From contig NC_018068.1 of assembly GCF_000255115.2 (NCBI RefSeq), positions 2,823,977-2,887,976 of the forward strand: a stretch of DNA of 64,000 nucleotides, in the 5' to 3' direction. The stretch comes from Desulfosporosinus acidiphilus SJ4 (lineage in GTDB: Bacteria; Bacillota; Desulfitobacteriia; Desulfitobacteriales; Desulfitobacteriaceae). Within the stretch, counting starts at the first letter, position 1. The number at the start of each line of letters is the position of its first letter. Shown piece by piece: positions 1-64,000 of the stretch. A program made the position numbers and the translations under genes. The notes under the pieces were generated by a model. The model was not told the origin of the DNA and searched no databases. It was given only the letters and a program-made list of their open reading frames with translations.

Positions 1-504
1 AGCAACCCGATTCAGTCCTTCAGAACCAAGCTCTCCGCTGACCTCCCCGTCATTCTTAATAAGGAGTTTATTCCCTATTAAAGACTCCTCAGATGCCTCG
101 ATCACCGTGACAAGGATAGGATTATGCCTGCCATCCTCCAGTAAGGACAAATATGCTTTGTAGAGGTTGAATTGCTCTTCAGAGTTATAAGAACTCAAAT
201 AATCAATGAATAACCCCATAATTCCCCCGCAAACCATTCCCTCATCCTGGGCAATATCAGCGGTCATATTCAAATAATGCACCTTTGAGGCGCGTGATGC
301 AATAACATTGAGAGCTTCTCTTCGAGCTTCTGCCTCACCACATCCGCCGCCAATGGTACCCACGATGGTGCCATCGGGAAAAACTAACATTTTAGCTCCG
401 GGCTTACGCGGCGTTGATCCAAGTACGCTGATGATAGTAACCAGGGCAACCTCGATATTTTCCTCTAAGGCTATTTTGAGTCTATAAATTATTTCATTCT
501 CCAT
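1..504 (-). CDS. XdhC/CoxI-family protein, 3' part missing
   Basis: The frame runs off the left edge, so only the first 168 codons are present. The ATG at 504 follows an AGAGGGG ribosome binding site. The N-terminal half carries the XdhC/CoxF hallmarks: GSTPRKPGAKM near residue 30, GTIGGGCGEAE near residue 50, and MVCGG near residue 90. Family members insert sulfurated molybdenum cofactor into xanthine dehydrogenase and aldehyde oxidoreductase enzymes. That fits its place as the last visible gene downstream of a Mop-type aldehyde oxidoreductase on the same strand. The 135-base gap to the CoA ligase gene holds a short inverted repeat (ATGAGT/ACTCAT) but no convincing terminator. Inference: it matures the Mop enzyme. 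The C-terminal Rossmann domain cannot be judged. Confidence 0.85.
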   Translation of the reverse strand, partial: MENEIIYRLKIALEENIEVALVTIISVLGSTPRKPGAKMLVFPDGTIVGTIGGGCGEAEARREALNVIASRASKVHYLNMTADIAQDEGMVCGGIMGLFIDYLSSYNSEEQFNLYKAYLSLLEDGRHNPILVTVIEASEESLIGNKLLIKNDGEVSGELGSEGLNRVA

Positions 505-639
505 TAGTTCTACCCCTCTTGGAATTAACTTTATGAGTAAATCACTCATTTAGGGAAATTATCTGTTCTTCTTTCATATATCCTGCTGGATAATGATACT
601 AATAAAGTCTTATCTCGTCCTATATGACTTCTTATTCGT

Positions 640-1983
640 TCAATTTAAGACACTTTTTCTTCTGTCTTGAATCTGTCGCTTGGCACTGCTTTTTAGAGAA
701 TTTATTTCAGGAGACGAAGTGAAATTAAGGTGTACCTTTAAGTTGCCGCGTTGTTCATCAGCCTTTAAGGCGGGGATTTCAGCAATAGATTGCAAGACTA
801 TCCGTTCTATTGCCGTCGAAACAGGCTCCCTCAACTGAATAGTAATGTTTAAACGATTATGCTTTTCCTGCTCCGTTAGAATTACTTCAAAATCAACAAC
901 ATCGCTTAATGAAAAGAGAACTTCGTCGAAATCGGAAATAGACAAGAAATCAATTTCATTCAGAAAAACGCGATCCCTGGATTTTAACCGTTCCAAACGC
1001 TTCAAAACTGTGTTACAGGAGCATTGGCTCGGCAAAAACCTGGAAATATCACCCGTGCGATAGCGAATTAAAGGCATAGCTGATCTGGTCAGAGTTGTAA
1101 AGACAATTTCCCCTGGTCCGCCGTCAGGAACAGGTTCTCCAGTACGCGGGTCGATAACTTCAATATATAGGTCTGCTTCTCTCAGGTGGTAACCACAAAA
1201 ACCTGCACATTCAATCCCGCCGCCAAACCCCATTTCCGTCATACCGTAGTGGTTAAATACCTGACACCCCCAGAACCTTTTTAGCTCATTGACCACCGTT
1301 AAAGGTACATAGTCGGTACTTAACAACACACTTTTTATCTTTAGTAAAGTTGAACTGCCAGTTGATTGGATAAACCTGGCTAAATTCAGCACTTGGGTCG
1401 GTATCCCGACGATCACATTGATGTTCTCCCGAATTATATGTTCAAGTGCAGATTCGGGGTTACTGACGATTCCATGTACTATCCCTGTGGCGCCTGCCCT
1501 TTCTAACCCTAAACGCAGCAGGTCTCCGACACTGCCTGGGATTTCACCCGGAAGTAAAATCAAGATTCTGTCCCCTGGGCTAACCAACGTTAACATTCCA
1601 TGATGAAAGAAATCAATGGTCAATTCCTGATCTGATTCGCTGAAGAAGAGGCGTTTAGGTTTTCCTGTGGTACCGGAAGTCTGTAAGGTGACGATTCTGC
1701 TGATATCATTTTGGGAAACACACAGGAAATCCAGAGGATTGTCTTTGATGTCTTCAGGGGTAGTAAAAGGCAGTTTAGTTAAATCACCTATATTTTTTAT
1801 TGTACAATCCAATCCCTCATAGTGACGTTGATAAAATCTGCTTTTGCCTTTTACCCCATGCAGGGTTTCCCGCAGTTTCGTTAACTGGTAGTCTTCAAGA
1901 AGTTTTCGAGTCAAGACTCCCGAACTGCTGCCGGTAATTTTTTGCAATATCCATGGTTCGAGCGGGGTGGTATTGATGTTCAA
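640..1983 (-). CDS. PaaK-like AMP-dependent CoA ligase (DVU_1553-like)
   Basis: This 447-residue adenylate-forming enzyme resembles phenylacetate-CoA ligase. The P-loop-like motif TSGTTGKPKR lies near residue 103, YGMTEMGFGGG near 247, and YRTGD near 308, in the order and spacing of the ANL superfamily. It starts with TTG at 1983 behind AGGGGGAG, only three bases after the radical SAM gene stop, so the two are translationally close. Similar ligases sit in the aldehyde oxidoreductase neighbourhood of Desulfovibrio (DVU_1553). A plausible role is to activate the carboxylate formed by aldehyde oxidation, or a cofactor precursor. The substrate is unknown. Confidence 0.85.
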   Translation of the reverse strand: MNINTTPLEPWILQKITGSSSGVLTRKLLEDYQLTKLRETLHGVKGKSRFYQRHYEGLDCTIKNIGDLTKLPFTTPEDIKDNPLDFLCVSQNDISRIVTLQTSGTTGKPKRLFFSESDQELTIDFFHHGMLTLVSPGDRILILLPGEIPGSVGDLLRLGLERAGATGIVHGIVSNPESALEHIIRENINVIVGIPTQVLNLARFIQSTGSSTLLKIKSVLLSTDYVPLTVVNELKRFWGCQVFNHYGMTEMGFGGGIECAGFCGYHLREADLYIEVIDPRTGEPVPDGGPGEIVFTTLTRSAMPLIRYRTGDISRFLPSQCSCNTVLKRLERLKSRDRVFLNEIDFLSISDFDEVLFSLSDVVDFEVILTEQEKHNRLNITIQLREPVSTAIERIVLQSIAEIPALKADEQRGNLKVHLNFTSSPEINSLKSSAKRQIQDRRKSVLN

Positions 1984-1986
1984 GTT

Positions 1987-3330
1987 TTATCTCCCCCTGC
2001 GATAAATTGAGTGCCCATTTTTAGCGGTGAGATTATAAGCACAAAAAGGAATCAGCTTACCCTCGGGGCTTACAACATGAATACAACAATTTTTTAAACG
2101 TTCGAGATCCAAGTTCCAGACATCTTGAAAAGCCATGCCACTAAGGGAAAAAGCATAGGTTTTAAGTTGTTGAATTAGATTGTCCCAGGAATCGCCGGTA
2201 TCGGTAGTTGAGTTCCGAACTTTGAAACTATCAGCTCCCGACCACTGCCTGGCTACAAAGGTTCGAGTCTTTTTAGCTAATTCATCCGCTCGTTCCAGTC
2301 CCTCACAGCACGAATTGTTAACGATAGGCTTGATACTTCCGTCAGCTCTGCGCGTAAAACTGCCGCTAAAGGAACAACGGCCATTGTGTGGTTTCAGGTT
2401 AGCCGCTTTGATAAGCCCGCCCGTTTGTTCTTCGATGGCTTGAATAACTTCCGGGAGCGTTATCCGATCTCGGTCCAGAGGTTCTTGGGGAATTCTTCCG
2501 AAGTAACTTACGGGTTGAAAGTGGACACCCCGGACGGCAGGATGATTGTCTAAGGCAAACTTTACTATTCCCCCGATGTTATCGGTATTTATTCCAGGTA
2601 TAAGTGTCGGCACCAAAACGACTCCGATTCCATACTCAGCGCAGTTTTCTATGGCCTTGACTTTGATATCCAGAAGATTACGCCCTCTGATTGCGCGGTA
2701 AACCTGATCTTCGGTACCATCAAATTGTAAAAAAACCGAGCTCAGGCCGGCCTTCTGTAAACGGCTCAAAAAAAGGCAATCCTCGGCCAGCCGCAGGCCA
2801 TTTGTGTTAATTTGGATAAAATGAAAACCTAACTCCCTGCCCAGTTTCACGATTTCCGGCAAATCGTTCCTTAACGTCGGCTCACCGCCGGATAACTGTA
2901 TATTCACAGGACCGCTGGCAGCAAGGACCTTTTTATACCATCCTTCAATGATTCCTAAAGAAGGTTCGTCGAGCTCCGTTCCTGCATTAGCAAAACAAAA
3001 TCGACAGTTTAGATTGCAGCGCTGTGTAACCTCAAGCAACGCCGTACAAGTTGTTTTATAATGCTCTGCACATAAGCCGCAGTCAAAGGGACAGCCTTTC
3101 ACAACCGGTGTATAGCATTCCCTGGGCGGGGTAGGAATTGTCGGTCTGACCCAGGAGTCCCAGAGAGGGCTTCCGTGCCATACCAGAGTTCGATACTCAC
3201 CATGCTCAGGGCAGCGTTTCACAAGATAAACATCTTCCCCCTGAACCACTCTTTGAGCCGGAATTCTCTGCAAGCAGTCCGGACACAAACTCTCGGTAGC
3301 GGACGTTAAACTTCTATCTGTAATGTCCAT
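1987..3330 (-). CDS. Radical SAM protein, TrsS-like (DVU_1554-like)
   Basis: The 447-residue protein has an N-terminal zinc-ribbon-like part (CPDC near 17, then CPEHGEY near 40), a cysteine cluster CPFDCGLCAEH near 80, and the radical SAM triad in CNLNCRFC near 105. A GGEPTLR motif near 148 supports SAM binding. This architecture matches the radical SAM proteins called TrsS in the Mop-associated cluster. Some relatives are annotated as selenoproteins, but I see no in-frame UGA here. It lies between the methyltransferase (23-base gap) and the CoA ligase. The reaction is unknown. The CPxDCGxC element resembles radical SAM enzymes acting on cofactors or lipids. A cofactor or peptide modification role is inference. 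Confidence 0.85.
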   Translation of the reverse strand: MDITDRSLTSATESLCPDCLQRIPAQRVVQGEDVYLVKRCPEHGEYRTLVWHGSPLWDSWVRPTIPTPPRECYTPVVKGCPFDCGLCAEHYKTTCTALLEVTQRCNLNCRFCFANAGTELDEPSLGIIEGWYKKVLAASGPVNIQLSGGEPTLRNDLPEIVKLGRELGFHFIQINTNGLRLAEDCLFLSRLQKAGLSSVFLQFDGTEDQVYRAIRGRNLLDIKVKAIENCAEYGIGVVLVPTLIPGINTDNIGGIVKFALDNHPAVRGVHFQPVSYFGRIPQEPLDRDRITLPEVIQAIEEQTGGLIKAANLKPHNGRCSFSGSFTRRADGSIKPIVNNSCCEGLERADELAKKTRTFVARQWSGADSFKVRNSTTDTGDSWDNLIQQLKTYAFSLSGMAFQDVWNLDLERLKNCCIHVVSPEGKLIPFCAYNLTAKNGHSIYRRGR

Positions 3331-3353
3331 CTGCTGTTAATTCCTCACTATCT

Positions 3354-4094
3354 TCAACAGAACGTCTTTTGGGCAATCAGTTGGAAATAACCCATCTTTG
3401 CTTTTTTAATCGCTTCCTGAACAACGGCCGGATCAACAGAGCTTGAGCAGGAAGCGGATTTTAGCCAAAAATTAGTCATAGATCCATAGGTCATAATCAG
3501 ATCAACGGTTAATTGAATCAACAAATTGGAATGATCACTCCAATTTACGATTTCAAACCCTTGATTACTGAGCTTTCTAATCAGTTCTTCCTTAGGGATC
3601 GCCCTTCTGATACAAGAGTCGAGCTTGAGGTCTTGCAGGGCTGTGAGCCCATCCGGATTGCGGGGATACACGTCATTTATGATCAACCAGCCACGCGGTT
3701 TGAGTACCCTGCAAATCTCTTTTAATACCTGATCCGGATCTTCCATTACAGACAAGGTGCATTCAGCAAATATCCCATCCATGTAGTTAGCTGGAAAGGG
3801 CAGGTCTTCCCCCTGCCCGCATATCAGATTTAAGTCTGGATTCCTGTGTTTACCAATCCTTATTAATACCTCCGAGAGATCAATGCCTATGGCTTGGAGC
3901 CGGTATTGACAAACTAAACGTTCTACCGTTGCCCCGGTGCCTGCCCCCACATCTAAAACTCTGGCACCGGGGAGAAAGTTACAGTACTTCACTCCCAGAT
4001 CGGTTAAGAAAAATCCCCCCGGCCTTATGGGATCACCGGTTACCTGGCGAAGAACGTCACTTTCATAGACTTTTAAAACATTATTATTTTTCAT
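3354..4094 (-). CDS. Class I SAM-dependent methyltransferase (DVU_1556-like)
   Basis: The 246-residue protein has the Rossmann motif I VLDVGAGTGATVERL near residue 45, an acidic motif II (IGIDLS), and the motif AECTLSVMEDPDQVL near 110, typical of UbiE/Methyltransf_11 enzymes. The cysteine in AECTLS is at a position I recall being selenocysteine in some relatives; that is memory, not shown here. It is followed closely by the radical SAM gene. It is separated from the upstream C-GCAxxG-C-C gene by a 158-base gap holding a degenerate tandem repeat. The substrate is unknown. Conserved linkage suggests it acts with the radical SAM protein. Confidence 0.85.
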   Translation of the reverse strand: MKNNNVLKVYESDVLRQVTGDPIRPGGFFLTDLGVKYCNFLPGARVLDVGAGTGATVERLVCQYRLQAIGIDLSEVLIRIGKHRNPDLNLICGQGEDLPFPANYMDGIFAECTLSVMEDPDQVLKEICRVLKPRGWLIINDVYPRNPDGLTALQDLKLDSCIRRAIPKEELIRKLSNQGFEIVNWSDHSNLLIQLTVDLIMTYGSMTNFWLKSASCSSSVDPAVVQEAIKKAKMGYFQLIAQKTFC

Positions 4095-4116
4095 ACCGTT
4101 TTAAGTCTCCAGTCCG

Positions 4117-4176
4117 AGTCTCTTAATCTCTTAGTCTCTTAATCTCTAATCTCTAATCTCTAATATCTAATATCTG
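4117..4176. repeat. Degenerate 7-8-mer tandem repeat
   Basis: About eight consecutive copies of a TAATCTC-like unit (variants TTAGTCTC, TTAATCTC, TAATATC) run without interruption in the gap between two co-oriented operon genes. As mRNA it reads as a purine-rich GAGATTA repeat. It is not a terminator and does not code in frame with either neighbour. Slippage may have produced it. Confidence 0.8.
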
Positions 4177-4252
4177 TGTATCCGAATATCCAACTATCGG
4201 AATCATTGAGTCTCTACTTCTGTCTTTGTCCTTTGAAACCTTATCTCAACTT

Positions 4253-4705
4253 TTAATAATCCTCTTCCTCTGACTCAATATCTTCCGAATAAGCAGCCAA
4301 AATCTCTTCAACTTTATTTAAGGTAGCTGACACAATATTGCCGCAGCGAACAGGATACTCGTTCCCTTCATCCAGTGACTGGTCCAAAATCCCTTCACAA
4401 TCCGTATTGCCATGAACATCTTCAAACCACTCTAAGAGTTCACGAAGCATCATGTTGATTTTGGGATGCCCAAATTCACCGGGATTGCCTTTCCCGGCGT
4501 TTAAACCTATCAAACAAGCCCCTCCGGTCAGAGCCCCGCAGGTTTTTCCCGACCTTCCTATTCCCCCGCACAAACCATGCATTGCTTTGATCAGGTCAGG
4601 ATTTTCTTTTCCCAAAGTATCTAACCCTAAGATTAACATGATTTGGCTGCAGCAAAATCCTTGAGCCGCCAGTTGAAACATCCGAAAGGCATCGGCCGGC
4701 ATCAT
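4253..4705 (-). CDS. C-GCAxxG-C-C family redox protein (DVU_1555-like)
   Basis: The 150-residue protein shows the family cysteine pattern: FCCSQ near residue 18, CGGIGRSGKTCGALTGGACLIG near 46-68, and late cysteines NTDCEGIL near 100 and VRCGNIV near 120. Family members are small cysteine-rich proteins thought to bind metal or undergo thiol redox chemistry. The C-terminus is acidic. An AAAGGGGG site precedes the tandem ATG ATG start, and the gene begins 10 bases after the preceding small redox gene. Conserved linkage to the Mop-type oxidoreductase suggests an accessory electron-transfer or metal-handling role. The function is unproven. Confidence 0.85.
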   Translation of the reverse strand: MMPADAFRMFQLAAQGFCCSQIMLILGLDTLGKENPDLIKAMHGLCGGIGRSGKTCGALTGGACLIGLNAGKGNPGEFGHPKINMMLRELLEWFEDVHGNTDCEGILDQSLDEGNEYPVRCGNIVSATLNKVEEILAAYSEDIESEEEDY

Positions 4706-4715
4706 GCATCCCCCT

Positions 4716-4928
4716 TTACTTATCTTCCAAGCTTTGCTCGACTTCGAACATTTTGCCCAACGCTAATTCCTCTGTGATGAGCACTATACCGCAGTTAAGA
4801 CATTTTAGTTCTTCAACTTCAAAATCATTGCCCAAATAAGAGGCCTTAACCAAACCCCGTTCCAGTTCGCCGCCGCATTTTCCGCATTTCCAAGCCGTTT
4901 TCTCCGTCTGTTTTGGTGTCTTATTCAT
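4716..4928 (-). CDS. Small CxxC-CxxC redox/zinc-ribbon protein (DVU_1557-like)
   Basis: The 70-residue protein has two pairs of cysteines, WKCGKCGGEL near residue 13 and LKCLNCGIV near 42, as in a rubredoxin or zinc-ribbon knuckle. I chose the ATG at 4928 because it overlaps the upstream stop as ATGAATAA and has GGAGGGAG five bases ahead. The longer frame would lie deep inside the previous gene. Eight-base overlap implies translational coupling. It is likely a small metal-binding partner of the aldehyde oxidoreductase system. Confidence 0.8.
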   Translation of the reverse strand: MNKTPKQTEKTAWKCGKCGGELERGLVKASYLGNDFEVEELKCLNCGIVLITEELALGKMFEVEQSLEDK

Positions 4929-7224
4929 GAGCTCCCTCCACAATTTCCATGCGATGGCAGTACGTATTGAAAACGACAAAACCTTGATTTTGAGGTTCGT
5001 ATTCAACCCAATACGTCACTCTGAGGGGACGATAATGAGCCAAACTATGACCATTATCAGGATTAATAAACTTTCTTCCGGTCCGCTCCGCGTACTCAAT
5101 AACCTGTTGGATATCCTCAATAAGAATATGCCGGTCCTCCATGATTTCCCAAACCCTGTCATTTAATTGAAGGTCTATACTCATATAGGCTTCCTCCTTA
5201 GCGGACGGAGTTTCTTGCCACAACGAATGCAGCAGTTTGCGTTTTAATTTAGCCCTATTTTCATGGCGGTAAGAAAAACCAACACCTGGTTTGACTGCAG
5301 CCTGCTCGAGATCGTCTTCAAAAACCAGATCTAAGATGTGTAATGTACGTTTGCCTTTGGAGGCAAACCTATCTCTGCACATAGCACAGTAAGCAACATA
5401 ATCCACGTCGGATTCACTGATGCGGTCCTCGACAATTGTTTGCGCTAATTCACGGTTAGCAAAAGACATCAGTCCGCCATAGCCGCAGCACTTGGTTAAT
5501 TCTTTGCTGTAAGGCAATTCTTCAATGTCATAATTCAGCTTCTTTAAAATTTCTCGGACAGCATTATGGATCGACGGTTCATGTCTCGTTGTGCAGGCAT
5601 CTTGAACTGCCACTTTTCCTCCGTTAAGCTTATTGCCTTGCACAGGGAGTTCCATGTCTGCCATCAGCTCCCACAGAGAAACTATGTCCGGAAACTTCGT
5701 TCGAAACATACTATGACAGGTGGAACAGGCTGTGATGATCTGCGGCTTGCCCAAGTGTTCCCATTCGGCCGCTAAAACTTCTGAATTATTTCGATATAGG
5801 TCTTTTTCACCCGCCCAATCAGCCGGGGCACCGCAGCAGCGCAGCATTAAACCTACGCCTCCGGAAAGGTTTTCCATCAGGAATTTATAAACCTGTTCTA
5901 CTTGATCAGGAGACGAAGCGCTTAATTGGCAACCCGGGAAGAAAACATAGTTACTGGAATTATAGCCCGGTTGATGCCTGGTTAAGGCAAACTTATCGCT
6001 GTTGCTGAAGTCCATATCACGCAAAGCAAACTCATGAGCCGAGGGAGGCATTTTTCCTTTGCTGACCATGCTTTCCCGGCTTGTTTTACAGACCTCTCCC
6101 AAGTCTAACCCTTGGGGACAAACCTCTGCGCACAACCCGCACAAACTGCAGGAGTTGATCATTTTATTTGCATGCCGCATGCCCATGACGATGGAATTAT
6201 TATTGTAGATTTGGCGCAGATACTTCTTGGGATAACTTCCATAGTTCTCTATGTATTTACAGGCCTTTACACATTCCAGACACTGACAATTCAAACATCT
6301 GGCGGCCTCTTTAACAGCTTCTTCAACGGTGTATCCTGCCTGTTCATTACTCATGGGTACTGCCGGCAGTGGTTCAATTCCTTTAGTATTGACGAACAGT
6401 TTACTCTCAAAAGACCCTTCGCCTTCACGAGATGCCGTTAAAGAAACACCTTGTAAAAAACGGTCGATGGAAATTGCCGCTTTTCGGCCATCAGCCACAG
6501 ACCTTATGGGGGAGTCATTGTCCGCCAGGGCTCCGCCAAAAATACCTTTGGTCGTTGTTTCACAGGTAACCGGATCTACTTCGTAATCTTCTCCAAGAAG
6601 ATCAAGCGCATCAGGAGATTGCTTGGCAAGCCCCAGATACAAAGCCTTAAAGTTCTCCTGTAGTTTAGCTAAATCCCGTGATGTTATTTCCTTATTCACT
6701 TCTATCTGAACCTTAAGCCGGGATAAGACGGAAAGTTCTTCACCAATAACCTGCGGCGATAATTGGTTTTCAGGAAAATCCCAGAGGTTTCCGCCAATTC
6801 GATCGGTCTTCTCAAACAATGTGACTTTATACCCTTTTTTAGCCAAATCATAGGCCGCAGTCAGCCCCCTCAGTCCGGAACCTACTATGGCTACAGTCTG
6901 GCTTTTTTCCGGAATTATCCCCGCCTTTTGTGTGTTTCCGGATTGATTTTGCACACAAAATCTTTCCAAGGCTGCAATTGAAATAGGTGATCCAACATCT
7001 CTGCGTTTACAAACATCCTCACAGGGGTGATCACAAATCCGGCCAATAATTCCGGGAAAGGGCTGTTTCTTTTGCAAGGTTGCCCGAGCGCTTTTTAAAT
7101 CCATTTTTTGTATGTCGGACATCAGCTTGCGGGCATCCACATGAATTGGACAGCCCGCGATACAGTCCGGAGGATTTTCTTGGGTACACTTATCTTCCAG
7201 TCGTTTTAATTCCTCTTGTTCCAT
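4921..7224 (-). CDS. FAD-dependent oxidoreductase with multiple Fe-S domains (dicluster-binding, DVU_1558-like)
   Basis: This is a 767-residue fusion. In order it shows a GltD-like N-terminal Fe-S domain (ENPPDCIAGCPIHVDAR near 14, later HPCEDVCKRR), an FAD-binding fold (VAIVGSGLRGLTAAYDL near 112), and a ferredoxin-like segment (CLNCQCLECVKAC and CSLCGLCAEVCPQG). It continues with two HdrB-like CCG modules (FFPGCQ...CCGAPADW, then CCGYGG) and a C-terminal domain of about 80 residues. The ATG at 7224 is preferred over a TTG 48 bases upstream because the latter lacks a ribosome binding site. It probably accepts electrons from the Mop enzyme and passes them on. The acceptor is unknown. Confidence 0.85.
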   Translation of the reverse strand: MEQEELKRLEDKCTQENPPDCIAGCPIHVDARKLMSDIQKMDLKSARATLQKKQPFPGIIGRICDHPCEDVCKRRDVGSPISIAALERFCVQNQSGNTQKAGIIPEKSQTVAIVGSGLRGLTAAYDLAKKGYKVTLFEKTDRIGGNLWDFPENQLSPQVIGEELSVLSRLKVQIEVNKEITSRDLAKLQENFKALYLGLAKQSPDALDLLGEDYEVDPVTCETTTKGIFGGALADNDSPIRSVADGRKAAISIDRFLQGVSLTASREGEGSFESKLFVNTKGIEPLPAVPMSNEQAGYTVEEAVKEAARCLNCQCLECVKACKYIENYGSYPKKYLRQIYNNNSIVMGMRHANKMINSCSLCGLCAEVCPQGLDLGEVCKTSRESMVSKGKMPPSAHEFALRDMDFSNSDKFALTRHQPGYNSSNYVFFPGCQLSASSPDQVEQVYKFLMENLSGGVGLMLRCCGAPADWAGEKDLYRNNSEVLAAEWEHLGKPQIITACSTCHSMFRTKFPDIVSLWELMADMELPVQGNKLNGGKVAVQDACTTRHEPSIHNAVREILKKLNYDIEELPYSKELTKCCGYGGLMSFANRELAQTIVEDRISESDVDYVAYCAMCRDRFASKGKRTLHILDLVFEDDLEQAAVKPGVGFSYRHENRAKLKRKLLHSLWQETPSAKEEAYMSIDLQLNDRVWEIMEDRHILIEDIQQVIEYAERTGRKFINPDNGHSLAHYRPLRVTYWVEYEPQNQGFVVFNTYCHRMEIVEGAHE

Positions 7225-7313
7225 AAGCAACACCCGATTTCCTATGTTATGGATGAAGCAGGGAACCTGCAATCAACGGATCATTTTCAGGCTCCCTGCC
7301 CCAGATTTAATCT

Positions 7314-10040
7314 TTAACCCTTAGCTTGAAGGCCGGCGAGCACCTTTTCCGGACGGGCCGGCAAATGAGTTACCCGTACACCACAGGCATTATAGATAGC
7401 ATTTATAATAGAAGCGTGGGGTGAGGTCAAGGGCAGTTCTCCTGAACCGGCGGCGCCAAAGGGACCATTAGGACGATAGGTTTCCACATAGAGAAGTTGA
7501 ATATCATCCGGTACATCTTTGATAAACGGCAGTCCAGCACCGATAAGATCGGAGTGTTTCTTCAGGTCTTCAAAATCTTCACTTAAAGCAAGGCCAAGAC
7601 CTTGAACTAATCCGCCGTATAGTTGTCCGTCAACCACCAGTCTATTGGCAATTTTACCGACATCGGCAACCATCGTCATCTTTACAACAGTAGTTTTACC
7701 GGTAGTAGTATCGACTTCAACTTGAGATAAGAAGGCACCGTACATATAGACTGCGAAGGGATTACCTTGTCCGGTCTCCACATTGCACTCCGAGGCTGGT
7801 GCTGTCCAAGCGCCTTGGAAGAGCACCGGCAGATTTTCAGCGATCATTTCTTCGTAGGTTCGGAAGGTTCCGTCCTCTTTCTTAATTCCTTCCAGCAGCG
7901 CTTCGCAAGCCACCCGGGTAGCATTTCCGACTAAGACTTGGGAACGGCTTCCTCCGGCAGGACCGCTGTTAGGAGTTCTCTCCATATCATTCATGACAAG
8001 CTTAATATTTTCAGGTTTAATTCCCAAAGGACGCAGCGCTTCATGGGCGGTAGCCAATGATCCCATGTCAGCTCCCTGACCGTGATCCTCCCAAGAGGTG
8101 TAAACCGTTACGCCGGTTGCCGTGAGTTCCACATTAACTGCGGAACTGTCCGCCCCGTCTAAGCCAGATCCGTAGATTCCGATGGACATTCCGATCCCGC
8201 GTTTTTTATTGGGATCTGACGGCGGCTGTTTGGCCCATTCTTTAGCTTTGTCGTATTCAGGTTTAAGTTTATCCATAATATCCACCAGGCAATAGACATC
8301 GGGTTCACAGCCGGTGGGTGTTGTATCGCCGGGGCGGTAGACATTTTTATAACGCAAGTCAAAGGGATCCATACCCAGTTTTTCGGCAAGTTCATCAATT
8401 AGGACCTCAGAGGAGAAGGTGCTTTGCGGTGATCCATACCCTCTGAAGGCGGAACCCCAGGCATGGTTGGTACATACCGTCCGGCCGTTGCCGCGGATGT
8501 TGGGAATATTATAACCACAACCAATAAATTGAGTGCCTCTCATGGTCAGCAGATCACCGAATTCAGAATAGGGACCATGATCTACTGTCCAATCGGATTC
8601 CATGGCAATTAATTTACCTTCTTTAGTAGCACCATATTTAAGATTGATAAAGAAAGGAGATCGTTTTCCGGTATAGGTCATCTGCTGATAATAGTCAAAC
8701 TCCAAGTAAACAGGCTTACCGGTGGCAACTGCCGCGACTCCTAATAAAGCTTCGATAGTCGGACTGAACTTATAGCCAAAGGTTCCGCCCGCGTTGTTTT
8801 GAACTAAGATCAGTTTTTCAGGCTCCATCCCAATCCCTGCACAAATCATGGCTTGATGGAGATGGATTCCAATACTCTTGGAGTGGATAATTAATTTACC
8901 TTCCTCGTCGAAAAAGGCAAAGCCTACATCAGGCTCAATGGGCATATGGGGTTGACGTCCAATATAAAAATCATCTTCCACCACAACATCCGCAGAATCC
9001 ATAAGAGGAGCGGTATCGTCACCCTTCACAAGCTTCGTTTCAAAATAAACATTCGGGGTTCCGGGATGAATCTCCAGAGCATCGTCGGCCATGGCTGCCG
9101 GAGCACTCATATATTCCGGCAGTAATTCCAATTCTACGTTAACCTTCTCAACGGCGGCTTGGGCATGTTCCGGCGTATCAGCGGCAACAATCGCGATAGC
9201 ATCGCCAAATTGGAATACTTTCTTATCACAGAGGATCGGACGATCCCAACCATCCCCTTTGTTGGTCGGAAAAGTAATTAAACCGGTAATTTTGTTTTTG
9301 CCTTTAACATCTTTGGCAGTGATGACTCGATAGACGCCGGGCATTTTTTCCGCTTCTGATGTATCAATAGAAAGAATATTGGCATGTGATACTTTTGCCT
9401 GAACCAGTTTCAGATGTAAGGTTCCACCAGGCATTTTATGTCCGAGATCAGCACCGAAATCCCAAGTCCCTGTAACTTTAGCCAAGGCTGACGGGCGAAC
9501 ATATTTACTGCCCCAAATTCGGCCGTCTTCAGGTAATTTACACCATAACTCTTCGGTAGTAACTTCTCCCCGCATGAGACGAGCCGCATCCATAACGGCA
9601 TCTACTAAAGGTTTGTATCCTGTGCAGCGGCAGGCATTTCTATGCTTCTGAAACCAATCCCGAACCTCTTCTCTTGAAGGGTTCATGTTCTCTGTCAAGA
9701 GCTGCTTAGCTGAAACAATAAATCCCGGACTGCAGAACCCACATTGAGCTGCTCCGTGGATCATCCAAGCAAGCTGCAGAGGATGCAAATGCTCTTTGGT
9801 CCCTACGCCTTCAATGGTTGTTATTTCTGCATTATCGGGAACTCTTTTCATTTTCGTAACACATGAGCGAATTACTTTTCCATTCATGATCACGGAACAG
9901 GCGCCGCATTGACCTTTTCCGCATCCCACTTTTGTTCCAGTCAGATGCATTTGTCCACGCAGTACATTTGAGAGGGTTGTCTCACCGTCGACAATTAAAA
10001 TCTGAGGGTTACCGTTAATCATTACTTTCTTCTTTAGCAA
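7314..10040 (-). CDS. mop: Molybdopterin-dependent aldehyde oxidoreductase (Mop-type)
   Basis: The 908-residue length is almost that of the Desulfovibrio gigas enzyme. A plant-type [2Fe-2S] domain comes first (GCGKGQCGACSV near residue 40), then a helical [2Fe-2S] domain (AQCGFCSPG near 100, CRCTGY near 138). The large molybdenum-binding part follows, with QNNAGGTFGYKF and GSAFRGYGSPQ. Near the C-terminus GSGELPLTSP places a glutamate at about residue 868, the position of the family's catalytic base. No FAD domain is present, as in Mop. It is the first gene of the operon, behind a sigma-54 promoter. It should oxidise aldehydes to carboxylates in the cytoplasm. Its physiological substrate is not evident. 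Confidence 0.92.
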   Translation of the reverse strand: MLKKKVMINGNPQILIVDGETTLSNVLRGQMHLTGTKVGCGKGQCGACSVIMNGKVIRSCVTKMKRVPDNAEITTIEGVGTKEHLHPLQLAWMIHGAAQCGFCSPGFIVSAKQLLTENMNPSREEVRDWFQKHRNACRCTGYKPLVDAVMDAARLMRGEVTTEELWCKLPEDGRIWGSKYVRPSALAKVTGTWDFGADLGHKMPGGTLHLKLVQAKVSHANILSIDTSEAEKMPGVYRVITAKDVKGKNKITGLITFPTNKGDGWDRPILCDKKVFQFGDAIAIVAADTPEHAQAAVEKVNVELELLPEYMSAPAAMADDALEIHPGTPNVYFETKLVKGDDTAPLMDSADVVVEDDFYIGRQPHMPIEPDVGFAFFDEEGKLIIHSKSIGIHLHQAMICAGIGMEPEKLILVQNNAGGTFGYKFSPTIEALLGVAAVATGKPVYLEFDYYQQMTYTGKRSPFFINLKYGATKEGKLIAMESDWTVDHGPYSEFGDLLTMRGTQFIGCGYNIPNIRGNGRTVCTNHAWGSAFRGYGSPQSTFSSEVLIDELAEKLGMDPFDLRYKNVYRPGDTTPTGCEPDVYCLVDIMDKLKPEYDKAKEWAKQPPSDPNKKRGIGMSIGIYGSGLDGADSSAVNVELTATGVTVYTSWEDHGQGADMGSLATAHEALRPLGIKPENIKLVMNDMERTPNSGPAGGSRSQVLVGNATRVACEALLEGIKKEDGTFRTYEEMIAENLPVLFQGAWTAPASECNVETGQGNPFAVYMYGAFLSQVEVDTTTGKTTVVKMTMVADVGKIANRLVVDGQLYGGLVQGLGLALSEDFEDLKKHSDLIGAGLPFIKDVPDDIQLLYVETYRPNGPFGAAGSGELPLTSPHASIINAIYNACGVRVTHLPARPEKVLAGLQAKG

Positions 10041-10275
10041 ATTTATCTCTCCTTTATGGTTATTTCCAAAAAGTATGTTCGTTTCCTTATTAGCCAGTGT
10101 TAATGGAGTACTATAATTTTAGATTCATTCTAATGGCAAGCCAGCTTTTACCAATAAAGCATTCCCTTCCAGACCAGCTATTATTCAACTGAAAATTACC
10201 CCCCATCCTTTTTTACTCAACAGTCATAACTTTCAATAATTTAAGATTACTGAGCTTTTCTCTAGTGAATGAAAT

Positions 10276-10290
10276 GCAAGAATTATGCCA
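10276..10290 (-). promoter_or_regulatory. Sigma-54 (-24/-12) promoter of the aldehyde oxidoreductase operon
   Basis: On the minus strand the sequence TGGCATAATTCTTGC has GG and GC separated by exactly ten bases and a perfect TTGC -12 element. It lies about 236 bases upstream of the first operon gene. The sigma-54 activator encoded at 11857-13728 is the obvious candidate regulator. Confidence 0.8.
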
Positions 10291-10321
10291 AATAATTAAA
10301 CAGTAACTATCCATTGTGTTT

Positions 10322-10339
10322 AGTTAAGATATCTTAACT
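10322..10339. promoter_or_regulatory. 18-bp perfect palindrome upstream of the sigma-54 promoter
   Basis: AGTTAAGATATCTTAACT is a perfect palindrome about 30 bases upstream of the -24 element of the aldehyde oxidoreductase promoter and about 150 bases upstream of the divergent molybdopterin-binding gene. It could bind a regulator of either gene. No second copy was found in this gap, so the role is inferred from symmetry and place only. Confidence 0.45.
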
Positions 10340-10490
10340 TGATCTCATGAAGAAAATGCGCTACCATAAAAGTAGCCAGTGTTTACCTTCCTCAGCCAGC
10401 TTAAACCTCTGAAAGTTAAAATTAATCCCATAATGGGTTAGTTTTTATTGCACCTTTCTCCTGCACGAATTGGAGGTTAGCGCAATTACT

Positions 10491-11513
10491 ATGGAAAAAA
10501 TTAAAGTTCAAGATTCTGTTGGTGCCGTCTTAATTCATGACATGACCCAAATTATCCCGGGTATCACCAAAGGTCCAAGGTTTCGCAAAGGCCATGTGGT
10601 GCGGGAGGAGGACATTCCTGTTCTGCTCAGTATGGGAAAAGAGCATATCTATGTCTGGGATCAAACCCCCGGTCTGATTCATGAAAATGAAGCGGCAGAG
10701 CGCCTTGCCAAAGCATCCTGCGGGCCTGGGATCACCCTTGACGAACCTAAGGAAGGTAAGATTACCTTCACCGCTGCACAAGATGGGCTCCTCTATGTCT
10801 CAGAAGATGGTATTTTAGCTTTAAATTCCTTGGAATACATTATTCTCTCTACACTTCACAATCACCGCCCTGTGAAAAAAGGGGCTAAAATTGCAGGAAC
10901 CCGTGTTGTTCCCCTTATGATTGATGAAACGCTGGTTCTTGAGGCTGAACGACTTGCCAATACTTTTTCGACTCCGCTTCTTGAAGTTCGTCCACTAAAA
11001 TCGTTTAAAGTTGGTATTGTCACTACCGGAAGTGAAGTCTTTCAGGGAAGAATCCAAGATAAGTTTGGCCCGGTACTGAAGGCTAAGGTTGAAGGTTGGG
11101 GTTCTGTTGTTCTTGGGCAGACATTTGCCAGCGACGATATCTCTATGATCCAGCACTCTATCCGAGATCATTTGAATCAAGGGGCCGACATGATCTTGGT
11201 CAGCGGCGGTATGTCGGTAGATCCCGATGACGTAACCCCAACGGCTATCAAAGAAATGGGAGCCGAACTCATTACCTACGGCGCTCCTGTTTTGCCCGGC
11301 GCCATGTTTTTACTGGCCTATATGGGGAACATTCCAATTCTAGGGCTGCCAGGATGCGTTATGTATTCCAAGACAACAGCATTTGACCTGTTTGCCCCAC
11401 GGCTGCTTGCAGGAGAGCGACTGTCGCGCCTTGATATTGTCAAAACTGGGCATGGTGGGCTTTGCCTTGACTGCCCTGTTTGTTCATACCCCCATTGTTC
11501 TTTCGGTAAATAA
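10491..11513 (+). CDS. Molybdopterin-binding protein (MoaB/Mog/MoeA-like domain)
   Basis: The 340-residue protein has a C-terminal MoCF_biosynth domain: VGIVTTGSEVFQGRIQDKF near 175, ILVSGGMSVDPDDVTP near 240, and LGLPGCVMY near 292. These are the molybdopterin-binding loops shared by MogA, MoaB and MoeA. It lacks obvious MoeA domains I and IV and ends with a cysteine-rich tail (CLDCPVCSYPHC). The ATG at 10491 gives the natural N-terminus, but its GGAGG site is about 14 bases away. A TTG 21 bases upstream cannot be excluded. It is divergent from the Mop operon, so it may sense or load molybdenum cofactor for that enzyme. Confidence 0.8.
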   Translation: MEKIKVQDSVGAVLIHDMTQIIPGITKGPRFRKGHVVREEDIPVLLSMGKEHIYVWDQTPGLIHENEAAERLAKASCGPGITLDEPKEGKITFTAAQDGLLYVSEDGILALNSLEYIILSTLHNHRPVKKGAKIAGTRVVPLMIDETLVLEAERLANTFSTPLLEVRPLKSFKVGIVTTGSEVFQGRIQDKFGPVLKAKVEGWGSVVLGQTFASDDISMIQHSIRDHLNQGADMILVSGGMSVDPDDVTPTAIKEMGAELITYGAPVLPGAMFLLAYMGNIPILGLPGCVMYSKTTAFDLFAPRLLAGERLSRLDIVKTGHGGLCLDCPVCSYPHCSFGK

Positions 11514-11538
11514 ATCAATGTCTGAAACAGTTAACTTC

Positions 11539-11580
11539 AAAGCCCAACAATAGAAAAACTTCGTTGGGCTTTAAGCTTTT
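11539..11580 (+). terminator. Intrinsic terminator after the molybdopterin-binding gene
   Basis: A 10-bp perfect stem, AAAGCCCAAC paired with GTTGGGCTTT, encloses a 14-base loop and is followed by AAGCTTTTT. It lies 26 bases past the stop codon. Confidence 0.8.
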
Positions 11581-11737
11581 TAAGAAAAAACCTTATTTAT
11601 TATGAAGATAATTTATTCGATTATATTAGTTTAATCTTAGAAAACTATATAATTTTTCCTATTTACTATGTGTTTATAATCCACACAGAATTGATTGAAT
11701 AATAAAAATGTTCCATTTCCGATCTTTGTGTTCATTT

Positions 11738-11762
11738 AAAGTGTTCCATAATGGAGCACTTT
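11738..11762. promoter_or_regulatory. 25-bp dyad upstream of the sigma-54 activator gene
   Basis: Arms AAAGTGTTCCAT and ATGGAGCACTTT pair with one mismatch around a single central A. The dyad sits about 95 bases before the activator start, and a half-site TGTTCCAT lies a little upstream. It may be an autoregulatory binding site for the Fis-type activator. No promoter assignment was possible. Confidence 0.45.
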
Positions 11763-11856
11763 GATGAGTCTTCTATGGTTGTTTGTTAAGAATATTTGTG
11801 TTATTCTGACAATATAGGGGATGAGCCCCTTTTATGCTAGAGAGAAGGGGAAGAGT

Positions 11857-13728
11857 ATGAGCAATCGTTGGAATCGTTTTATCAATGGAGAAAGCGTCGA
11901 AGCGGAAGTGACTCCTTCCATCTATCGGTCCTGGCAGAGAAGCATTGAATTTCAAGTGGACTATAGACTGATTTCTAGTCAGGACATTCTCTCAAAACCC
12001 CGTCTTGATGAACGCCGAGCTTCCCAAGAATCACTAATCCGAGCGGGTGAATCAGTATTACCCTATATATTCAGTTTACTGGGAAGTACGAATTATACAG
12101 TCTTGCTTTGTGACAAAGAGGGCTACATTATCGAGGCTACCGGTGACACTTCTTTTATGAGTAAAGCTCAAAGAGTAAATCTTAGTCCTGGAGCGAGCTG
12201 GCGTGAAGAAATCAGAGGAACTAACGCCATTGGAACGGCTCTCCGTGATAATGCTCCTATCTCTGTCTTCGGTTGGGAACATTTTGTACGGGACAATCAA
12301 TTTTTGGCCTGCTGGGCTGCTCCTATTCAAACTTCCGACGGGGCACCCCTCGGTGTATTTGATATTAGCGGTGAGGCCAGTAATGATCGTGAAAAAATCC
12401 TTAGCATTGCCCGAATGGGGGCAAGCATGATCGAAAAAAACCTGCAGATTTTCGAATTAGAACATCAACTGCAATTTTATCAAGAAGGTGCAAAACTCGC
12501 TTCTTCCCTTTTAAATCAGGGATTTCTGTCCATTGATCGAAACGGCATCATTACGAACATCAACACTTTAGGCGCCGCACTTCTTGGGCGCAAACAGGAA
12601 GAGATTATTGGACAGCTTGCTGCCGATATTTTCAGTTCACCCAAAGGCTGGATGTTAAACGGCCGTTCCTTAAACCTGAAAATCAAAAATAGCTACGGCA
12701 ATGAAATTTCTTCCCACTTAAAAAAAGTGGTTAATGATAAGGGCCATTCTTTAGGGGCGGTAGGTACTCTGCAAATTACCGCGGACTCCTCAGCCATGTC
12801 TAATAACTCGTTATGGATTGGCCACGGTCAGCTTACTCAAAGGACTTTGGCAAGGGCTTCCAAAGTGGCATCAACACATTCTTCAGTGCTGATTCACGGA
12901 GAAAGCGGGACGGGAAAAGAAATTATTGCCCGAACAATCCATCAACTGAGCCCGCGGCGAGAAGGACCATTTATTGCCTTGAATTGTGCCTCTCTTTCTT
13001 CTTCACTGGTTGAGAGCGAACTGTTTGGCTATGTCGAAGGCGCCTTCACAGGAGCACGCCGTGGAGGCAAGCCCGGAAAATTCGAATTAGCGGACAAGGG
13101 AACCATTTTCCTCGATGAAATTGGGGATATGCCCCTTAATGTTCAAGTTGCACTGCTGCGCGCTCTTCAAGAGAAGGAAGTCTGCCGCATTGGCGATACA
13201 AAAACCATTAAAATTGATGTTCGTGTTATTGCGGCGTCCCATAAAGATCTTTCCGCTCTTGTGGAAGCTGATCGGTTCCGCCTCGATTTATATTATCGTT
13301 TAAAAGTTGTGACCTTGGAATTGCCACCGCTTCGGGAACGTACAGAAGATATAAGAGATCTGGTTCCCTATTTTATCCGCAAAGCCAGTAAATCCTTTGG
13401 CATACAAATCATCGGCATCCAAGAGGAAGTATATCCGTACTTTCTGGCCCATAAATGGCCAGGTAATGTCCGCGAACTTGAGAATTGTATTGAAAGTATG
13501 GTTGCTCTCGCCGAAGGTCCAATTTTGACCGTTGATGACTTACCCGATGAATTTAAAAAATCCGGCCCCCAAAGAGACCCGGAACCCTTACTTGAGCAAC
13601 AGACTAAACATGCAATCCTTTATGCGCTTACTCAAACTAAAGGAAAAATTGCTCCTGCTGCCAAACTTCTTGGTATCGGAAGAAATACCCTCTACAGAAG
13701 AATGAAAGAAATGGATATACAGATTTAA
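11857..13728 (+). CDS. Sigma-54-dependent transcriptional activator, AcoR-like (GAF-PAS-AAA-Fis)
   Basis: The 623-residue protein has an N-terminal GAF region (about 40-180, with GTNAIGTAL and FACWAAP-like motifs), a PAS-like segment (about 200-300), a sigma-54 AAA+ domain (Walker A GESGTGKE near 355, GAFTGA loop near 395, FLDEIGDMP near 423), and a Fis-type helix-turn-helix (AAKLLGIGRNTLYRRMKEM) at the end. The GAFTGA loop that contacts sigma-54 is intact. The ATG at 11857 follows GAAGGGGAAGAG; the upstream ATG at 11821 has no usable spacing. GAF sensing by AcoR-type regulators suggests a small metabolite ligand. The sigma-54 promoter of the nearby Mop operon is its likely target. Confidence 0.9.
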   Translation: MSNRWNRFINGESVEAEVTPSIYRSWQRSIEFQVDYRLISSQDILSKPRLDERRASQESLIRAGESVLPYIFSLLGSTNYTVLLCDKEGYIIEATGDTSFMSKAQRVNLSPGASWREEIRGTNAIGTALRDNAPISVFGWEHFVRDNQFLACWAAPIQTSDGAPLGVFDISGEASNDREKILSIARMGASMIEKNLQIFELEHQLQFYQEGAKLASSLLNQGFLSIDRNGIITNINTLGAALLGRKQEEIIGQLAADIFSSPKGWMLNGRSLNLKIKNSYGNEISSHLKKVVNDKGHSLGAVGTLQITADSSAMSNNSLWIGHGQLTQRTLARASKVASTHSSVLIHGESGTGKEIIARTIHQLSPRREGPFIALNCASLSSSLVESELFGYVEGAFTGARRGGKPGKFELADKGTIFLDEIGDMPLNVQVALLRALQEKEVCRIGDTKTIKIDVRVIAASHKDLSALVEADRFRLDLYYRLKVVTLELPPLRERTEDIRDLVPYFIRKASKSFGIQIIGIQEEVYPYFLAHKWPGNVRELENCIESMVALAEGPILTVDDLPDEFKKSGPQRDPEPLLEQQTKHAILYALTQTKGKIAPAAKLLGIGRNTLYRRMKEMDIQI

Positions 13729-13774
13729 CAAGTTATTCTTCTTTTAACAAATAAGTAAGTTTAATTCATAAAAT

Positions 13775-13810
13775 ATCCTGGAGAGGTATGATCCACTCCA
13801 GGATGTTTTT
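13775..13810. terminator. Bidirectional intrinsic terminator
   Basis: Stem ATCCTGGAG/CTCCAGGAT with a 12-base loop is followed by GTTTTT on the plus strand and by ATTTTA on the minus strand. It closes the activator gene and could also close the small minus-strand frame just beyond it. Confidence 0.75.
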
Positions 13811-13818
13811 GTTTGGCC

Positions 13819-13950
13819 TCAAACATTATCAGAGCTTTTGGAAGTAAGTCGAAACATTTTGTAACCAATACTAGGGATATTAATATCACGCTTAAGATTC
13901 CGATGATTTGATTCATTATATTTAGTTACGTTCGTATTTCGATTTCTCAT
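13819..13950 (-). CDS. Small hypothetical protein, 43 residues
   Basis: A short frame encodes a basic, asparagine-rich peptide beginning MRNRNTNVTKYNES. AGGAGG lies 10 bases ahead of the ATG, and the frame ends next to a bidirectional terminator, giving it a gene-like frame of signals. I recognise no family. No coding bias test is possible at this length, so it may be spurious. Confidence 0.35.
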   Translation of the reverse strand: MRNRNTNVTKYNESNHRNLKRDINIPSIGYKMFRLTSKSSDNV

Positions 13951-14171
13951 TAAAACATAACCTCCTCTATTATCTAACTATCATCATATTGCAAAGTTTC
14001 TAAGATTAATCTCACCAACTATAATTTCTCCATAAACTATTAATATAGTCTTGGTAAGTTTTTTCAAAATAAAATATTGCTTTCATTATTAAATGCTTGT
14101 TGCCCTGCATTAAAACCTTCGTAACGTTTTCAAATTCGACAACCAACACTTACTTTTATATTGAGTCATTA
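13951..14171. other. AT-rich gap without a recognised feature
   Basis: This stretch lies between the small hypothetical frame and the terminator of the ABC transporter operon. I see no RNA gene, repeat or plausible frame in it. It probably carries the promoter of the small frame, but no convincing -35/-10 pair was identified. Confidence 0.4.
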
Positions 14172-14215
14172 CAAAATTAAACTGCCTTAGTTCGTTGAAA
14201 TCCGAACTAAAGCAG
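14172..14215 (-). terminator. Terminator of the ABC transporter/SDR operon
   Basis: On the minus strand, CTGCTTTAGTTCG pairs with CGAACTAAGGCAG (one G-U pair) around an eight-base loop, followed by TTTAATTTTG. It lies about 50 bases after the SDR stop. Confidence 0.75.
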
Positions 14216-14263
14216 CTAAACTAGAGATCGCACATGCTTAAGACACCTTTTTCAAGTACCGTG

Positions 14264-15007
14264 TTATCTGTACATAAATCCCCCGGCAACCAAAAGTTCT
14301 TCGCCGGTAACCCAGGAGGCTTCTTCACTGCACAAATAGGCAACGGTGTCAGCAACTTCGGACGGAGTACCCATTCGTTTAAAGGCGGTCTTATTGACTA
14401 AATCCTCCAGCACATTTTCCGGTACGGCCCGCATCATCTCAGTATCAATCACACCGGGACGTACACAGTTAACATTTATATTATGCCTTCCGCCTTCCTT
14501 AGCCAAGCTCTTAGTTACGGCAATAATACCTGCTTTGGTAAAGGCATAATTAGCCTGCCCGGCTTCACCGCTGGCATTGGTTGAGGACAAATTGCAAATC
14601 TTTCCGTATTTTTGAGCCTTCATAATCATCCACGCTTCTTGGGTACAGTTAAAAAGACCTTTGCCATTAACGGCAATCACATCATCCCACTGTTTTTCTG
14701 TCATTTTATGAAATATTGCATCGCGAGTAATTCCCGCGTTATTAACCAGAATATCCACTGTCCCGAACTTTGCTGCAATTGCTTCGAAAGCAGCTTTTAC
14801 TTCAGGTCTATTGACAATATTGCATCCCAGACCAATAACCTTATTGCCGCTGGGGTCAAGCTCCAAGGCCAATTGTTGAGCCCCCGCAGCATCAACATCA
14901 ATAATCGCGATCTTTGCGCCCTCATCATAAAATTTTCTCACAATGGACTCTCCGATTCCTTTGGCCCCGCCTGTAATTACGGCAATTCTCCCCTCAAACT
15001 TCGACAT
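14264..15007 (-). CDS. SDR-family oxidoreductase, FabG/acetoacetyl-CoA reductase-like
   Basis: The 247-residue classical short-chain dehydrogenase has the cofactor motif GGAKGIGE near residue 12, NNAG near 88, catalytic Ser in LSSTNASG and Tyr-Lys in YAFTKAG near 150, and ends with a normal VAGGFMYR tail. The acidic residue at the end of beta-2 (AIIDVD) suggests NAD(H) preference. GGAAGAAGGAG precedes the ATG. It is the last gene of the ABC transporter operon. With the thiolase, hydratase and CoA-transferase nearby it would fit a 3-hydroxyacyl-CoA dehydrogenase step. The exact substrate is unknown. Confidence 0.88.
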   Translation of the reverse strand: MSKFEGRIAVITGGAKGIGESIVRKFYDEGAKIAIIDVDAAGAQQLALELDPSGNKVIGLGCNIVNRPEVKAAFEAIAAKFGTVDILVNNAGITRDAIFHKMTEKQWDDVIAVNGKGLFNCTQEAWMIMKAQKYGKICNLSSTNASGEAGQANYAFTKAGIIAVTKSLAKEGGRHNINVNCVRPGVIDTEMMRAVPENVLEDLVNKTAFKRMGTPSEVADTVAYLCSEEASWVTGEELLVAGGFMYR

Positions 15008-15063
15008 TTATAACTCCTTCTTCCTTAATAACTACTTAATGGATTATAACTACATTTAACTGC

Positions 15064-15780
15064 TTAATACTTTTTCGCTCCGAGATAGCTTTCGACAACT
15101 TTGGGATCATTCATAATTTCCTCAGCTGTTCCACCCAGGGCAATACGACCTGTTTCAAGTACATAGGCTCGATTGGCTATTTTTAAAGCCATGTTAGCCA
15201 TTTGTTCAACAAGTAATATCGTTGTCCCTTGCTCGGAAAGTTTCCTAATCATGTCAAAAATACCTTTAACATAAATAGGTGCTAAACCGGCAGAAGGCTC
15301 GTCAAGCAATAATAATTTAGGATTAGACATCATCGCCCGGGCAATAGCTAACATTTGCTGTTCTCCGCCGCTCAATGTCCCGGCAAACTGTTTTGATCTT
15401 TCTTTGAGAATCGGGAAAAGGCTGTACATCTGCTCAATATTTTTCAAAAACATTTGCTTATCTTTTCTAATAAGATATCCGCCAAGCACAAGATTCTCAT
15501 ATACAGTATGTTGAGGAAATACTTGTCTGCCCTCAGGACACATTGCCAGCCCCAGTTTCACTATTTTCTCCGCCGGTGTGCGGGAGATAGTTTGACCTTC
15601 AAACATAATTTCGCCTTGAGTTGGCTTAAGCAGACCTGTTACCGTTTTCATGATTGTAGTTTTTCCAGCTCCATTGGCTCCGATAATAACAACGACTTCT
15701 CCCTGATTCACTTCGAAAGAAACCTGCTTTATAATCTCAACCTTACCATAGCTCACATTAATAGCATTAACCTTTAACAT
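15064..15780 (-). CDS. livF: Branched-chain-type ABC transporter ATP-binding protein (LivF)
   Basis: The 238-residue ATPase has Walker A GANGAGKTT near residue 35, signature LSGGEQQML near 136, Walker B LLLLDEPSAGLAP near 155 and the switch histidine region. The N-terminal MLKVNAINVSYGKVEII and length are typical of LivF. It overlaps the upstream LivM-LivG fusion by seven bases, so translation is probably coupled. Together with LivH, the LivM-LivG fusion and the binding protein it forms a HAAT-type importer. The cargo need not be an amino acid. Confidence 0.9.
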   Translation of the reverse strand: MLKVNAINVSYGKVEIIKQVSFEVNQGEVVVIIGANGAGKTTIMKTVTGLLKPTQGEIMFEGQTISRTPAEKIVKLGLAMCPEGRQVFPQHTVYENLVLGGYLIRKDKQMFLKNIEQMYSLFPILKERSKQFAGTLSGGEQQMLAIARAMMSNPKLLLLDEPSAGLAPIYVKGIFDMIRKLSEQGTTILLVEQMANMALKIANRAYVLETGRIALGGTAEEIMNDPKVVESYLGAKKY

Positions 15781-17558
15781 ACTTCCACCACCTCGTTCTT
15801 GCCAAGGTAAGCTTCAATAACTTCCTGGTTCCCTTGTATTTCCATCGGGGTGCCTTCAGCCAGCTTCTTACCAAAGTTCAGAACAGTAATGGCGTCTGAT
15901 ATATCCATAACAAAATCGATGTGATGTTCGATTAAAAGGATAGTAATTCCCTTAGCCTTAATTTTCTCGATGATTTGGGCCAAATTTCCGATCTCAATCT
16001 CGTTAAGCCCTGCTGCCGGCTCATCCAATAAAAGCAAATCCGGTTCCATAGCCAAAGCCCGGGCAATTTCCAGCAATCTCTGTTGACCGGAGGATAAACT
16101 ATCGGCAAATTCGCTGGCTCTGTCTTCCAACCCCACCATCTTTAATAATGCCCAAGCACGTTCGCGAGTGATTGTTTCTTCCTTACGTCCTCGACGTGAT
16201 TTAAACGTGAAATCAAACAAGTTACTGCGGTATTGCCCATGTCCGCCGACCATTATATTTTCCAGAACACTAATTTTCCCGAAAACCTGAACGCTTTGGA
16301 ACGTACGGCTGATTCCTGCCAGAGCAATTTTGTAAGGTTTGATATTATTTAATTCCCGGCCATTAAACACAACTCGCCCCTCATTGGGTTTATAAACGCC
16401 CGTAATGATATTAATCATCGTACTCTTGCCCGCGCCATTCGGTCCTATTAAAGAATGAACCGAGCCTTTTTTAACGGTCAGAGACATGTCTTTAATAGCA
16501 TTCAGCCCACCAAATCGTTTGGTGACATTGTCAAGTACCAGCAGCTTATCTTCGTCATTGTTGTCGTGCCTGTCTTCAATGGGATCAGCTTCAATTTTCT
16601 CGGGTTTCTCCACTTCAATTAATTTCGGAAATTTCCTAATGATCGCACCGCTGATTCCATAGGGCAAACCAATGACGGCAACAATCATTAATAATCCATA
16701 AACAATTAAGCGATACTGCTCTAAGGCCTGCAAGTAGTCGGGGAGAATGGTCAACAACAACGTACCGATAATCGGGCCGGCCATCGTACCTTGTCCGCCA
16801 ATAATTATGGTTAACAGGAAGAAAACCGAAAGATTAAAGTTAAATGTATCCGGACTAATATAACTGCTTAAATACGTATAGAGACAGCCCGCCAATCCGG
16901 CTAGGACCGCGCTTAGGACAAAGGCCATCAACTTATAACCCATGATGTTAATGCCCATACAGCCCGCTGCTATTTCATTGTCTCTTATAGCCGAAAAGGC
17001 TCTTCCTATGGGACTTTTAATAATATTTTTGACGAAGAATAATACCAAGAGACATATGACCAAGATCAGATAATAGACCTGATTTTCACTTAGAGGCTGC
17101 CCTCCTATTCCAATAAGAGGTACCGATATACCGGCGGGTCCTCCCGTCAGTGGTATCCACTGGACTAAAAGTATTTCCACAATGACGCCAAATCCAATCG
17201 TCACCAGAGCCAGATAATGTCCCGATACTCTTAAGGTCGGTATGCCCACGATAAATCCGCAAATACCGGCTGCTACCATAGCGATAGGCAAGCTTACCCA
17301 AAAAGACATCCCAAATTTGACCGCCAGGATACCTCCGGCATAAGCGCCTACTGCATACAAACCCGCCTGGCCCAGCGAAACCTGTCCTGCATATCCCGCA
17401 ACGATATTAAGTCCTGTGGTAAGGATCAAATAGATTAACGTCAGGGCAAAAAGCCTTAAGTAGTAGTCACCGGTTGCCGGACCGGCTAGAAATCCAATCA
17501 GTACCAGCAAACCCAAAATAAACACAATGATTTGCTCTTTATTATACTTTCTTTTCAT
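15774..17558 (-). CDS. Fused branched-chain-type ABC permease/ATPase (LivM-LivG)
   Basis: The 594-residue protein joins two subunits that are normally separate. Residues about 1-310 are a LivM-like permease with many hydrophobic helices (AGYAGQVSLGQAGLYAVGAYAGG). A charged linker of about 35 residues rich in Glu and Asp follows. Residues about 345-590 form a LivG-like ATPase with Walker A GPNGAGKST, signature LSSGQQRLLEIA and Walker B LLLLDEPAAGLNE. The ATG at 17558 lies inside the end of livH (17-base overlap) behind GGGGTGG. Such fusions occur in other bacteria. Confidence 0.9.
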   Translation of the reverse strand: MKRKYNKEQIIVFILGLLVLIGFLAGPATGDYYLRLFALTLIYLILTTGLNIVAGYAGQVSLGQAGLYAVGAYAGGILAVKFGMSFWVSLPIAMVAAGICGFIVGIPTLRVSGHYLALVTIGFGVIVEILLVQWIPLTGGPAGISVPLIGIGGQPLSENQVYYLILVICLLVLFFVKNIIKSPIGRAFSAIRDNEIAAGCMGINIMGYKLMAFVLSAVLAGLAGCLYTYLSSYISPDTFNFNLSVFFLLTIIIGGQGTMAGPIIGTLLLTILPDYLQALEQYRLIVYGLLMIVAVIGLPYGISGAIIRKFPKLIEVEKPEKIEADPIEDRHDNNDEDKLLVLDNVTKRFGGLNAIKDMSLTVKKGSVHSLIGPNGAGKSTMINIITGVYKPNEGRVVFNGRELNNIKPYKIALAGISRTFQSVQVFGKISVLENIMVGGHGQYRSNLFDFTFKSRRGRKEETITRERAWALLKMVGLEDRASEFADSLSSGQQRLLEIARALAMEPDLLLLDEPAAGLNEIEIGNLAQIIEKIKAKGITILLIEHHIDFVMDISDAITVLNFGKKLAEGTPMEIQGNQEVIEAYLGKNEVVEVC

Positions 17559-18414
17559 ATGCCACCCCAAAAATCCCTTCCGGTTTGATACTGATAGCAA
17601 TAATCATAATCAAAAAGGCTATGGCATCTTTATACCCCGGTGATACTTGGGTCATTGCCAGGGCTTCCAAAATTCCTAATAATAATCCCCCCGCAAAAGC
17701 CCCTTTGCTGTTTCCCACACCGCCAATGATGGCGGCCCCAAATCCTTTTAAACCTATCGTGGCTGTCATTTCAGGCCCGACAAAAGTAATCGGACTGATC
17801 AATATACCGGCAATAGCAGCAATAATACCGCTCATAGCGAAACAGGTTATGACAATTCTCTTGGAACTTATTCCCATGAGCTTCGTCACATTATGACTAA
17901 ATGATGTTGCCTTGATAGCACTCCCAAGGATTGTTTTCCCCAGTACGACATTAAAAAAGAGAGCGATGAATAAAGTTATAACCATAACCCAAATATCGTG
18001 AGGGAGTATTTTAATACCAAGGACCTTGACTAATTGCGGCCCGCCAATCGGCGGAAATGCTTGCGGTTGGGTACCCCAGATGAGCATGGCGGCATTCGTA
18101 AATACTGTACCTGCACCCAAGGTTGCCATCAGCCATCCAAGAGAATTGCCCAATTTATCCCCAAAAGGCCGTACCGTGCCGTAATATAGGAAGACGGCGA
18201 GTATTGCAATAACAATGCAGGCCAGGATAAGACCTGGAATAAACGGAATCCCCGCGGTCACGATAAAAGTGAGTGCGAACATAGCTCCTAACATAACAAT
18301 TTGCCCATGGGCAAAATTGATAATCCCGGTCGTGGAGTAAATGATATTAATAGCTAGGGCCAGGAGCGCATAGATACTTCCCATGACCATGCCACTCTCT
18401 AAAGCCTGAAACAT
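17542..18414 (-). CDS. livH: Branched-chain-type ABC transporter permease (LivH)
   Basis: The 290-residue integral membrane protein begins with MFQALESGMVMGSIYALLALAINIIYSTTGIINFAHGQ, the LivH start pattern, and contains GFGAAIIGGVGNSKGAFAGG near 220. I prefer the ATG at 18414, eight bases after AGGAAG; an ATG at 18420 and a GTG at 18423 are also in frame. It follows the binding-protein gene across a gap holding a stem-loop and overlaps the permease-ATPase fusion gene. Confidence 0.88.
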   Translation of the reverse strand: MFQALESGMVMGSIYALLALAINIIYSTTGIINFAHGQIVMLGAMFALTFIVTAGIPFIPGLILACIVIAILAVFLYYGTVRPFGDKLGNSLGWLMATLGAGTVFTNAAMLIWGTQPQAFPPIGGPQLVKVLGIKILPHDIWVMVITLFIALFFNVVLGKTILGSAIKATSFSHNVTKLMGISSKRIVITCFAMSGIIAAIAGILISPITFVGPEMTATIGLKGFGAAIIGGVGNSKGAFAGGLLLGILEALAMTQVSPGYKDAIAFLIMIIAISIKPEGIFGVAYEKKV

Positions 18415-18475
18415 TCTCATCACTTCCTATGATTATATTTTGATGGTTTTCTCTGAATTCAGCCTCTTAGAATTT

Positions 18476-18510
18476 TTTGGTGGAACAACTTCGCAAGTTA
18501 TCCCACCAAA
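18476..18510 (-). other. Intercistronic mRNA stem-loop after the binding-protein gene
   Basis: In the minus-strand message TTTGGTGG pairs with CCACCAAA, and an inner AACTT/AAGTT pairs around GCG. It is followed by A residues, not U, so it does not look like a terminator. Such structures between a binding protein and its permease can protect the upstream message and raise binding-protein levels. Confidence 0.55.
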
Positions 18511-18538
18511 TGTTGTGTTTATGCAAACGAACGTTTTT

Positions 18539-19759
18539 TCACTCAACGATTTGGAACAATCCCTTTTTAGCCGATGTTACCAAACCCACCGACAACTGCG
18601 AAGGATCATTGCCATCATGTTTGGTTGAACTAAAATGATAATCAGAGTTGGCGCCATCGTAGTTTGAAATTGATTCAATAGCCCCCTTAATCTTCTCAGA
18701 ATTATAGCTCTTACTTGCCTCTACACCTTGCTTAATAATATAAACACAGTCATAGAAAGAAACGGACGTTGCAAAAATGATCTGATTGGTAGCATCGGCG
18801 CCAAATTTACTTTCGTAGGCTGTTATTATCTTATTCAGGCGCTCGGGAATCGGTTGATTTTCTTTATAGGTACATTTAGTTGGCGTATTGCAAAGCGACC
18901 CTGCAGCGGCACTTTTAGCGAGATCTCGGTAGGCAGGCATACCTTCAGCGGTGTATCCATGAAGTTCGATTTTGGGAGGTAAATAATCAAGTTTCTGGAG
19001 GGCTAAGGCAATATGAGCTCCATCAACTCCTAAGGCAAATAACAAAGCCGAGTCACATTGGGCATCCTTAATTTTTTGCGCTACAGGCAGCATATCAACG
19101 TCGCCGACAGTATAAGGGCAATCGACAGCCGGCTGTTTACCCGCTTGTTTGAAAGCATTTTGCATATCAGTTAATGCTCCGCTTCCCAGTGCCGTAGTAT
19201 CATGAACCATGGCTATCTTTTGACGTCCTTTTTTCACAGCTCGTTGGACCATATAAGTAGCTTGATCCCGGTCGTTGATATGGGTTCTAAATGAATAGGG
19301 ATACTTCTGGGCATCGATGAGAGCCGCTCCGGTACACCCGCCGTTGAGATGGATAATTTTATTCTGATTCAGGTAAGGTTGAATTGCCATTGCACACGTT
19401 GTATTTGTTGGACCAATAAAGGCATCAATTTTGTCCTTAGTCACAAGTTCACGCGCTAGATTCAGCGATTTAGTGGGATCAGCCTCGTCGTCGAGTATTA
19501 CCAAACGAACGGGAATTCCATTGATCCCGCCCTTAGCATTGATCTCATCGACGGCAACCGTCGCACCATACTTCAAGTTATTGCCTAATTGAGCGCTAGG
19601 TCCTGTCATCGCGCCGATAGCCCCTATCACAAATTCCTTTTTGCTTTCACCGGACTGAGTTGTGGATGTTCCGCATCCTGCCAGAAGGCCAGGAAAAGCC
19701 AACGTTGCCAACGTAACTCCGGAAAGTTTCATGAATTTGCGACGAGATACATCTTCCAT
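18539..19759 (-). CDS. ABC transporter substrate-binding lipoprotein (LivJ/LivK-like)
   Basis: The 406-residue protein starts with a twin-arginine-like SRRKFMKLSG followed by a hydrophobic stretch and lipobox LLAGC near residue 28. It should be exported, perhaps folded, and lipid-anchored. The mature part is a type I periplasmic-binding fold (FVIGAIGAMTGPSAQLGNNLKYGATVAVDEINAKGGINGIPVRLV). GAGG lies close ahead of the ATG. It is the first gene of the operon, behind a sigma-54 promoter. The ligand is unknown. The operon partners (SDR, thiolases, CoA-transferase) suggest a carboxylic acid more than an amino acid. Confidence 0.9.
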   Translation of the reverse strand: MEDVSRRKFMKLSGVTLATLAFPGLLAGCGTSTTQSGESKKEFVIGAIGAMTGPSAQLGNNLKYGATVAVDEINAKGGINGIPVRLVILDDEADPTKSLNLARELVTKDKIDAFIGPTNTTCAMAIQPYLNQNKIIHLNGGCTGAALIDAQKYPYSFRTHINDRDQATYMVQRAVKKGRQKIAMVHDTTALGSGALTDMQNAFKQAGKQPAVDCPYTVGDVDMLPVAQKIKDAQCDSALLFALGVDGAHIALALQKLDYLPPKIELHGYTAEGMPAYRDLAKSAAAGSLCNTPTKCTYKENQPIPERLNKIITAYESKFGADATNQIIFATSVSFYDCVYIIKQGVEASKSYNSEKIKGAIESISNYDGANSDYHFSSTKHDGNDPSQLSVGLVTSAKKGLFQIVE

Positions 19760-19831
19760 TTATTTTTCCTCCTCAAAAAAATTAATTAATTTATTTCGCT
19801 AACTGCCTTCGACACTTTAAATTTCAAACAA

Positions 19832-19846
19832 GCAAGAAATATGCCA
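19832..19846 (-). promoter_or_regulatory. Sigma-54 promoter of the ABC transporter operon
   Basis: TGGCATATTTCTTGC on the minus strand has the exact GG-N10-GC spacing and TTGC -12 element, 73 bases upstream of the binding-protein start. Further upstream, near 19941-19984, are A/T-rich TTGCAA-containing inverted repeats that could be enhancer sites for the PAS-type activator encoded next door. Confidence 0.8.
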
Positions 19847-20011
19847 GTTTTCAAATAACTATTTTACAACGACTTTGCAGGCTAGTAGACCGTCTTTTTT
19901 GAATCTTCGGATAATTATTAATTCGCTTATATCTATTTATATTGCAAAAATACAATATTCAATGTGGCAAATTTGCAATATGTGCTATTTTCTCAACTTA
20001 AACGCTTAGTA

Positions 20012-20048
20012 TTAAAAATCAGAGCCTCTCCAACACCGTTGAAGAGGC
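20012..20048 (-). terminator. Intrinsic terminator after the PAS-type activator gene
   Basis: On the minus strand GCCTCTTCAAC pairs with GTTGGAGAGGC (one G-U pair) around a three-base loop, followed by TCTGATTTTTAAT. It lies 19 bases after the stop. Confidence 0.8.
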
Positions 20049-20066
20049 CAAAAATTAATATCCATA

Positions 20067-21524
20067 TTAATTAAATTCCTGATCTCTCAGATTAACAACG
20101 TGTACTTTCCTGTAGATTGCTGACCGGTCCATGCACAAGATCCGAGCGGCTTCACTCACACATCCATGACATTCTTCTAAAATATTTTTAATATATTCCT
20201 TTTCGATATAATCCATGATTTTCTTAAGTGGAGCTTTGGAACTGACAGAAATGCAAAAGGTCTCATTTCCTTTATCTTCCCGACTCTGCTTCTGAGTGGT
20301 ATTAACGCGTAGATTCCGTGGTGAATTTGTTATTTCTTCAACTTGATAGTCGATAACATGCCCCACGGTCGTTATCACGAGACGTTCAATTAAATTGCGG
20401 AGTTCTCGGACATTACCCGGCCAACTATAGTTCAAAAATCCTCTGAGCGTTTCGTCGGCAAATACTTTGTCGTAACTATACTTCCTGTTCAATTCTTCCA
20501 AGAAGATCTTGCTTATGGCTAAAATATCTTCAGATCGTTCGCGCAGAGGCGTTAAACGCAGGGGAACAACGTTGATCCGGTAAAATAGATCCTCACGAAA
20601 GGTTCTATCGGCAACCATAATTTTCAAATCACGATTTGTAGCACAAACTAGGCGAAAGTCAACTTTTCTTGAAGTTGTGCCCCCTATCCTTCTCACATCG
20701 CCGTTTTCCAAGACACGCAGTAATTTTGCCTGCAGTATAAGGGGCATCTCTCCTATTTCATCAAGGAAGATCGTTCCTTTATCGGCCAGTTCAAATAATC
20801 CCGGCTTTCCTTTGGTATCTGCACCCGTAAAAGATCCTTTTTCATAACCAAACAATTCTGCTTCAATTAAATTCTCGGGAATCGCCGAACAATTAACTGT
20901 AATAAAGGCTTCTCTCGATCGATGACTAATGCTATGGATATACTTTGCCAATATTTCTTTACCCGTGCCTGATTCACCATATAACAGGACCGAAGAGTCC
21001 GTGGGACCCACTGCATTCGCTTTTAGCAGCAGATTCTTCATGGCCGGGCTTTCTGCAACTAAATGACGATTCTTAAGGCCTTGACTTCTTAGATATTGAA
21101 CTTCGTCTTTATACCGTTGGACAAGTTCTCTCTCTTTGTCCAAAGTTTGGGCTAATTTTACCAGCGTATCTTCATCTCGGCTGTTACTAATGACCATCGT
21201 CATAGTTCCATTAGCATCAAATAACGGCCGGCTGGTACACATAAGATTGACTCCAGCCTTGGTTTTGATGACTCCGGTCACGGTCGTTCTCTTTTCAATG
21301 GCCTCCAAGGCAATCGACTTATTCCAATAGCCTTTTTCTATAAGTTCTCTAATATTTTTACCCACCATTTCCGAAGCGGGTAAGTTCAAAAGTCGTTCAG
21401 ACGTAGAATTAGCCATTATAATATTGCCTTGGGCATCAGTCACAAAAATTGAATCATAAGAATTATCCATGACTTCTTTAAGGTAGTAAGAGTCAATCCC
21501 AAGAGCACTTTTTGTCTCAATCAT
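20067..21524 (-). CDS. Sigma-54-dependent activator with PAS sensor domain
   Basis: The 485-residue protein has a PAS domain (about 15-115; DSIFVTDAQGNIIMAN), a short coiled linker, a sigma-54 AAA+ domain (Walker A GESGTGKE near 181, FLDEIGEMP near 250, R-finger region LRERSEDI), and a C-terminal Fis-like helix-turn-helix (EAARILCMDRSAIYRKV). The sigma-54 contact loop reads GSFTGA, not the usual GAFTGA. The ATG at 21524 is preferred because AAAAGGG lies eight bases ahead; the frame extends to a GTG at 21533. It sits between the transporter operon and the thiolase gene, both with sigma-54 promoters, so it is the probable activator of this catabolic regulon. Confidence 0.9.
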   Translation of the reverse strand: MIETKSALGIDSYYLKEVMDNSYDSIFVTDAQGNIIMANSTSERLLNLPASEMVGKNIRELIEKGYWNKSIALEAIEKRTTVTGVIKTKAGVNLMCTSRPLFDANGTMTMVISNSRDEDTLVKLAQTLDKERELVQRYKDEVQYLRSQGLKNRHLVAESPAMKNLLLKANAVGPTDSSVLLYGESGTGKEILAKYIHSISHRSREAFITVNCSAIPENLIEAELFGYEKGSFTGADTKGKPGLFELADKGTIFLDEIGEMPLILQAKLLRVLENGDVRRIGGTTSRKVDFRLVCATNRDLKIMVADRTFREDLFYRINVVPLRLTPLRERSEDILAISKIFLEELNRKYSYDKVFADETLRGFLNYSWPGNVRELRNLIERLVITTVGHVIDYQVEEITNSPRNLRVNTTQKQSREDKGNETFCISVSSKAPLKKIMDYIEKEYIKNILEECHGCVSEAARILCMDRSAIYRKVHVVNLRDQEFN

Positions 21525-21593
21525 TTCTTTCACCCTTTTGTTGATTATTTAATGCTAAATGATTCACTGACAAAAAATTGTAGAGTATATTTA

Positions 21594-21622
21594 ATTATAT
21601 TTAATTTTTAAAGATTGTACAA
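21594..21622 (-). promoter_or_regulatory. Probable sigma-A promoter of the PAS-type activator gene
   Basis: On the minus strand TTGTAC, a 17-base spacer and a perfect TATAAT lie about 70 bases before the start codon, after the strong terminator of the preceding thiolase gene. Confidence 0.5.
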
Positions 21623-21635
21623 TACTCGAATAATT

Positions 21636-21684
21636 AACAAGCCCGTTGATTTCACTGTGAGTTCGTTAAATCAACGGGCTTGTT
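21636..21684 (-). terminator. Strong terminator between thiolase and activator genes
   Basis: A perfect 17-bp stem, AACAAGCCCGTTGATTT with its complement at 21668-21684, encloses 15 bases. On the minus strand it is followed by AATTATTCG. It would uncouple the sigma-54-driven thiolase from the activator gene, which has its own promoter. Confidence 0.75.
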
Positions 21685-21722
21685 TCATTTTACTGAAGTA
21701 TGAATTTATCTCTTTATCTTCT

Positions 21723-22901
21723 TTATCGAGCTTCAAACCATGCTGTTACACCCTGTCCGCCGCCACAGCAGAAAGAAATCAGACCATTTTTAAGCTGCCG
21801 CTCACGCATAAGATAAGCAAGTTTGGCTGTTAGAATTCCGCCTGTAGCCGCAAGCGGATGTCCTAAAGCAATCGCACCGCCATTGACATTGACCTTTTCC
21901 ATATCCATCCCTAAATCTCGAATACACGCTATAGATTGGGCAGCAAAGGCTTCATTTAATTCTAAAACATCAAAATCCTTGATCACCGTACCCGTTTGTT
22001 TTAATAGTTTGCGTGTTGAATGAATAGGACCTAAACCCATGTAATTGGGATCCAATGCTGCAATCGCATAGGCTTTGAACTTTAACATCCAATCGAGTCC
22101 CATCTCTTCAGCCTTTTCTCTCGACATTACAACACAAGCAGAAGCTCCGTCGTTCATTGGAGAACTGTTGCCCGCGGTAACAGTACCACCCTCCTTAAAT
22201 GCCGGCTTTAATTTCGATAAAGCTTCCAAACTAATATCCGGTCGAGGGCACTCATCTCGGTTAACAATAAGCGGAGAACCTTTGCGCTGCGGAATTGTGA
22301 TCGGTACAATCTGTTCATCAAACGCTCCTCGTTCGATTGCAACCAAAGCTTTTTTATGGCTTTGAAGGGCAAATTCATCCATTTCACTGCGCGTAATTCC
22401 ATAAAGATCAGCAACATTTTCGGCAGTTATTCCCATGGGTGGATTGCCGATTTGTGGAGGAGACGCTTGAATGCCAAAAAACTTTGGAGCTGTTTGCACT
22501 TTATAAGCCTTATCCGCCCTTTCCATGACATAGGGTCTTCGCGAATCACTTTCAGCACCTCCTGCTATATAAACATCGCCAAGACCACTCATGACTAGAG
22601 CAGCAGCTAACATAATAGCATTTAGGGCTGAGGAACATTGCCGGTCAACGGTCATTCCCGGTACTTGAAGAGGCAGGCCTGCTTCAAGCACACACATGCG
22701 AGCCATATTGGCCACATCGAAAGAAAACAAATTCCCCATAATCACATCGTCAATTTCCAGAGGATCTATCCCCGCTCTTGCTATAGTCTCTTTAATAACT
22801 GCCGCACCCAACTTATAGGCCGGAACTTCTGCAAGAACTCCGCCGCATTTACCGACAGGCGTTCTAACCGGCGCAACGATAACCGCATCTCTTAATTGCA
22901 A
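21723..22901 (-). CDS. Acetyl-CoA C-acyltransferase (thiolase)
   Basis: The 392-residue thiolase has the nucleophilic Cys in DRQCSSALNA near residue 88, NEAFAAQ near 317, the His motif GHPLAATG near 347 and the C-terminal Cys motif CCGGGQG near 380. The start is a TTG at 22901 behind AAAGGGGGA. The longer frame to 22994 would cover a perfect sigma-54 promoter at 22939-22953, so that extension is rejected. It cleaves 3-ketoacyl-CoA or forms it from acetyl-CoA; chain length cannot be told. It is divergent from the hydratase gene. Confidence 0.9.
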   Translation of the reverse strand: MQLRDAVIVAPVRTPVGKCGGVLAEVPAYKLGAAVIKETIARAGIDPLEIDDVIMGNLFSFDVANMARMCVLEAGLPLQVPGMTVDRQCSSALNAIMLAAALVMSGLGDVYIAGGAESDSRRPYVMERADKAYKVQTAPKFFGIQASPPQIGNPPMGITAENVADLYGITRSEMDEFALQSHKKALVAIERGAFDEQIVPITIPQRKGSPLIVNRDECPRPDISLEALSKLKPAFKEGGTVTAGNSSPMNDGASACVVMSREKAEEMGLDWMLKFKAYAIAALDPNYMGLGPIHSTRKLLKQTGTVIKDFDVLELNEAFAAQSIACIRDLGMDMEKVNVNGGAIALGHPLAATGGILTAKLAYLMRERQLKNGLISFCCGGGQGVTAWFEAR

Positions 22902-22938
22902 AAAACAATCCCCCTTTCTCTTTCTTATTTTTTGTGAT

Positions 22939-22953
22939 GCAAAAAGGGTGCCA
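22939..22953 (-). promoter_or_regulatory. Sigma-54 promoter of the thiolase gene
   Basis: TGGCACCCTTTTTGC on the minus strand matches TGGCAC at -24 and TTGC at -12 with ten bases between GG and GC. It lies 38 bases before the TTG start and supports that start over the longer frame. Confidence 0.8.
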
Positions 22954-22973
22954 ATAAAGCCTGATCGATTTTT

Positions 22974-22988
22974 CTGGTATAAAATTTG
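22974..22988 (+). promoter_or_regulatory. Sigma-54 promoter of the hydratase/SDR genes
   Basis: TGGTATAAAATTTGC on the plus strand keeps the GG-N10-GC spacing with a TTTGC -12 element, 43 bases before the hydratase ATG. With the thiolase promoter it forms a divergent pair whose -24 elements are only about 20 bases apart. Confidence 0.65.
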
Positions 22989-23030
22989 CAACATCCTGAT
23001 TGCTAATCAATTTAAGTGAGGTGATTAATC

Positions 23031-23453
23031 ATGGACTACGGAAACTCCATAAAAAAGTGGGAAGAATTCAACGTCGGTGATTCCACTAAGTATGCTAAAA
23101 CTATTACCTCTGCCGATATCGTAATATGGTGCGGACTAACAGGTGATATGAATCCGATTCATCTTGATCGTGAATACAGCCGAAAAACTCAATTTAAGGA
23201 CATTATTGTTCCAGGAATTTATGTCTTAGGATTTATTTCAGCTACTTTGGGTAAGATCCTCGGCAGTATCTATGCTTCTCAAACTGTTCGATTTACGAAA
23301 CCTGTTTATGTGAATGATACCATTTCGGCAGAATCTACCATCATTGATAAACTTGAAAATAAACGCATGCTTAAGCTCCACACTCGTTGTGCGAATCAGA
23401 ATGAGGAAACCGTCTTAGATGGTGAAGCCTTGCTCTATATTCCTAGACCCTAA
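23031..23453 (+). CDS. MaoC-like (R)-specific enoyl-CoA hydratase
   Basis: The 140-residue hot-dog-fold protein contains the hydratase-2 motif ITSADIVIWCGLTGDMNPIHLDREY near residues 25-50, with the catalytic Asp and His in DMNPIHLD, and a following IVPGIYVLGFIS helix. Length and motif fit PhaJ/MaoC proteins. GAGGTG lies upstream of the ATG. It precedes an SDR gene by 19 bases. It would hydrate an enoyl-CoA to the (R)-3-hydroxyacyl-CoA or run the reverse. Confidence 0.88.
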   Translation: MDYGNSIKKWEEFNVGDSTKYAKTITSADIVIWCGLTGDMNPIHLDREYSRKTQFKDIIVPGIYVLGFISATLGKILGSIYASQTVRFTKPVYVNDTISAESTIIDKLENKRMLKLHTRCANQNEETVLDGEALLYIPRP

Positions 23454-23472
23454 GAAAAGAAAGGGATTTAGA

Positions 23473-24222
23473 ATGAAGAACATCTTTAACTTAAAGGGAA
23501 AGGTTGCCCTTGTTACAGGAGCCGGACAGGGTTTAGGCGCAGTCATGGCTCAAATCCTATCTGATGCAGGAGCATCAATCGTTTGTGCCAGCAGAACTCT
23601 GTCGAAGGCAAATGAAGTACGAGACACCATCATAGAAGGAGGTGGGTCAAGTATTTCCGTCCAAGTCGACGTGGGTAATGCTCAGAGCGTTGACAATATG
23701 ATAAAGCAAACCCTTACCGAATACGGTACCCTTGATATTCTCATTAATAACGCCGGGGTCAACCACCGGGAATTATGTATCAACATGGCAGAGGAACAAT
23801 GGGACGAAGTGATACGCGTTAACTTGAAAGGTATTTTTCTTTGCTCACGAGCCGTTGGGCCCATCTTTATGAAAAAGAAACAAGGAAAAGTAATCAACAT
23901 TACTTCTGTTATCGGGTCTCAAGCACTGCCGACCCGAGGCCCTTATTCTGCTTCGAAAGCAGCCGTTATCCAATTCACAAAAGTCCTGGCGTTGGAATGG
24001 GCACCTTACAATATCAATGTCAATGCCCTAGGTCCGGGGTACTTCAAAAGCAGAATGAATGATTCCTTAAATGATGCAGAATCTATTCTCAAACGCATTC
24101 CTTTGGGAAGAATGGCGGATCCTGAAGAACTGGCAGGGACTATTATTTATCTCAGTTCTGAAGCCTCAAATTATGTAACCGGTCAAACATTGTTCGTTGA
24201 TGGCGGTTTTCTCTGTAATTAG
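23473..24222 (+). CDS. SDR-family oxidoreductase (gluconate 5-dehydrogenase/FabG-like)
   Basis: The 249-residue short-chain dehydrogenase has TGAGQGLG near residue 16, NNAGV near 92, Ser in NITSVIGSQ near 142 and YSASKAAV near 156. The ATG at 23473 follows AAAGGGATTTAGA. The longer frame starts inside the hydratase gene and is rejected. It is co-transcribed with the MaoC hydratase, so a 3-hydroxyacyl-CoA dehydrogenase role is likely. The family alone does not fix the substrate. Confidence 0.87.
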   Translation: MKNIFNLKGKVALVTGAGQGLGAVMAQILSDAGASIVCASRTLSKANEVRDTIIEGGGSSISVQVDVGNAQSVDNMIKQTLTEYGTLDILINNAGVNHRELCINMAEEQWDEVIRVNLKGIFLCSRAVGPIFMKKKQGKVINITSVIGSQALPTRGPYSASKAAVIQFTKVLALEWAPYNINVNALGPGYFKSRMNDSLNDAESILKRIPLGRMADPEELAGTIIYLSSEASNYVTGQTLFVDGGFLCN

Positions 24223-24276
24223 ATAGTTCTGATTCCACCTTACGCTCTTGATTGTTAAAGCCTTCGAATACTTGGC

Positions 24277-24327
24277 AAATATATGGTAAATCTGCAACGT
24301 TTAATGTTGCAGATTTACCATATATTT
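24277..24327. terminator. Long perfect inverted repeat, terminator-like, before the CoA-transferase gene
   Basis: Two perfectly complementary 22-base arms (24277-24298 and 24306-24327) flank GTTTAAT. The inner core reads TGCAAC-N7-GTTGCA. It begins 54 bases after the SDR stop and ends about 80 bases before the next sigma-54 promoter. It could terminate the SDR message (T-rich tail TATTTTATTATT) or be the enhancer bound by the activator, or both. Confidence 0.6.
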
Positions 24328-24405
24328 TATTATTAAGACTATTGAGAGAATTGATATTAACATAATTTTACTGTTCTATTTGTTTAAATTCACACAATCT
24401 AAATT

Positions 24406-24420
24406 TGGCATTATTCTTGC
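24406..24420 (+). promoter_or_regulatory. Sigma-54 promoter of the CoA-transferase/thiolase genes
   Basis: TGGCATTATTCTTGC has exact GG-N10-GC spacing and TTGC at -12. It lies 52 bases before the CoA-transferase ATG and is nearly identical to the Mop operon promoter (one base different). Confidence 0.82.
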
Positions 24421-24472
24421 AATAGTTGGAGACTGTCACAAAATTCATTGTCTTGAAAGGAGTATTTTCTCA

Positions 24473-25777
24473 ATGGATTGGAGAGAAACGTATAAGAGCC
24501 GCCTGACAACTGCTGACGAAGCAGTGAAAGTCGTTAAGTCAGGAGATTTTGTTATACCCGGCCATGCAGCAAGTGAATCAGAACTACTTGTAAATGCTCT
24601 TGTCAAACGTTACTTAGATTTAGAAAATGTTACCATTATTCAAGGGGTTGCTCTTGGCAGTTCGCCCTACTGCAAACCTGAAATGGAAGGCCATTTTATT
24701 CTAAAATCTATGTTCGTAGGGGCCAATACCCGCAAATCCGTCTGGGAAAACCGGGGAACATTCTTTCCTCTGATGTTTCATGAGTTTCCTCGGGCTTTTC
24801 GCGAAGGTTATTTGGGCTCTGATGTCTTCATCACAATGGTTAGTCCGCCTGATGAACATGGTTACTGCAGCTTGGGAATGTCCGTAGATCACTCGAAAGA
24901 GTTAGTTAGATGTGCAAAGACCGTCATTGCTGAAGTGAATCCTAATGTTCCTCGAACCTATGGAGATACCTTCGTTCATGTCAGTGATCTTGATTACATT
25001 GTCGAAAACGATGGTCCTCTACTGGAACTTAATCGTTTTGCGGCCATGGATGAGGTTACTCAAGCCATAGGGCGAAATGTCGCCGGGCTTATTAACGATG
25101 GCGACACTCTCCAAATGGGCGCCGGAACAATTCCCGATGCTATACTTCATTACCTCAAAGATAAAAGAGATCTGGGGATACATACGGAAATGTTTTCCGA
25201 TGGTCTCATCGATCTTATTGAGGCCGGAATCGTTAATTGCTCTAAAAAAACCATAAATCCTGGAAAAATTGTTGTAACCTTTGCAGAAGGAACTAAGAAA
25301 GTTTACGAATATATCGATAGAAATCCAATGTTTCAATTTCATCCCGTTGATTACGTCAACAACCCTTGCATCATTGCCCAACATGATAATATGGTCGCCA
25401 TTAATTCTGCTTTAGAAATTGACTTAAGCGGTCAAGTTTGTGCCGAAGCTCTCGGGGCTAAGCAATACAGCGGCATTGGCGGACAATTAGACTTTATTCG
25501 CGGCGCAGCGGCTGCCAAAAACGGCAGACCGGTCATTGTTTTACAGTCTACGGCTAAAAGCGCAACGATTTCCAGAATCTCCTGTCAATTAAAGCCGGGA
25601 ACCCCAGTCACTACAACTCGCAATGATGTTCACTGGGTCGCCACTGAATATGGTGCTGTCGATTTATTCTGTAAATCAGAAAAGGAAAGGGCCGCAGCTC
25701 TTATCAGCATTGCCCATCCCAACTTTAGAGATGAGCTTAAACGACAGTACCGTGAAATCTATGGCCGGGTTCTATAG
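24473..25777 (+). CDS. Acetyl-CoA hydrolase/transferase family CoA-transferase (4-hydroxybutyrate CoA-transferase-like)
   Basis: The 434-residue enzyme has GAGTIPDAI near residue 220, HTEMFSDGLIDLIEAG near 240 with the glutamate that forms the CoA thioester in class I CoA-transferases, and GIGGQLDFIRGAAAAKNG near 345. These fit butyryl- or 4-hydroxybutyrate-CoA:acetate transferases. The ATG at 24473 follows AAAGGAG. The longer frame runs through the sigma-54 promoter and is rejected. It would activate an imported carboxylate with acetyl-CoA as donor, then feed the thiolase steps. Confidence 0.88.
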   Translation: MDWRETYKSRLTTADEAVKVVKSGDFVIPGHAASESELLVNALVKRYLDLENVTIIQGVALGSSPYCKPEMEGHFILKSMFVGANTRKSVWENRGTFFPLMFHEFPRAFREGYLGSDVFITMVSPPDEHGYCSLGMSVDHSKELVRCAKTVIAEVNPNVPRTYGDTFVHVSDLDYIVENDGPLLELNRFAAMDEVTQAIGRNVAGLINDGDTLQMGAGTIPDAILHYLKDKRDLGIHTEMFSDGLIDLIEAGIVNCSKKTINPGKIVVTFAEGTKKVYEYIDRNPMFQFHPVDYVNNPCIIAQHDNMVAINSALEIDLSGQVCAEALGAKQYSGIGGQLDFIRGAAAAKNGRPVIVLQSTAKSATISRISCQLKPGTPVTTTRNDVHWVATEYGAVDLFCKSEKERAAALISIAHPNFRDELKRQYREIYGRVL

Positions 25778-25814
25778 TTAATAGTTTTATAATTAATAAC
25801 GAGGTGAAGTTAAT

Positions 25815-27122
25815 ATGAGCTTTCAAAAAAGCACGGACGATATCGTTTGCGTCAGCGCAGTCAGAACACCTTTTGGTAAATTCGGCGGTTCCATGAGGAA
25901 TATCGACATTTACGACCTTGGGGCCATTGCCATGAGAAACGCGATGGAAAAAATCAGCCTCGATCCCTCCTGCATCGATGAAGTATGGTGGGGCAATGGT
26001 GATACTACCAGCACAAAAGATCCATTTACTCCAGTTGTCGCTCGTCAGACAATGCTGAAAGCTGGGATTTCACCCGAGACCCCTTCCATCTCTTATGATC
26101 AAGCCTGCACCTCAGCTCTCAGTACCGTTAAATACGGAGCCCGAAGCATTAAACTTGGGGAAGCCAAAATTGTCATGACCGGGGGATCAACGAGTTTCAG
26201 CACTGTTCCCTTTTTACTGCGGGATATTCGCTGGGAAGGAAAAAAGCATTCTTCCTTTATGGTCGAAGATCCGATTATTCCCCTTGGCTACAAGGACTAT
26301 GCACCTGTTGCAGTAGATTCCGGCAATGTTGCCATTGAGTATGGCGTATCCCGCGAAGAACAAGATGAGTTAGCTTTAAGCAGTCATGTTAAATACGGTA
26401 AGGCCTGGGAGCGGGAATTTTTCAAAAATGAAATGCACCCCCTTGAGTTAACTCAAAAGGATAAAAAGGGAAATGTCATTTCTTCCAAAGTCTTAAATAT
26501 CGATGAGCAATTCCGTTCCGATATCAGTATGGATAAGCTTGAAAAATTAAAACCGATTTTCGGCAATCCAACCTGTACAGCAGGCAATGCTCCAGGAATG
26601 AATGACGGTGCTGCTGCCCAGATCATTACAACCAGAGAAAATGCCGAGAAATTGGGTCTGCCTATTCTTTATACCCTGGTTGCAATTTCTGCAATTGCCT
26701 TGCAGCCAAGAATTATGCCGGTATCACCTGCTTTTGCCATTAAAAAATGTCTTGATGAGGCAAAAATAACCATGAATGATCTTAACTATATTGAAATTAA
26801 TGAGGCCTTTGCCTGCGTCCCTTTAGTTTCACTTAAACTCTTGTCTAATGAACGATTCTTAAAGAGTGACTACAAGACAATGGTCAAAGAAGCTTCAGAT
26901 AAACCTATCTTAGATAATGATGATATTCAATACCGGAAACTTAAAGAAAAGCTCAATCCTAACGGAAGCGCCATTGCTGTAGGCCATCCCAACACAGCAA
27001 GCGGGGCACGAATCATGATGACTGCTGCTTATAATCTCAAAGAAAATGGCGGCGGCTACGCGGCTTGCGCAATTTGCGGCGGATTAACTCAAGGAGCAGG
27101 AGCAATTATTTGGGTCGAATAG
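25815..27122 (+). CDS. Acetyl-CoA C-acyltransferase (second thiolase)
   Basis: This 435-residue thiolase is longer than the first. It has the nucleophile in DQACTSALST near residue 96, NEAFACVPLVSL near 335, GHPNTASGAR near 397 and C-terminal CAICGGLTQGAG. An insertion of about 35 residues lies between NEAFA and GHPN, where loops shape substrate entry. GAGGTGAAG precedes the ATG, 37 bases after the CoA-transferase stop, so the genes are one operon. Two divergent thiolases in one regulon suggest different chain length or branched substrates. Confidence 0.88.
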   Translation: MSFQKSTDDIVCVSAVRTPFGKFGGSMRNIDIYDLGAIAMRNAMEKISLDPSCIDEVWWGNGDTTSTKDPFTPVVARQTMLKAGISPETPSISYDQACTSALSTVKYGARSIKLGEAKIVMTGGSTSFSTVPFLLRDIRWEGKKHSSFMVEDPIIPLGYKDYAPVAVDSGNVAIEYGVSREEQDELALSSHVKYGKAWEREFFKNEMHPLELTQKDKKGNVISSKVLNIDEQFRSDISMDKLEKLKPIFGNPTCTAGNAPGMNDGAAAQIITTRENAEKLGLPILYTLVAISAIALQPRIMPVSPAFAIKKCLDEAKITMNDLNYIEINEAFACVPLVSLKLLSNERFLKSDYKTMVKEASDKPILDNDDIQYRKLKEKLNPNGSAIAVGHPNTASGARIMMTAAYNLKENGGGYAACAICGGLTQGAGAIIWVE

Positions 27123-27246
27123 AATTTAAATTCACCCCAAAACTTATAGGTTCCTCCAACACCAATTAGCAAAGAGTTAAGAAATAAGTTTCATATTTAA
27201 TTTAAGAGAGATTCGTTATTTTGGGAGCGAATTTTAATTAAACGTT

Positions 27247-27290
27247 GAAAATCAGCCATAATTTGGACTTTCAAATCTTGGCTGATTTTT
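27247..27290. terminator. Bidirectional terminator between convergent genes
   Basis: Arms AAAATCAGCCA and TGGCTGATTTT enclose an inner ATTTG/CAAAT pairing. T-rich tracts on both strands serve the thiolase (plus) and the GTPase (minus) genes. Confidence 0.8.
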
Positions 27291-27305
27291 AGGCATACCA
27301 CAAAT

Positions 27306-29966
27306 CTATGTGAGTTTATCGTGTTCTTTTTTAATAAGATCTTTCATCTCTTGTTTTGTTTTCGGAGACAAGGTATCGCTTAAATAATTACGATTTTCTT
27401 TCTGTATAGCCTGATATTCCCGATTTATTCTTTCATTAGCCAAATCGATCTCAATCTTCAATTCTCGAGCGGATAACAAGGCACCTCCTGATCCTCGGAT
27501 AATGATCTGCTGTAAACCATCTGAGGTTGCCACTGTGATATTATATTGCTTCTGATGATCATAAGCGAACTTTTCAATATACTGGTCTGCCGTTTGGGCC
27601 TCCTTAGTAAAGACCAAATGAATATTATGATAGTCAATGACTTCTTCAGAATGCCCCAGAACAAGGTAGGCGTCAAAGACGGTGATGATTTGACACTTTC
27701 GAATCCCCTGATAATTACTTAGAATTTCAAGCAATTTCATCCTGGCGCCATCCATGTTGACATCTGCAAGCTCTTTTAGCCCAGGCCAGGCATAGATAAT
27801 ATTGTAGCCGTCAACAAGAAGATACTCTTCTTTCGTTTCCTTCAGCCTGCTCTCAGAGCTAAGCGATTCGTAATAACTTTCATGGGCTGTTTTGCGCTTT
27901 TTCCAAACAGCCTTTTTCCCTTGGTTGGCATAGGATGTGTTATTAATTATTTGATCAATCTCCTCTAAACTGATCCACTTTTCTTCTTTATATGAAGCCC
28001 GGTATGGGGCAGGTTCTCCATATAATTCTTCCTTTTTCTGAAGATAACTTTCAAGATGCATGTAATCCTTTACTTTATCCCACTCCACTAAAAAACCTGC
28101 ACCATGTGCACAAAAAACAGAACCTGTTGGATTTTCCGGGTCTCTTTCCGAGTCATATCCTATAGTTTCTATGACCTCAGCCCCATTATGGCACGGTTCG
28201 TAACCTTTCAGACTGCAAAACAACCTGCCGTGACCTTTGGTATAAGCGATGACTTCTTTCTGATAATTTTTCATCGCTATGACCGGAGCACTTCCCACGA
28301 GAACTGCCACCTCATCATTTGTCTGTGATACCTCACAGGTACCATACATTTTCTCAACATCTGTCATAGCTTTACCGACCATTTTTACCGGCAGTTCCAG
28401 TTGGAAGGTATAATAAGGCTCCAGTAAAATAGATTCAGCCTGCTTTAAACCCTGACGAACGGCACGGTAAGTAGCCTCACGAAAGTCCCCGCCTTCTGTA
28501 TGTTTATGGTGTGCTCTGCCTGAGACTAAGGTAATTTTCATATCAGTAATTGCAGACCCAGTAAGAATTCCCTTGTGTTCTTTTTCTTCCAGATGAGTTA
28601 AAACAAGTCGCTGCCAGCTTTTACTTAAGATGTCCTCACTGCAGTCTGTCCCAAACTGTAAACCACTGCCCTGTTCCCCTGGTTCCAATAAAAGATGAAC
28701 CTCCGCATAATGCCGTAAGGGCTCAAAGTGCCCCACTCCCTCTACTACATTGGCAATAGTTTCTTTATAGACTATTCTTCCGGCATCAAAGTCTACCCGT
28801 ACACCAAAACGGCTTAGAATAAGGCTCTGCAAAATTTCAATCTGTACCTCTCCCATGATTCGGGCTTGGATTTCCTGTAACTGCTCATCCCAGACTATAT
28901 GAAGTTCCGGCTCCTCTTCTTCAAGCTGGCGCAGCTTTGGAATCATCACTCTTGGGTCACAGCCTTCCGGAAGGATAATTTGATAGGACAGTACAGGCTC
29001 CAACACTGGTATAGTGGACGCTTCCTCGATCCCTAAGCCCTCTCCCGGTCTGGTTTGACTAAGTCCGGTAACTGCCAATATCGAACCGGCCTCTATCTCA
29101 TTCACTGTCTCGTACTTCTGACCGGAATAGATACGGATTTGGTTCACTTTCTCTTCCCACATGCCATTCCTTAAGACATCTTTCACCTTCAGTTTTCCAC
29201 CGGTCAGTTTCATATGGGTAAGACGGTTTCCTTGTTCATCTCTTGTAATTTTAAATATTCTCGCCCCGAATTCATCGGGATAGCCAGGCAGCTTGGCAAA
29301 GTTCACAAGGCCTTGCATAAATCGTTCGACGCCTTCTAATTTTAAAGCGGAACCGAAATAGCACGGAAATACTTTGCGCTCTTTGATTGCTCTCTTAATA
29401 GTTGCAGCTTCAAGTTTTCCTGTTTGCAGATAATCTTCCATCAAAATTTCGTCACACATAGCCAGTTGGTCGTAAAATCCGTCTGTCTCGACTAGTTCAA
29501 ATTCAATGCATCCGTCGTTCAGCTGCTTTTTTATTTCATTGATTAACTCGCCCTTATCCGTACCAATCTGATCCATCTTATTGATAAAGAGAAAAACAGG
29601 GATCTGATATATGGCGAGGAGCTGCCATAATGTTTTGGTATGTCCCTGCACCCCATCCGCACCGCTTATCACTAAAATGGCATAATCCAACACCTGAAGA
29701 GTCCTCTCCATTTCAGCCGAAAAGTCCGCGTGCCCTGGAGTATCAAGTAAGACAATCTGAGTATTCCCAATTTCAAAGATGGCCTGCTTGGAAAAAATCG
29801 TGATTCCCCTTGCCCTTTCCAGTTCATAGTTATCTAAATAGGCATCCTTATTGTCAACTCTCCCTAATTTTCCAATTTTGCCGCTCAGATAAAGCATACT
29901 CTCTGATAAGGTCGTCTTGCCTGCATCAACATGGGCCAATATTCCAACGACTAACTTTTTCATCAT
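27306..29966 (-). CDS. Tet(M)/EF-G-like ribosomal GTPase fused to YacP/Rae1-type NYN nuclease domain
   Basis: The 886-residue protein combines two modules. Residues 1-650 form a translation-factor GTPase of the ribosomal protection type: AHVDAGKTT (P-loop) near 11, RARGITI near 52, DTPGHADF near 75, NKMD near 129, and EF-G domains II-V afterwards. Residues about 695-860 form a YacP-like NYN domain (VDGYNIIYAWPGLKELA, FDAYLV, ADQYIEKFA, ATSDGLQQ) related to Rae1, a ribosome-associated mRNA endonuclease. AAAGGATTT precedes the ATG. A translation-quality or antibiotic-response role is plausible. Tetracycline resistance cannot be claimed from sequence. Confidence 0.87.
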   Translation of the reverse strand: MMKKLVVGILAHVDAGKTTLSESMLYLSGKIGKLGRVDNKDAYLDNYELERARGITIFSKQAIFEIGNTQIVLLDTPGHADFSAEMERTLQVLDYAILVISGADGVQGHTKTLWQLLAIYQIPVFLFINKMDQIGTDKGELINEIKKQLNDGCIEFELVETDGFYDQLAMCDEILMEDYLQTGKLEAATIKRAIKERKVFPCYFGSALKLEGVERFMQGLVNFAKLPGYPDEFGARIFKITRDEQGNRLTHMKLTGGKLKVKDVLRNGMWEEKVNQIRIYSGQKYETVNEIEAGSILAVTGLSQTRPGEGLGIEEASTIPVLEPVLSYQIILPEGCDPRVMIPKLRQLEEEEPELHIVWDEQLQEIQARIMGEVQIEILQSLILSRFGVRVDFDAGRIVYKETIANVVEGVGHFEPLRHYAEVHLLLEPGEQGSGLQFGTDCSEDILSKSWQRLVLTHLEEKEHKGILTGSAITDMKITLVSGRAHHKHTEGGDFREATYRAVRQGLKQAESILLEPYYTFQLELPVKMVGKAMTDVEKMYGTCEVSQTNDEVAVLVGSAPVIAMKNYQKEVIAYTKGHGRLFCSLKGYEPCHNGAEVIETIGYDSERDPENPTGSVFCAHGAGFLVEWDKVKDYMHLESYLQKKEELYGEPAPYRASYKEEKWISLEEIDQIINNTSYANQGKKAVWKKRKTAHESYYESLSSESRLKETKEEYLLVDGYNIIYAWPGLKELADVNMDGARMKLLEILSNYQGIRKCQIITVFDAYLVLGHSEEVIDYHNIHLVFTKEAQTADQYIEKFAYDHQKQYNITVATSDGLQQIIIRGSGGALLSARELKIEIDLANERINREYQAIQKENRNYLSDTLSPKTKQEMKDLIKKEHDKLT

Positions 29967-30001
29967 CTATTTCAAATCCTTTAATTTGTCTGTTCCCATA
30001 A

Positions 30002-30064
30002 AACGAGCTCGTTGACCTTTGTCGATTCTTTAATTATTATGATACGAGCAGGTTTGAAATACAA
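30002..30064 (-). promoter_or_regulatory. Candidate promoter and palindrome upstream of the GTPase-NYN gene
   Basis: TTGTAT, 17 bases and CATAAT occupy 30064-30036 on the minus strand. Downstream of them, the 12-bp palindrome AACGAGCTCGTT at 30002-30013 lies between the -10 and the start codon, where a repressor or leader structure could act. Confidence 0.4.
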
Positions 30065-30404
30065 GAATGAATCTAAAGACAGTACTTTCATAATTAAAAG
30101 CAATATGCGTATAGAATAAACTTCAGATTAAATAAAATACCAATTATATTATAAAATGACTCTCAATAATGTAAAAAGGTAATCAAGTACTAAAAATTCC
30201 ACACACTGTTTACCATTTAAGTTGACCCCAGCGGTCATATTGATAAAGAAAATACTCAGCAATCCACTGCAGGAATATGCTTAGAGAGTCGCAGTGCGGC
30301 GATAAGCTCATCTTTTATAGTTATGGCCGACGGTTAGATAGCTGTTACTTATACCAGGGGAAAGAAAAGGTAATATTTTATCGCTTAGCTTTGAGACCAG
30401 ATAA
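30065..30404. other. Intergenic stretch without a recognised feature
   Basis: AT-rich sequence between the GTPase-NYN promoter region and the aldo/keto reductase remnant. I see no plausible frame, RNA gene or repeat. Confidence 0.4.
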
Positions 30405-30447
30405 CATAAAAAGGCCCAAGGGGCGTTACTCAAACGCCCTCTTGGGC
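30405..30447 (-). terminator. Terminator overlapping the end of the aldo/keto reductase remnant
   Basis: On the minus strand GCCCAAGAGGGCGTT pairs with AACGCCCCTTGGGC (one bulge or mismatch) around TGAGT, followed by CTTTTTATG. The loop contains the stop codon of the remnant. Confidence 0.8.
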
Positions 30448-30708
30448 TGATTTTTCTTCTTTTAATTCTGCCTCTCTATTTTCTGCTGGGAAATTGCGGT
30501 GTACATCAAAGGTTGCTGATACATCTTTTAGGTGCTCAGTTATTTTCAGATGTTGAGGGCAGGCTTTTTCACATTCCTTACATTCTATACAATCACTTGC
30601 TCTGCCGTGGTTTGCGGCTAGGTTTATATAATAAACAAACTGACTTGAAAAATTATCAGTCGTAGCTCGTTTGGCGCTGTTATGCGCTGGTCTGGCATTA
30701 GGTCTCCT
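30430..30708 (-). pseudogene. C-terminal remnant of a 4Fe-4S aldo/keto reductase
   Basis: An open frame of about 92 codons without a usable start ends in a stretch containing NHGRASDCIECKECEKACPQHLKITEHLKDV. This is the characteristic C-terminal ferredoxin-like tail of clostridial Fe-S aldo/keto reductases. The catalytic barrel (about 280 residues) is missing; the frame is closed upstream by a TAA and then runs into the next intergenic region. A normal terminator still follows. This indicates a 5' deletion of a once functional gene. Confidence 0.75.
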
Positions 30709-30740
30709 TTAAAGCTTTATTATCTCTGCTACTTATTTTT

Positions 30741-31748
30741 CTAATAATTATTTGATACGCAATTCATACACAAAGGAGGTTCAAAAAAGTCAAATACTTG
30801 CTGGCCGCAGCGGAGGCAGAACCGTCGTTTTCCTTGATGCAAAAGAATTTTGCCAGTAAATAAACGATACGATAACGATCTGATGCCCATCCTTAAAGCT
30901 TTAGAACGGCATATACTGACACATCTTTGGCAGTGTGTGCATTTCAATGGTTCGTAAATCAAGGTTAACTGTTCTTTACTATCTTTCTTAGTCAAAGCTC
31001 CTTGAGGACAAATCTCCGAACATTCACCGCAATTGATACAACCTTCGCTCACAGTCAATACCGGCAGAGGAAGAGCCTTAATCGCTGGTTCACGCAATTT
31101 CCAAGTTCCCTCCAAAAACTGCCGTGTCTTCGGAATCGGATCTATTTCATCGGAGACGCCGCCTGCCATCATCGCCTCAAATTTCTCACGACTAATTTTC
31201 AGCAAGCTCTTTGACTTATTCTGTGCATCAAGTGATATGGTTTCGTCAATATCACTGTTCCCTTCGTCAGGTACAACCTTAATCTTGACCTGTGGATGAT
31301 CTTTCCATGCTTCATGCAATTCTTTAAACGTCTGCACACTGATTCTGCAAGCTTCTTTGTCCGGACAGTCTGAACATACTCCGGTGTATATTGTCAATTC
31401 CTTCTCCCCGGCATAAAGCATGAGCGTCATCCATAAGTCACGATCGAGAATCCCCAAACAAGGAATTTCATAACCTGCCTGCATTGCTTGGGGGCAGCTT
31501 AAGACAACTTTTTTTGTAGTCTTAATATACTCAAAAAGCTTCGCAGAACTGCGATAGACAAATCCGCCGCTTGGGCAGACTGCCAGGCAGACCCCACATT
31601 CCGTACAGTGTCGAGGGTTTAGTTCATAATACATAGAAATGGCTTGATGGGGACAAGCGTCAATGCACAGCCGGCAAATATTAACAAATTCCTTTTTGAC
31701 ATTGAGACAATTTACATGGTTATAGACAATTTGACAATGATTAATCAC
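30741..31748 (-). CDS. 4Fe-4S ferredoxin-type protein of the exported hydrogenase operon
   Basis: The 335-residue protein has paired cluster motifs at both ends: CRLCIDACPHQAI and CTECGVCLAVCP near residues 25-60, and CINCGECSEICPQGAL and CTHCQRCVSICRSKAL near 235-290, plus a CLRCGQQ...CMNC tail. The middle holds a cysteine-bearing region (CSDCPDKEAC). The start is GTG at 31748. No export signal is visible, so it probably acts in the cytoplasm, taking electrons from the membrane subunit. It is the fourth gene of the hydrogenase operon, 24 bases after the NrfD-like gene. Confidence 0.8.
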   Translation of the reverse strand: MINHCQIVYNHVNCLNVKKEFVNICRLCIDACPHQAISMYYELNPRHCTECGVCLAVCPSGGFVYRSSAKLFEYIKTTKKVVLSCPQAMQAGYEIPCLGILDRDLWMTLMLYAGEKELTIYTGVCSDCPDKEACRISVQTFKELHEAWKDHPQVKIKVVPDEGNSDIDETISLDAQNKSKSLLKISREKFEAMMAGGVSDEIDPIPKTRQFLEGTWKLREPAIKALPLPVLTVSEGCINCGECSEICPQGALTKKDSKEQLTLIYEPLKCTHCQRCVSICRSKALRMGIRSLSYRLFTGKILLHQGKRRFCLRCGQQVFDFFEPPLCMNCVSNNY

Positions 31749-31772
31749 TAGACACCTCTATTGTTCAAAAGC

Positions 31773-32996
31773 TTATCTCGCAGTAAATGCATAATCGGTA
31801 TCTTCGGGCATTAGATTGTCAACAGTCTCTGATCCTTGATGATGAATAATATTAAAGTTTTCAGCTATGAATAAATAAGCTAAACAAGCTATGGAGACTA
31901 AGCCTAAGCTGACTATAACCTCCGTCAGAGCGGGGAAATAATGACCGCCATATTGGTTTAAATATTTTCCCATTCCTGTGAACACGACATCAAACCGATT
32001 TAATATGACTCCGGCTACATCAAGTATTCCAAACCAAATTAATCCTTTGCGTGTCCCGGACAAGGAACTAAAGGCTATGATGATCGGTATCAATACGCCG
32101 AAAATCAACTCGGTTAGGAACATTATGCTAGGCAGATCAAATGCAAATACATTGGCAAAAGTTCCTTTTACCGCTATATCCACGATTTTTAAAATTAAAT
32201 ATAAGAGCATTGCTCCGCCAGAAATTCTGACTAACCCTCTAAGGACAGAACTGTCAACTTGATGATCAAATGCTTTACCTGAGAGAGTGCTTTCTATAAT
32301 AATCATGCCTGCCCCAACAAAAAATGATGACAGCAGGAAGAACGGCGGCAGAAATACCGACCACCAAAGAGGATTCTCTTTGCCAACCATAATATAAAAG
32401 AGTTCGCCCAGTGACGATTGATGTAGTGTTGGCAGAGTAATACCCACGATCAACAATACAGGCATTGCTTTCTTAAGAAAATTGTGTAAACCTTTAAACA
32501 CTTTCTCTGTTGCTACTTCGCAGAATTCCAAAACCTGAATCAGAGTATAACAAGAAACGCACCAGAAAACTTCAAACAATACACTGGTATGTCCCCATGA
32601 TACATAGGGTCTCCAGAAGTTAAACCATTGTCCTACTTCAATCAACAGCCCAAGTACGACGACGATATAACCTAATAAAGATGTCAGCATAGTACTTCTG
32701 GCAATTGGATAAAACTTATCACGACGCAGTACATAGACTATAAGGCAGGTTCCATATCCGCCGCCTGCCAGGGCAACCCCTAGCAAAACGTCAAAGGCAA
32801 TCCATAATCCCCAGGGCCATTGGTCGTTAAGGTTGGTGGTCGCTCCCAAGCCAAAGATAAAACGCACCAAGATGACAGCTATAGCTGCGGCGGCGATGGC
32901 CATAAACATTAATCTTACGGGGGTTATTTTAAACCTCCATCTGAGACTGTTTAATTTCTTCCCTGGTTGTTTTTCGAATGTGGTAATAATATCCAT
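31773..32996 (-). CDS. NrfD/HybB/PsrC-like membrane subunit
   Basis: The 407-residue protein has eight to ten hydrophobic helices and NrfD-family signatures such as DQWPWGLWIAFDVLLGVALAGGGY near 60 and FWCVSCYTLIQVLEFCE near 155. Such subunits carry electrons between an exported Fe-S protein and membrane quinone, or conduct protons. The ATG at 32996 is chosen because GGAGGG precedes it; a longer start at 33011 overlaps that site. It lies between the HybA-like gene and a cytoplasmic ferredoxin-like gene. Confidence 0.88.
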   Translation of the reverse strand: MDIITTFEKQPGKKLNSLRWRFKITPVRLMFMAIAAAAIAVILVRFIFGLGATTNLNDQWPWGLWIAFDVLLGVALAGGGYGTCLIVYVLRRDKFYPIARSTMLTSLLGYIVVVLGLLIEVGQWFNFWRPYVSWGHTSVLFEVFWCVSCYTLIQVLEFCEVATEKVFKGLHNFLKKAMPVLLIVGITLPTLHQSSLGELFYIMVGKENPLWWSVFLPPFFLLSSFFVGAGMIIIESTLSGKAFDHQVDSSVLRGLVRISGGAMLLYLILKIVDIAVKGTFANVFAFDLPSIMFLTELIFGVLIPIIIAFSSLSGTRKGLIWFGILDVAGVILNRFDVVFTGMGKYLNQYGGHYFPALTEVIVSLGLVSIACLAYLFIAENFNIIHHQGSETVDNLMPEDTDYAFTAR

Positions 32997-33027
32997 GGTT
33001 TTTCCCTCCATTCATTTTCTTGTTCTA

Positions 33028-33804
33028 TTACTCCAGAGGTTCCTTATTTTTATTGTTATAAATATAGAGTCCTGCTAAAATAGCCGCCCAAGTACCGCCT
33101 ATAAATGGTGTAAGTTTCATATAACCCTCTGTATAAGAAGGTAAGGGCTTAGTGGTTACATCAGTTCTAAATCTCATCTGTTCAAATGGCGTGTCTGAAA
33201 TATACAGCCAAGATGTTCCTCCCGCTTCTTTTTCACCATAGACTTTGTTTAGATAGCCGTTTTCTTTGATTCTTTTTTTGGCTTCTGCCAACAATTGGTC
33301 TCTGTCCCCAAATTTAATGGCTCCTGTCGGACATACCGAAGTGCATGCTGTTTCCATATTGTTTGCAACCCTTGATGGGCACATCTGGCACTTGCTTACT
33401 CCAGGAATTGCCTTTTTCCATTCATATCTTAATATGTCGAAGGGACAGGCCATCATGCAATAGCGGCAGCCTACACACAACTTCTGATCATAGATAACAG
33501 GTCCTTCGGGAAGCTTTTGCAAGGCCTTGGAGAAACAGGCTGATGCACAGGCTGGGTCTTCACAGTGCAAACATTGAGTTTTGACATATCTCCAGACTGA
33601 TGCACCATTCTTCTTGATGTCATACTGATTGATTGATGTCCATTCTTCAGGCCATAAGCCTTTGTTCGGTTCCTTAGCTCGGTCTAACGCCGTCTTATTC
33701 TTCTCCTGCGGATCCCATCCAAGTTCATTCCACAATTTGCAAGCTACCGAACAGCTTTCGCAACCAATACATTTTGGTATATCCACGAGTACTCCCTTTG
33801 CCAT
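33028..33804 (-). CDS. HybA/DmsB-like four-cluster ferredoxin with C-terminal anchor
   Basis: The 258-residue protein shows four cysteine clusters: CIGCESCSVACK near 13, CLHCEDPACASACF near 78, CVGCRYCMMACPFDI near 111, and CQMCPSRVANNMETACTSVCPTGAI near 134. A single hydrophobic segment (TPFIGGTWAAILAGLYIY) near 235 anchors it. No signal peptide of its own is seen, so it may be co-exported with the Tat-dependent hydrogenase, as with HybA relatives. AGGAGGTG precedes the ATG. It should carry electrons between hydrogenase and the NrfD-like subunit. Confidence 0.9.
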   Translation of the reverse strand: MAKGVLVDIPKCIGCESCSVACKLWNELGWDPQEKNKTALDRAKEPNKGLWPEEWTSINQYDIKKNGASVWRYVKTQCLHCEDPACASACFSKALQKLPEGPVIYDQKLCVGCRYCMMACPFDILRYEWKKAIPGVSKCQMCPSRVANNMETACTSVCPTGAIKFGDRDQLLAEAKKRIKENGYLNKVYGEKEAGGTSWLYISDTPFEQMRFRTDVTTKPLPSYTEGYMKLTPFIGGTWAAILAGLYIYNNKNKEPLE

Positions 33805-33817
33805 CTTCTTTCACCTC

Positions 33818-35383
33818 CTAAATATTCTGAGTTTTTTTAGCAACAAACTCTGAAGCCCTGGAAATATAAGTCGTATGTAAAAGTTCTTCAGCCTTTTCGC
33901 TCATGGGAGATGTCAAGAAATCTGCATAGATTTGCTTGATTTCGGGATTTTCATAACTATTGCGTATTTTGGCATTAGCGTCAATTTTATATAATGATGC
34001 GGCACGCCGATTGCGAACGTCGTCTGATGGGGGAGCAGCTGCCCGGGGTTGTCCGCCGCCATATTCGCAGCCGCCAGGACAAGCCATGACTTCAATGAAA
34101 TCCCAGGTCGCATTGCCCGCTTGGATTTGATCCATGACCTTCCGGGCATTGGCCAAACCGGAAATTACTGCAACTTTCATATTGCCGACACCAGGGATAT
34201 TGATTTCGGCCTCTTTCACTCCCTGCATTCCTCTGACAGGCGTTAAATCCCATAGAGCTGAAGGTGGTTGCTGCCCCGTTACAAGATAATAGGCTGAACG
34301 GGCTGCCGCTTCCATTACACCGCCCGTGGTACCAAAAATAGCCCCTGCTCCTGTCCCTGAGCCCATCAATTTATCATACTGACCATCAGGCAGAGAAGAA
34401 AAATCAATACCGGCTCTTTTAATCATTCTGGCAAGTTCTCTTGTTGTAAGAACAACATCCACATCCGGAGAAACATTTTTGTCATTTAATTCTTTTCCGG
34501 CTGAAGCCAGTTCAGGACGCTGACATTCAAATTTCTTGGCTGTACAGGGCATGATGGCTACTGAAACGATTTTTTTGGGATCGACATTTTTCTTTTCTGC
34601 ATAATAGGTTTTCATCAATGTGCCTTCCATTTGTTGAGGAGACTTCGCAGATGATAAATTAGGAATAAGATCAGGATAATAATATTCCACAAACTTTACC
34701 CACCCCGGGCAACACGAGGTAAGTTGCGGGAGAGGCTTTTTCAATTCACCTTTAATACGTTTTACAAGCTCTGTGCCTTCTTCCATAATTGTCAAGTCAG
34801 CGGTAAAATTCGTATCAAAAACTACGTCAAACCCTAATTTTCGTAAAGCAGCCACTTGTTTTCCCTGAACATTCGTTCCCACAGGCAGGCCAAATTCTTC
34901 TCCGAGGCCGATTCGAGTTGCCGGCGCGGTCTGTACTACGACTTTGATATTGGAATTTGCGATAGCCTTATATACTTTATCAGTATCATCCCGTTCAGAA
35001 ATTGCCCCGGAAGGACACCATTGAGTACACTGTCCGCAATTGACGCAAACAATTTCGTCTTTAAGTGGCAGTTCATAATTTCTAAACACCGTTTGCACTT
35101 TCTCACAAACTTCAATACATTGACCACAAAGGATACACTTTTGGTCATCTCTAACGATTGAAGGATTTGCCGGATCAATTGGAACGCGGCCGCGAACATT
35201 GGTAGGCCAAGTACCCGGTGCATTGTATTGAGTTGGCATCCACCCTTTTCCACCGACAGCAGTTCCGGCGGTAGCCACCTCACCACATCCTCCTAAGTTT
35301 AGCGAAACACCCACTAAACTTGCTCCTCCTACAAACTTGAGGAAAGAGCGCCTGGACAATTTACTCACTTTTTTACTTGCCAT
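33818..35383 (-). CDS. Tat-exported [FeFe]-hydrogenase
   Basis: The 521-residue enzyme begins with a twin-arginine signal (LSRRSFLKFVGGASLVGVSLNLGGCG) that also has a lipobox-like GGC. Two [4Fe-4S] motifs follow (CILCGQCIEVCE near 85, CVNCGQCTQWCP near 115). The H-cluster motifs are all present: TSCCPGWVKF near 222, MPCTAKKFECQRPE near 277 and ACPGGCEYGGGQP near 432. The ATG at 35383 follows AAAGGTGG; a GTG at 35395 is less likely. Both electron-transfer partners are encoded next to it. It probably oxidises H2 outside the membrane and feeds electrons to the quinone pool. Confidence 0.92.
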   Translation of the reverse strand: MASKKVSKLSRRSFLKFVGGASLVGVSLNLGGCGEVATAGTAVGGKGWMPTQYNAPGTWPTNVRGRVPIDPANPSIVRDDQKCILCGQCIEVCEKVQTVFRNYELPLKDEIVCVNCGQCTQWCPSGAISERDDTDKVYKAIANSNIKVVVQTAPATRIGLGEEFGLPVGTNVQGKQVAALRKLGFDVVFDTNFTADLTIMEEGTELVKRIKGELKKPLPQLTSCCPGWVKFVEYYYPDLIPNLSSAKSPQQMEGTLMKTYYAEKKNVDPKKIVSVAIMPCTAKKFECQRPELASAGKELNDKNVSPDVDVVLTTRELARMIKRAGIDFSSLPDGQYDKLMGSGTGAGAIFGTTGGVMEAAARSAYYLVTGQQPPSALWDLTPVRGMQGVKEAEINIPGVGNMKVAVISGLANARKVMDQIQAGNATWDFIEVMACPGGCEYGGGQPRAAAPPSDDVRNRRAASLYKIDANAKIRNSYENPEIKQIYADFLTSPMSEKAEELLHTTYISRASEFVAKKTQNI

Positions 35384-36230
35384 ATGTATTACCACCTTTG
35401 TTAGTTACTCTCTTTTGCCGTATTGTTGCTGAATGACGAATTGATGCTGAATCTTTGTAGAGAAATGAAATGCTTCTAAAATCTCTAACCTCTGAATCAT
35501 CAGTAACAAAATTTATAATTTCTAAAAGTTAGAATTGTTAAACAAGTTAAAACTTTCACATGTTTATGTGAATAATTGCACTATTTAGGCCATATGGCCA
35601 CGAAGTAAAAGGGATTTATACGGAGTGGATCTGAATCAATTTTCAATTAATCGAGTCTCCTCAGAGTTTCCTTATTGCGGACCTTAATATTGACGCCCCT
35701 TTCTCGTAGAAGTCGTGGTTAGACTGATTAACTAGTAACTTTCTAGATTTTAGTACTGTAATGGTAATCTGTCATGCTTATGAACATAAAAAAAGTATTT
35801 TTAACTTAAGTTAAATAGTTTGAAGGTTCCAAACAGTTATTAAATAATTTTTTTAAAATGTCACTTTATTAAATCAAATTCCCATAAGTCTTAACTCTTC
35901 TTCCTTTCCCCCTTTACTAAACTTTATTGATTTAATAATTTGTTCATTATTAATTGACTATTTAGACATGGCTAACCTTAAGTAGAGTTGGGTTTAAAAA
36001 ATCCGTTTAAATAATTATTACTCCCTATCAAGTTCTGCCCGCTGATTTTTCGTTATGATCTAACCGGCAAAGCTCCTTGCTTAAATACCCTATTTTGCCT
36101 GCTCAAAAACAACCTACATAGTCATTGATTAAAATCTTAAAATACCAAGAAAAATCCATTATTTTCGGATAAAAGTAATTGTTTGGGAAATTATAGTACC
36201 TAATAAAAACTTCTTAAGGAGTGAATTACT
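35384..36230. other. Long AT-rich intergenic region with palindromes
   Basis: No convincing frame or RNA gene was found in these 847 bases. It holds GGCCATATGGCC (35588-35599) and the perfect 16-bp palindrome TTTAACTTAAGTTAAA (35800-35815). Either could be an operator. It separates the hydrogenase operon from two tiny plus-strand genes and probably contains promoters for both. Confidence 0.5.
35578..35592 (-). promoter_or_regulatory. Weak sigma-54-like element upstream of the hydrogenase operon
   Basis: TGGCCTAAATAGTGC on the minus strand keeps GG-N10-GC spacing but departs from consensus at several positions. It overlaps the GGCCATATGGCC palindrome, about 195 bases before the hydrogenase start. 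It could be chance. Confidence 0.3.
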
Positions 36231-36374
36231 TTGCCTCAACAATTAAGTATGGACGAGACCCTGAATCTTCACGAAATTCTATCCTCAAAGAATGTGGCTA
36301 TCACAAAATCAGCCACCAATAATCAAATTCAAATGGATATTAAAAATGCGGCTAATGTCCTGAATTTATTGTAA
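36231..36374 (+). CDS. Small coat-like peptide, 47 residues
   Basis: A TTG start with AAGGAG eight bases ahead opens a frame of 47 residues containing MDETLNLHEILSSKNVAITKSATNNQ. It resembles the short clostridial coat/spore-associated peptides that begin MDE-hydrophobic-LHEIL and carry a KSAT-like core. The assignment is by pattern only. It lies upstream of a second TTG-start small gene. A GGGATTCC/GGAATCCC hairpin follows without a U-tract. Confidence 0.5.
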   Translation: MPQQLSMDETLNLHEILSSKNVAITKSATNNQIQMDIKNAANVLNLL

Positions 36375-36499
36375 GGTAAGGAAAACAAACAACCAAAGTT
36401 ATCCTTCTGGTAATTTAAAACAATCAGGGATTCCTTGTGGAATCCCCAATGGTTAAAGAGCAACTGTTTACTAAATTCAGATTATAAGGGGGTTTTATT

Positions 36500-36640
36500 T
36501 TGGAATTTGCGCGCTTAAATCAAGATCAATTAAACAAAATAAAGCAGGCAGAATCATCTTTAAACTCAATGTCTAAGGATACGTCTGATGAGTTTATCTT
36601 ATTGGCATATACAAAACCTGAAAATCCGGATACGAAATAA
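36500..36640 (+). CDS. Small hypothetical peptide, 46 residues
   Basis: A TTG start with AAGGGGG seven bases ahead opens a 46-residue frame (LNQDQLNKIKQAESSLNSM in the first half, acidic tail PENPDTK). It is amphipathic, lacks a signal peptide and cysteines, and matches no family I know. A strong terminator follows 93 bases later. It may form a pair with the coat-like peptide upstream. Confidence 0.45.
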   Translation: MEFARLNQDQLNKIKQAESSLNSMSKDTSDEFILLAYTKPENPDTK

Positions 36641-36732
36641 ACCCATAATTTCCAACGCCTACTACACAACCAATTATTGTACTGGGTATTAATACCGGTA
36701 TTCAAAAACATCTCAAAGTGTAAGCCAAGATG

Positions 36733-36789
36733 AACCAGTCAAAAATTAACGCCGCCCTTACGTAGGACGGCGATAATTTTTGACTGGTT
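36733..36789. terminator. Very long bidirectional terminator hairpin
   Basis: A perfect 16-bp outer stem (36733-36748 with 36774-36789, sequence AACCAGTCAAAAATTA and complement) continues into CGCCG/CGGCG and CCT/AGG around TACG. A- and T-tracts are built into the stem, so it can act on both strands. It separates the small plus-strand gene from the minus-strand metallo-hydrolase gene. Confidence 0.85.
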
Positions 36790-36798
36790 ATTAGGTTA

Positions 36799-38454
36799 TT
36801 ATTTTTCTTTATTTGTTAAGCGGAGTTTATTATCTACTAATTCTCTAATTTCAAGCACATTTCGCAAAGCATCCGATTGATTGTCTCGCTGGCGTTCTTT
36901 CTCTGATAACTTATGAATCTTGTCCATTAAATCTGTTAGTGCTTCGTTAAGTGTATTGCTCGAAACTTCATTTTTGTCATTCATGGGCTTTATTTCAGCG
37001 GTCTCGGCTTTCAGGTTGCTATCAGCACTCCAATGCTTCGGACTGCGTGTCATACCACTTTCGTTCCAGTGGAAGGTTTCTCCGAGTGAGGGAATCAGTG
37101 GCTCTATACCGACTTGATCTTTAATTTTTTGCGCCAGATCCGACTGTGCCTCTTCTTCGCCATGGACCAAGATGATTCCTTCAGCTGGAGTTCCACTGCA
37201 CTGAATCCAGTTCAACAGGCCTCTTTGATCCGCATGTGCCGAAAAGCCATCAATATTCTCGATGTTAGCTTTCACAGATATTTCTTCTCCATGAATGGTT
37301 ACTTGCTTATCTCCATTCAGCAGACGACGACCTAAAGTGCCCTCTGCCTGGTATCCCACGAATAATACTGTAGCCTCAGAACGCCAAAGGTTATGTTTAA
37401 GATGGTGTTTGATTCTTCCGGCATCGGCCATACCGCTTGCTGAAATAATAATGGCCTTCCCTTTAATCTCGTTTATGGCCATAGAATCTTTAGCCGTCAA
37501 GCTAAAATGTAATCTGGGTAAATTTAATGGGTCTTCACCCCGCTGGATTGAATCTTGAGTTTCTTTATTAAAGTATTTGAAACTATGTCGAAAGATTTTC
37601 GTAGCTTCCACAGCCAAAGGACTATCAATATATACATCTACCGGAGGAATATCCTTATTATCGTGCAAAATCTCCAGATAATAGAGAAGATCCTGAGTTC
37701 TTTCAATTGCAAAGGATGGAATCACGAGGTTTCCTCCTTTGGCAAACGTCTCATTAATGACATCTCTAAATTTATTGAGCCGATCACTTGTATTTCCGTG
37801 TAAGCGATTGCCATAGGTTGATTCCATTATAAGATAATCACTATCGGCTATACAAGTTGGTTGTTCTAAATAAGGTTCCGGTGCGTTGCCGATATCACCG
37901 GAAAATACAAATTTTAATGTTTTTTCTCCTTCGGTAACCCATACTTCAATCATGGCAGACCCTAAAATATGTCCTGCATCCTGAAAGCATACTTGTAAGC
38001 CCGGTAAGAGTTCGAATTTTTCCCGATATTCAACGCCTTTAAAGTAGTTAAGACAATCCGCTGCTTCCTCCGATGTATATATTGGGGTCAATAATGGCAG
38101 CCCTGCCCGAGTAAATTTGCGGTTTTTTCGCTCCACTTCCATCTCTTGAATATGTCCGCTGTCCGGTAACATAATTTTACACAATTCAATAGTGGCATTA
38201 GTAGTATACACAGGTCCGGTATAGCCGTTCTTATAGAGCTTGGGGATTAAACCGCTATGATCAGTATGAGCATGAGTAAGTAAAACTAACGATATGTCTT
38301 TGGGTGAAAAAGGGAACTCGTTGTAATTTTTCTCTTTAATATGTTTACTCCCTTGGAATAAGCCGCAATCAATAATAATTTTATACCCTCTTGTTTCGAG
38401 TAAATAACAAGAACCCGTGACCATTTGTGCTGCCCCTAAAAATGTTAGATTCAT
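36799..38454 (-). CDS. MBL-fold beta-CASP metallo-hydrolase (RNA-processing type)
   Basis: The 551-residue protein has the metallo-beta-lactamase motif THAHTDHSG near residue 60, a metal-binding GDIGN near 195, a beta-CASP region with MESTYGNRLHG and PSFAIERTQ, SASGMADAGRIKHHL near 335 and the C-terminal GFSAHADQRGLL near 400. This is the layout of CPSF/YsH1-like ribonucleases found widely in bacteria. A low-complexity tail of about 90 residues with a coiled-coil look ends it. AAGGAGCTG precedes the ATG. It follows a universal stress protein gene on the same strand. Confidence 0.88.
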   Translation of the reverse strand: MNLTFLGAAQMVTGSCYLLETRGYKIIIDCGLFQGSKHIKEKNYNEFPFSPKDISLVLLTHAHTDHSGLIPKLYKNGYTGPVYTTNATIELCKIMLPDSGHIQEMEVERKNRKFTRAGLPLLTPIYTSEEAADCLNYFKGVEYREKFELLPGLQVCFQDAGHILGSAMIEVWVTEGEKTLKFVFSGDIGNAPEPYLEQPTCIADSDYLIMESTYGNRLHGNTSDRLNKFRDVINETFAKGGNLVIPSFAIERTQDLLYYLEILHDNKDIPPVDVYIDSPLAVEATKIFRHSFKYFNKETQDSIQRGEDPLNLPRLHFSLTAKDSMAINEIKGKAIIISASGMADAGRIKHHLKHNLWRSEATVLFVGYQAEGTLGRRLLNGDKQVTIHGEEISVKANIENIDGFSAHADQRGLLNWIQCSGTPAEGIILVHGEEEAQSDLAQKIKDQVGIEPLIPSLGETFHWNESGMTRSPKHWSADSNLKAETAEIKPMNDKNEVSSNTLNEALTDLMDKIHKLSEKERQRDNQSDALRNVLEIRELVDNKLRLTNKEK

Positions 38455-38523
38455 ATTAATCAGCTCCTTAATGTCGTTGCTTAATACATCTGCTGGAAAC
38501 GTGTCGTTAAACTCATTAACTCA

Positions 38524-38949
38524 CTACTTTACTACCAGTACCGGAACTTGTGTATGCCCAAGAACACGTTGTGTTACGCTGCCTAATACAGCGCCCGTAA
38601 TAGGTCCATGACCATGACTCCCCATGACTATGAGGTCAAAGTCTTTTTTAGATTCTTCAATAATTGCAGTCGCAGGGTGCCCTGAAATATGTTTTTTGTG
38701 CAGGATAATATCACTTGCCTCAATTCCTGTTAAAGCTGCCTCCAAGGCGGCTTCTCCTAGTTGTTCTATTTGCTCTTGCGGTACGACAATACCATAGGAC
38801 ACTGCATAACCCCAATATGCCTCGGGATTATATGTAACATGGAAAAGTTCAACTTCAGAGTTAAATTGCCTTGCGAGTTCTAAGGCAGAAATTAGGGCTC
38901 GTCGTGAAGCCTCCGAAACATCCGTAGGTACAAGAATTTTTTTAAACAT
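38524..38949 (-). CDS. Universal stress protein (UspA family)
   Basis: The 141-residue protein starts MFKKILVPTDVSEASRRAL and ends with the ATP-binding motif GSHGHGPITGAVLGSVTQRVLGHTQVPVLVV. That GxxG-9x-G(S/T) pattern marks the nucleotide-binding UspA subclass. The ATG at 38949 lies after GGAAAGG; the upstream in-frame ATG at 38973 lacks a site. It precedes the beta-CASP gene by 69 bases. Confidence 0.9.
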   Translation of the reverse strand: MFKKILVPTDVSEASRRALISALELARQFNSEVELFHVTYNPEAYWGYAVSYGIVVPQEQIEQLGEAALEAALTGIEASDIILHKKHISGHPATAIIEESKKDFDLIVMGSHGHGPITGAVLGSVTQRVLGHTQVPVLVVK

Positions 38950-39318
38950 TGCTATCAAACCTTTCCTGTTCATAATTTTGAATTATTAAGATCAATCTGT
39001 GGGTTAAAAAACCTTAGAATGATGAAACTAAGAATACGATCAGAACATCGTTTACCGTTATTATGTTGTTATTATATCATAATAATAATAATTTTAAAAA
39101 GATTAATTTATAACCCTAATATTGTTCATTGTATTAGCCATCTAAAAAAGTAACTTATGCTGCTCCAAAACTATTAAAATATTTCTGAGGCAATCAGGTC
39201 CATCCAAAAATAAACTGGTTGAATTATTGAAACGCCTGAAACTATGGGTGTTTATTTTTCTTCATCTTTGCTCATCTTATAAATATGATATGTAATTCAA
39301 ATGAAACTGGAGGATTCG
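38950..39318. other. Divergent AT-rich promoter region
   Basis: This gap separates the minus-strand stress protein gene from the plus-strand chromate transporter. It includes a run of ATAATAATAATAAT near 39082. No specific operator or RNA was recognised. Confidence 0.4.
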
Positions 39319-39918
39319 ATGGAAGACCTATCCAAACTTGATAACCATGACGATACAGAGAAAAACTCATTAGATATTTCATGGCAAAAGGTTGCCGCTG
39401 TTTACTTAAAAATCGGTACAATTGGTTTCGGCGGCGGCTATGCCGTTATGGATCTCATTCATTCCGAGTTAGTGGATAAAAAACAATGGCTGAGCGAACA
39501 ACGCTATAAAAACACATTATCTTTGGCGGAAATGGCTCCTGGGGCTTTGACTGTAAATATCCTAGCAGGAATTGCCTATCGCCTCGGGGGAATAAAAACC
39601 ATGGTTTTAGCAACTGCGGCTCTATTGTTCCCTTCATTTTTACTTATTGTAACGCTGGCGGGTATTTTTTTAAGGTTGGAAGGCAACTATTTAGTACGGG
39701 GAGCGATGGAAGGCTTAACTTCCGGGGTCGTTGGACTGATGTTAGCTGTGGTCTGGGACCTAGTCAAAAGATTCCCTCATCGATGGTATTATTATTTAAG
39801 TGCCACCTGTGCTCTTGCAGCAAGTCTTCTTTTAAAGCTCAACCCAATATGGCTGGTTTTATTGGGAGCAGGAACAGGTGCTTTCAAGTTCTTTATACAA
39901 AGGATATTTTTAAAATGA
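39319..39918 (+). CDS. Chromate transporter family protein, first half
   Basis: The 199-residue protein is one CHR domain: IGTIGFGGGYAVMDLIHSELVDKKQWLS near 33 and SLAEMAPGALTVNILAGIAYRLGG near 71. ChrA proteins are often two tandem CHR domains; here they are two genes, 101 bases apart. Five or six hydrophobic helices are visible. The ATG at 39319 is chosen because GGAGG lies five bases upstream; an in-frame ATG at 39301 lacks a site. The pair would form a heterodimeric transporter. Chromate itself may not be the natural cargo. Confidence 0.88.
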   Translation: MEDLSKLDNHDDTEKNSLDISWQKVAAVYLKIGTIGFGGGYAVMDLIHSELVDKKQWLSEQRYKNTLSLAEMAPGALTVNILAGIAYRLGGIKTMVLATAALLFPSFLLIVTLAGIFLRLEGNYLVRGAMEGLTSGVVGLMLAVVWDLVKRFPHRWYYYLSATCALAASLLLKLNPIWLVLLGAGTGAFKFFIQRIFLK

Positions 39919-40019
39919 ACTCCTTCGGTCAAAGCTGAACCTCGAGGCTTGGTAGAGATCAAGACTTTGAGCTGCATTTCTTTCATGGACTCAGACATTA
40001 GCGGAATGAGGAGAAAGTC

Positions 40020-40547
40020 ATGAAAATCCTGATATTATTGGCGTATTCGTTTTTAAAAGTAGGGTTCTTTGGTTTTGGCGGAGGTTTTGCTATGATTCCT
40101 TTAATGGAGCACTTAGCTGTTAAACAGAACCACTGGCTCACTTATTCCCAGTTTTCAGCGGCTATTGCTTTAGGTCAAGTAACTCCCGGGCCGGTATCAA
40201 TCAGTGCGACATTTATTGGATACAAAGTAGCAGGTTTTTGGGGAGCGTTAGTTGCCACAATTGCAGTCTTTTTGCCCTCATTGGCAGTCATATATCTTTT
40301 GGAAATATTTTATTTAAAAATCAGAGGAAATCCGCTTACCCAATCAATCATGCATGGTGTTATCCCGATTATTGTCGCCCTTATTTTAAATGTTGCCTAT
40401 TCGATGGGTAAATCATCAGTCCAATCCCTCTGGCAGTTTTTAATAATAGTTATCGTGGCAATTCTCGCTATGCGAAAATCGCTGAATTACGGTGTTTTAA
40501 TTGCTGGCTCAATCTTAACTGGAATTTTATTCAGTGTAAACTGGTAA
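40020..40547 (+). CDS. Chromate transporter family protein, second half
   Basis: The 175-residue single CHR domain has KVGFFGFGGGFAMIPLMEHLAVKQNHWLT near 12 and AIALGQVTPGPVSISATFIGYKVAGFWG near 47. GAGGAGAAAG precedes the ATG. It should act with the gene upstream. Confidence 0.88.
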   Translation: MKILILLAYSFLKVGFFGFGGGFAMIPLMEHLAVKQNHWLTYSQFSAAIALGQVTPGPVSISATFIGYKVAGFWGALVATIAVFLPSLAVIYLLEIFYLKIRGNPLTQSIMHGVIPIIVALILNVAYSMGKSSVQSLWQFLIIVIVAILAMRKSLNYGVLIAGSILTGILFSVNW

Positions 40548-40548
40548 G

Positions 40549-40737
40549 TCGAAGCTCCTTTATCTTTCAGCGTTCCGCTTTTCTTCATTGAGTATCCGTA
40601 AACTATGTTCAGACAATTTGCCGGGAGCAGATAACCTAAAGAATCTTCTCTCTAAAAAAATTGGCGCCCAGAACTTCATCATCAGTAAAATAGGATGTGT
40701 ACTAGGCAGCCACTTGGGTATTGGTGGGCAGGGTTAA
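40549..40737 (+). pseudogene. Probable C-terminal remnant of a DegV-family protein
   Basis: An open frame of about 62 codons contains DNLKNLLSKKIGAQNFIISKIGCVLGSHLG, which resembles the C-terminal lipid-binding lobe of DegV proteins (pattern L..L..ELG...I.I.EIGPVIGAHTGPG). No start and no N-terminal domain are present; the frame begins directly after the transporter stop. The match is by eye and moderate. Confidence 0.45.
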
Positions 40738-40832
40738 TTCTTTTTTAACGAAAAACCAGAGTCATATTTTCTATTGTAATTTTTCGAAATCCGGTCTTAT
40801 TTACGACGTTCATGAAGCATTGAGGAGAATTT

Positions 40833-41042
40833 CTATGAGATTTTCTCAAGCTCCTCTGGTTCATAAATAAATTCAATGGGTGAGATATCTAATCGGACAA
40901 CAAGGAAAAGTCCATTTTCATCACGGTCAACCCGAACGACGGCACCATCATTCAAATTATTAGTTTTAACGCGGTCACCTACTTTGAAATTGTTATGACG
41001 AGTATTGGCTGCCCTTTTAAATTCATACATCTGTTTTAACAT
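40833..41042 (-). CDS. Small hypothetical protein with SH3/KOW-like fold
   Basis: The 69-residue protein has NFKVGDRVKTNNLNDGAVVRVDRDENGLFLVVRLD, a pattern of short beta strands and a GDRV turn found in small SH3-like or KOW domains. AAGGAGGATATC precedes the ATG. It stands alone. I do not recognise a named family. Confidence 0.65.
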   Translation of the reverse strand: MLKQMYEFKRAANTRHNNFKVGDRVKTNNLNDGAVVRVDRDENGLFLVVRLDISPIEFIYEPEELEKIS

Positions 41043-41241
41043 TTTGATATCCTCCTTATCAATGATTAATCATCATTCGGTAAAATAATTTTCAATTTAG
41101 ATTTATAATAATAAATTATATAGGTTTTCATTTAGTTCAGTTGTGACCCTACTCACATTATTTTTTCTTTTTAATTTTAAATTGCAAAATGTCTTTCACT
41201 CTTCTCCCCCTTGTCTGGCCGCTTCACAAATATAGTTTTCC

Positions 41242-41280
41242 ATTCATCAGTGATGCCGCTAAGCGGCATGAGGTCTGATA
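41242..41280. repeat. Short hairpin repeat, copy 1
   Basis: A 39-base element with inner stem ATGCCGC/GCGGCAT and outer ATCAG/CTGAT. A near-identical copy lies at 46392-46431, about 5.1 kb away. Each copy lies directly beyond the intrinsic terminator of a minus-strand gene. Confidence 0.8.
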
Positions 41281-41293
41281 ATGCAAAAATAAG

Positions 41294-41323
41294 AGAGACC
41301 TACCTTAAAGTGAGTAGGTCTCT
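41294..41323. terminator. Terminator of the membrane-anchored hypothetical gene
   Basis: Stem AGAGACCTAC/GTAGGTCTCT with a 10-base loop. On the minus strand it is followed by CTTATTTTTGC, about 130 bases past the stop. The plus strand also has TTGCCTTTT. Confidence 0.75.
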
Positions 41324-41453
41324 TTGCCTTTTAATCTCATAGTTGATCTAAACCCTGTACCTGGTAATGTCCTCCTGCCTTACTTAATCGTAACCGTAAA
41401 TTCTTTGTAAGATATCTCTTGGATTACCGGGTCTTTAGGGAAAGGTCACTTCA

Positions 41454-42710
41454 TTATAGTTTTAAAGGCTGTAATTTGACGGAGCTAGAGTTTCCTGCAG
41501 GAGTAACTTGAATCAACTCAGCACCATCGCTGGAAATATAGTTCTTGTTCCCCTGCAATTTGACATCTGTAAGATGACCATCTAAAAAGCTATATACCGT
41601 CTGTTGATCACGGACAATTATCTGACCATTAGCTCCCACGAGCGAATGTATATTATTAAAGGGGATTGAGCCTTCCCAGAGGGTTTGCAAAGAAGGGTTT
41701 TCTTTGACATCTTGAAGGTCGTTCGTGGTTTTAATTTTTATAAGTTTGTTATTTTTAACTTCGCCGATATAAACTTTTCCTTTTCTGACTCCGAGGATTC
41801 TGTCCGATGTATTCCTTGAGATGATATAACGTTTTTCCTTTTTCGAGGTGCTGTCATACTGGAGGGCAATGATTTGTTGAAGGGCACTTACTTTATTATC
41901 GAAATAAAGCCTTCCGTATCGATCAGAGACGGCCATATTATCGATATGCTCTTGCGATTTGCTGAGGGCGATCAATTTTTTCATAACACCTATTTCCATA
42001 AGTTGTTGTGTGGAACCGCTCTTCACTGTTAAATAGATTAGATTAGTAACCGGTGAGAGAACAAATTTTTCTATTTTCCCGCCGGCAGGAAACTCGTTAC
42101 TGCCACTCTCAAAGGCATGCAGCTGATCATCCGGAGCAGTATCTTCATCACTGTTGGGAAGTTCCAGGGAATGTAGTTCTGTAAGCTGGGGATTTCCATA
42201 GCGTTTCTCAAGCTTTGGCTGGACAGAGGTCTCTGGAGAAACAGGTTTCCCTTGATTCGGGTCTTCGGTATTCGATACAGCTAAAGATGATGGGATTTTA
42301 GGCTTCGGTGGAGACACTTTTTCAGTCGTTATGGCATTAGGGTTTTTCCTGGCATAGAAATAAAGTAAAATATTTCGATCAGGCAGCCATTGATACGAAA
42401 GCACTCCCAAGGTTTCATCATTGGCAGTGGGGGGCCTTTTTTCAAAGACAACCTTTTTCTTTTTAAGGTTGAAAATCTTAAGAGTCCTGTTTTCTATATA
42501 AGCTAAGTAATCTCTGGCATAGGAAACTTGAATGTTGGAAAGCTCAGAACCTGGGATCGTTTCTTGAAGCTCGGTTGTGATAGGTGGTTCATCTGCAGTT
42601 GAATTTCCTAGAATCTGTTGCATTTGCTTATTTAAAAGCCAGTACCCTCCAAATTGTAAGAGAAGTGAAACCAGAATCCACACCAAGAGGGTACGAAGTT
42701 TCTTTTTCAT
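41454..42710 (-). CDS. Membrane-anchored hypothetical protein with beta-propeller-like body
   Basis: The 418-residue protein has one N-terminal transmembrane segment (LRTLLVWILVSLLLQFGGYWLL), a proline-rich low-complexity stretch in residues about 135-170, and a body with many short strand patterns typical of WD40-like periplasmic repeats (IENRTLKIFNLKKKKVVF, YGRLYFDNK, GANGQIIVRD). The ATG at 42710 follows AAAGGAG. The function is unknown. It is downstream of two phosphodiester glycosidase genes, with a 145-base gap, and may work at the cell surface with them. Confidence 0.7.
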   Translation of the reverse strand: MKKKLRTLLVWILVSLLLQFGGYWLLNKQMQQILGNSTADEPPITTELQETIPGSELSNIQVSYARDYLAYIENRTLKIFNLKKKKVVFEKRPPTANDETLGVLSYQWLPDRNILLYFYARKNPNAITTEKVSPPKPKIPSSLAVSNTEDPNQGKPVSPETSVQPKLEKRYGNPQLTELHSLELPNSDEDTAPDDQLHAFESGSNEFPAGGKIEKFVLSPVTNLIYLTVKSGSTQQLMEIGVMKKLIALSKSQEHIDNMAVSDRYGRLYFDNKVSALQQIIALQYDSTSKKEKRYIISRNTSDRILGVRKGKVYIGEVKNNKLIKIKTTNDLQDVKENPSLQTLWEGSIPFNNIHSLVGANGQIIVRDQQTVYSFLDGHLTDVKLQGNKNYISSDGAELIQVTPAGNSSSVKLQPLKL

Positions 42711-42855
42711 GCTTAATATTTCTCCTTTATCCCCAGCCAAGACCAACGCCTCTCTTAGTGGGGTTACCTCTTCGAATTCTCGGTAGAGGCAAAGTCCCTC
42801 TCCGAGGCCCCAAGGTTCCGCTTCAGTTATAATTCATGGAAATATTTTAAGTCAA

Positions 42856-43824
42856 TTATTTCGTGCCCTCCGGCATTACCACAAAGGCGGTCGGTAAATA
42901 GCGTTCACCAGCCCAATCCCAAAGCTTGTTAATTACTTTTCCGTTATAGTAAAGCTCGGAAGAAGAGCCCCCATCCAGGTTAGCCGCATTAACTGCCCCA
43001 TAATCCCGGAAGAGATTATAGACATCGCTCATTTTAGCCCCCCAACTCGAAAGCTGGCGACCGTCAATAACAACGAGAATTATCGTACCATCCTCTTTCT
43101 GACCAATAGCCGTGCGAGGTGCAACTCCCCATTCTGAGTCCTTAAATTCACACCGTTTTCCGTCCTTTATTAATGGCGGCCAGAAAAACACTGCTTCCTG
43201 GATGTTTTTCTTTTTAATATCTTCCGCCGTAAGTTGTCCCACAATTAGTTTGCCTTCCTTATCTAAAGCTACGATGTCCGTGCTATTATTGCCTATGTTA
43301 TTTTGTAAAATTTCCCCGTTATGGACCGTTAGACCGTCAGGAAAGCCCCCGTTGCCGGCACCGTTAGGATCAGCAAAGCCCCCGCCATTTATTCCTGCAA
43401 CAGCACCGGTGTCTTTAACAAAGTCACTGACTCGTTCCCCTTTAACACCTAATTCTTTGGTCACAGCAACTTTTATCCGTTTAGGGTCCTTGATGAGCAT
43501 TACTTTTCCTTTGAAAGTCTTGCCTTTAATTGTATCTATCGTAATTCCTGCAGAGGCATCTGTTTCGGTAGTCTGAACGGGGCCATCAGAAGCAAAATTT
43601 GCATTATTATATTGGTCTACAAGTTCACTTATTTGCTGATCAGAAAGAAAAGCCTTAACAACCTGAGGATGCCGTGAGGTTAATACGGAACCCACCGCTA
43701 TTGTTTTAGTGGCATCAAAGGGTCCCCAGAAAATTATAAAAGGAGCAAGGATTATTGAGAAAACAGCATTGAATAGGAGAAAGACTAAAATCCTAATGAG
43801 TCGTATCTTTCTTTTCTTGCTCAT
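42856..43824 (-). CDS. Phosphodiester glycosidase (NAGPA-domain) family protein
   Basis: The 322-residue protein has an N-terminal membrane anchor (ILVFLLFNAVFSIILAPFIIFWGPF) and a NAGPA domain: AVAGINGGGFADPNG near 140, APRTAIGQKEDGTIILVVIDGRQ near 240, and NLDGGSSSELYYNGKVIN near 280. These motifs mark phosphodiester glycosidases related to the human uncovering enzyme and bacterial exopolysaccharide proteins. GGGAGG precedes the ATG. It lies nine bases after the M56-glycosidase fusion gene and its domain is a close paralogue of the fused one. Confidence 0.88.
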   Translation of the reverse strand: MSKKRKIRLIRILVFLLFNAVFSIILAPFIIFWGPFDATKTIAVGSVLTSRHPQVVKAFLSDQQISELVDQYNNANFASDGPVQTTETDASAGITIDTIKGKTFKGKVMLIKDPKRIKVAVTKELGVKGERVSDFVKDTGAVAGINGGGFADPNGAGNGGFPDGLTVHNGEILQNNIGNNSTDIVALDKEGKLIVGQLTAEDIKKKNIQEAVFFWPPLIKDGKRCEFKDSEWGVAPRTAIGQKEDGTIILVVIDGRQLSSWGAKMSDVYNLFRDYGAVNAANLDGGSSSELYYNGKVINKLWDWAGERYLPTAFVVMPEGTK

Positions 43825-43833
43825 AATACCTCC

Positions 43834-45672
43834 CTAAGAAACAATAAATGCTGTGGGAAGATAGCGTTCACCATAGAGACTCGAAAGTCGGTTCTGAACT
43901 TTACCTTGATAAACCATCTCTGAAGAGGAACCGCCATCAAGGTTTACCGCGTTGACTGCCTGATAATCAGCAAAAACTTTCGTAAGGTCACGTAAGGTCG
44001 CCCCTAGACTCCAGGTTGGTTGTCTCCCATCAATAACAACAAAAATGACGGTTCCATCTGCCCTTTGCCCAATACCTGTCCTGGGAGCAATTCCCCAGCC
44101 ACCGTCTCCTGAGATTACAGCTTTGCCATTAACTATAAGGTTGGGGCTGAATGTTGCCACTTCGCGCAGGTTGCTCTTCAGCAGTTTTTTTGCTGTCATA
44201 TTGCCCGCTACGAGTTTCCCCTGCTCATCAAATCCGACAATATTAACGGCTTTGTCCCCTACATCGTTATAGACTATTTTCCCGTCATGCATAATTAAAC
44301 CCTCAGGAAAAGCACCGGTTCCTTGACCATTAGGGTCAGCGAATCCTCCGGCATTAATCCCAGCAATAGCTCCCTTATCTTTGACAAGATCACTAATTCT
44401 TTCTCCTTTGACACCAATATTTTTAGTAATAGCCAATTGAACTCGTTTCGGATCCTTAATCAGCATCACTTTTCCTTTGTAAGTGGGACCGGTAATATCC
44501 TCTATTTTAATTCCTGAACTTAAATCATTGGACTCAGGGAGTACATAGCTATTCCTAGCTTCGTTGCTTTCAGCAACTATCGGCTCAGCGTTCATTACAG
44601 GACCGGTTAATGTTGCCACAGCAATTACGCCAATAATTGCCGCGCTTAACAATATCCATTTAACCGAAGTATGCTTGGGTTTTGCAATGAGCAGAAGTCT
44701 CCTCTTGATTTGAGATTTTGATCCGCCCAAACTTGCTATGCTTGCCATTCTGGGACTGGCCGAGTATGTCTCAGCTAATCTGATCAGCGTATTAGCATAG
44801 TCGTAGGATTGCTCAGGGGCAAGGCGAGATAATACAGAAGCATCACAGGCCGTCTCCTGATCTTCTTTCATTCGTAAAAAAGCATACCATATTAACGGGT
44901 TAAACCAGTGAATTACGACTAATAACTGAGCCAGCAAGTTAACCCATAGATCTTTTCGTTTATAGTGCAATAACTCGTGCAATAAAATATAATTCATCTG
45001 TTCTGAATCAAATGTTTGCTCAAATCCAAGGGGCAATAAGATACGTGGATGAAGCAAGCCAAATAAAGACGGACTATTTACATATCTCGTTGTAATCAAG
45101 GGAATCTCCGCTTTGATCTTTAAATCCAATTTGAGTTTATGGAAATTCGTGAGCAGCCTTTGGTCGCTAATCGAATGATTTTCAATCGTTGCCGAAAACC
45201 GTTTATTCGTTATGACTGTGAAAAGTGACAATATCAGAACTCCAGAGGACCAAATTATGTACGTCAATTGAATAACTATGGGAATATCGCTGCTTAATAA
45301 ACGATTTGTCGGGGGGATGATGGTCTTACTGTCCTTGCTCATTTCTATAGGATTTTTATCCAAATTAGCCTGAAGACTTTTAACCATTGCAGAATAAGGC
45401 ATGTAAGGGTGGTTAAAAGCGTCGGCCATACTTTGCTGTAATTCAGACGAATGGAGAATGTTATACACACTGACAGGACTTGTAGGGGTCCAAGGCAAGA
45501 GTAAACTTAGGAGCAAACTTGACCAAAGCAAATATTGAAAGCGAGCTCCTATTTTAAATCGAAGTATATATTTAAATCCCAGCAAAAAAATCATAAAGAT
45601 GCTCGCTTTGGCAGATATCGTCAAAACCCAGTCAAAAAGGCTGAGATAATTAACCAAACGTTGCGTTAGCAT
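43834..45672 (-). CDS. BlaR1-like M56 peptidase fused to a phosphodiester glycosidase domain
   Basis: The 612-residue protein has BlaR1/MecR1-type membrane helices with the zinc protease motif LLHELLHYKRKDLWVN near 230, a second Glu in EDQETACDASVLSR, and a transmembrane helix near 340. Instead of a penicillin-binding sensor, the C-terminal part (about 380-612) is a NAGPA domain: AIAGINAGGFADPNGQGTG, APRTGIGQRADGTVIFVVIDGRQ and NLDGGSSSEMVY. The ATG at 45672 lies one base after the blaI stop (TGAGATG), behind AAGGAGG. The sensor domain swap suggests it reads a wall or exopolysaccharide ligand. Confidence 0.9.
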   Translation of the reverse strand: MLTQRLVNYLSLFDWVLTISAKASIFMIFLLGFKYILRFKIGARFQYLLWSSLLLSLLLPWTPTSPVSVYNILHSSELQQSMADAFNHPYMPYSAMVKSLQANLDKNPIEMSKDSKTIIPPTNRLLSSDIPIVIQLTYIIWSSGVLILSLFTVITNKRFSATIENHSISDQRLLTNFHKLKLDLKIKAEIPLITTRYVNSPSLFGLLHPRILLPLGFEQTFDSEQMNYILLHELLHYKRKDLWVNLLAQLLVVIHWFNPLIWYAFLRMKEDQETACDASVLSRLAPEQSYDYANTLIRLAETYSASPRMASIASLGGSKSQIKRRLLLIAKPKHTSVKWILLSAAIIGVIAVATLTGPVMNAEPIVAESNEARNSYVLPESNDLSSGIKIEDITGPTYKGKVMLIKDPKRVQLAITKNIGVKGERISDLVKDKGAIAGINAGGFADPNGQGTGAFPEGLIMHDGKIVYNDVGDKAVNIVGFDEQGKLVAGNMTAKKLLKSNLREVATFSPNLIVNGKAVISGDGGWGIAPRTGIGQRADGTVIFVVIDGRQPTWSLGATLRDLTKVFADYQAVNAVNLDGGSSSEMVYQGKVQNRLSSLYGERYLPTAFIVS

Positions 45673-45673
45673 C

Positions 45674-46048
45674 TCATTCCTCCTTTTTTTCAAGGAGTTG
45701 CTTCAGCTCTTCAATTTCGTCTTGAGAAAGTTTTTCTTCTTTAAGGAAAGTAACTAGCATAGGCTTTAATGCTCCGCCAAAAACGCGAGTAAGAAATGAT
45801 TTGCTCTCGGCTTTGATGCACTCTTCCTCTGTTACTAACGGATAGTAGCTATATGATCTTCCCTCTTCTTGAAACCCAAGCACTCCTTTTCTAACAAGCC
45901 TTCCGATTAAGGTCTTAATTGTGTTCGGTTTCCAATCTGTCGTTTGTTCTAAAGCCTTAACAATTTCATTAGCGCTGCATGGTGCTGACGACCAACATAT
46001 TTTCATAACTACCCATTCAGCATCAGATATATTAGGTATATTAACCAA
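45674..46048 (-). CDS. blaI: BlaI/MecI-family transcriptional repressor
   Basis: The 124-residue winged-helix protein has ISDAEWVVMKICW near residue 7 and NTIKTLIGRLVRKGVLGFQEEGRSYSYYP near 42, both classical BlaI features. The start is TTG at 46048 behind GGAAG. It is the first gene of the operon with the M56-fusion gene, and two TACA-N2-TGTA operators lie just upstream. By analogy it should be cleaved by the M56 protease when the sensor domain binds its ligand. Confidence 0.92.
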   Translation of the reverse strand: MVNIPNISDAEWVVMKICWSSAPCSANEIVKALEQTTDWKPNTIKTLIGRLVRKGVLGFQEEGRSYSYYPLVTEEECIKAESKSFLTRVFGGALKPMLVTFLKEEKLSQDEIEELKQLLEKKEE

Positions 46049-46092
46049 GTTATCGTATCTTCCTTTCTTAAAACATATACCATTTCTGTTAA

Positions 46093-46131
46093 GTTTACAG
46101 ATGTAGTTGAACTAATATTACATCTGTAAAC
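46093..46131. promoter_or_regulatory. Pair of BlaI-type operators
   Basis: GTTTACAGATGTA at 46093-46105 and ATTACATCTGTAAAC at 46117-46131 each contain a TACA-N2-TGTA dyad and are inverted relative to each other. They overlap and follow the -10 element of the blaI promoter, the classical arrangement for repression by BlaI/MecI. Confidence 0.85.
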
Positions 46132-46143
46132 GTTCGTTGTCAA
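46115..46143 (-). promoter_or_regulatory. Sigma-A promoter of the blaI operon
   Basis: A perfect TTGACA (46143-46138), a 17-base spacer and TAATAT (46120-46115) on the minus strand. The spacer and -10 lie within the distal operator. Confidence 0.85.
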
Positions 46144-46182
46144 TATAATCTCTCTAATTGACCTAGAGAAACCGCCTTCATC

Positions 46183-46378
46183 CAATCGTGAGACTCCCCC
46201 CCTTCTATAAGCGGGAGTGGTCCCCGTTCTCTGCTTCGGTGGGGTCGTCGCGTCCATCCTTCAGCGGGATAGGATTTTTTATTGGTTAGGCATTTTCGGT
46301 GAAACTTTCCGCAGGACACTTTCGTCACCGAAGCCCCGATGGTCAGCATTTAGCTGAACGAGTTTACTTGTTCAGCTT
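46183..46378 (-). repeat. Dispersed non-coding repeat, long form
   Basis: Read on the minus strand it begins near AAACTCGTTCAGCTAAATGC and ends in CTCACGATTGGATGAA. The same ends bound a shorter element at 61134-61262, with different interiors. The interior has several hairpins, including a terminal ACTCCCGC-type stem. A remnant of an IS200/IS605-type right end or a structured mobile RNA is possible. No transposase frame was found. Confidence 0.55.
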
Positions 46379-46391
46379 TGCATAAAGAAGT

Positions 46392-46431
46392 ATTCATCAG
46401 TGATGCCGCTAATCGGCATGGTGGTCTGATA
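46392..46431. repeat. Short hairpin repeat, copy 2
   Basis: Matches copy 1 at 41242-41280 except for one substitution in the loop and one or two changes near GGTCTGATA. It again lies just beyond a minus-strand terminator. Confidence 0.8.
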
Positions 46432-46439
46432 TAATAAAA

Positions 46440-46467
46440 CGGCCAAAAGCACAAGGCATTTTGGCCG
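46440..46467 (-). terminator. Terminator of the amino-acid permease gene
   Basis: Perfect stem CGGCCAAAA/TTTTGGCCG with a 10-base loop. On the minus strand it is followed by TTTTATTATATC, about 55 bases after the stop. Confidence 0.85.
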
Positions 46468-46522
46468 CAATTCCTAGAGTTATACTCTATTAACATTACC
46501 CTGATCACGTATCAAATTCTGA

Positions 46523-47887
46523 TCACGAATTAGCGTATTTTTTATTTGAATTCAGGATCATTCCAAGAACCATTATAACTGCGAAAATTATGAGGTAGTA
46601 TATAATTTCCTTACTATGAGCGTAACAAGCAGCTACCACCATGAAAACACAGGCACAAACTGCCAGGAAAGGCATAACAAAACGCTTAAAAAAGCTGAGT
46701 GATTTTTCTTTGGCCATCATCATAATGAAGATGGGAATATACATGGCATAGATGGTAACAATAGGAAGTTCAGAACTATCGAAACTAAAGGGTCCAAACC
46801 AAGAAACAGGTGTTAAATTGGCGCCAAAGAAATAAAGAAGCCATAAACCGCTTAACAAGAGCGCAAAAATTGATGAGTTCGTCGGCATATTAGTATTTTG
46901 GTCAATGCTTTTAAACATTTCAGGTTTAGGACCTGCATTTCGAGCTGCCAGTGAGTAGAACCCCCGCGTACAACCCAACATCAAGCCATTAAGAGTACCG
47001 AGACAAGAAATAACCACGAAAACAAAGAGTACAATCCCGCCCGCGTTGGAGAAAACAGTCGAAAACGCTATCTTGGCTCCGGTTTCGCCGCCTTTCATCA
47101 TAATGCTATTTTTAACAGCTCCGGCCAGGCCAGTGTAATAAAGAATATAGATAAGGACTACAAACAGTGTTCCGAAGGTAAGAGCGCGAGGCAGATTTTT
47201 CTTGGCATCCTTCAACTCTGCATTGATACTGGTGGCAATAATCCATCCTTCGTAAGCGAAAGCGGTAGCAACAACAGCCGTAAATAAAGGATTACTGCTC
47301 GATGCATTGGCGATCGGACCACTTGTAAAATTGCTGATCAGGATACCATTTTTGAGACCAACAATGGTTCCGAAAACAGCCATGAGAACTAAAGGAATAA
47401 TTTTGATGATCGTTGTTGAGACCTGGAACTTTCCGGCAAGCTTTGGAGAAAGAGCGTTAAGTGCATAGCTCGCTACTAAGAAAAAACCGGATAAAGCCAT
47501 AGCTTCACCGCCAACAATGTTCCAACCCAACAATACGCAGGTATATCTTGCCGAAACCCAAGCAAGTACGGAAGTAAGCGTTGGATAATAAATAACTGCC
47601 ATAAACCATCCGACAAAATAGCCATATTTACTTCCCAGAGCAACCTCCGCATAGTCAACAATTCCATTGACTTTTTCGTAGCGCGTTGCCATAATCGCGA
47701 AGACATAAGCACATACAACCATGATAATGCCGCCGATGATCCAAGCCAAAATACCGAGGGGAAGATTTCCGCCGGTTGCAACTAGGATTTTTTCGGCTTT
47801 AAAAAACACACCGCTGCCGATTACAATACCAATAACCATGGCAATAGCGGTCAAAAGGCCGTACCTCTTCTGCAGTTCTTGTTCCAT
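46523..47887 (-). CDS. APC-family amino-acid permease
   Basis: The 454-residue protein has about twelve hydrophobic helices and opens with MVIGIVIGSGVFFKAEKIL, the helix I signature of APC/LAT transporters (GSGVFF). AYEGWIIATSINAELKDAKKNLPRALTFG near 215-245 is the typical APC cytoplasmic loop. The C-terminus is a further pair of helices. No neighbour defines its substrate. Confidence 0.9.
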   Translation of the reverse strand: MEQELQKRYGLLTAIAMVIGIVIGSGVFFKAEKILVATGGNLPLGILAWIIGGIIMVVCAYVFAIMATRYEKVNGIVDYAEVALGSKYGYFVGWFMAVIYYPTLTSVLAWVSARYTCVLLGWNIVGGEAMALSGFFLVASYALNALSPKLAGKFQVSTTIIKIIPLVLMAVFGTIVGLKNGILISNFTSGPIANASSSNPLFTAVVATAFAYEGWIIATSINAELKDAKKNLPRALTFGTLFVVLIYILYYTGLAGAVKNSIMMKGGETGAKIAFSTVFSNAGGIVLFVFVVISCLGTLNGLMLGCTRGFYSLAARNAGPKPEMFKSIDQNTNMPTNSSIFALLLSGLWLLYFFGANLTPVSWFGPFSFDSSELPIVTIYAMYIPIFIMMMAKEKSLSFFKRFVMPFLAVCACVFMVVAACYAHSKEIIYYLIIFAVIMVLGMILNSNKKYANS

Positions 47888-48337
47888 TATTTAATCTTTC
47901 CTTTGCTAAATAATATCCAACAATTAATACGGTATGTAGATCGACAGCATTAATTCTCCTAACCATTAACCTTAGTTAATGGATATTATTTGTGAAGGCT
48001 TAATCTTTCTCGGAAATTCAGAAATATGTGTCAAATGGTGATTACCGTGCCAGGCATATAATGTTATTACTTTATCCCCCCTACCCTACTCTAGTCACAA
48101 TTTCAATCACCGTTTAAAACAACCACAAGACTTAATACACTTTCCTTACAACGAAGGCTTCTGACAAATAAAGCTCAAGAGAATGCTTGTCAAATCGCAT
48201 ACTATACAATAGTAACAAAAAAACCTCCTGTGATGCAACATTATAATCTGACTGCTCAGAGTTTAATTCAGAAAAAACATATCTCTAGTTCGCTATAGAG
48301 CCAGAATCCTACTATTTTGCAATATCCATGGAAGAAA
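47888..48337. other. Intergenic gap with no recognised feature
   Basis: No credible frame, RNA gene or repeat was seen in these 450 bases. It must contain the permease promoter, but no clear -35/-10 pair stood out. Confidence 0.4.
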
Positions 48338-48732
48338 TTAGTTTAATCCAAACCACTCATTCAATTGGTTAAGTACTATGCCAAAAGTTTTCTCCAGTAA
48401 AAAAATGTCACTGTGTAATGCAGCTTCTACAAAATTCACTTTCGTCTCTGAAAGTGATAGTTTTTGACATGCATGTACTATCTCGGGAATATCCCGCGAA
48501 CCAAATATAATTGACGTTTGCCGCCCCATGGCCGCGTAAATCAATGACACAAGACTTCAATCCTATTTCCGCAATCCGCCAAGCAAAACCTAAGTGTTCC
48601 TTCCTTGCACCCGCCGTAACCGTGAAGGATTACAGCAGTACCGCAGGGACTCGCTGGAGAGATTATAACGCTTGGAATCTTAATTCCATTCGCTTGAATT
48701 GTATGTCGTTCTATTTTAATTATTTGTCGCTT
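48338..48732 (-). pseudogene. Frameshifted alpha/beta-hydrolase remnant
   Basis: Three pieces in different frames read as one degraded hydrolase. KIPSVIISPASPCGTAVILHGYGGCKEG is the oxyanion loop; HLGFAWRIAEIGLKSCVIDLRGHG is the next strand-turn; and IIFGSRDIPEIVHACQKLSL...ALHSDIFLLEKTFG is the acid/His end. The nucleophile elbow (GxSxG) is missing, so there was an internal deletion as well as frameshifts. No start codon remains. Confidence 0.75.
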
Positions 48733-48935
48733 TTAACCGCTAAAGGTGTATCCAGGACGATTTAGTTATATAATGAACTGTACTGGTAAATGTTGTTGAA
48801 TTCAAAACAACAATCTATCGACTTCTTTTTCCGGAAAACACGATATAGCTTGGCATCAGGATTAGATGACATTATACTTAACGTTCCTAGGTGCTAATGT
48901 TAGGCAAATTAAAATAGTATGGAAGGAAGATTACA

Positions 48936-49358
48936 TTGAGCTTTTTATTTTTACTCTGGGGTGGGATATTTTTAGGGTTGATGGTGAGCATGAATGGCCA
49001 GTTAGCCATGTTTCTCAATATATTTGAAGTTAGCTTTATTGTCCATATCACCGGCGCAATACTTTTAATAAGCTATATTAAACTACTTAAAAAGGAAAAG
49101 ATCTCTATAATTGGTGCACCTCTTTATGTTTATTTCGTTGGATTTTTAGGCGTAGCCATTGTTGCCGCCAGCAGCCTTTGTGCCAAATATATAGGAGCTG
49201 CTACAACCATGGCACTGTCCGTAACCGGTCAGTTATTTGTTTCAACAATCATTGATCACTTTGGATGGTTCCATGTATCTATTGTTAAATTTCACCCCAA
49301 GCGTATTCCGGCGTACGGAATTATTTTGGCAGGATTACTTTTAATGATTTACTCGTGA
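48936..49358 (+). CDS. YdcZ/DUF606-type small DMT transporter subunit A
   Basis: The 140-residue protein has four or five hydrophobic helices with the half-DMT pattern GGIFLGLMVSMNGQLAMFLN near 10 and GAATTMALSVTGQLFVSTIIDHFGWF near 90. The start is TTG at 48936 behind GGAAG. It is followed 16 bases later by a paralogue. Such pairs are usually heterodimeric drug/metabolite transporters. The cargo is unknown. Confidence 0.8.
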   Translation: MSFLFLLWGGIFLGLMVSMNGQLAMFLNIFEVSFIVHITGAILLISYIKLLKKEKISIIGAPLYVYFVGFLGVAIVAASSLCAKYIGAATTMALSVTGQLFVSTIIDHFGWFHVSIVKFHPKRIPAYGIILAGLLLMIYS

Positions 49359-49374
49359 TAAAAGGAGAATTACA

Positions 49375-49842
49375 ATGTTGATTTTCGCGATTCTAGCACT
49401 AACAATTGGTGCCGTCAATGTTATTAACCTGATGGTAAACCTTCAAGCTAAAATTGCTTTAGGTACAGCCAACGGAACACTAATTAACTATTTGGAAGCA
49501 TCTGTAATATCCTTTCTGCTTGTCCTTTTTACAGGTGAAATCAAACTGACAAATCTACTCTATCTCAAATCAATCCCGACTGTTTATTTTTTGGGTGGCA
49601 TTTTTGGACTCATATCCATGGTATTGGTCCTGCATGGTCTGGCCATATCCCGAATTTCGTATGCTACTGTAGTAGTTCTGATTGGTCAACTAGGCGCAGG
49701 ATTTCTTATCGATACTTTTATATCAGGAAAAATTATTCCCTTAAAAATCATTGGAATCTCAATGGTAGTGATTGGCGTATTCTTGGATAAATTTCTTATA
49801 AATAGCCAAAGAGAAGATTCTACTTCTTTAGGTTCACCTTAA
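49375..49842 (+). CDS. YdcZ/DUF606-type small DMT transporter subunit B
   Basis: The 155-residue protein is a second half-DMT unit: INLMVNLQAKIALGTANGTLINYLEAS near 20 and RISYATVVVLIGQLGAGFLIDTFISG near 100. AAAGGAGAAT precedes the ATG. Opposite membrane charge bias to subunit A is expected but was not measured. Confidence 0.8.
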   Translation: MLIFAILALTIGAVNVINLMVNLQAKIALGTANGTLINYLEASVISFLLVLFTGEIKLTNLLYLKSIPTVYFLGGIFGLISMVLVLHGLAISRISYATVVVLIGQLGAGFLIDTFISGKIIPLKIIGISMVVIGVFLDKFLINSQREDSTSLGSP

Positions 49843-50088
49843 TTTTACATCTTGCAACAACACTAAGACAGTTTAACATTTTACGACGAGAAGACTCCCG
49901 CCTTCTTTAGTTGGTGAGATAAATCGCAGCCCCAGCGGTATTTTTATCGAAGGTTTGTTACAAAATAAAGCGCCCCCTATTTTTAAGAGACGCCTGTAAA
50001 ATCAGCGACATAAGCTTGTGGAGAATTCAAATTGAGCTATCATCTTGAGTAAATCATCAACGCTATAGTTCTTCTGAAATCAGCCTTT

Positions 50089-50253
50089 CTAACTAATTTT
50101 CCTAATATTTAAGTCGTTATACATATTTATTAATGAATCAAGCCTCTGGCTAAGCTGAATAACATCAGGATCTGAAAGCGGTTTATTCAGACCCAATATA
50201 TTTAATTTTTCTCTCACAATCTCGATTAATTTTAATATCTCAATAAGACTCAT
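50089..50253 (-). CDS. Spo0E-family aspartyl-phosphate phosphatase-like protein
   Basis: The short protein (about 54 residues) has IEIVREKLN near 8 and the family signature SQRLDSLINMY near 36, where SQxLDxLI is diagnostic of Spo0E-like phosphatases that dephosphorylate Spo0A-P. Start choice is uncertain: ATG at 50253 or 50259; a longer frame to 50358 lacks a site. It supports a spore-forming host. It stands alone in its region. Confidence 0.7.
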   Translation of the reverse strand: MSLIEILKLIEIVREKLNILGLNKPLSDPDVIQLSQRLDSLINMYNDLNIRKIS

Positions 50254-50713
50254 TACCATTCCACTCCACTTGACAGATTTAAACAAAATCTCAACACAAC
50301 AATTGCTATTATATTCCATAAATTGTTGAGAAGCAACGAATCCGACAATATCTGTCATAGTGAGTTTTTATGCGAATCTCGCCTGCCTATAATTCGCTAA
50401 GACATGCTTCAGGCAAGCCAAAATCCATGTCTCAAGGACTTCTTATTAGCGATACCCCCCCGATAGGCGTGAGTCCATATACATTGAAATTTTTTATTCT
50501 GAAGTAACAATTTACTCTTTCTATTTAAGTTCGGCGTACTTACGGTGATCAGCTTTATTTTTTATTCTTAGTTGAATAGTAACCTGAATAATGTTAAGGT
50601 TTTGTGAAATCATTTAATCCCATTAGAATAATTTATGGATTAGTGTTAATATAAGTAGTAGCTAAATTCTATTTCATATTTTCGATAGCAAACATGAAAG
50701 AGGTGTGAGATTA
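50254..50713. other. Intergenic gap between Spo0E-like and Bax-inhibitor-like genes
   Basis: No gene, RNA or repeat could be supported here. Promoters for the two divergent neighbours should lie here, but neither was pinned down. Confidence 0.4.
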
Positions 50714-51430
50714 ATGTCTCCATTTAACAATTCGTCTCAGTATTATCAGGATCCCTATGTAATTGACTTGAAAAAAGTTAAAACAGTTTCATTGTCTCAG
50801 GTTATGGGTTTCTTATCCTTTATGTTCCTCGCTATGGCAGCAGGGGCATTCATGGTACCCCCTCAGTATTTTATGCCTGCAGCATTTCTGGAATTAGTTT
50901 TGATTTTCATTATCCCTATTTTTAATCAAAAAGCTGTAGTACGGGGAAATGATCCGGCCGCGGGTTTGACTGGCGGACTTGCTCTACTCTTCGCGGCATG
51001 TTCCGGAGTTGTTCTAGCCCCGATCGTTCAATCCTTAGCTGCAACATCTCAAGGGTTAGCTGTTCTTGGTCAGGCAGCTTTAGTCACATTTATTGTTTTT
51101 GCAGCTTTTGGCCTCTATGGAATTATGACGATGCGCAATCTCAACACCATGGCCAAAGCACTTTTTATTGGTGTATTAGTTCTAGTTGGAATATTGTTTC
51201 TTTCAATGTTCTTTAGCAGCTTTTTCAGCCCGTTTGGATTACTGATTGGTATTGGCGGCGCTATTCTTTTCGCCTTAATGACAGCTCTCGACTTTCAAAG
51301 AGCAAAATATAGTACTGCTGATAATGCTGTGTTAGTGACCTTAAGCATCTTTTTAGATTTTGTTAACCTGTTTACCTTTATCCTGAATATTTTTCTAATT
51401 GTCAGCGGCGGGGGCGGACGCAAACGTTAA
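50714..51430 (+). CDS. Bax inhibitor-1/YccA-family membrane protein
   Basis: The 238-residue protein has seven hydrophobic helices and late-loop motifs ALMTALDFQRAKY and LSIFLDFVNLFTFILNIFLIV near the C-terminus, typical of BI-1/YetJ-like pH-sensitive calcium leak proteins. The ATG at 50714 follows GAGGTG; the frame extends to a GTG at 50705. It ends with a basic GGGGRKR tail. The physiological role is unknown. Confidence 0.82.
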   Translation: MSPFNNSSQYYQDPYVIDLKKVKTVSLSQVMGFLSFMFLAMAAGAFMVPPQYFMPAAFLELVLIFIIPIFNQKAVVRGNDPAAGLTGGLALLFAACSGVVLAPIVQSLAATSQGLAVLGQAALVTFIVFAAFGLYGIMTMRNLNTMAKALFIGVLVLVGILFLSMFFSSFFSPFGLLIGIGGAILFALMTALDFQRAKYSTADNAVLVTLSIFLDFVNLFTFILNIFLIVSGGGGRKR

Positions 51431-51523
51431 GTCTACCTATTCATTAAAGGAAACTTTGTTTGCTCACAAAAAGGGGTCGTGTAAAAACTTAACTCAGAAA
51501 ACCAAAAGCGGGGCAAAATAGCC

Positions 51524-51568
51524 AAAGGCGTTATCATTTCACTACTATAGTGGAGTGACAACGCCTTT
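51524..51568 (+). terminator. Terminator-like hairpin after the Bax-inhibitor-like gene
   Basis: AAAGGCGTT and AACGCCTTT flank a longer imperfect stem (TCATTTCACT with AGTGGAGTGA) around ACTAT, followed by CTTTAG. Its right arm is also part of the dispersed repeat that recurs at 61149-61225. Confidence 0.6.
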
Positions 51569-51630
51569 CTTTAGTGATTAGGGAAGCAAACGTGGGGATG
51601 CAAAGCGGGGGCCAACAGGTTTCGGCACAG
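51553..51630 (+). repeat. Dispersed repeat, plus-strand copy
   Basis: The sequence starting GAGTGACAACGCCTTTCTTT and continuing GATTAGGGAAGCAAACG matches the minus strand of 61149-61225 at roughly four of five positions over about 75 bases. It is non-coding. Confidence 0.75.
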
Positions 51631-51945
51631 TCCCATTGGCTATTTGTACAAGATGCATAATTTTAATTAATAATGGTCTTCATTGTTACAATTATTACTA
51701 CACTCATATCAAGTTTATTGTAGTAAACATGGGTTATTTTACTTCTTTTATAAAACAATCTATTTAAAGTTAAAAAGCATTGTTTTACTTTTTTAAATAA
51801 TTTTGAAAAAGACATTTTATCTTTTTTCTCTCACCAAGTGCAGCAGGAATTTACATAATGGATAACGAATACACAACAATTGAATTCCGCACATTCAAAC
51901 TCGCGGAGAGCAAGAAAAAATATTAAGGAGGAAGAAAGGACAATC

Positions 51946-53568
51946 ATGATCAAAAAGAAAAAATGGTTAGTTTCAGTCTTGTCAGCCGCGCTGGTCCTAG
52001 GATCAGTGGTCACCGGCTGCGGAACCTCGAGCACCCAAGCAACTCAAGGGTCCGCTGATAAAGCGATGAAGGTGAGTTTCGATCCGGGCTCTGAACCAAA
52101 AACACTTGACCCTCAGATGTCTGACGGTGTCCCTGAAGCAAACATTGAGATGAACTTGTTTGAAGGTTTATGCCGCTTAGACAAAAACAATAACCCGCAA
52201 TTGGCAATTGCCAGTAGCATTGATGTATCGCCTGATAATTTGACCTACACCATCAAGCTGAAAGACACTAAATTCAGCAACGGAGATCCTTTGACCGCTG
52301 ATGATTTTAAGGCTTCTTGGCTCCACGCCCTTGATCCGGCGGCAGCTTCGAACTATGCTTACCAAATGTTCTATTTTAAAAATGCGGAAAAATATAATTC
52401 TGGAAAAGCTACCGCAGATCAAGTGGGAATCGAAGTCAAAGACCCGCATACTTTAGTACTTACTCTAGAAGCTCCTACCCCCTATTTTAAATCTTTGCTG
52501 GCTTTTCAAACCTATTATCCCGTTGACCAAAAGGTTGTCAAAGCAAATAAGAACTGGAATACAGATGCTAAAACCTTTGTCAGCAACGGTCCTTTTATGA
52601 TGAAATCCTGGACTCATAACGACACCATGGTTCTTGTGAAAAATCCCAATTATTGGGACACAGCCAATGTTAAACTCTCAGAACTGGATTACAACTTAGT
52701 CGAAGATCACAAATCTGCTGCCACTGCCTTTGATGCCGGACAGCTGGATGGTTTTTATGACCCCACTCCGGAAGATATTACCCGCTATAAAAAAGCCGGT
52801 ACCCTCAAACAAGCTCCTCAGTTGGGCACCTATTTCTATCGTTTTAATGTCACTAAAGCTCCTTTAAAAGATCCTCGCGTACGTGAAGCCCTGACCATTT
52901 GCCTCAATCGTCAGGATTTAATCGACCATGTCTTTAAAGGCGGTCAAACCCCGGCCTTCGCTTATATACCAGGCGGAGTTCCAGATGCTACGGCCGGTAA
53001 AGATTTCCGTACCGTTGGCGGAAATTACATCACTGAAGACATTGCTAAAGCTAAACAATTATTAGCCGAAGCCGGTTATCCCGATGGTAAGAATTTCCCA
53101 ACCCTGACGCTTCTTTATAATACCAATGGTACTCACCAACTTCCTGCCCAAGCAATTCAGGATTTCTGGCATAAGAATTTGGGAATCAATATTAAATTGC
53201 TCGGTCAAGAATGGCAAGTTTACCTGCAAACCCAGCAAAACTTGCAATACGACATCTCACGTGCCGGCTGGCTTGGCGATTACATCGATCCTATGACCTT
53301 TATGGATATGTTCACCACAGGTAACGGAGAAAACCAAACCGGCTGGTCTAACGCTCAGTACGACAAGGATATCCAAACCGCCAAAAACACCGCTGATCAA
53401 ACTGTGCGTATGAAAGCCATGCATGATGCAGAAAGTATTCTGATGAAAGAAATGCCTATTATGCCGATTTATTTCTACGTAAACAACTATGTATTAAAAG
53501 ACAACATCAAAGGTGTAATTGTCAACCCTCAGGGTGACTTTGATTTCAAGACTGCTTATATACAATAA
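51946..53568 (+). CDS. oppA: Oligopeptide ABC transporter substrate-binding lipoprotein
   Basis: The 540-residue protein starts MIKKKKWLVSVLSAALVLGSVVTGCG, a lipoprotein signal with lipobox VTGC. The body is a type 5 extracellular solute-binding domain (PGSEPKTLDPQMSDG, FEGLCRLDKNNNPQLAIA, ADDFKASWLHALDP). The ATG at 51946 follows AAAGGACAATC; the longer frame has no site. It precedes oppBCDF with a hairpin in the gap. The ligand could be peptides. Confidence 0.9.
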   Translation: MIKKKKWLVSVLSAALVLGSVVTGCGTSSTQATQGSADKAMKVSFDPGSEPKTLDPQMSDGVPEANIEMNLFEGLCRLDKNNNPQLAIASSIDVSPDNLTYTIKLKDTKFSNGDPLTADDFKASWLHALDPAAASNYAYQMFYFKNAEKYNSGKATADQVGIEVKDPHTLVLTLEAPTPYFKSLLAFQTYYPVDQKVVKANKNWNTDAKTFVSNGPFMMKSWTHNDTMVLVKNPNYWDTANVKLSELDYNLVEDHKSAATAFDAGQLDGFYDPTPEDITRYKKAGTLKQAPQLGTYFYRFNVTKAPLKDPRVREALTICLNRQDLIDHVFKGGQTPAFAYIPGGVPDATAGKDFRTVGGNYITEDIAKAKQLLAEAGYPDGKNFPTLTLLYNTNGTHQLPAQAIQDFWHKNLGINIKLLGQEWQVYLQTQQNLQYDISRAGWLGDYIDPMTFMDMFTTGNGENQTGWSNAQYDKDIQTAKNTADQTVRMKAMHDAESILMKEMPIMPIYFYVNNYVLKDNIKGVIVNPQGDFDFKTAYIQ

Positions 53569-53592
53569 AATCATTTACGCGGACAGAAAGTT

Positions 53593-53621
53593 AAGGGGCA
53601 AGTTCCAATAACTTGCCCCTT
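53593..53621 (+). other. Hairpin between oppA and oppB
   Basis: AAGGGGCAAGTT and its perfect complement (12 bp) flank CCAAT, followed by ACTTCTTTAATTC. The U-run is interrupted, so it may act as a partial terminator or stabiliser, giving more oppA than oppBCDF message. Confidence 0.65.
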
Positions 53622-53657
53622 ACTTCTTTAATTCTGAAATTATTAAGGGGGGGGAAT

Positions 53658-54590
53658 ATGGTTCGCTATTTACTTGGACGAATCCTGGCGGCTATTTTAG
53701 TCATTTGGTTGGTTATAACTCTGACCTTTTTTCTGATGCATGCAATACCAGGCGGCCCATTCGCTTCCGAAAAAGTTTTGCTGCCCCAAGTTCTGGCCAA
53801 CATTAATGCCCGTTATCACCTAAACGATCCTCTATTCAAGCAATACACCGATTATTTGAGAAATGCTGCTCACTTTGACTTTGGTCCTACTTTCCGCTAT
53901 CAAGGACGTAGTGTCAATGATATTATTAAAGAGGGTTTGCCCAGAACGGCAGCCATCGGTTCCATGGCAACTATAATCGCCTTGCTCTGTGGCACAATCT
54001 TGGGCATTATTGCTGCTTTGAGGCAAAATAAAACAGCCGACTATGTGGCAACATTTTTAGCTACCATCGGAATCTCCGTTCCTAGTTTCGTCATTGCTAC
54101 CCTTTTACAGTATTATGTTGGATTTAAACTGCACCTCTTTCCTCCAATTGGCTGGGGAGATCCAAACCAGCTTGTTATGCCTGTTCTTGCTCTAAGTGCC
54201 TACCCCGTAGCCCAATTTACCCGTCTTACTCGGACAAGCATGTTGGATGTCCTACATCAAGACTATATCCGCACTGCGAAGGCCAAAGGGCTTCCCGGTT
54301 ATATCATTGTTTTCCGTCACGCCATGAAAAATGCTATTATCCCGCTTCTGACGTTCTTGGGGCCATTCTTTGCTTATATTCTCTGCGGCAATTTCGTTAT
54401 CGAATATATCTTTAATATTCCCGGAATCGGACAATATTTTGTTACCAGTATTACCAATCGTGATTATCCCGTGATCATGGGAACGACGATTTTAGTTGCT
54501 ACTTTAATGGTCACGTTTAACCTTCTGGTGGATATCGCTTATACTCTGGTGGATCCACGCATCAAGCTTACCGGACAAAAGGGGGACTGA
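53658..54590 (+). CDS. oppB: Oligopeptide ABC transporter permease
   Basis: The 310-residue permease begins MVRYLLGRILAAILVIWLVITLTFFLMHAIPGGPF, a textbook OppB/DppB N-terminus, and carries the EAA-like loop DYIRTAKAKGLPGYIIVFRHAMKNAIIP near 210. About six helices are visible. The ATG at 53658 follows a G-rich AAGGGGGGGG site. Confidence 0.92.
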   Translation: MVRYLLGRILAAILVIWLVITLTFFLMHAIPGGPFASEKVLLPQVLANINARYHLNDPLFKQYTDYLRNAAHFDFGPTFRYQGRSVNDIIKEGLPRTAAIGSMATIIALLCGTILGIIAALRQNKTADYVATFLATIGISVPSFVIATLLQYYVGFKLHLFPPIGWGDPNQLVMPVLALSAYPVAQFTRLTRTSMLDVLHQDYIRTAKAKGLPGYIIVFRHAMKNAIIPLLTFLGPFFAYILCGNFVIEYIFNIPGIGQYFVTSITNRDYPVIMGTTILVATLMVTFNLLVDIAYTLVDPRIKLTGQKGD

Positions 54591-54592
54591 GC

Positions 54593-55504
54593 ATGAGTTT
54601 ACCATTAGATTCATTTACTCCGCTGCAGCAAACCCAAAAGACTGATGTTATCAATAGACCGAGCACCACTCTTTGGCAGGATGCCCGCCGGCGTTTCAGA
54701 AAGAATCCACTGGCTATGGGTGGATTGATTGTACTTTTCCTAATATGTTTGTTTGGCCTAATCGGTCCATTCTTCTCTCATTTCAACTATTATTCCAACG
54801 ATTTAAACAATACTTTAAACCCTCCCAGTTGGGTACATCCCTTCGGCACGGATGAATTGGGCAGGGATATTTTAACTCGGGCTATGTATGGAACCCAGAT
54901 TTCGCTGGCCATTGGCTTTGGTTCCGTACTCATTAACCTGACCATCGGTATCATTTATGGCGGTATCTCCGGCTATATGGGCGGTCGTATTGATAATCTG
55001 ATGCAGCGGTTTATCGATATCATTTTCAGTGTTCCTGACATGTTATATGTCATCTTACTGATGGTTACTCTCGGTTCAGGTCTGCGCAATATTTTTATCG
55101 TTCTCGGTATCGAGTACTGGGTGACCATGGCGAGAATCATTCGCGGTCAAATCCTGACACTGCGGGAGCAAGAGTTTGTTCTGGCGGCTCGTACGTTAGG
55201 GGCAAATACCCGCAGGATTCTATTTAAGCACTTGCTCCCTAATACCGTTGGACAAATTATTGTTGTCTCTGCTTTGCAGATACCTGCCGCTATCTTTATG
55301 GAAGCCTTCCTGAGCTTTATTGGATTAGGAGTTCAGCCCCCTATGGTCAGCCTTGGATATATGGCTGCCGAAGGACGGGGAGATATTCCCGGTTATGCCT
55401 TTGCTTTAATTTTCCCGGCAGCATTAATTGCTATTTTAATGTTAGCATTCAACTTTATCGGAGACGGGCTGCGGGATGCCTTCGATCCCAAAATGCGAAA
55501 GTAA
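54593..55504 (+). CDS. oppC: Oligopeptide ABC transporter permease
   Basis: The 303-residue permease has the N-terminal cytoplasmic lead WQDARRRFRKNPLAMGGLIVLFLICLFGLIGPFF, HPFGTDELGRDILTRAMYGTQISL near 82, and the EAA loop EFVLAARTLGANTRRILFKHLLPN near 193. It starts two bases after oppB and lies 12 bases before oppD. Confidence 0.92.
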   Translation: MSLPLDSFTPLQQTQKTDVINRPSTTLWQDARRRFRKNPLAMGGLIVLFLICLFGLIGPFFSHFNYYSNDLNNTLNPPSWVHPFGTDELGRDILTRAMYGTQISLAIGFGSVLINLTIGIIYGGISGYMGGRIDNLMQRFIDIIFSVPDMLYVILLMVTLGSGLRNIFIVLGIEYWVTMARIIRGQILTLREQEFVLAARTLGANTRRILFKHLLPNTVGQIIVVSALQIPAAIFMEAFLSFIGLGVQPPMVSLGYMAAEGRGDIPGYAFALIFPAALIAILMLAFNFIGDGLRDAFDPKMRK

Positions 55505-55516
55505 GGAGGAGATATT

Positions 55517-56536
55517 GTGGCTTTACTGGAAGTGGAAAACCTCAGCACCTCCTTCTATACCTATGCTGGAGAAGTGCAGTCAGTTTCGGGGGTTAGTTTT
55601 CATGTTGATAAAGGAGAAGCTGTAGGGATTGTCGGAGAATCCGGCTGCGGTAAGTCTGTCACTGTACAGTCCATCATGCGTTTGATTCCTAATCCTCCCG
55701 GTAAAATTAAAAACGGTCAGATTCGTTTAGCGGGCCGGGATTTAGTTAAGTTATCAGAAAAGGAAATGCAGAAAATTCGCGGCAAGGAGATAGGCATGAT
55801 CTTTCAAGATCCAATGACAAGCCTTAATCCTGTACTCACTATAGGCCGGCAGATGGCAGAAGTGTTACAGCGCCATGAAGGAATTGGCAAGCATGAGGCT
55901 TTAGGACGTTCTGCCAAGTATTTAACTATGGTGGGAATCCCTAACGCTGAACGACGTCTGAAACAATATCCACATGAATTTTCCGGCGGAATGAGACAGA
56001 GGGTTATGATTGCCATGGCCCTGCTCTGCAATCCTAAACTTTTGATTGCAGACGAGCCAACCACTGCGCTGGATGTTACCATTCAAGCCCAGATATTGGA
56101 GTTAATGAAGGAGTTAAAGGATAGGATTAATACTTCCATTATTTTAATTACCCATGACTTGGGAGTCGTAGCCGGTCTTTGCTCTCGGATTATTGTTATG
56201 TATGGCGGCAAAATCGTGGAAATGGGCACAACCCAAGAAATCTTTAAAAACCCCCGTCACCCCTATACTTGGGGGTTACTAAGAAGTGTTCCCCGCTTGG
56301 ATGCCTCCCAACGCAGCAAATTGGTACCCATCGTAGGCAGTCCACCCGATCTTCTTAATCCTCCTAAAGGCTGCGCCTTTGCGGCACGCTGTCCGCATGC
56401 CATGAAAATCTGTGAATCCCAGCCTCCTGTTTACACTGATGTTTCTGAAGGACATAAAGCGGCCTGCTGGCTTCTCCATCCGGATGCTCCCCAGGTGACA
56501 TATAACGGGATTGACGGCAAGGAGGCTCAAGCATGA
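55517..56536 (+). CDS. oppD: Oligopeptide ABC transporter ATP-binding protein
   Basis: The 339-residue ATPase has Walker A GESGCGKS near 40, signature FSGGMRQRVMIAMAL near 155, Walker B LLIADEPTTALDV near 175 and the C-terminal cysteine motif CAFAARCPHAMKIC near 290 typical of OppD/DppD. The start is GTG at 55517 behind AAGGAGGAG. It overlaps oppF by four bases. Confidence 0.92.
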   Translation: MALLEVENLSTSFYTYAGEVQSVSGVSFHVDKGEAVGIVGESGCGKSVTVQSIMRLIPNPPGKIKNGQIRLAGRDLVKLSEKEMQKIRGKEIGMIFQDPMTSLNPVLTIGRQMAEVLQRHEGIGKHEALGRSAKYLTMVGIPNAERRLKQYPHEFSGGMRQRVMIAMALLCNPKLLIADEPTTALDVTIQAQILELMKELKDRINTSIILITHDLGVVAGLCSRIIVMYGGKIVEMGTTQEIFKNPRHPYTWGLLRSVPRLDASQRSKLVPIVGSPPDLLNPPKGCAFAARCPHAMKICESQPPVYTDVSEGHKAACWLLHPDAPQVTYNGIDGKEAQA

Positions 56537-57507
56537 ACAACGATGTTATTCTGGAGGTCAATAATCTAGTCAAACATTTCCCCATTAAACAGGGCTTTTT
56601 ATCACGGGAAGACAAAAAAGTTCATGCGGTCAACGGCATTTCCTTTAAACTTCATCAGAAAGAAACCCTTGGATTGGTCGGGGAAAGCGGGTGCGGTAAA
56701 TCAACAGCCGGTCGTACGATTATCCGCCTTTATGAGGCTACCTCCGGTGAGGTAAAGTTTATGGGCCGCAACATTTATGACTTAAATAAGAAAGAAATGA
56801 TGGCCGTTCGCCGGGACATCCAGATGATTTTCCAAGATCCCTATGCCTCTCTCAATCCCCGGATGACTGTTGGGGACATCATCGGCGAAGCATTGGATAT
56901 TCATCATCTGGCCAGCGGTCAAAAACGCACCAATCGAATCTATGAATTACTGGAAACTGTCGGGCTAAATTCTGAGCACGCCAACCGCTTTCCTCATGAG
57001 TTTTCCGGAGGACAGAGGCAGCGCATAGGAATCGCCCGGGCATTGGCTGTCGATCCCAAACTGATTATCTGCGATGAACCTATCTCGGCTCTCGATGTCT
57101 CCATTCAGGCACAAATCGTGAACATGCTGGAAGAATTGCAGGAAAGACTTGGTTTAACCTATTTATTTATTGCTCATGACCTTTCCATGGTCAAACATAT
57201 ATCCCACCGCATCGCTGTGATGTACCTGGGCCGAATTGTGGAAATCACAACAAGTCAAGACCTCTATGACCATCCCCTGCATCCTTATACCCAAGCCTTA
57301 TTATCCGCTATTCCGATTCCTGATCCGGAAGTGGAACTTAAACGTTCTCGAATAGTCCTAGAAGGAGGAGTTCCCAGTCCTATTGATCCTCCCAGCGGTT
57401 GTTATTTCCGGACCCGTTGCCCAAAGGCACAAGACGAATGCTCACAAAAGACACCCGAATTAAAAGATTGCGGCAATGGACACATGGTAGCCTGTCACCT
57501 GGTTTAA
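56533..57507 (+). CDS. oppF: Oligopeptide ABC transporter ATP-binding protein
   Basis: The 324-residue ATPase has Walker A GESGCGKST near 54, signature FSGGQRQRIGIARAL near 158, Walker B LIICDEPISALDV near 178 and CYFRTRCPKAQDEC near 295. Its ATG overlaps the oppD stop (ATGA). A strong terminator follows 10 bases after the stop. Confidence 0.92.
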   Translation: MNNDVILEVNNLVKHFPIKQGFLSREDKKVHAVNGISFKLHQKETLGLVGESGCGKSTAGRTIIRLYEATSGEVKFMGRNIYDLNKKEMMAVRRDIQMIFQDPYASLNPRMTVGDIIGEALDIHHLASGQKRTNRIYELLETVGLNSEHANRFPHEFSGGQRQRIGIARALAVDPKLIICDEPISALDVSIQAQIVNMLEELQERLGLTYLFIAHDLSMVKHISHRIAVMYLGRIVEITTSQDLYDHPLHPYTQALLSAIPIPDPEVELKRSRIVLEGGVPSPIDPPSGCYFRTRCPKAQDECSQKTPELKDCGNGHMVACHLV

Positions 57508-57516
57508 GAAAGGAAA

Positions 57517-57557
57517 ACGAGACGATTGCTTAAATAATGCCAATCGTCTCGTTTTTT
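57517..57557 (+). terminator. Terminator of the opp operon
   Basis: Perfect 12-bp stem ACGAGACGATTG/CAATCGTCTCGT with a 12-base loop, followed by TTTTTC. Confidence 0.9.
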
Positions 57558-57728
57558 CTTTCTTGTAGGTTTAAATATTTTTTTCAAGTTTTCAGCAACA
57601 ATTATTCTCCTTTCCTCTCTACGCTCTCTTTCCTTAGTAAAACTTATTTTTTACTAGGAAATATACGCCAAAAGAGGAATCTCGCCTCGAACTATTACAA
57701 TCTACAATCTGTTATTATAATAATTTTC

Positions 57729-58031
57729 TTATCTATAATGCTTTGCGGCTTTTTGGCGGCCCCTATGATATTCAGCCCGTCCCTTCCGGTATTCAGCTCG
57801 ACCTCTCTTATACTCTTCGATCCCTCTTTGATATTCTTCATTGCCTAGCTGCCATTCGTTCCCCCACCAAGGATTAAGGTCCCATTGGTTTCCAACAGCA
57901 ATTCTTTGACCAACATAAATTCTATTAGGGTTGCTTATCCTAGGATTTGATTCTACCAAATTGCTGACAGTAGTATTATACTGGATAGCGATTTGGTACA
58001 AAGTATCTCCTTGCTGAACTATATAATACAT
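57729..58031 (-). CDS. LysM-domain protein with basic heptad-repeat tail
   Basis: The 100-residue protein begins MYYIVQQGDTLYQIAIQYNTTVSNLVESNPRI, a LysM peptidoglycan-binding module, without a signal peptide. After a Trp-rich linker, residues about 65-95 form near-perfect seven-residue repeats (EYQRGIE, EYKRGRA, EYRKGRA, EYHRGRQ) giving a basic, possibly helical tail. The ATG at 58031 follows GAGGATG. Such leaderless LysM proteins occur on clostridial spores. Confidence 0.8.
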   Translation of the reverse strand: MYYIVQQGDTLYQIAIQYNTTVSNLVESNPRISNPNRIYVGQRIAVGNQWDLNPWWGNEWQLGNEEYQRGIEEYKRGRAEYRKGRAEYHRGRQKAAKHYR

Positions 58032-58136
58032 TTTGAACATCCTCTCGATTTCCACTATTTTCTATAATCATTTTATAGAGAGACATCTATTACCTGTGCA
58101 CGTACATTTAGGTTTGAAAAATCTTTATCATGAAGA

Positions 58137-58172
58137 AAAACCATGACGATGCATAATTATCGTCATGGTTTT
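58137..58172. other. Hairpin between divergent LysM and SDR genes
   Basis: AAAACCATGACGAT and its complement (14 bp) flank GCATAATT. It lies 82 bases before the SDR ATG with T-rich flanks. It may be a leader attenuator or a terminator left from a lost gene. Confidence 0.5.
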
Positions 58173-58253
58173 GATTTCATAAAATCTATTCCTTCTCCAT
58201 AAAATTAATATTTCAGCTATAATAGTAACAGAAGAATTCCCGGAGGTATCAAG

Positions 58254-59042
58254 ATGAATCAAACATATAGTAACATTGACTTATCTGGAATCAACATCGT
58301 TGTGACCGGGGCATCAAGCGGCCTTGGTCTTGCTATGGCTGAAGGACTGCTTCGTGCAGGAGCTACGGTAGCTTTGGCTTCCAAGCCGGGAGTAAAATTG
58401 GATAATCAGATCAACCGGCTTAAAACTGCCGGCTTGAAGGCCTATGGATTACCTATGGATGTTCGCTCGGAAGTGTCAATTGCGGAATCTGCTGAATGGA
58501 TTCGCAGAACTTGGGGAAAGCTTGATGTTTTAGTAAATAACGCGGGCATCGGCATGCGAACGGTTAATCCAAAATTTATGATAGAACCACAACCCTTTTT
58601 CCTGGTTACCCCTGACGGATTTCGAAATTTAATTGACACAAATCTTACCGGTTATTTTCTTGTGGCACGCGAGTTTGCCCCACTTATGATCAAGCAGGGA
58701 TATGGGAAAATCATCAATATAACCATGAATCATGAGACAATGCAACGTAAAGGCTTTATCCCCTATGGCCCATCCCGTGCCGGAACTGAGTCGTTGTCGT
58801 ACATCATGGCAGAGGATCTCCGACCCTACGGAATTACGGTCAATATGCTCCTGCCCGGTGGAGCAACAGATACAGGTATGATTCCTGAAGAACTTAAGAG
58901 CAAAATTAACGTTCCTCTGTTGCGCCCACGAATTATGGTCGAACCCATTATTTTCTTAGCTTCCAATAAATCGGATGGAATTACCGGAGAAAGAATATCT
59001 GCCCTGGAATTTTCGGAATGGCTAAATAAGGCTAATTTTTAG
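58254..59042 (+). CDS. SDR-family oxidoreductase
   Basis: The 262-residue short-chain dehydrogenase has VTGASSGLG near 16, NNAGIG near 96 and YGPSRAG near 171. The usual YxxxK lysine is replaced by arginine in YGPSR, and the usual catalytic serine position reads TMNHET, not a typical SS motif. Both changes may affect catalysis. CGGAGG precedes the ATG. It has no co-transcribed neighbour, so the substrate is unknown. Confidence 0.82.
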   Translation: MNQTYSNIDLSGINIVVTGASSGLGLAMAEGLLRAGATVALASKPGVKLDNQINRLKTAGLKAYGLPMDVRSEVSIAESAEWIRRTWGKLDVLVNNAGIGMRTVNPKFMIEPQPFFLVTPDGFRNLIDTNLTGYFLVAREFAPLMIKQGYGKIINITMNHETMQRKGFIPYGPSRAGTESLSYIMAEDLRPYGITVNMLLPGGATDTGMIPEELKSKINVPLLRPRIMVEPIIFLASNKSDGITGERISALEFSEWLNKANF

Positions 59043-59189
59043 AATTTCAATAAAGAAAACTTAGCTGGCGCTAAGCCTCCGGCGAAGCGGCAGGTTAGTT
59101 GCACTTATGCCAGAAGACGAAGACACTGTCTTCGCACGAATTAGCTCTTCTTGCAGTATTTAACCGAAGGTTATACTTTCTAATAGTAG

Positions 59190-59218
59190 AACAAAGCCCT
59201 CTCAACCAGAGAGGGCTT
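59190..59218 (-). terminator. Terminator of the tRNA operon
   Basis: Perfect 10-bp stem AAGCCCTCTC/GAGAGGGCTT with a five-base loop, 22 bases past the tRNA-Lys end, followed on the minus strand by TGTTCTACT. Confidence 0.75.
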
Positions 59219-59239
59219 AAATAATGGCAATATTATTGG

Positions 59240-59312
59240 TGAGCCATCCGCGACTCGAACGCGGGACACCCTGATTAAAAGTCAGGTGCTCTACCGACTG
59301 AGCTAATGGCTC
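59240..59312 (-). tRNA. tRNA-Lys (UUU)
   Basis: Minus-strand cloverleaf with acceptor GAGCCAT/ATGGCTC, anticodon stem CCTGA/TCAGG around CTTTTAA (anticodon TTT), and T-loop GTTCGAGTC. No encoded CCA. Third gene of the tRNA operon. Confidence 0.95.
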
Positions 59313-59322
59313 TTAATAGAAA

Positions 59323-59397
59323 TGGCTGGGGTGGCTGGATTCGAACCAACGAATGCCAGAGTCAAAGTCTGGTGCCTTACCGCTTGGCGACACCCCA
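59323..59397 (-). tRNA. tRNA-Gln (UUG)
   Basis: Minus-strand cloverleaf with acceptor TGGGGTG/CACCCCA, anticodon arm CCAGA-CTTTGAC-TCTGG (anticodon TTG), T-loop GTTCGAATC and an encoded CCA. Confidence 0.95.
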
Positions 59398-59410
59398 GGA
59401 TTAAGTAAAA

Positions 59411-59926
<516 letters not shown>

Positions 59927-59962
59927 AAGGCCCGTTTGCAAGTAGGTTTGCAAACGGGCCTT
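59927..59962. terminator. Terminator-like hairpin downstream of the aldolase gene
   Basis: AAGGCCCGTTTGCAA pairs with TTGCAAACGGGCCTT (15 bp) around GTAGGT. The U-tract (TTTTCTATA) is on the plus strand, whereas the aldolase gene reads from the other side, where only CTTCTG follows. It probably ends the aldolase message on stem strength. Confidence 0.65.
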
Positions 59963-60024
59963 TTCTATAAACAATTTCTGCAGCTATCCCTCAGAAGAGA
60001 GATCTGCCCTCATACATATGTTGA

Positions 60025-60951
60025 TTAGAGTTGGTTACTGCAGTTTAAAACATCTTTTATTTTATGCTTTACCATGTTTTTAATGGCTTCTCTGGCAGGT
60101 TTGAGATACTGGCGCGGATCAAAGTCCGCTGGATTAACTGCAAAATGTTCACGAATGGAAGCTGTCATGGCAAGACGCAGATCGGTATCAATGTTGATTT
60201 TACATACTCCCATGGTCCCAGCCTTATGAAGCAACTCTTCCGGAACACCTTGAGCACCTTTCAATTCTCCGCCATACTGGTTGCATTTAGCCACAAATTC
60301 CGGCAATACAGTGGAGGCGCCATGCAACACCAATGGAAAACCCGGCAGCAGAGCTGTTATCTTTTGAAGACGAGCAAAATCAAGTTTGGGTTCTCCCTTA
60401 AACTTGTAGGCTCCGTGGCTGGTACCAATGGCAACTGCCAGAGAATCACAACCTGTTTTCTGAACAAATTCGGCAGCCTGCTCTGGATCAGTATAGCTGC
60501 TATCCTCTGCACTTACATTTATGGCATCTTCTACGCCGGCAAGTCTTCCTAATTCGGCCTCCACAACGACACCTTTTGCGTGAGCATACTCTACAACCTT
60601 TTTAGTCACGGCAATATTTTCGGCAAAAGGCAGCTTCGAGCCATCGATCATAACAGAGGTAAACCCTCCATCAACACAAGCCTTGCAAATCTCAAAATCT
60701 TCCCCGTGGTCCAGATGCAGGGCTACCGGTAAACCAGTGTCCTCAACAGCAGCCTCTACTAACTTAATCAAGTAGATATGTCTAGCATATTTCCTAGCTC
60801 CCGCGGAAACTTGTAAAATAAGCGGGGCGTTTTCTTCCTTAGCTGCGTCTACGATCCCTTGAATAATTTCCATATTATTGACGTTAAACGCTCCGACGGC
60901 ACATTTCCCATAGACTTTCTTAAACATTTCCGTGGTAGTTACAAGTGGCAT
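60025..60951 (-). CDS. fba: Class II fructose-bisphosphate aldolase
   Basis: The 308-residue zinc aldolase has GAFNVNNMEIIQGIVDAA near 18, the metal and catalytic motif HLDHGEDFEICKACVDGGFTSVMIDGS near 80-105, EAELGRLAG near 135, GTSHGAYKF near 178, VLHGAST near 208 and CKINIDTDLRLA near 253. The ATG at 60951 follows GGGAGGG; the longer start at 60975 overlaps that site. It cleaves fructose-1,6-bisphosphate in the cytoplasm; tagatose-bisphosphate activity cannot be excluded. Confidence 0.92.
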   Translation of the reverse strand: MPLVTTTEMFKKVYGKCAVGAFNVNNMEIIQGIVDAAKEENAPLILQVSAGARKYARHIYLIKLVEAAVEDTGLPVALHLDHGEDFEICKACVDGGFTSVMIDGSKLPFAENIAVTKKVVEYAHAKGVVVEAELGRLAGVEDAINVSAEDSSYTDPEQAAEFVQKTGCDSLAVAIGTSHGAYKFKGEPKLDFARLQKITALLPGFPLVLHGASTVLPEFVAKCNQYGGELKGAQGVPEELLHKAGTMGVCKINIDTDLRLAMTASIREHFAVNPADFDPRQYLKPAREAIKNMVKHKIKDVLNCSNQL

Positions 60952-61133
60952 GTTATTCCCTCCCGATATTTTCATTGAATTAGTTTGTTTACTTTTATCC
61001 CTTTGTATCCCCGAAAATTCAGGTTCTGTCTTTTGACATAGTAGACTTCGGCATAAGCAGGCGACTTTCCTTCATTTTTAGATTCTTATTACAAAAAACT
61101 CTAAAGGTAGTTTTATAGACGCATTATTCATCC

Positions 61134-61262
61134 AATCGTGAGCGGAACGGTACAAAAACTTGTTGGCTTCCGCATCGCATTTCAACGTTTGCTTCCCTAA
61201 TCGGTAAAGAAAGGCGTTGTCACTCCTGATGTTCGGCTTTAGTTGAACGAGTTCACTTTTTC
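61134..61262 (-). repeat. Dispersed non-coding repeat, short form
   Basis: On the minus strand it starts near GAACTCGTTCAACTAAAGCC and ends CTCACGATTGGATGAA, like the element at 46183-46378, but the interior (61149-61225) matches the repeat at 51553-51630. It is therefore a mosaic linking the two repeat families. Confidence 0.65.
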
Positions 61263-61321
61263 TGGAGTTATTTATAATTCTTCTTAAGCATTAAATCGCT
61301 GAGTCAAACAGAAGTTTACTG

Positions 61322-61354
61322 AATATAATGTACGCACAGGGTGTACATTATATT
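61322..61354. promoter_or_regulatory. 33-bp dyad upstream of kbl
   Basis: Perfect 12-base arms AATATAATGTAC and GTACATTATATT flank nine bases, about 128 bases before the kbl start. A TGTAC-centred dyad of this length is a likely repressor or activator site for the threonine catabolic genes. Confidence 0.6.
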
Positions 61355-61481
61355 GAAAATGTGGTATTTTTATAGGAGAAACAGGGTGATTCTATATATT
61401 TATTGGTTATGTGTTCTCGTGTCACGGACATTTGATTTTTTTCAATTTTAAATTGCAATAATTTTGAAAGGAGTTTCGAGA

Positions 61482-62672
61482 ATGGAAAAAAGTATTTTAG
61501 AAAATTTCTTACACGATAATCTTGGAGAGTTAAAAAGCAAAGGACTTTTTAATGTTATTGATCCTTTAGAAAGCGCTAATGGACCAATCATTAGGATTTC
61601 AGGTTTAGATCTCATAAATTTATCCTCTAATAACTATTTAGGATTGGCAACAGATTCAAGATTAAAGGCGGCAGCCATTGAAGCCATCGACAAGTTCGGT
61701 GTTGGTGCAGGTGCCGTGAGAACAATTAATGGTACTCTGAAACTTCATGTTCAGTTAGAAGAACGGATTTCGCGGTTTAAGCATACAGAAGCAGCCATAG
61801 TTTTTCAATCAGGCTTTAATTGCAACATGGGTGCCATATCTGCAGTAATGGATAAGAACGATGCAATTTTATCCGACGAATTAAATCATGCCTCAATTAT
61901 CGATGGCTGTCGTTTATCAAGGGCTGCTATTATTGCTTACAAGCATTCCGATATGACGGATCTAAGACTTAAAGCAAAAGAAGTAAAAGAATCGGGAATG
62001 TACAAGAAGATCATGGTAATTACTGACGGCGTTTTCTCTATGGATGGTGATATCGCTAAATTGCCGGAAATCGTTGATATCGCCGAAGAATTCGATATTA
62101 TTACATACGTAGATGATGCACATGGTTCTGGGGTTTTAGGGGAAGGTGCAGGCACAGTTAAGCATTTCGGATTGTCTAATAAGATTGATTTTCAAATTGG
62201 GACATTATCCAAAGCATTAGGAGTTATAGGGGGATATGTCGCCGGCAAGAAAGACCTCATTGAATGGCTGAAAGTTAGAAGCAGGCCTTTCCTATTTTCA
62301 ACGGCTCTAACTCCGGGAGATGCAGCAGCTTCAATAAAAGCCATAGAAATTCTTTCTAATAGTACAGAATTGCAAAAAAAGCTTTGGGATAACGGAGATT
62401 ACTTGAAACGAGGACTCAAGACTTTAGGTTTTAACATTGGCGCGAGCCAAACTCCAATTACCCCTTGTATTATCGGAGATGAGAGCCTAACTCAGGAATT
62501 CAGCAAAAGATTATATAAAAATGGAGTCTATGCTAAATCAATTACCTTTCCGACAGTTCCCAAAGGAACCGGGCGTGTCAGAAACATGCCAACTGCTGCT
62601 CATACTAAAGAAATGTTAGATAAGGCTCTGAGTATCTATGAGCAAATTGGAAAAGAGATGAACCTTATCTAA
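61482..62672 (+). CDS. kbl: Glycine C-acetyltransferase (2-amino-3-ketobutyrate CoA ligase)
   Basis: The 396-residue PLP enzyme of the alpha-oxoamine synthase family has SSNNYLGLA near 50, [15 protein letters not shown] near 133, [12 protein letters not shown] near 178, [10 protein letters not shown] near 209 and the PLP lysine in GTLSKALG near 240. The ATG at 61482 follows AAAGGAG. It converts 2-amino-3-ketobutyrate and CoA to glycine and acetyl-CoA. The dehydrogenase that makes its substrate is encoded next, 85 bases downstream. Confidence 0.92.
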
Positions 62673-62757
62673 ATTTGGCAATACCTTGAAAGTTTTTGAC
62701 TCAAAAAAATCCCGATAAAGTGACATCTTGAGATAATTGAAGGGATGGGAGATTAAA

Positions 62758-63720
62758 ATGAAGAGAATCTTAGTTACAGGTGCTCTGGGGCAAATTGGAT
62801 CTGAGCTCGTTCCAAAATTAAGAAGTATTTATGGCAATAGTAATGTCATAGCTACAGATATTAAACAAGAAAAACAGTATTGGCAGTCGCAGTCTGGACC
62901 TTATGAGAGTCTTGATGTATCAAATGCCCAAAGCATGTATAACTTGTGTAAATCCTTTCAAGTAGATACAATTATTCATCTAGCTGCTCTTTTATCTGCA
63001 ACTGCTGAAAAAAACCCCTTATTAGCTTGGAATCTAAATATGGGCGGTTTGGTAAACGCTTTAGAGACCGCGAAAGAATTAAAGTGTCAGTTTTTTACAC
63101 CAAGTTCCATTGGAGCCTTTGGACCTTTGACCCCCAAGGAAAAAACTCCTCAGGTTACAATACAAAGACCGACCACCATGTATGGAGTCAGCAAAGTATC
63201 TGGCGAACTCCTGTGTGATTATTACTATTTGAAATTTGGGGTTGATACGAGAGGGGTACGTTTTCCAGGATTAATTTCTTATGTGGCTCCACCAGGAGGC
63301 GGCACAACCGATTACGCCGTTGAAATCTATTATGAAGCACTTCAAAGAAATAATTATAGCTGTTATATCGCTGCTAATACTTACATGGATATGATGTATA
63401 TGCCCGATGCCTTAAATGCAATTATTCATCTCATGGAAGGTGATCCCGCGAAGCTTATCCATAGGAACGCTTATAATGTTACAGCCTTCAGTGCCCAACC
63501 CGAAGATTTCAGAAGGGAAATTCAAAAATATCTCCCGAATTTTAAAATGGAGTATAAGGTTGACCCCATACGCCAAGCAATTGCCGAAAGTTGGCCAAAT
63601 TCAATTGATCCGACGGCTGCTGAACAAGAATGGGGTTTTTCTGCAAACTATAATTTATCTAAATTAACTCAAGATATGTTAGAAAGGCTTGGGCAAAAAT
63701 TTGGCAGAGATGTCAGTTAG
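62758..63720 (+). CDS. tdh: L-threonine 3-dehydrogenase, SDR/epimerase type
   Basis: The 320-residue extended SDR has GALGQIGSELVPKLR near 9, HLAALLSATAEKNP near 73, PSSIGAFGP near 116 and the catalytic YGVSKVSGE near 143. This fits the epimerase-like threonine dehydrogenases. The ATG at 62758 follows GGGATGGGAG. Pairing with kbl gives threonine to glycine plus acetyl-CoA, with NADH. Confidence 0.9.
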   Translation: MKRILVTGALGQIGSELVPKLRSIYGNSNVIATDIKQEKQYWQSQSGPYESLDVSNAQSMYNLCKSFQVDTIIHLAALLSATAEKNPLLAWNLNMGGLVNALETAKELKCQFFTPSSIGAFGPLTPKEKTPQVTIQRPTTMYGVSKVSGELLCDYYYLKFGVDTRGVRFPGLISYVAPPGGGTTDYAVEIYYEALQRNNYSCYIAANTYMDMMYMPDALNAIIHLMEGDPAKLIHRNAYNVTAFSAQPEDFRREIQKYLPNFKMEYKVDPIRQAIAESWPNSIDPTAAEQEWGFSANYNLSKLTQDMLERLGQKFGRDVS

Positions 63721-63772
63721 ACCTTGGGGATACAGGCTTATTCTCTAAAAAGCCAATAATTGAGTTTAAAAT

Positions 63773-63805
63773 GCTATCCCTTGAAAATCAAGGGGATGGC
63801 TTTTT
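63773..63805 (+). terminator. Terminator of the kbl-tdh operon
   Basis: GCTATCCCTTGA pairs imperfectly with TCAAGGGGATGGC around AAA, followed by TTTTTC. Confidence 0.8.
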
Positions 63806-63859
63806 CATCAATTTGCAGGAAGATATAATGACATTCGTTATGAAAAATTCTTTGATAGT

Positions 63860-64000
63860 TTACGACTGGGACATACTCACATTACGGGATCTCGCGGTAT
63901 AGAGGTAATACAGGTAAAGTAAGAAGCCTGCTAGGGTGATAATTGTAGCAGCAATAAAGGTAACCTGATAGGAGAAATACTGAGCAACCATCCCCATAAC
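63860..64000 (-). CDS. C-terminal end of a probable MFS transporter (5' part outside)
   Basis: The last 46 codons of a minus-strand gene enter from the right edge. They encode a hydrophobic segment (YQVTFIAATIITLAGFLLYLYYL) and a short polar tail ending in QS. This resembles the last transmembrane helix of an MFS permease. The family cannot be confirmed from so little sequence. Confidence 0.6.
   Translation of the reverse strand, partial: VMGMVAQYFSYQVTFIAATIITLAGFLLYLYYLYTARSRNVSMSQS

What the first reader, a model, noticed from the sequence alone, without database searches (positions are those of the whole stretch)
43834..46131. BlaI-controlled M56 sensor protease with a phosphodiester glycosidase sensor domain
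BlaR1-type sensors normally carry a penicillin-binding domain. Here the extracellular domain is a NAGPA-type glycosidase, and a close paralogue of that domain is the next gene. Two good BlaI operators overlap the promoter. This suggests a signalling system that detects wall teichoic acid or exopolysaccharide phosphodiester sugars, not beta-lactams.
Basis: partly seen in the sequence, partly recalled or inferred. Interest (0 to 1): 0.75.

Follow-up and report, generated by a model that had tools for sequence, protein, structure and literature searches.

The report
BlaR1-type sensor carrying a phosphodiester glycosidase
In Desulfosporosinus bacteria, the membrane protease switch known for sensing penicillin has a sugar-phosphate-cutting enzyme domain where the penicillin sensor would be, and it appears to control its own operon, which encodes a second copy of that enzyme, suggesting a switch that senses cell-envelope sugars rather than antibiotics.

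Summary
A 612-aa protein (43834-45672, minus strand) joins an M56 (BlaR1-type) membrane metalloprotease to a C-terminal NAGPA (phosphodiester glycosidase) domain. It lies 1 nt after a BlaI repressor gene and 9 nt before a separate NAGPA gene, which is followed by a membrane-anchored, predicted beta-propeller protein. Two BlaI-type operators lie at the promoter. The fused gene is intact in at least 15 of 82 genomes of the class. Eight active-site residues mapped from BlaR1 are invariant, and the NAGPA part is the more constrained half. NAGPA was joined to M56 more than once: the best M56 tree shows three backgrounds, and one clade is rejected (AU p = 3e-8). Of 12 further M56 proteins scanned, 3 carry NAGPA, 9 carry other or unassigned C-termini, and none a penicillin-binding domain. 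Strict operator pairs occur at two places in the 4.99-Mb genome, both before BlaI-M56 genes, so the main target appears to be its own operon. Best reading: a BlaR1-type circuit whose sensor is a relative of the enzyme it controls, so the ligand is probably that enzyme's substrate. Classical teichoic acid is unlikely (no TagB/TagF-type gene); another wall-glycopolymer phosphodiester is possible. Ligand, BlaI cleavage and induction are untested.

The parts
46115..46143 (-). promoter-like site: -35 TTGACA (46143-46138), 17-nt spacer, TAATAT (46120-46115)
   Evidence: 10 of 12 matches; the region's total of such sites equals shuffles; the same arrangement is visible by eye in upstream sequences of relatives
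46119..46128 (-). BlaI-type operator 1, TACAGATGTA, overlapping spacer and -10
46096..46105 (-). BlaI-type operator 2, TACATCTGTA, just downstream of the expected transcription start
45674..46048 (-). BlaI/MecI-family repressor, 124 aa, with LVTF at the position of the BlaI N101|F102 cleavage site
43834..45672 (-). M56::NAGPA sensor protease, 612 aa from ATG
44686..45627 (-). M56 (BlaR1-type) domain: H232-E233-x-x-H236, D241, E273-x-x-x-D277, Y292, R325
   Evidence: residues mapped from BlaR1
43840..44373 (-). NAGPA domain in the extracellular sensor position, family motifs intact
42856..43824 (-). separate NAGPA protein, 322 aa, with an N-terminal hydrophobic stretch (probable membrane anchor, judged by eye)
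41454..42710 (-). 418-aa protein, N-terminal helix plus predicted beta-propeller; partner of NAGPA genes also elsewhere
41294..41323 (-). terminator-like hairpin (11 pairs) after the last gene
   Evidence: consensus match only; 4 such sites in the region against 4.0 expected

Best explanation
This is a BlaR1-type signalling operon with a changed input domain. At rest BlaI sits on the two operators and represses the operon. The M56::NAGPA protein sits in the membrane with its zinc protease facing the cytoplasm and its NAGPA domain outside. Binding (or slow turnover) of a sugar-phosphodiester ligand by the NAGPA domain activates the protease, which cuts BlaI before a conserved Phe and frees the promoter. 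The cell then makes more sensor, the separate membrane-anchored NAGPA enzyme and its propeller partner, which process or remove the ligand and end the signal. The logic is that of bla systems: the sensor is a relative of an enzyme it induces. Shown here: domain fusion, gene order, operator sequences, conservation, more than one origin. Inferred from BlaR1: topology, operator binding and BlaI cleavage. Guess: the ligand, most likely a phosphodiester-linked sugar of the organism's own envelope or wall glycopolymer.
For: Pfam M56 plus NAGPA in one frame, and BlaI next to it. Eight residues mapped from BlaR1 (HEXXH, D210, E242XXXD, Y261, R294) are invariant in the 14 fused proteins aligned (also 11 of 11). 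The BlaI cleavage region is LV(T/N)F in 13 of 13 main-clade BlaI proteins, with N-F in 3. The operator pair is present in 13 of 13 main-clade loci: both strict in 9, one strict plus one with a single mismatch in 4 (mismatches read by eye); strict pairs occur at only two places genome-wide. The order BlaI, M56::NAGPA, NAGPA, propeller gene holds in 12 of 13 main-clade loci; the 13th is cut by its contig end. Fused proteins do not form one M56 clade and their NAGPA domains fall in separate places of the NAGPA tree. In Acididesulfobacillus the sensor NAGPA is 91% identical to a separate NAGPA downstream. M56 proteins close to the window's carry other C-terminal domains, so the sensor is a swappable module. 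The NAGPA part is the most conserved part (mean pairwise identity 80% against 64% for the protease part; dN/dS 0.12-0.18 against 0.22-0.33).
Against: No induction, binding or cleavage data. The full-length structure model failed (mean pLDDT 41), so topology rests on homology. The P1' Phe of BlaI is not kept outside the main clade: at that position the BlaI of L085, L099 and L114 has Ile, and that of L048 has Leu, whereas Phe is described as almost invariant in BlaI. The extracellular loop corresponding to BlaR1 EL1 is poorly conserved (39% mean identity), so the BlaR1 trigger (a loop displaced from the sensor active site) may not apply. In the window the gap between NAGPA and the propeller gene is 145 nt (40-78 nt in nine relatives), so read-through there is assumed. 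Two of the fused proteins outside the main clade (L114, L048) have no separate NAGPA beside them, so the sensor-plus-enzyme rule is not universal. Strict operator pairs were not found in the 120 nt upstream of BlaI in L085, L114 or L048.
Confidence: 0.68

Rival explanations
1. The NAGPA domain is not a ligand sensor but measures the NAGPA enzyme itself: the separate NAGPA (or its propeller partner) binds the fused NAGPA domain and sets protease activity, so the circuit counts enzyme copies.
For: Sensor and enzyme are relatives, and in Acididesulfobacillus they are 91% identical. The two genes are neighbours in 12 of 13 main-clade loci.
Against: L114 and L048 have the fused gene without an adjacent NAGPA. 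In the main clade the fused domain is closer to NAGPA genes elsewhere in the genome than to its neighbour.
Confidence: 0.15
2. It is still a cell-wall damage switch that answers beta-lactams or other wall antibiotics indirectly, through wall fragments bound by NAGPA, and the output is envelope repair.
For: In the second fusion lineage the next listed same-strand ORF after the fused gene encodes a secreted-looking protein with a bacterial SH3 match in 3 of 3 loci (72, 406 and 1026 nt away in L114, L085 and L099; the L085 match is below Pfam's own cut-off), and in L114 an Amidase_6 protein follows. These are wall-related products.
Against: No penicillin-binding or beta-lactamase domain found in the sensor or in the other three operon genes. 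No induction data.
Confidence: 0.3
3. The fused NAGPA is simply an enzyme tethered to an M56 membrane anchor; the M56 protease no longer signals and the fusion only co-locates two activities.
For: The NAGPA family motifs are kept in the 11 main-clade fused domains (one has PRSGIG for PRTGIG), so the domain may still be catalytic.
Against: The eight mapped protease residues are invariant in 14 of 14 fused proteins, and BlaI with its operators is kept in the main clade. In L048, L099 and L114 the fused NAGPA has lost residues that are invariant in 74 of 74 stand-alone domains, which fits sensing better than catalysis.
Confidence: 0.08
4. A chance or neutral gene fusion without function.
For: The fused gene is narrow in range: among listed matches it is intact in 15 of 82 class genomes, all in the window's family of 45.
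Against: Conserved over 58-68% identity with dN/dS well below 1 and more than one origin.
Confidence: 0.02

Closest known systems
BlaR1/BlaI and MecR1/MecI of staphylococci and bacilli
   Same: M56 gluzincin membrane protease with the same mapped catalytic residues, linked BlaI-family repressor, paired TACA-N2-TGTA operators (operator consensus of bla systems recalled), C-terminal extracellular domain; in both, the sensor domain is related to an enzyme (class-D beta-lactamase there, NAGPA here)
   Different: Sensor domain is NAGPA, not a class-D beta-lactamase-like penicillin-binding domain; no beta-lactamase or PBP found among the four operon genes; NCBIfam blaR1_generic scores 196 bits against a cut-off of 400
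PetR/PetP of cyanobacteria (BlaI-like repressor and BlaR1-like protease; PMC7896320, passages seen)
   Same: A BlaI/BlaR1-type pair that does not serve beta-lactam resistance
   Different: Copper-linked control of plastocyanin and cytochrome c6; the passages seen mention no glycosidase sensor
NAGPA / DUF2233 phosphodiester glycosidases (Pfam PF09992; human uncovering enzyme, PDB 6pkg, 6pki; bacterial 3ohg, 6ozd)
   Same: The fused and adjacent domains match the family, PDB members are found by sequence, and the window's motifs are intact
   Different: Use as the input domain of a signalling protease was not found in the paper searches made
BlaI-linked M56 proteins with DUF4825, DUF4830 or DUF4309 C-termini
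   Same: Same chassis and repressor with an exchanged C-terminal domain; DUF4830 and DUF4309 versions occur in the same genus
   Different: C-terminal domains of unknown function instead of a recognisable enzyme domain; L048 has both DUF4825 and NAGPA

Membership tests
BlaR1/MecR1 beta-lactam sensor/signal transducers | M56 gluzincin protease with HEXXH, EXXXD and supporting D, Y, R residues | tested here: met
   H232, E233, H236, D241, E273, D277, Y292, R325 invariant in 14 of 14 fused proteins (letters checked); BlaR1 residues from PMC9834060, passages seen
BlaR1/MecR1 beta-lactam sensor/signal transducers | C-terminal class-D beta-lactamase-like penicillin-binding sensor domain | tested here: not met
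   Pfam finds only M56 and NAGPA at E up to 0.01; NCBIfam blaR1_generic 196.4 bits against cut-off 400, aligned to the protease half only
BlaR1/MecR1 beta-lactam sensor/signal transducers | N-out/C-out topology with extracellular sensor | tested here: inconclusive
   Hydrophobic segments found and homology to BlaR1 fit; structure model failed
BlaR1/MecR1 beta-lactam sensor/signal transducers | Induction by beta-lactams | not testable with these tools
   Needs an experiment
BlaI/MecI repressors | Penicillinase_R fold and similarity to BlaI/MecI | tested here: met
   PF03965 E 9e-38; MecI and BlaI structures E 5e-28 to 1e-19; the curated NCBIfam cut-offs for named BlaI/MecI subfamilies are not reached
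BlaI/MecI repressors | Cleavage site with P1' Phe | tested here: met
   LV(T/N)F at that position in the window and 13 of 13 main-clade BlaI; not kept in the other fusion lineages, Ile or Leu there; cleavage itself not tested
BlaI/MecI repressors | TACA-N2-TGTA operators at the own promoter | tested here: met
   binding not tested
NAGPA phosphodiester glycosidases (PF09992) | Profile match and invariant family motifs | tested here: met
   E 3e-44; IDGR, NLDGGSS, PRTGIG, GER intact in the window
NAGPA phosphodiester glycosidases (PF09992) | Hydrolysis of sugar-1-phosphodiesters | not testable with these tools
   Needs an enzyme assay; which motif residues are catalytic was not established from a source
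Classical (TagB/TagF) teichoic acid as ligand source | CDP-glycerol glycerophosphotransferase genes in the genome | tested here: not met
   PF04464 0 matches in G000; the control rings in 3 of 14 genomes, B. subtilis among them

The most novel reading that the evidence does not exclude
BlaR1-type receptors are a general chassis in which evolution repeatedly copies the enzyme to be controlled into the receptor as its sensor. Here the sensed molecule would be the sugar-1-phosphate bond that links wall glycopolymers to peptidoglycan (the bond made by LCP proteins, GlcNAc-1-P on carbon 6 of MurNAc, chemically like the substrate of the human NAGPA; recalled chemistry), so the system would be a receptor for wall-polymer attachment or turnover.
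Probability: 0.22. Interest if true: 0.75.

Novelty: new variant of a known kind. Interest (0 to 1): 0.57.

Why it matters
BlaR1 is the textbook case of a receptor that signals by cutting a repressor, and it is studied almost only for beta-lactam resistance. A conserved version with an identifiable enzyme as sensor, joined more than once (probably three times or more) and in most copies placed beside its own enzyme relative, gives a concrete ligand class to test. It suggests that the bla systems are one use of a broader design in which sensor and induced enzyme share ancestry. It would also give the bacterial NAGPA family, whose substrates in Bacillota are, as far as I know, largely unknown, a regulatory context and a reporter for finding its substrate.

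Tried and rejected
Structure: AlphaFold2 of the full fused protein from 6 sequences gave mean pLDDT 41 and was not used; no fold search was run on it. The propeller gene gave 74.6, and the listed Foldseek hits are mostly propellers of many kinds with TM-scores (by query length) under 0.5, so only the fold class is taken.

Substrate: I looked for the catalytic residues of NAGPA in print. Das et al. 2013 is not held (tried by DOI and by PMC id), and a further search gave nothing usable in its listing. I therefore speak of family motifs, not catalytic residues.

Teichoic acid as ligand was tested by gene content and weakened.

Chance fusion, annotation artefact and sequencing joint were rejected by conservation.

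A single origin of the fusion was rejected for the M56 part (AU p = 3.15e-08). The best M56 tree needs 4 changes of the label, but well-supported branches alone force only 2, and long branches are present, so the number of origins is unsure; 'three backgrounds' (window clade; L085/L099/L114; L048) describes the best tree. Even inside Desulfosporosinus the fused proteins fall in more than one cluster at unresolved forks.

In one search two identity comparisons (f48 against l19, wf against l2) picked wrong frames and were discarded; the identities quoted instead come. The phylum sample scored at most three candidates per genome, and the lists are capped or cut by an E-value, so their counts of fused genes are lower bounds. 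A search for single strict operators gave 5 rows at 4 positions, against 2 for the reversed pattern, so single sites are near chance.

In print: the text searches NAGPA + BlaR1 and phosphodiester glycosidase + BlaI gave 0 papers. The broader searches listed no paper whose title or abstract start describes such a sensor. Only open-licence PubMed Central text was searched, and domain-architecture databases were not available.
Full report
What is there. On the minus strand the window holds, in order, a promoter-like site with two BlaI-type operators (46096-46143), a BlaI-family repressor (45674-46048), a fused M56::NAGPA gene (ATG at 45672, end 43834), a separate NAGPA gene (42856-43824) and a 418-aa gene (41454-42710 from its ATG), with a terminator-like hairpin at 41323-41294. 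Gaps are 1 nt, 9 nt and 145 nt. The next listed ORF downstream (40020-40547) is on the other strand, so the operon most likely ends there. The organism is a Desulfosporosinus species by its neighbours: four named relatives at 58-68% identity over the whole fused protein are Desulfosporosinus, and the window lies in a 4.99-Mb genome, 99.99% complete.

How conserved it is. In the genus scan (29 genomes) the fused gene is full length in 11 genomes, the window's included, at 58-68% identity in the other 10. One more (G403) has a 34% identical fused gene, one (G421, 57%) is cut by its contig end and one (G408) is in two frames. In a sample of 398 genomes of the phylum only G000, G003 and G325 showed it in the listed matches, with at most three candidates scored per genome (G325 confirmed). 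The order BlaI, M56::NAGPA, NAGPA, 418-aa gene on one strand is kept in 12 of 13 main-clade loci; the 13th, L097, ends at its contig edge. In one of the 12 (L098) the fused gene is split, and in another (L091) the separate NAGPA has a stop after 32 codons.

The protease half. Eight residues described for BlaR1 (HEXXH, D210, E242XXXD, Y261, R294; PMC9834060, passages seen) correspond to H232, E233, H236, D241, E273, D277, Y292 and R325, invariant in 14 of 14 aligned fused proteins. The BlaI proteins of 13 main-clade loci keep Phe at the P1' place of the BlaI cut, with Thr or Asn before it; the BlaI proteins of the other fusion lineages have Ile (L085, L099, L114) or Leu (L048) there. A zinc protease that cuts BlaI is thus likely in the main clade, though not shown.

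The NAGPA half. Family motifs are kept in the 11 main-clade fused domains, with one PRSGIG for PRTGIG. Two aspartates (in IDGR and NLDGG) are invariant in 74 of 74 stand-alone domains in that alignment. Among 15 fused domains the first is Asn in 2 (L099, L114) and the second is Asn in 1 (L048); the Ser after GGS, invariant in the 74, is also changed in these three. So some sensors outside the main clade may have lost activity, while the window's may keep it. Within the main clade the NAGPA part is more conserved than the protease part: mean pairwise identity 79.7% against 64.2% in 55 pairs, dN/dS 0.12-0.18 against 0.22-0.33 in four pairs. The joining linker and the first extracellular loop are variable (32% and 39%).

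Origin. The NAGPA tree (80 domains) needs at least 6 changes of the fused label on well-supported branches. This count is inflated because two rows are pieces of fused genes that the script did not label as fused (the truncated L004 copy of the window and the split L065). The main-clade fused domains sit among the genus's stand-alone NAGPA genes, in more than one cluster at unresolved forks, while the adjacent NAGPA belongs to another branch (99/94 support). In Acididesulfobacillus (L085) the fused domain is sister to the NAGPA about 1.6 kb downstream, at 91% identity. The M56 tree (27 rows) rejects one clade of fused proteins (p-AU 3.15e-08); its best form has three backgrounds, while well-supported branches alone force 2 changes. 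Of 12 M56 proteins scanned beyond the window's, 3 carry NAGPA (L048, L085, L099), 3 DUF4830, 1 a sub-cut-off DUF4829 match, 1 DUF4309 (with a sub-cut-off PsbP-like match; this is the genome's other strong M56), and 4 had no C-terminal match; none had a penicillin-binding domain. The chassis is therefore modular.

What it controls. The strict operator pair TACANNTGTA-N6-24-TACANNTGTA occurs twice in the genome: here and before the second BlaI-M56 gene (2896399), with 0 for the reversed-pattern control. Single strict sites TTTACANNTGTAA occur at three further positions, near the level of the reversed control (2), and were not followed up. So the main target is its own operon. The separate NAGPA and the 418-aa gene are a pair that also occurs without BlaI or M56 beside it: L120 and L121, L086 and L087 (by eye for the neighbours), and two further copies in this genome (L049, L050), which lie far from the M56 and BlaI matches. 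The 418-aa protein is predicted to be a beta-propeller behind one N-terminal helix (pLDDT 74.6; fold hits to propellers).

What the signal may be. In the second fusion lineage the next listed same-strand ORF after M56::NAGPA encodes a small secreted-looking protein with a bacterial SH3 match in 3 of 3 loci: L114 (72 nt away), L085 (406 nt; E 0.0006, below Pfam's own cut-off) and L099 (1026 nt). In L114 an Amidase_6 protein follows. This points to the cell wall, though co-transcription is not shown, least of all in L099. Classical teichoic acid is unlikely in this genome: no PF04464 match. LCP proteins (3) and a WecG/TagA-type gene (1) are present, so a wall glycopolymer linked through a sugar-1-phosphate is possible. 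That bond is chemically like the known NAGPA substrate (recalled). The step from here to a named ligand is a guess.

Comparison with what is known. It works like BlaR1/BlaI but is not a BlaR1 in the strict sense: the penicillin-binding domain is not found and the NCBIfam BlaR1 cut-off is not met. A non-beta-lactam BlaI/BlaR1-type pair has precedent in cyanobacterial PetR/PetP (PMC7896320, passages seen). A review (PMC7593790) describes the class with beta-lactam sensors in the passages seen. Two papers mention NAGPA in extracellular multidomain proteins (PMC11488536 and PMC12419801, passages seen). The text searches NAGPA + BlaR1 and phosphodiester glycosidase + BlaI found no paper. I file it as a new variant of a known kind.

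Limits. No induction, binding, cleavage or activity has been measured. Topology is by homology. The full-length model failed. The number of fusion events is not settled. Which NAGPA residues are catalytic was not established from any source here.

Noticed in passing
L098 (G408) around 6700-6870: The fused gene is split in two overlapping frames at a run of C at the M56/NAGPA junction; natural frameshift or draft-assembly error cannot be told apart.
   Followed up: partly
L115 (G425) 5287-6471: A BlaI gene is followed directly by a NAGPA domain with the M56 part missing and no obvious anchor: probably a decayed copy of the operon.
   Followed up: partly
L095 (G405) 4692-7276: A second BlaI-M56 pair with another C-terminal region and an in-frame stop lies directly upstream of the NAGPA operon, on the same strand, as if from tandem duplication with sensor exchange.
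   Followed up: partly
L093, L094, L098, upstream of BlaI (L098 2608-5070): In three close relatives a large protein with a distant NAGPA domain (and a sub-cut-off Ig-like match in the one scanned, L098) is encoded just before the operon.
   Followed up: no
L044 4943-7386 (G000:C3 about 2893942-2896385): The genome's other strong BlaI-M56 pair has a DUF4309 C-terminus (plus a sub-cut-off PsbP-like match) and a strict operator pair just upstream of BlaI.
   Followed up: partly
L107 (G325) 4316-7879: A NAGPA gene lies divergently beside a BlaI-M56 pair whose C-terminal domain is unassigned: another NAGPA/M56 neighbourhood without fusion.
   Followed up: no
L049, L051, L053, L086, L087 and L120, L121: NAGPA plus the propeller gene recur as a pair at two chromosomal settings: beside a UPF0182-like/OsmC-like region, and beside threonine synthase- and prephenate dehydratase-like genes; neighbour names are by eye from sequence, not from a family search.
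   Followed up: partly
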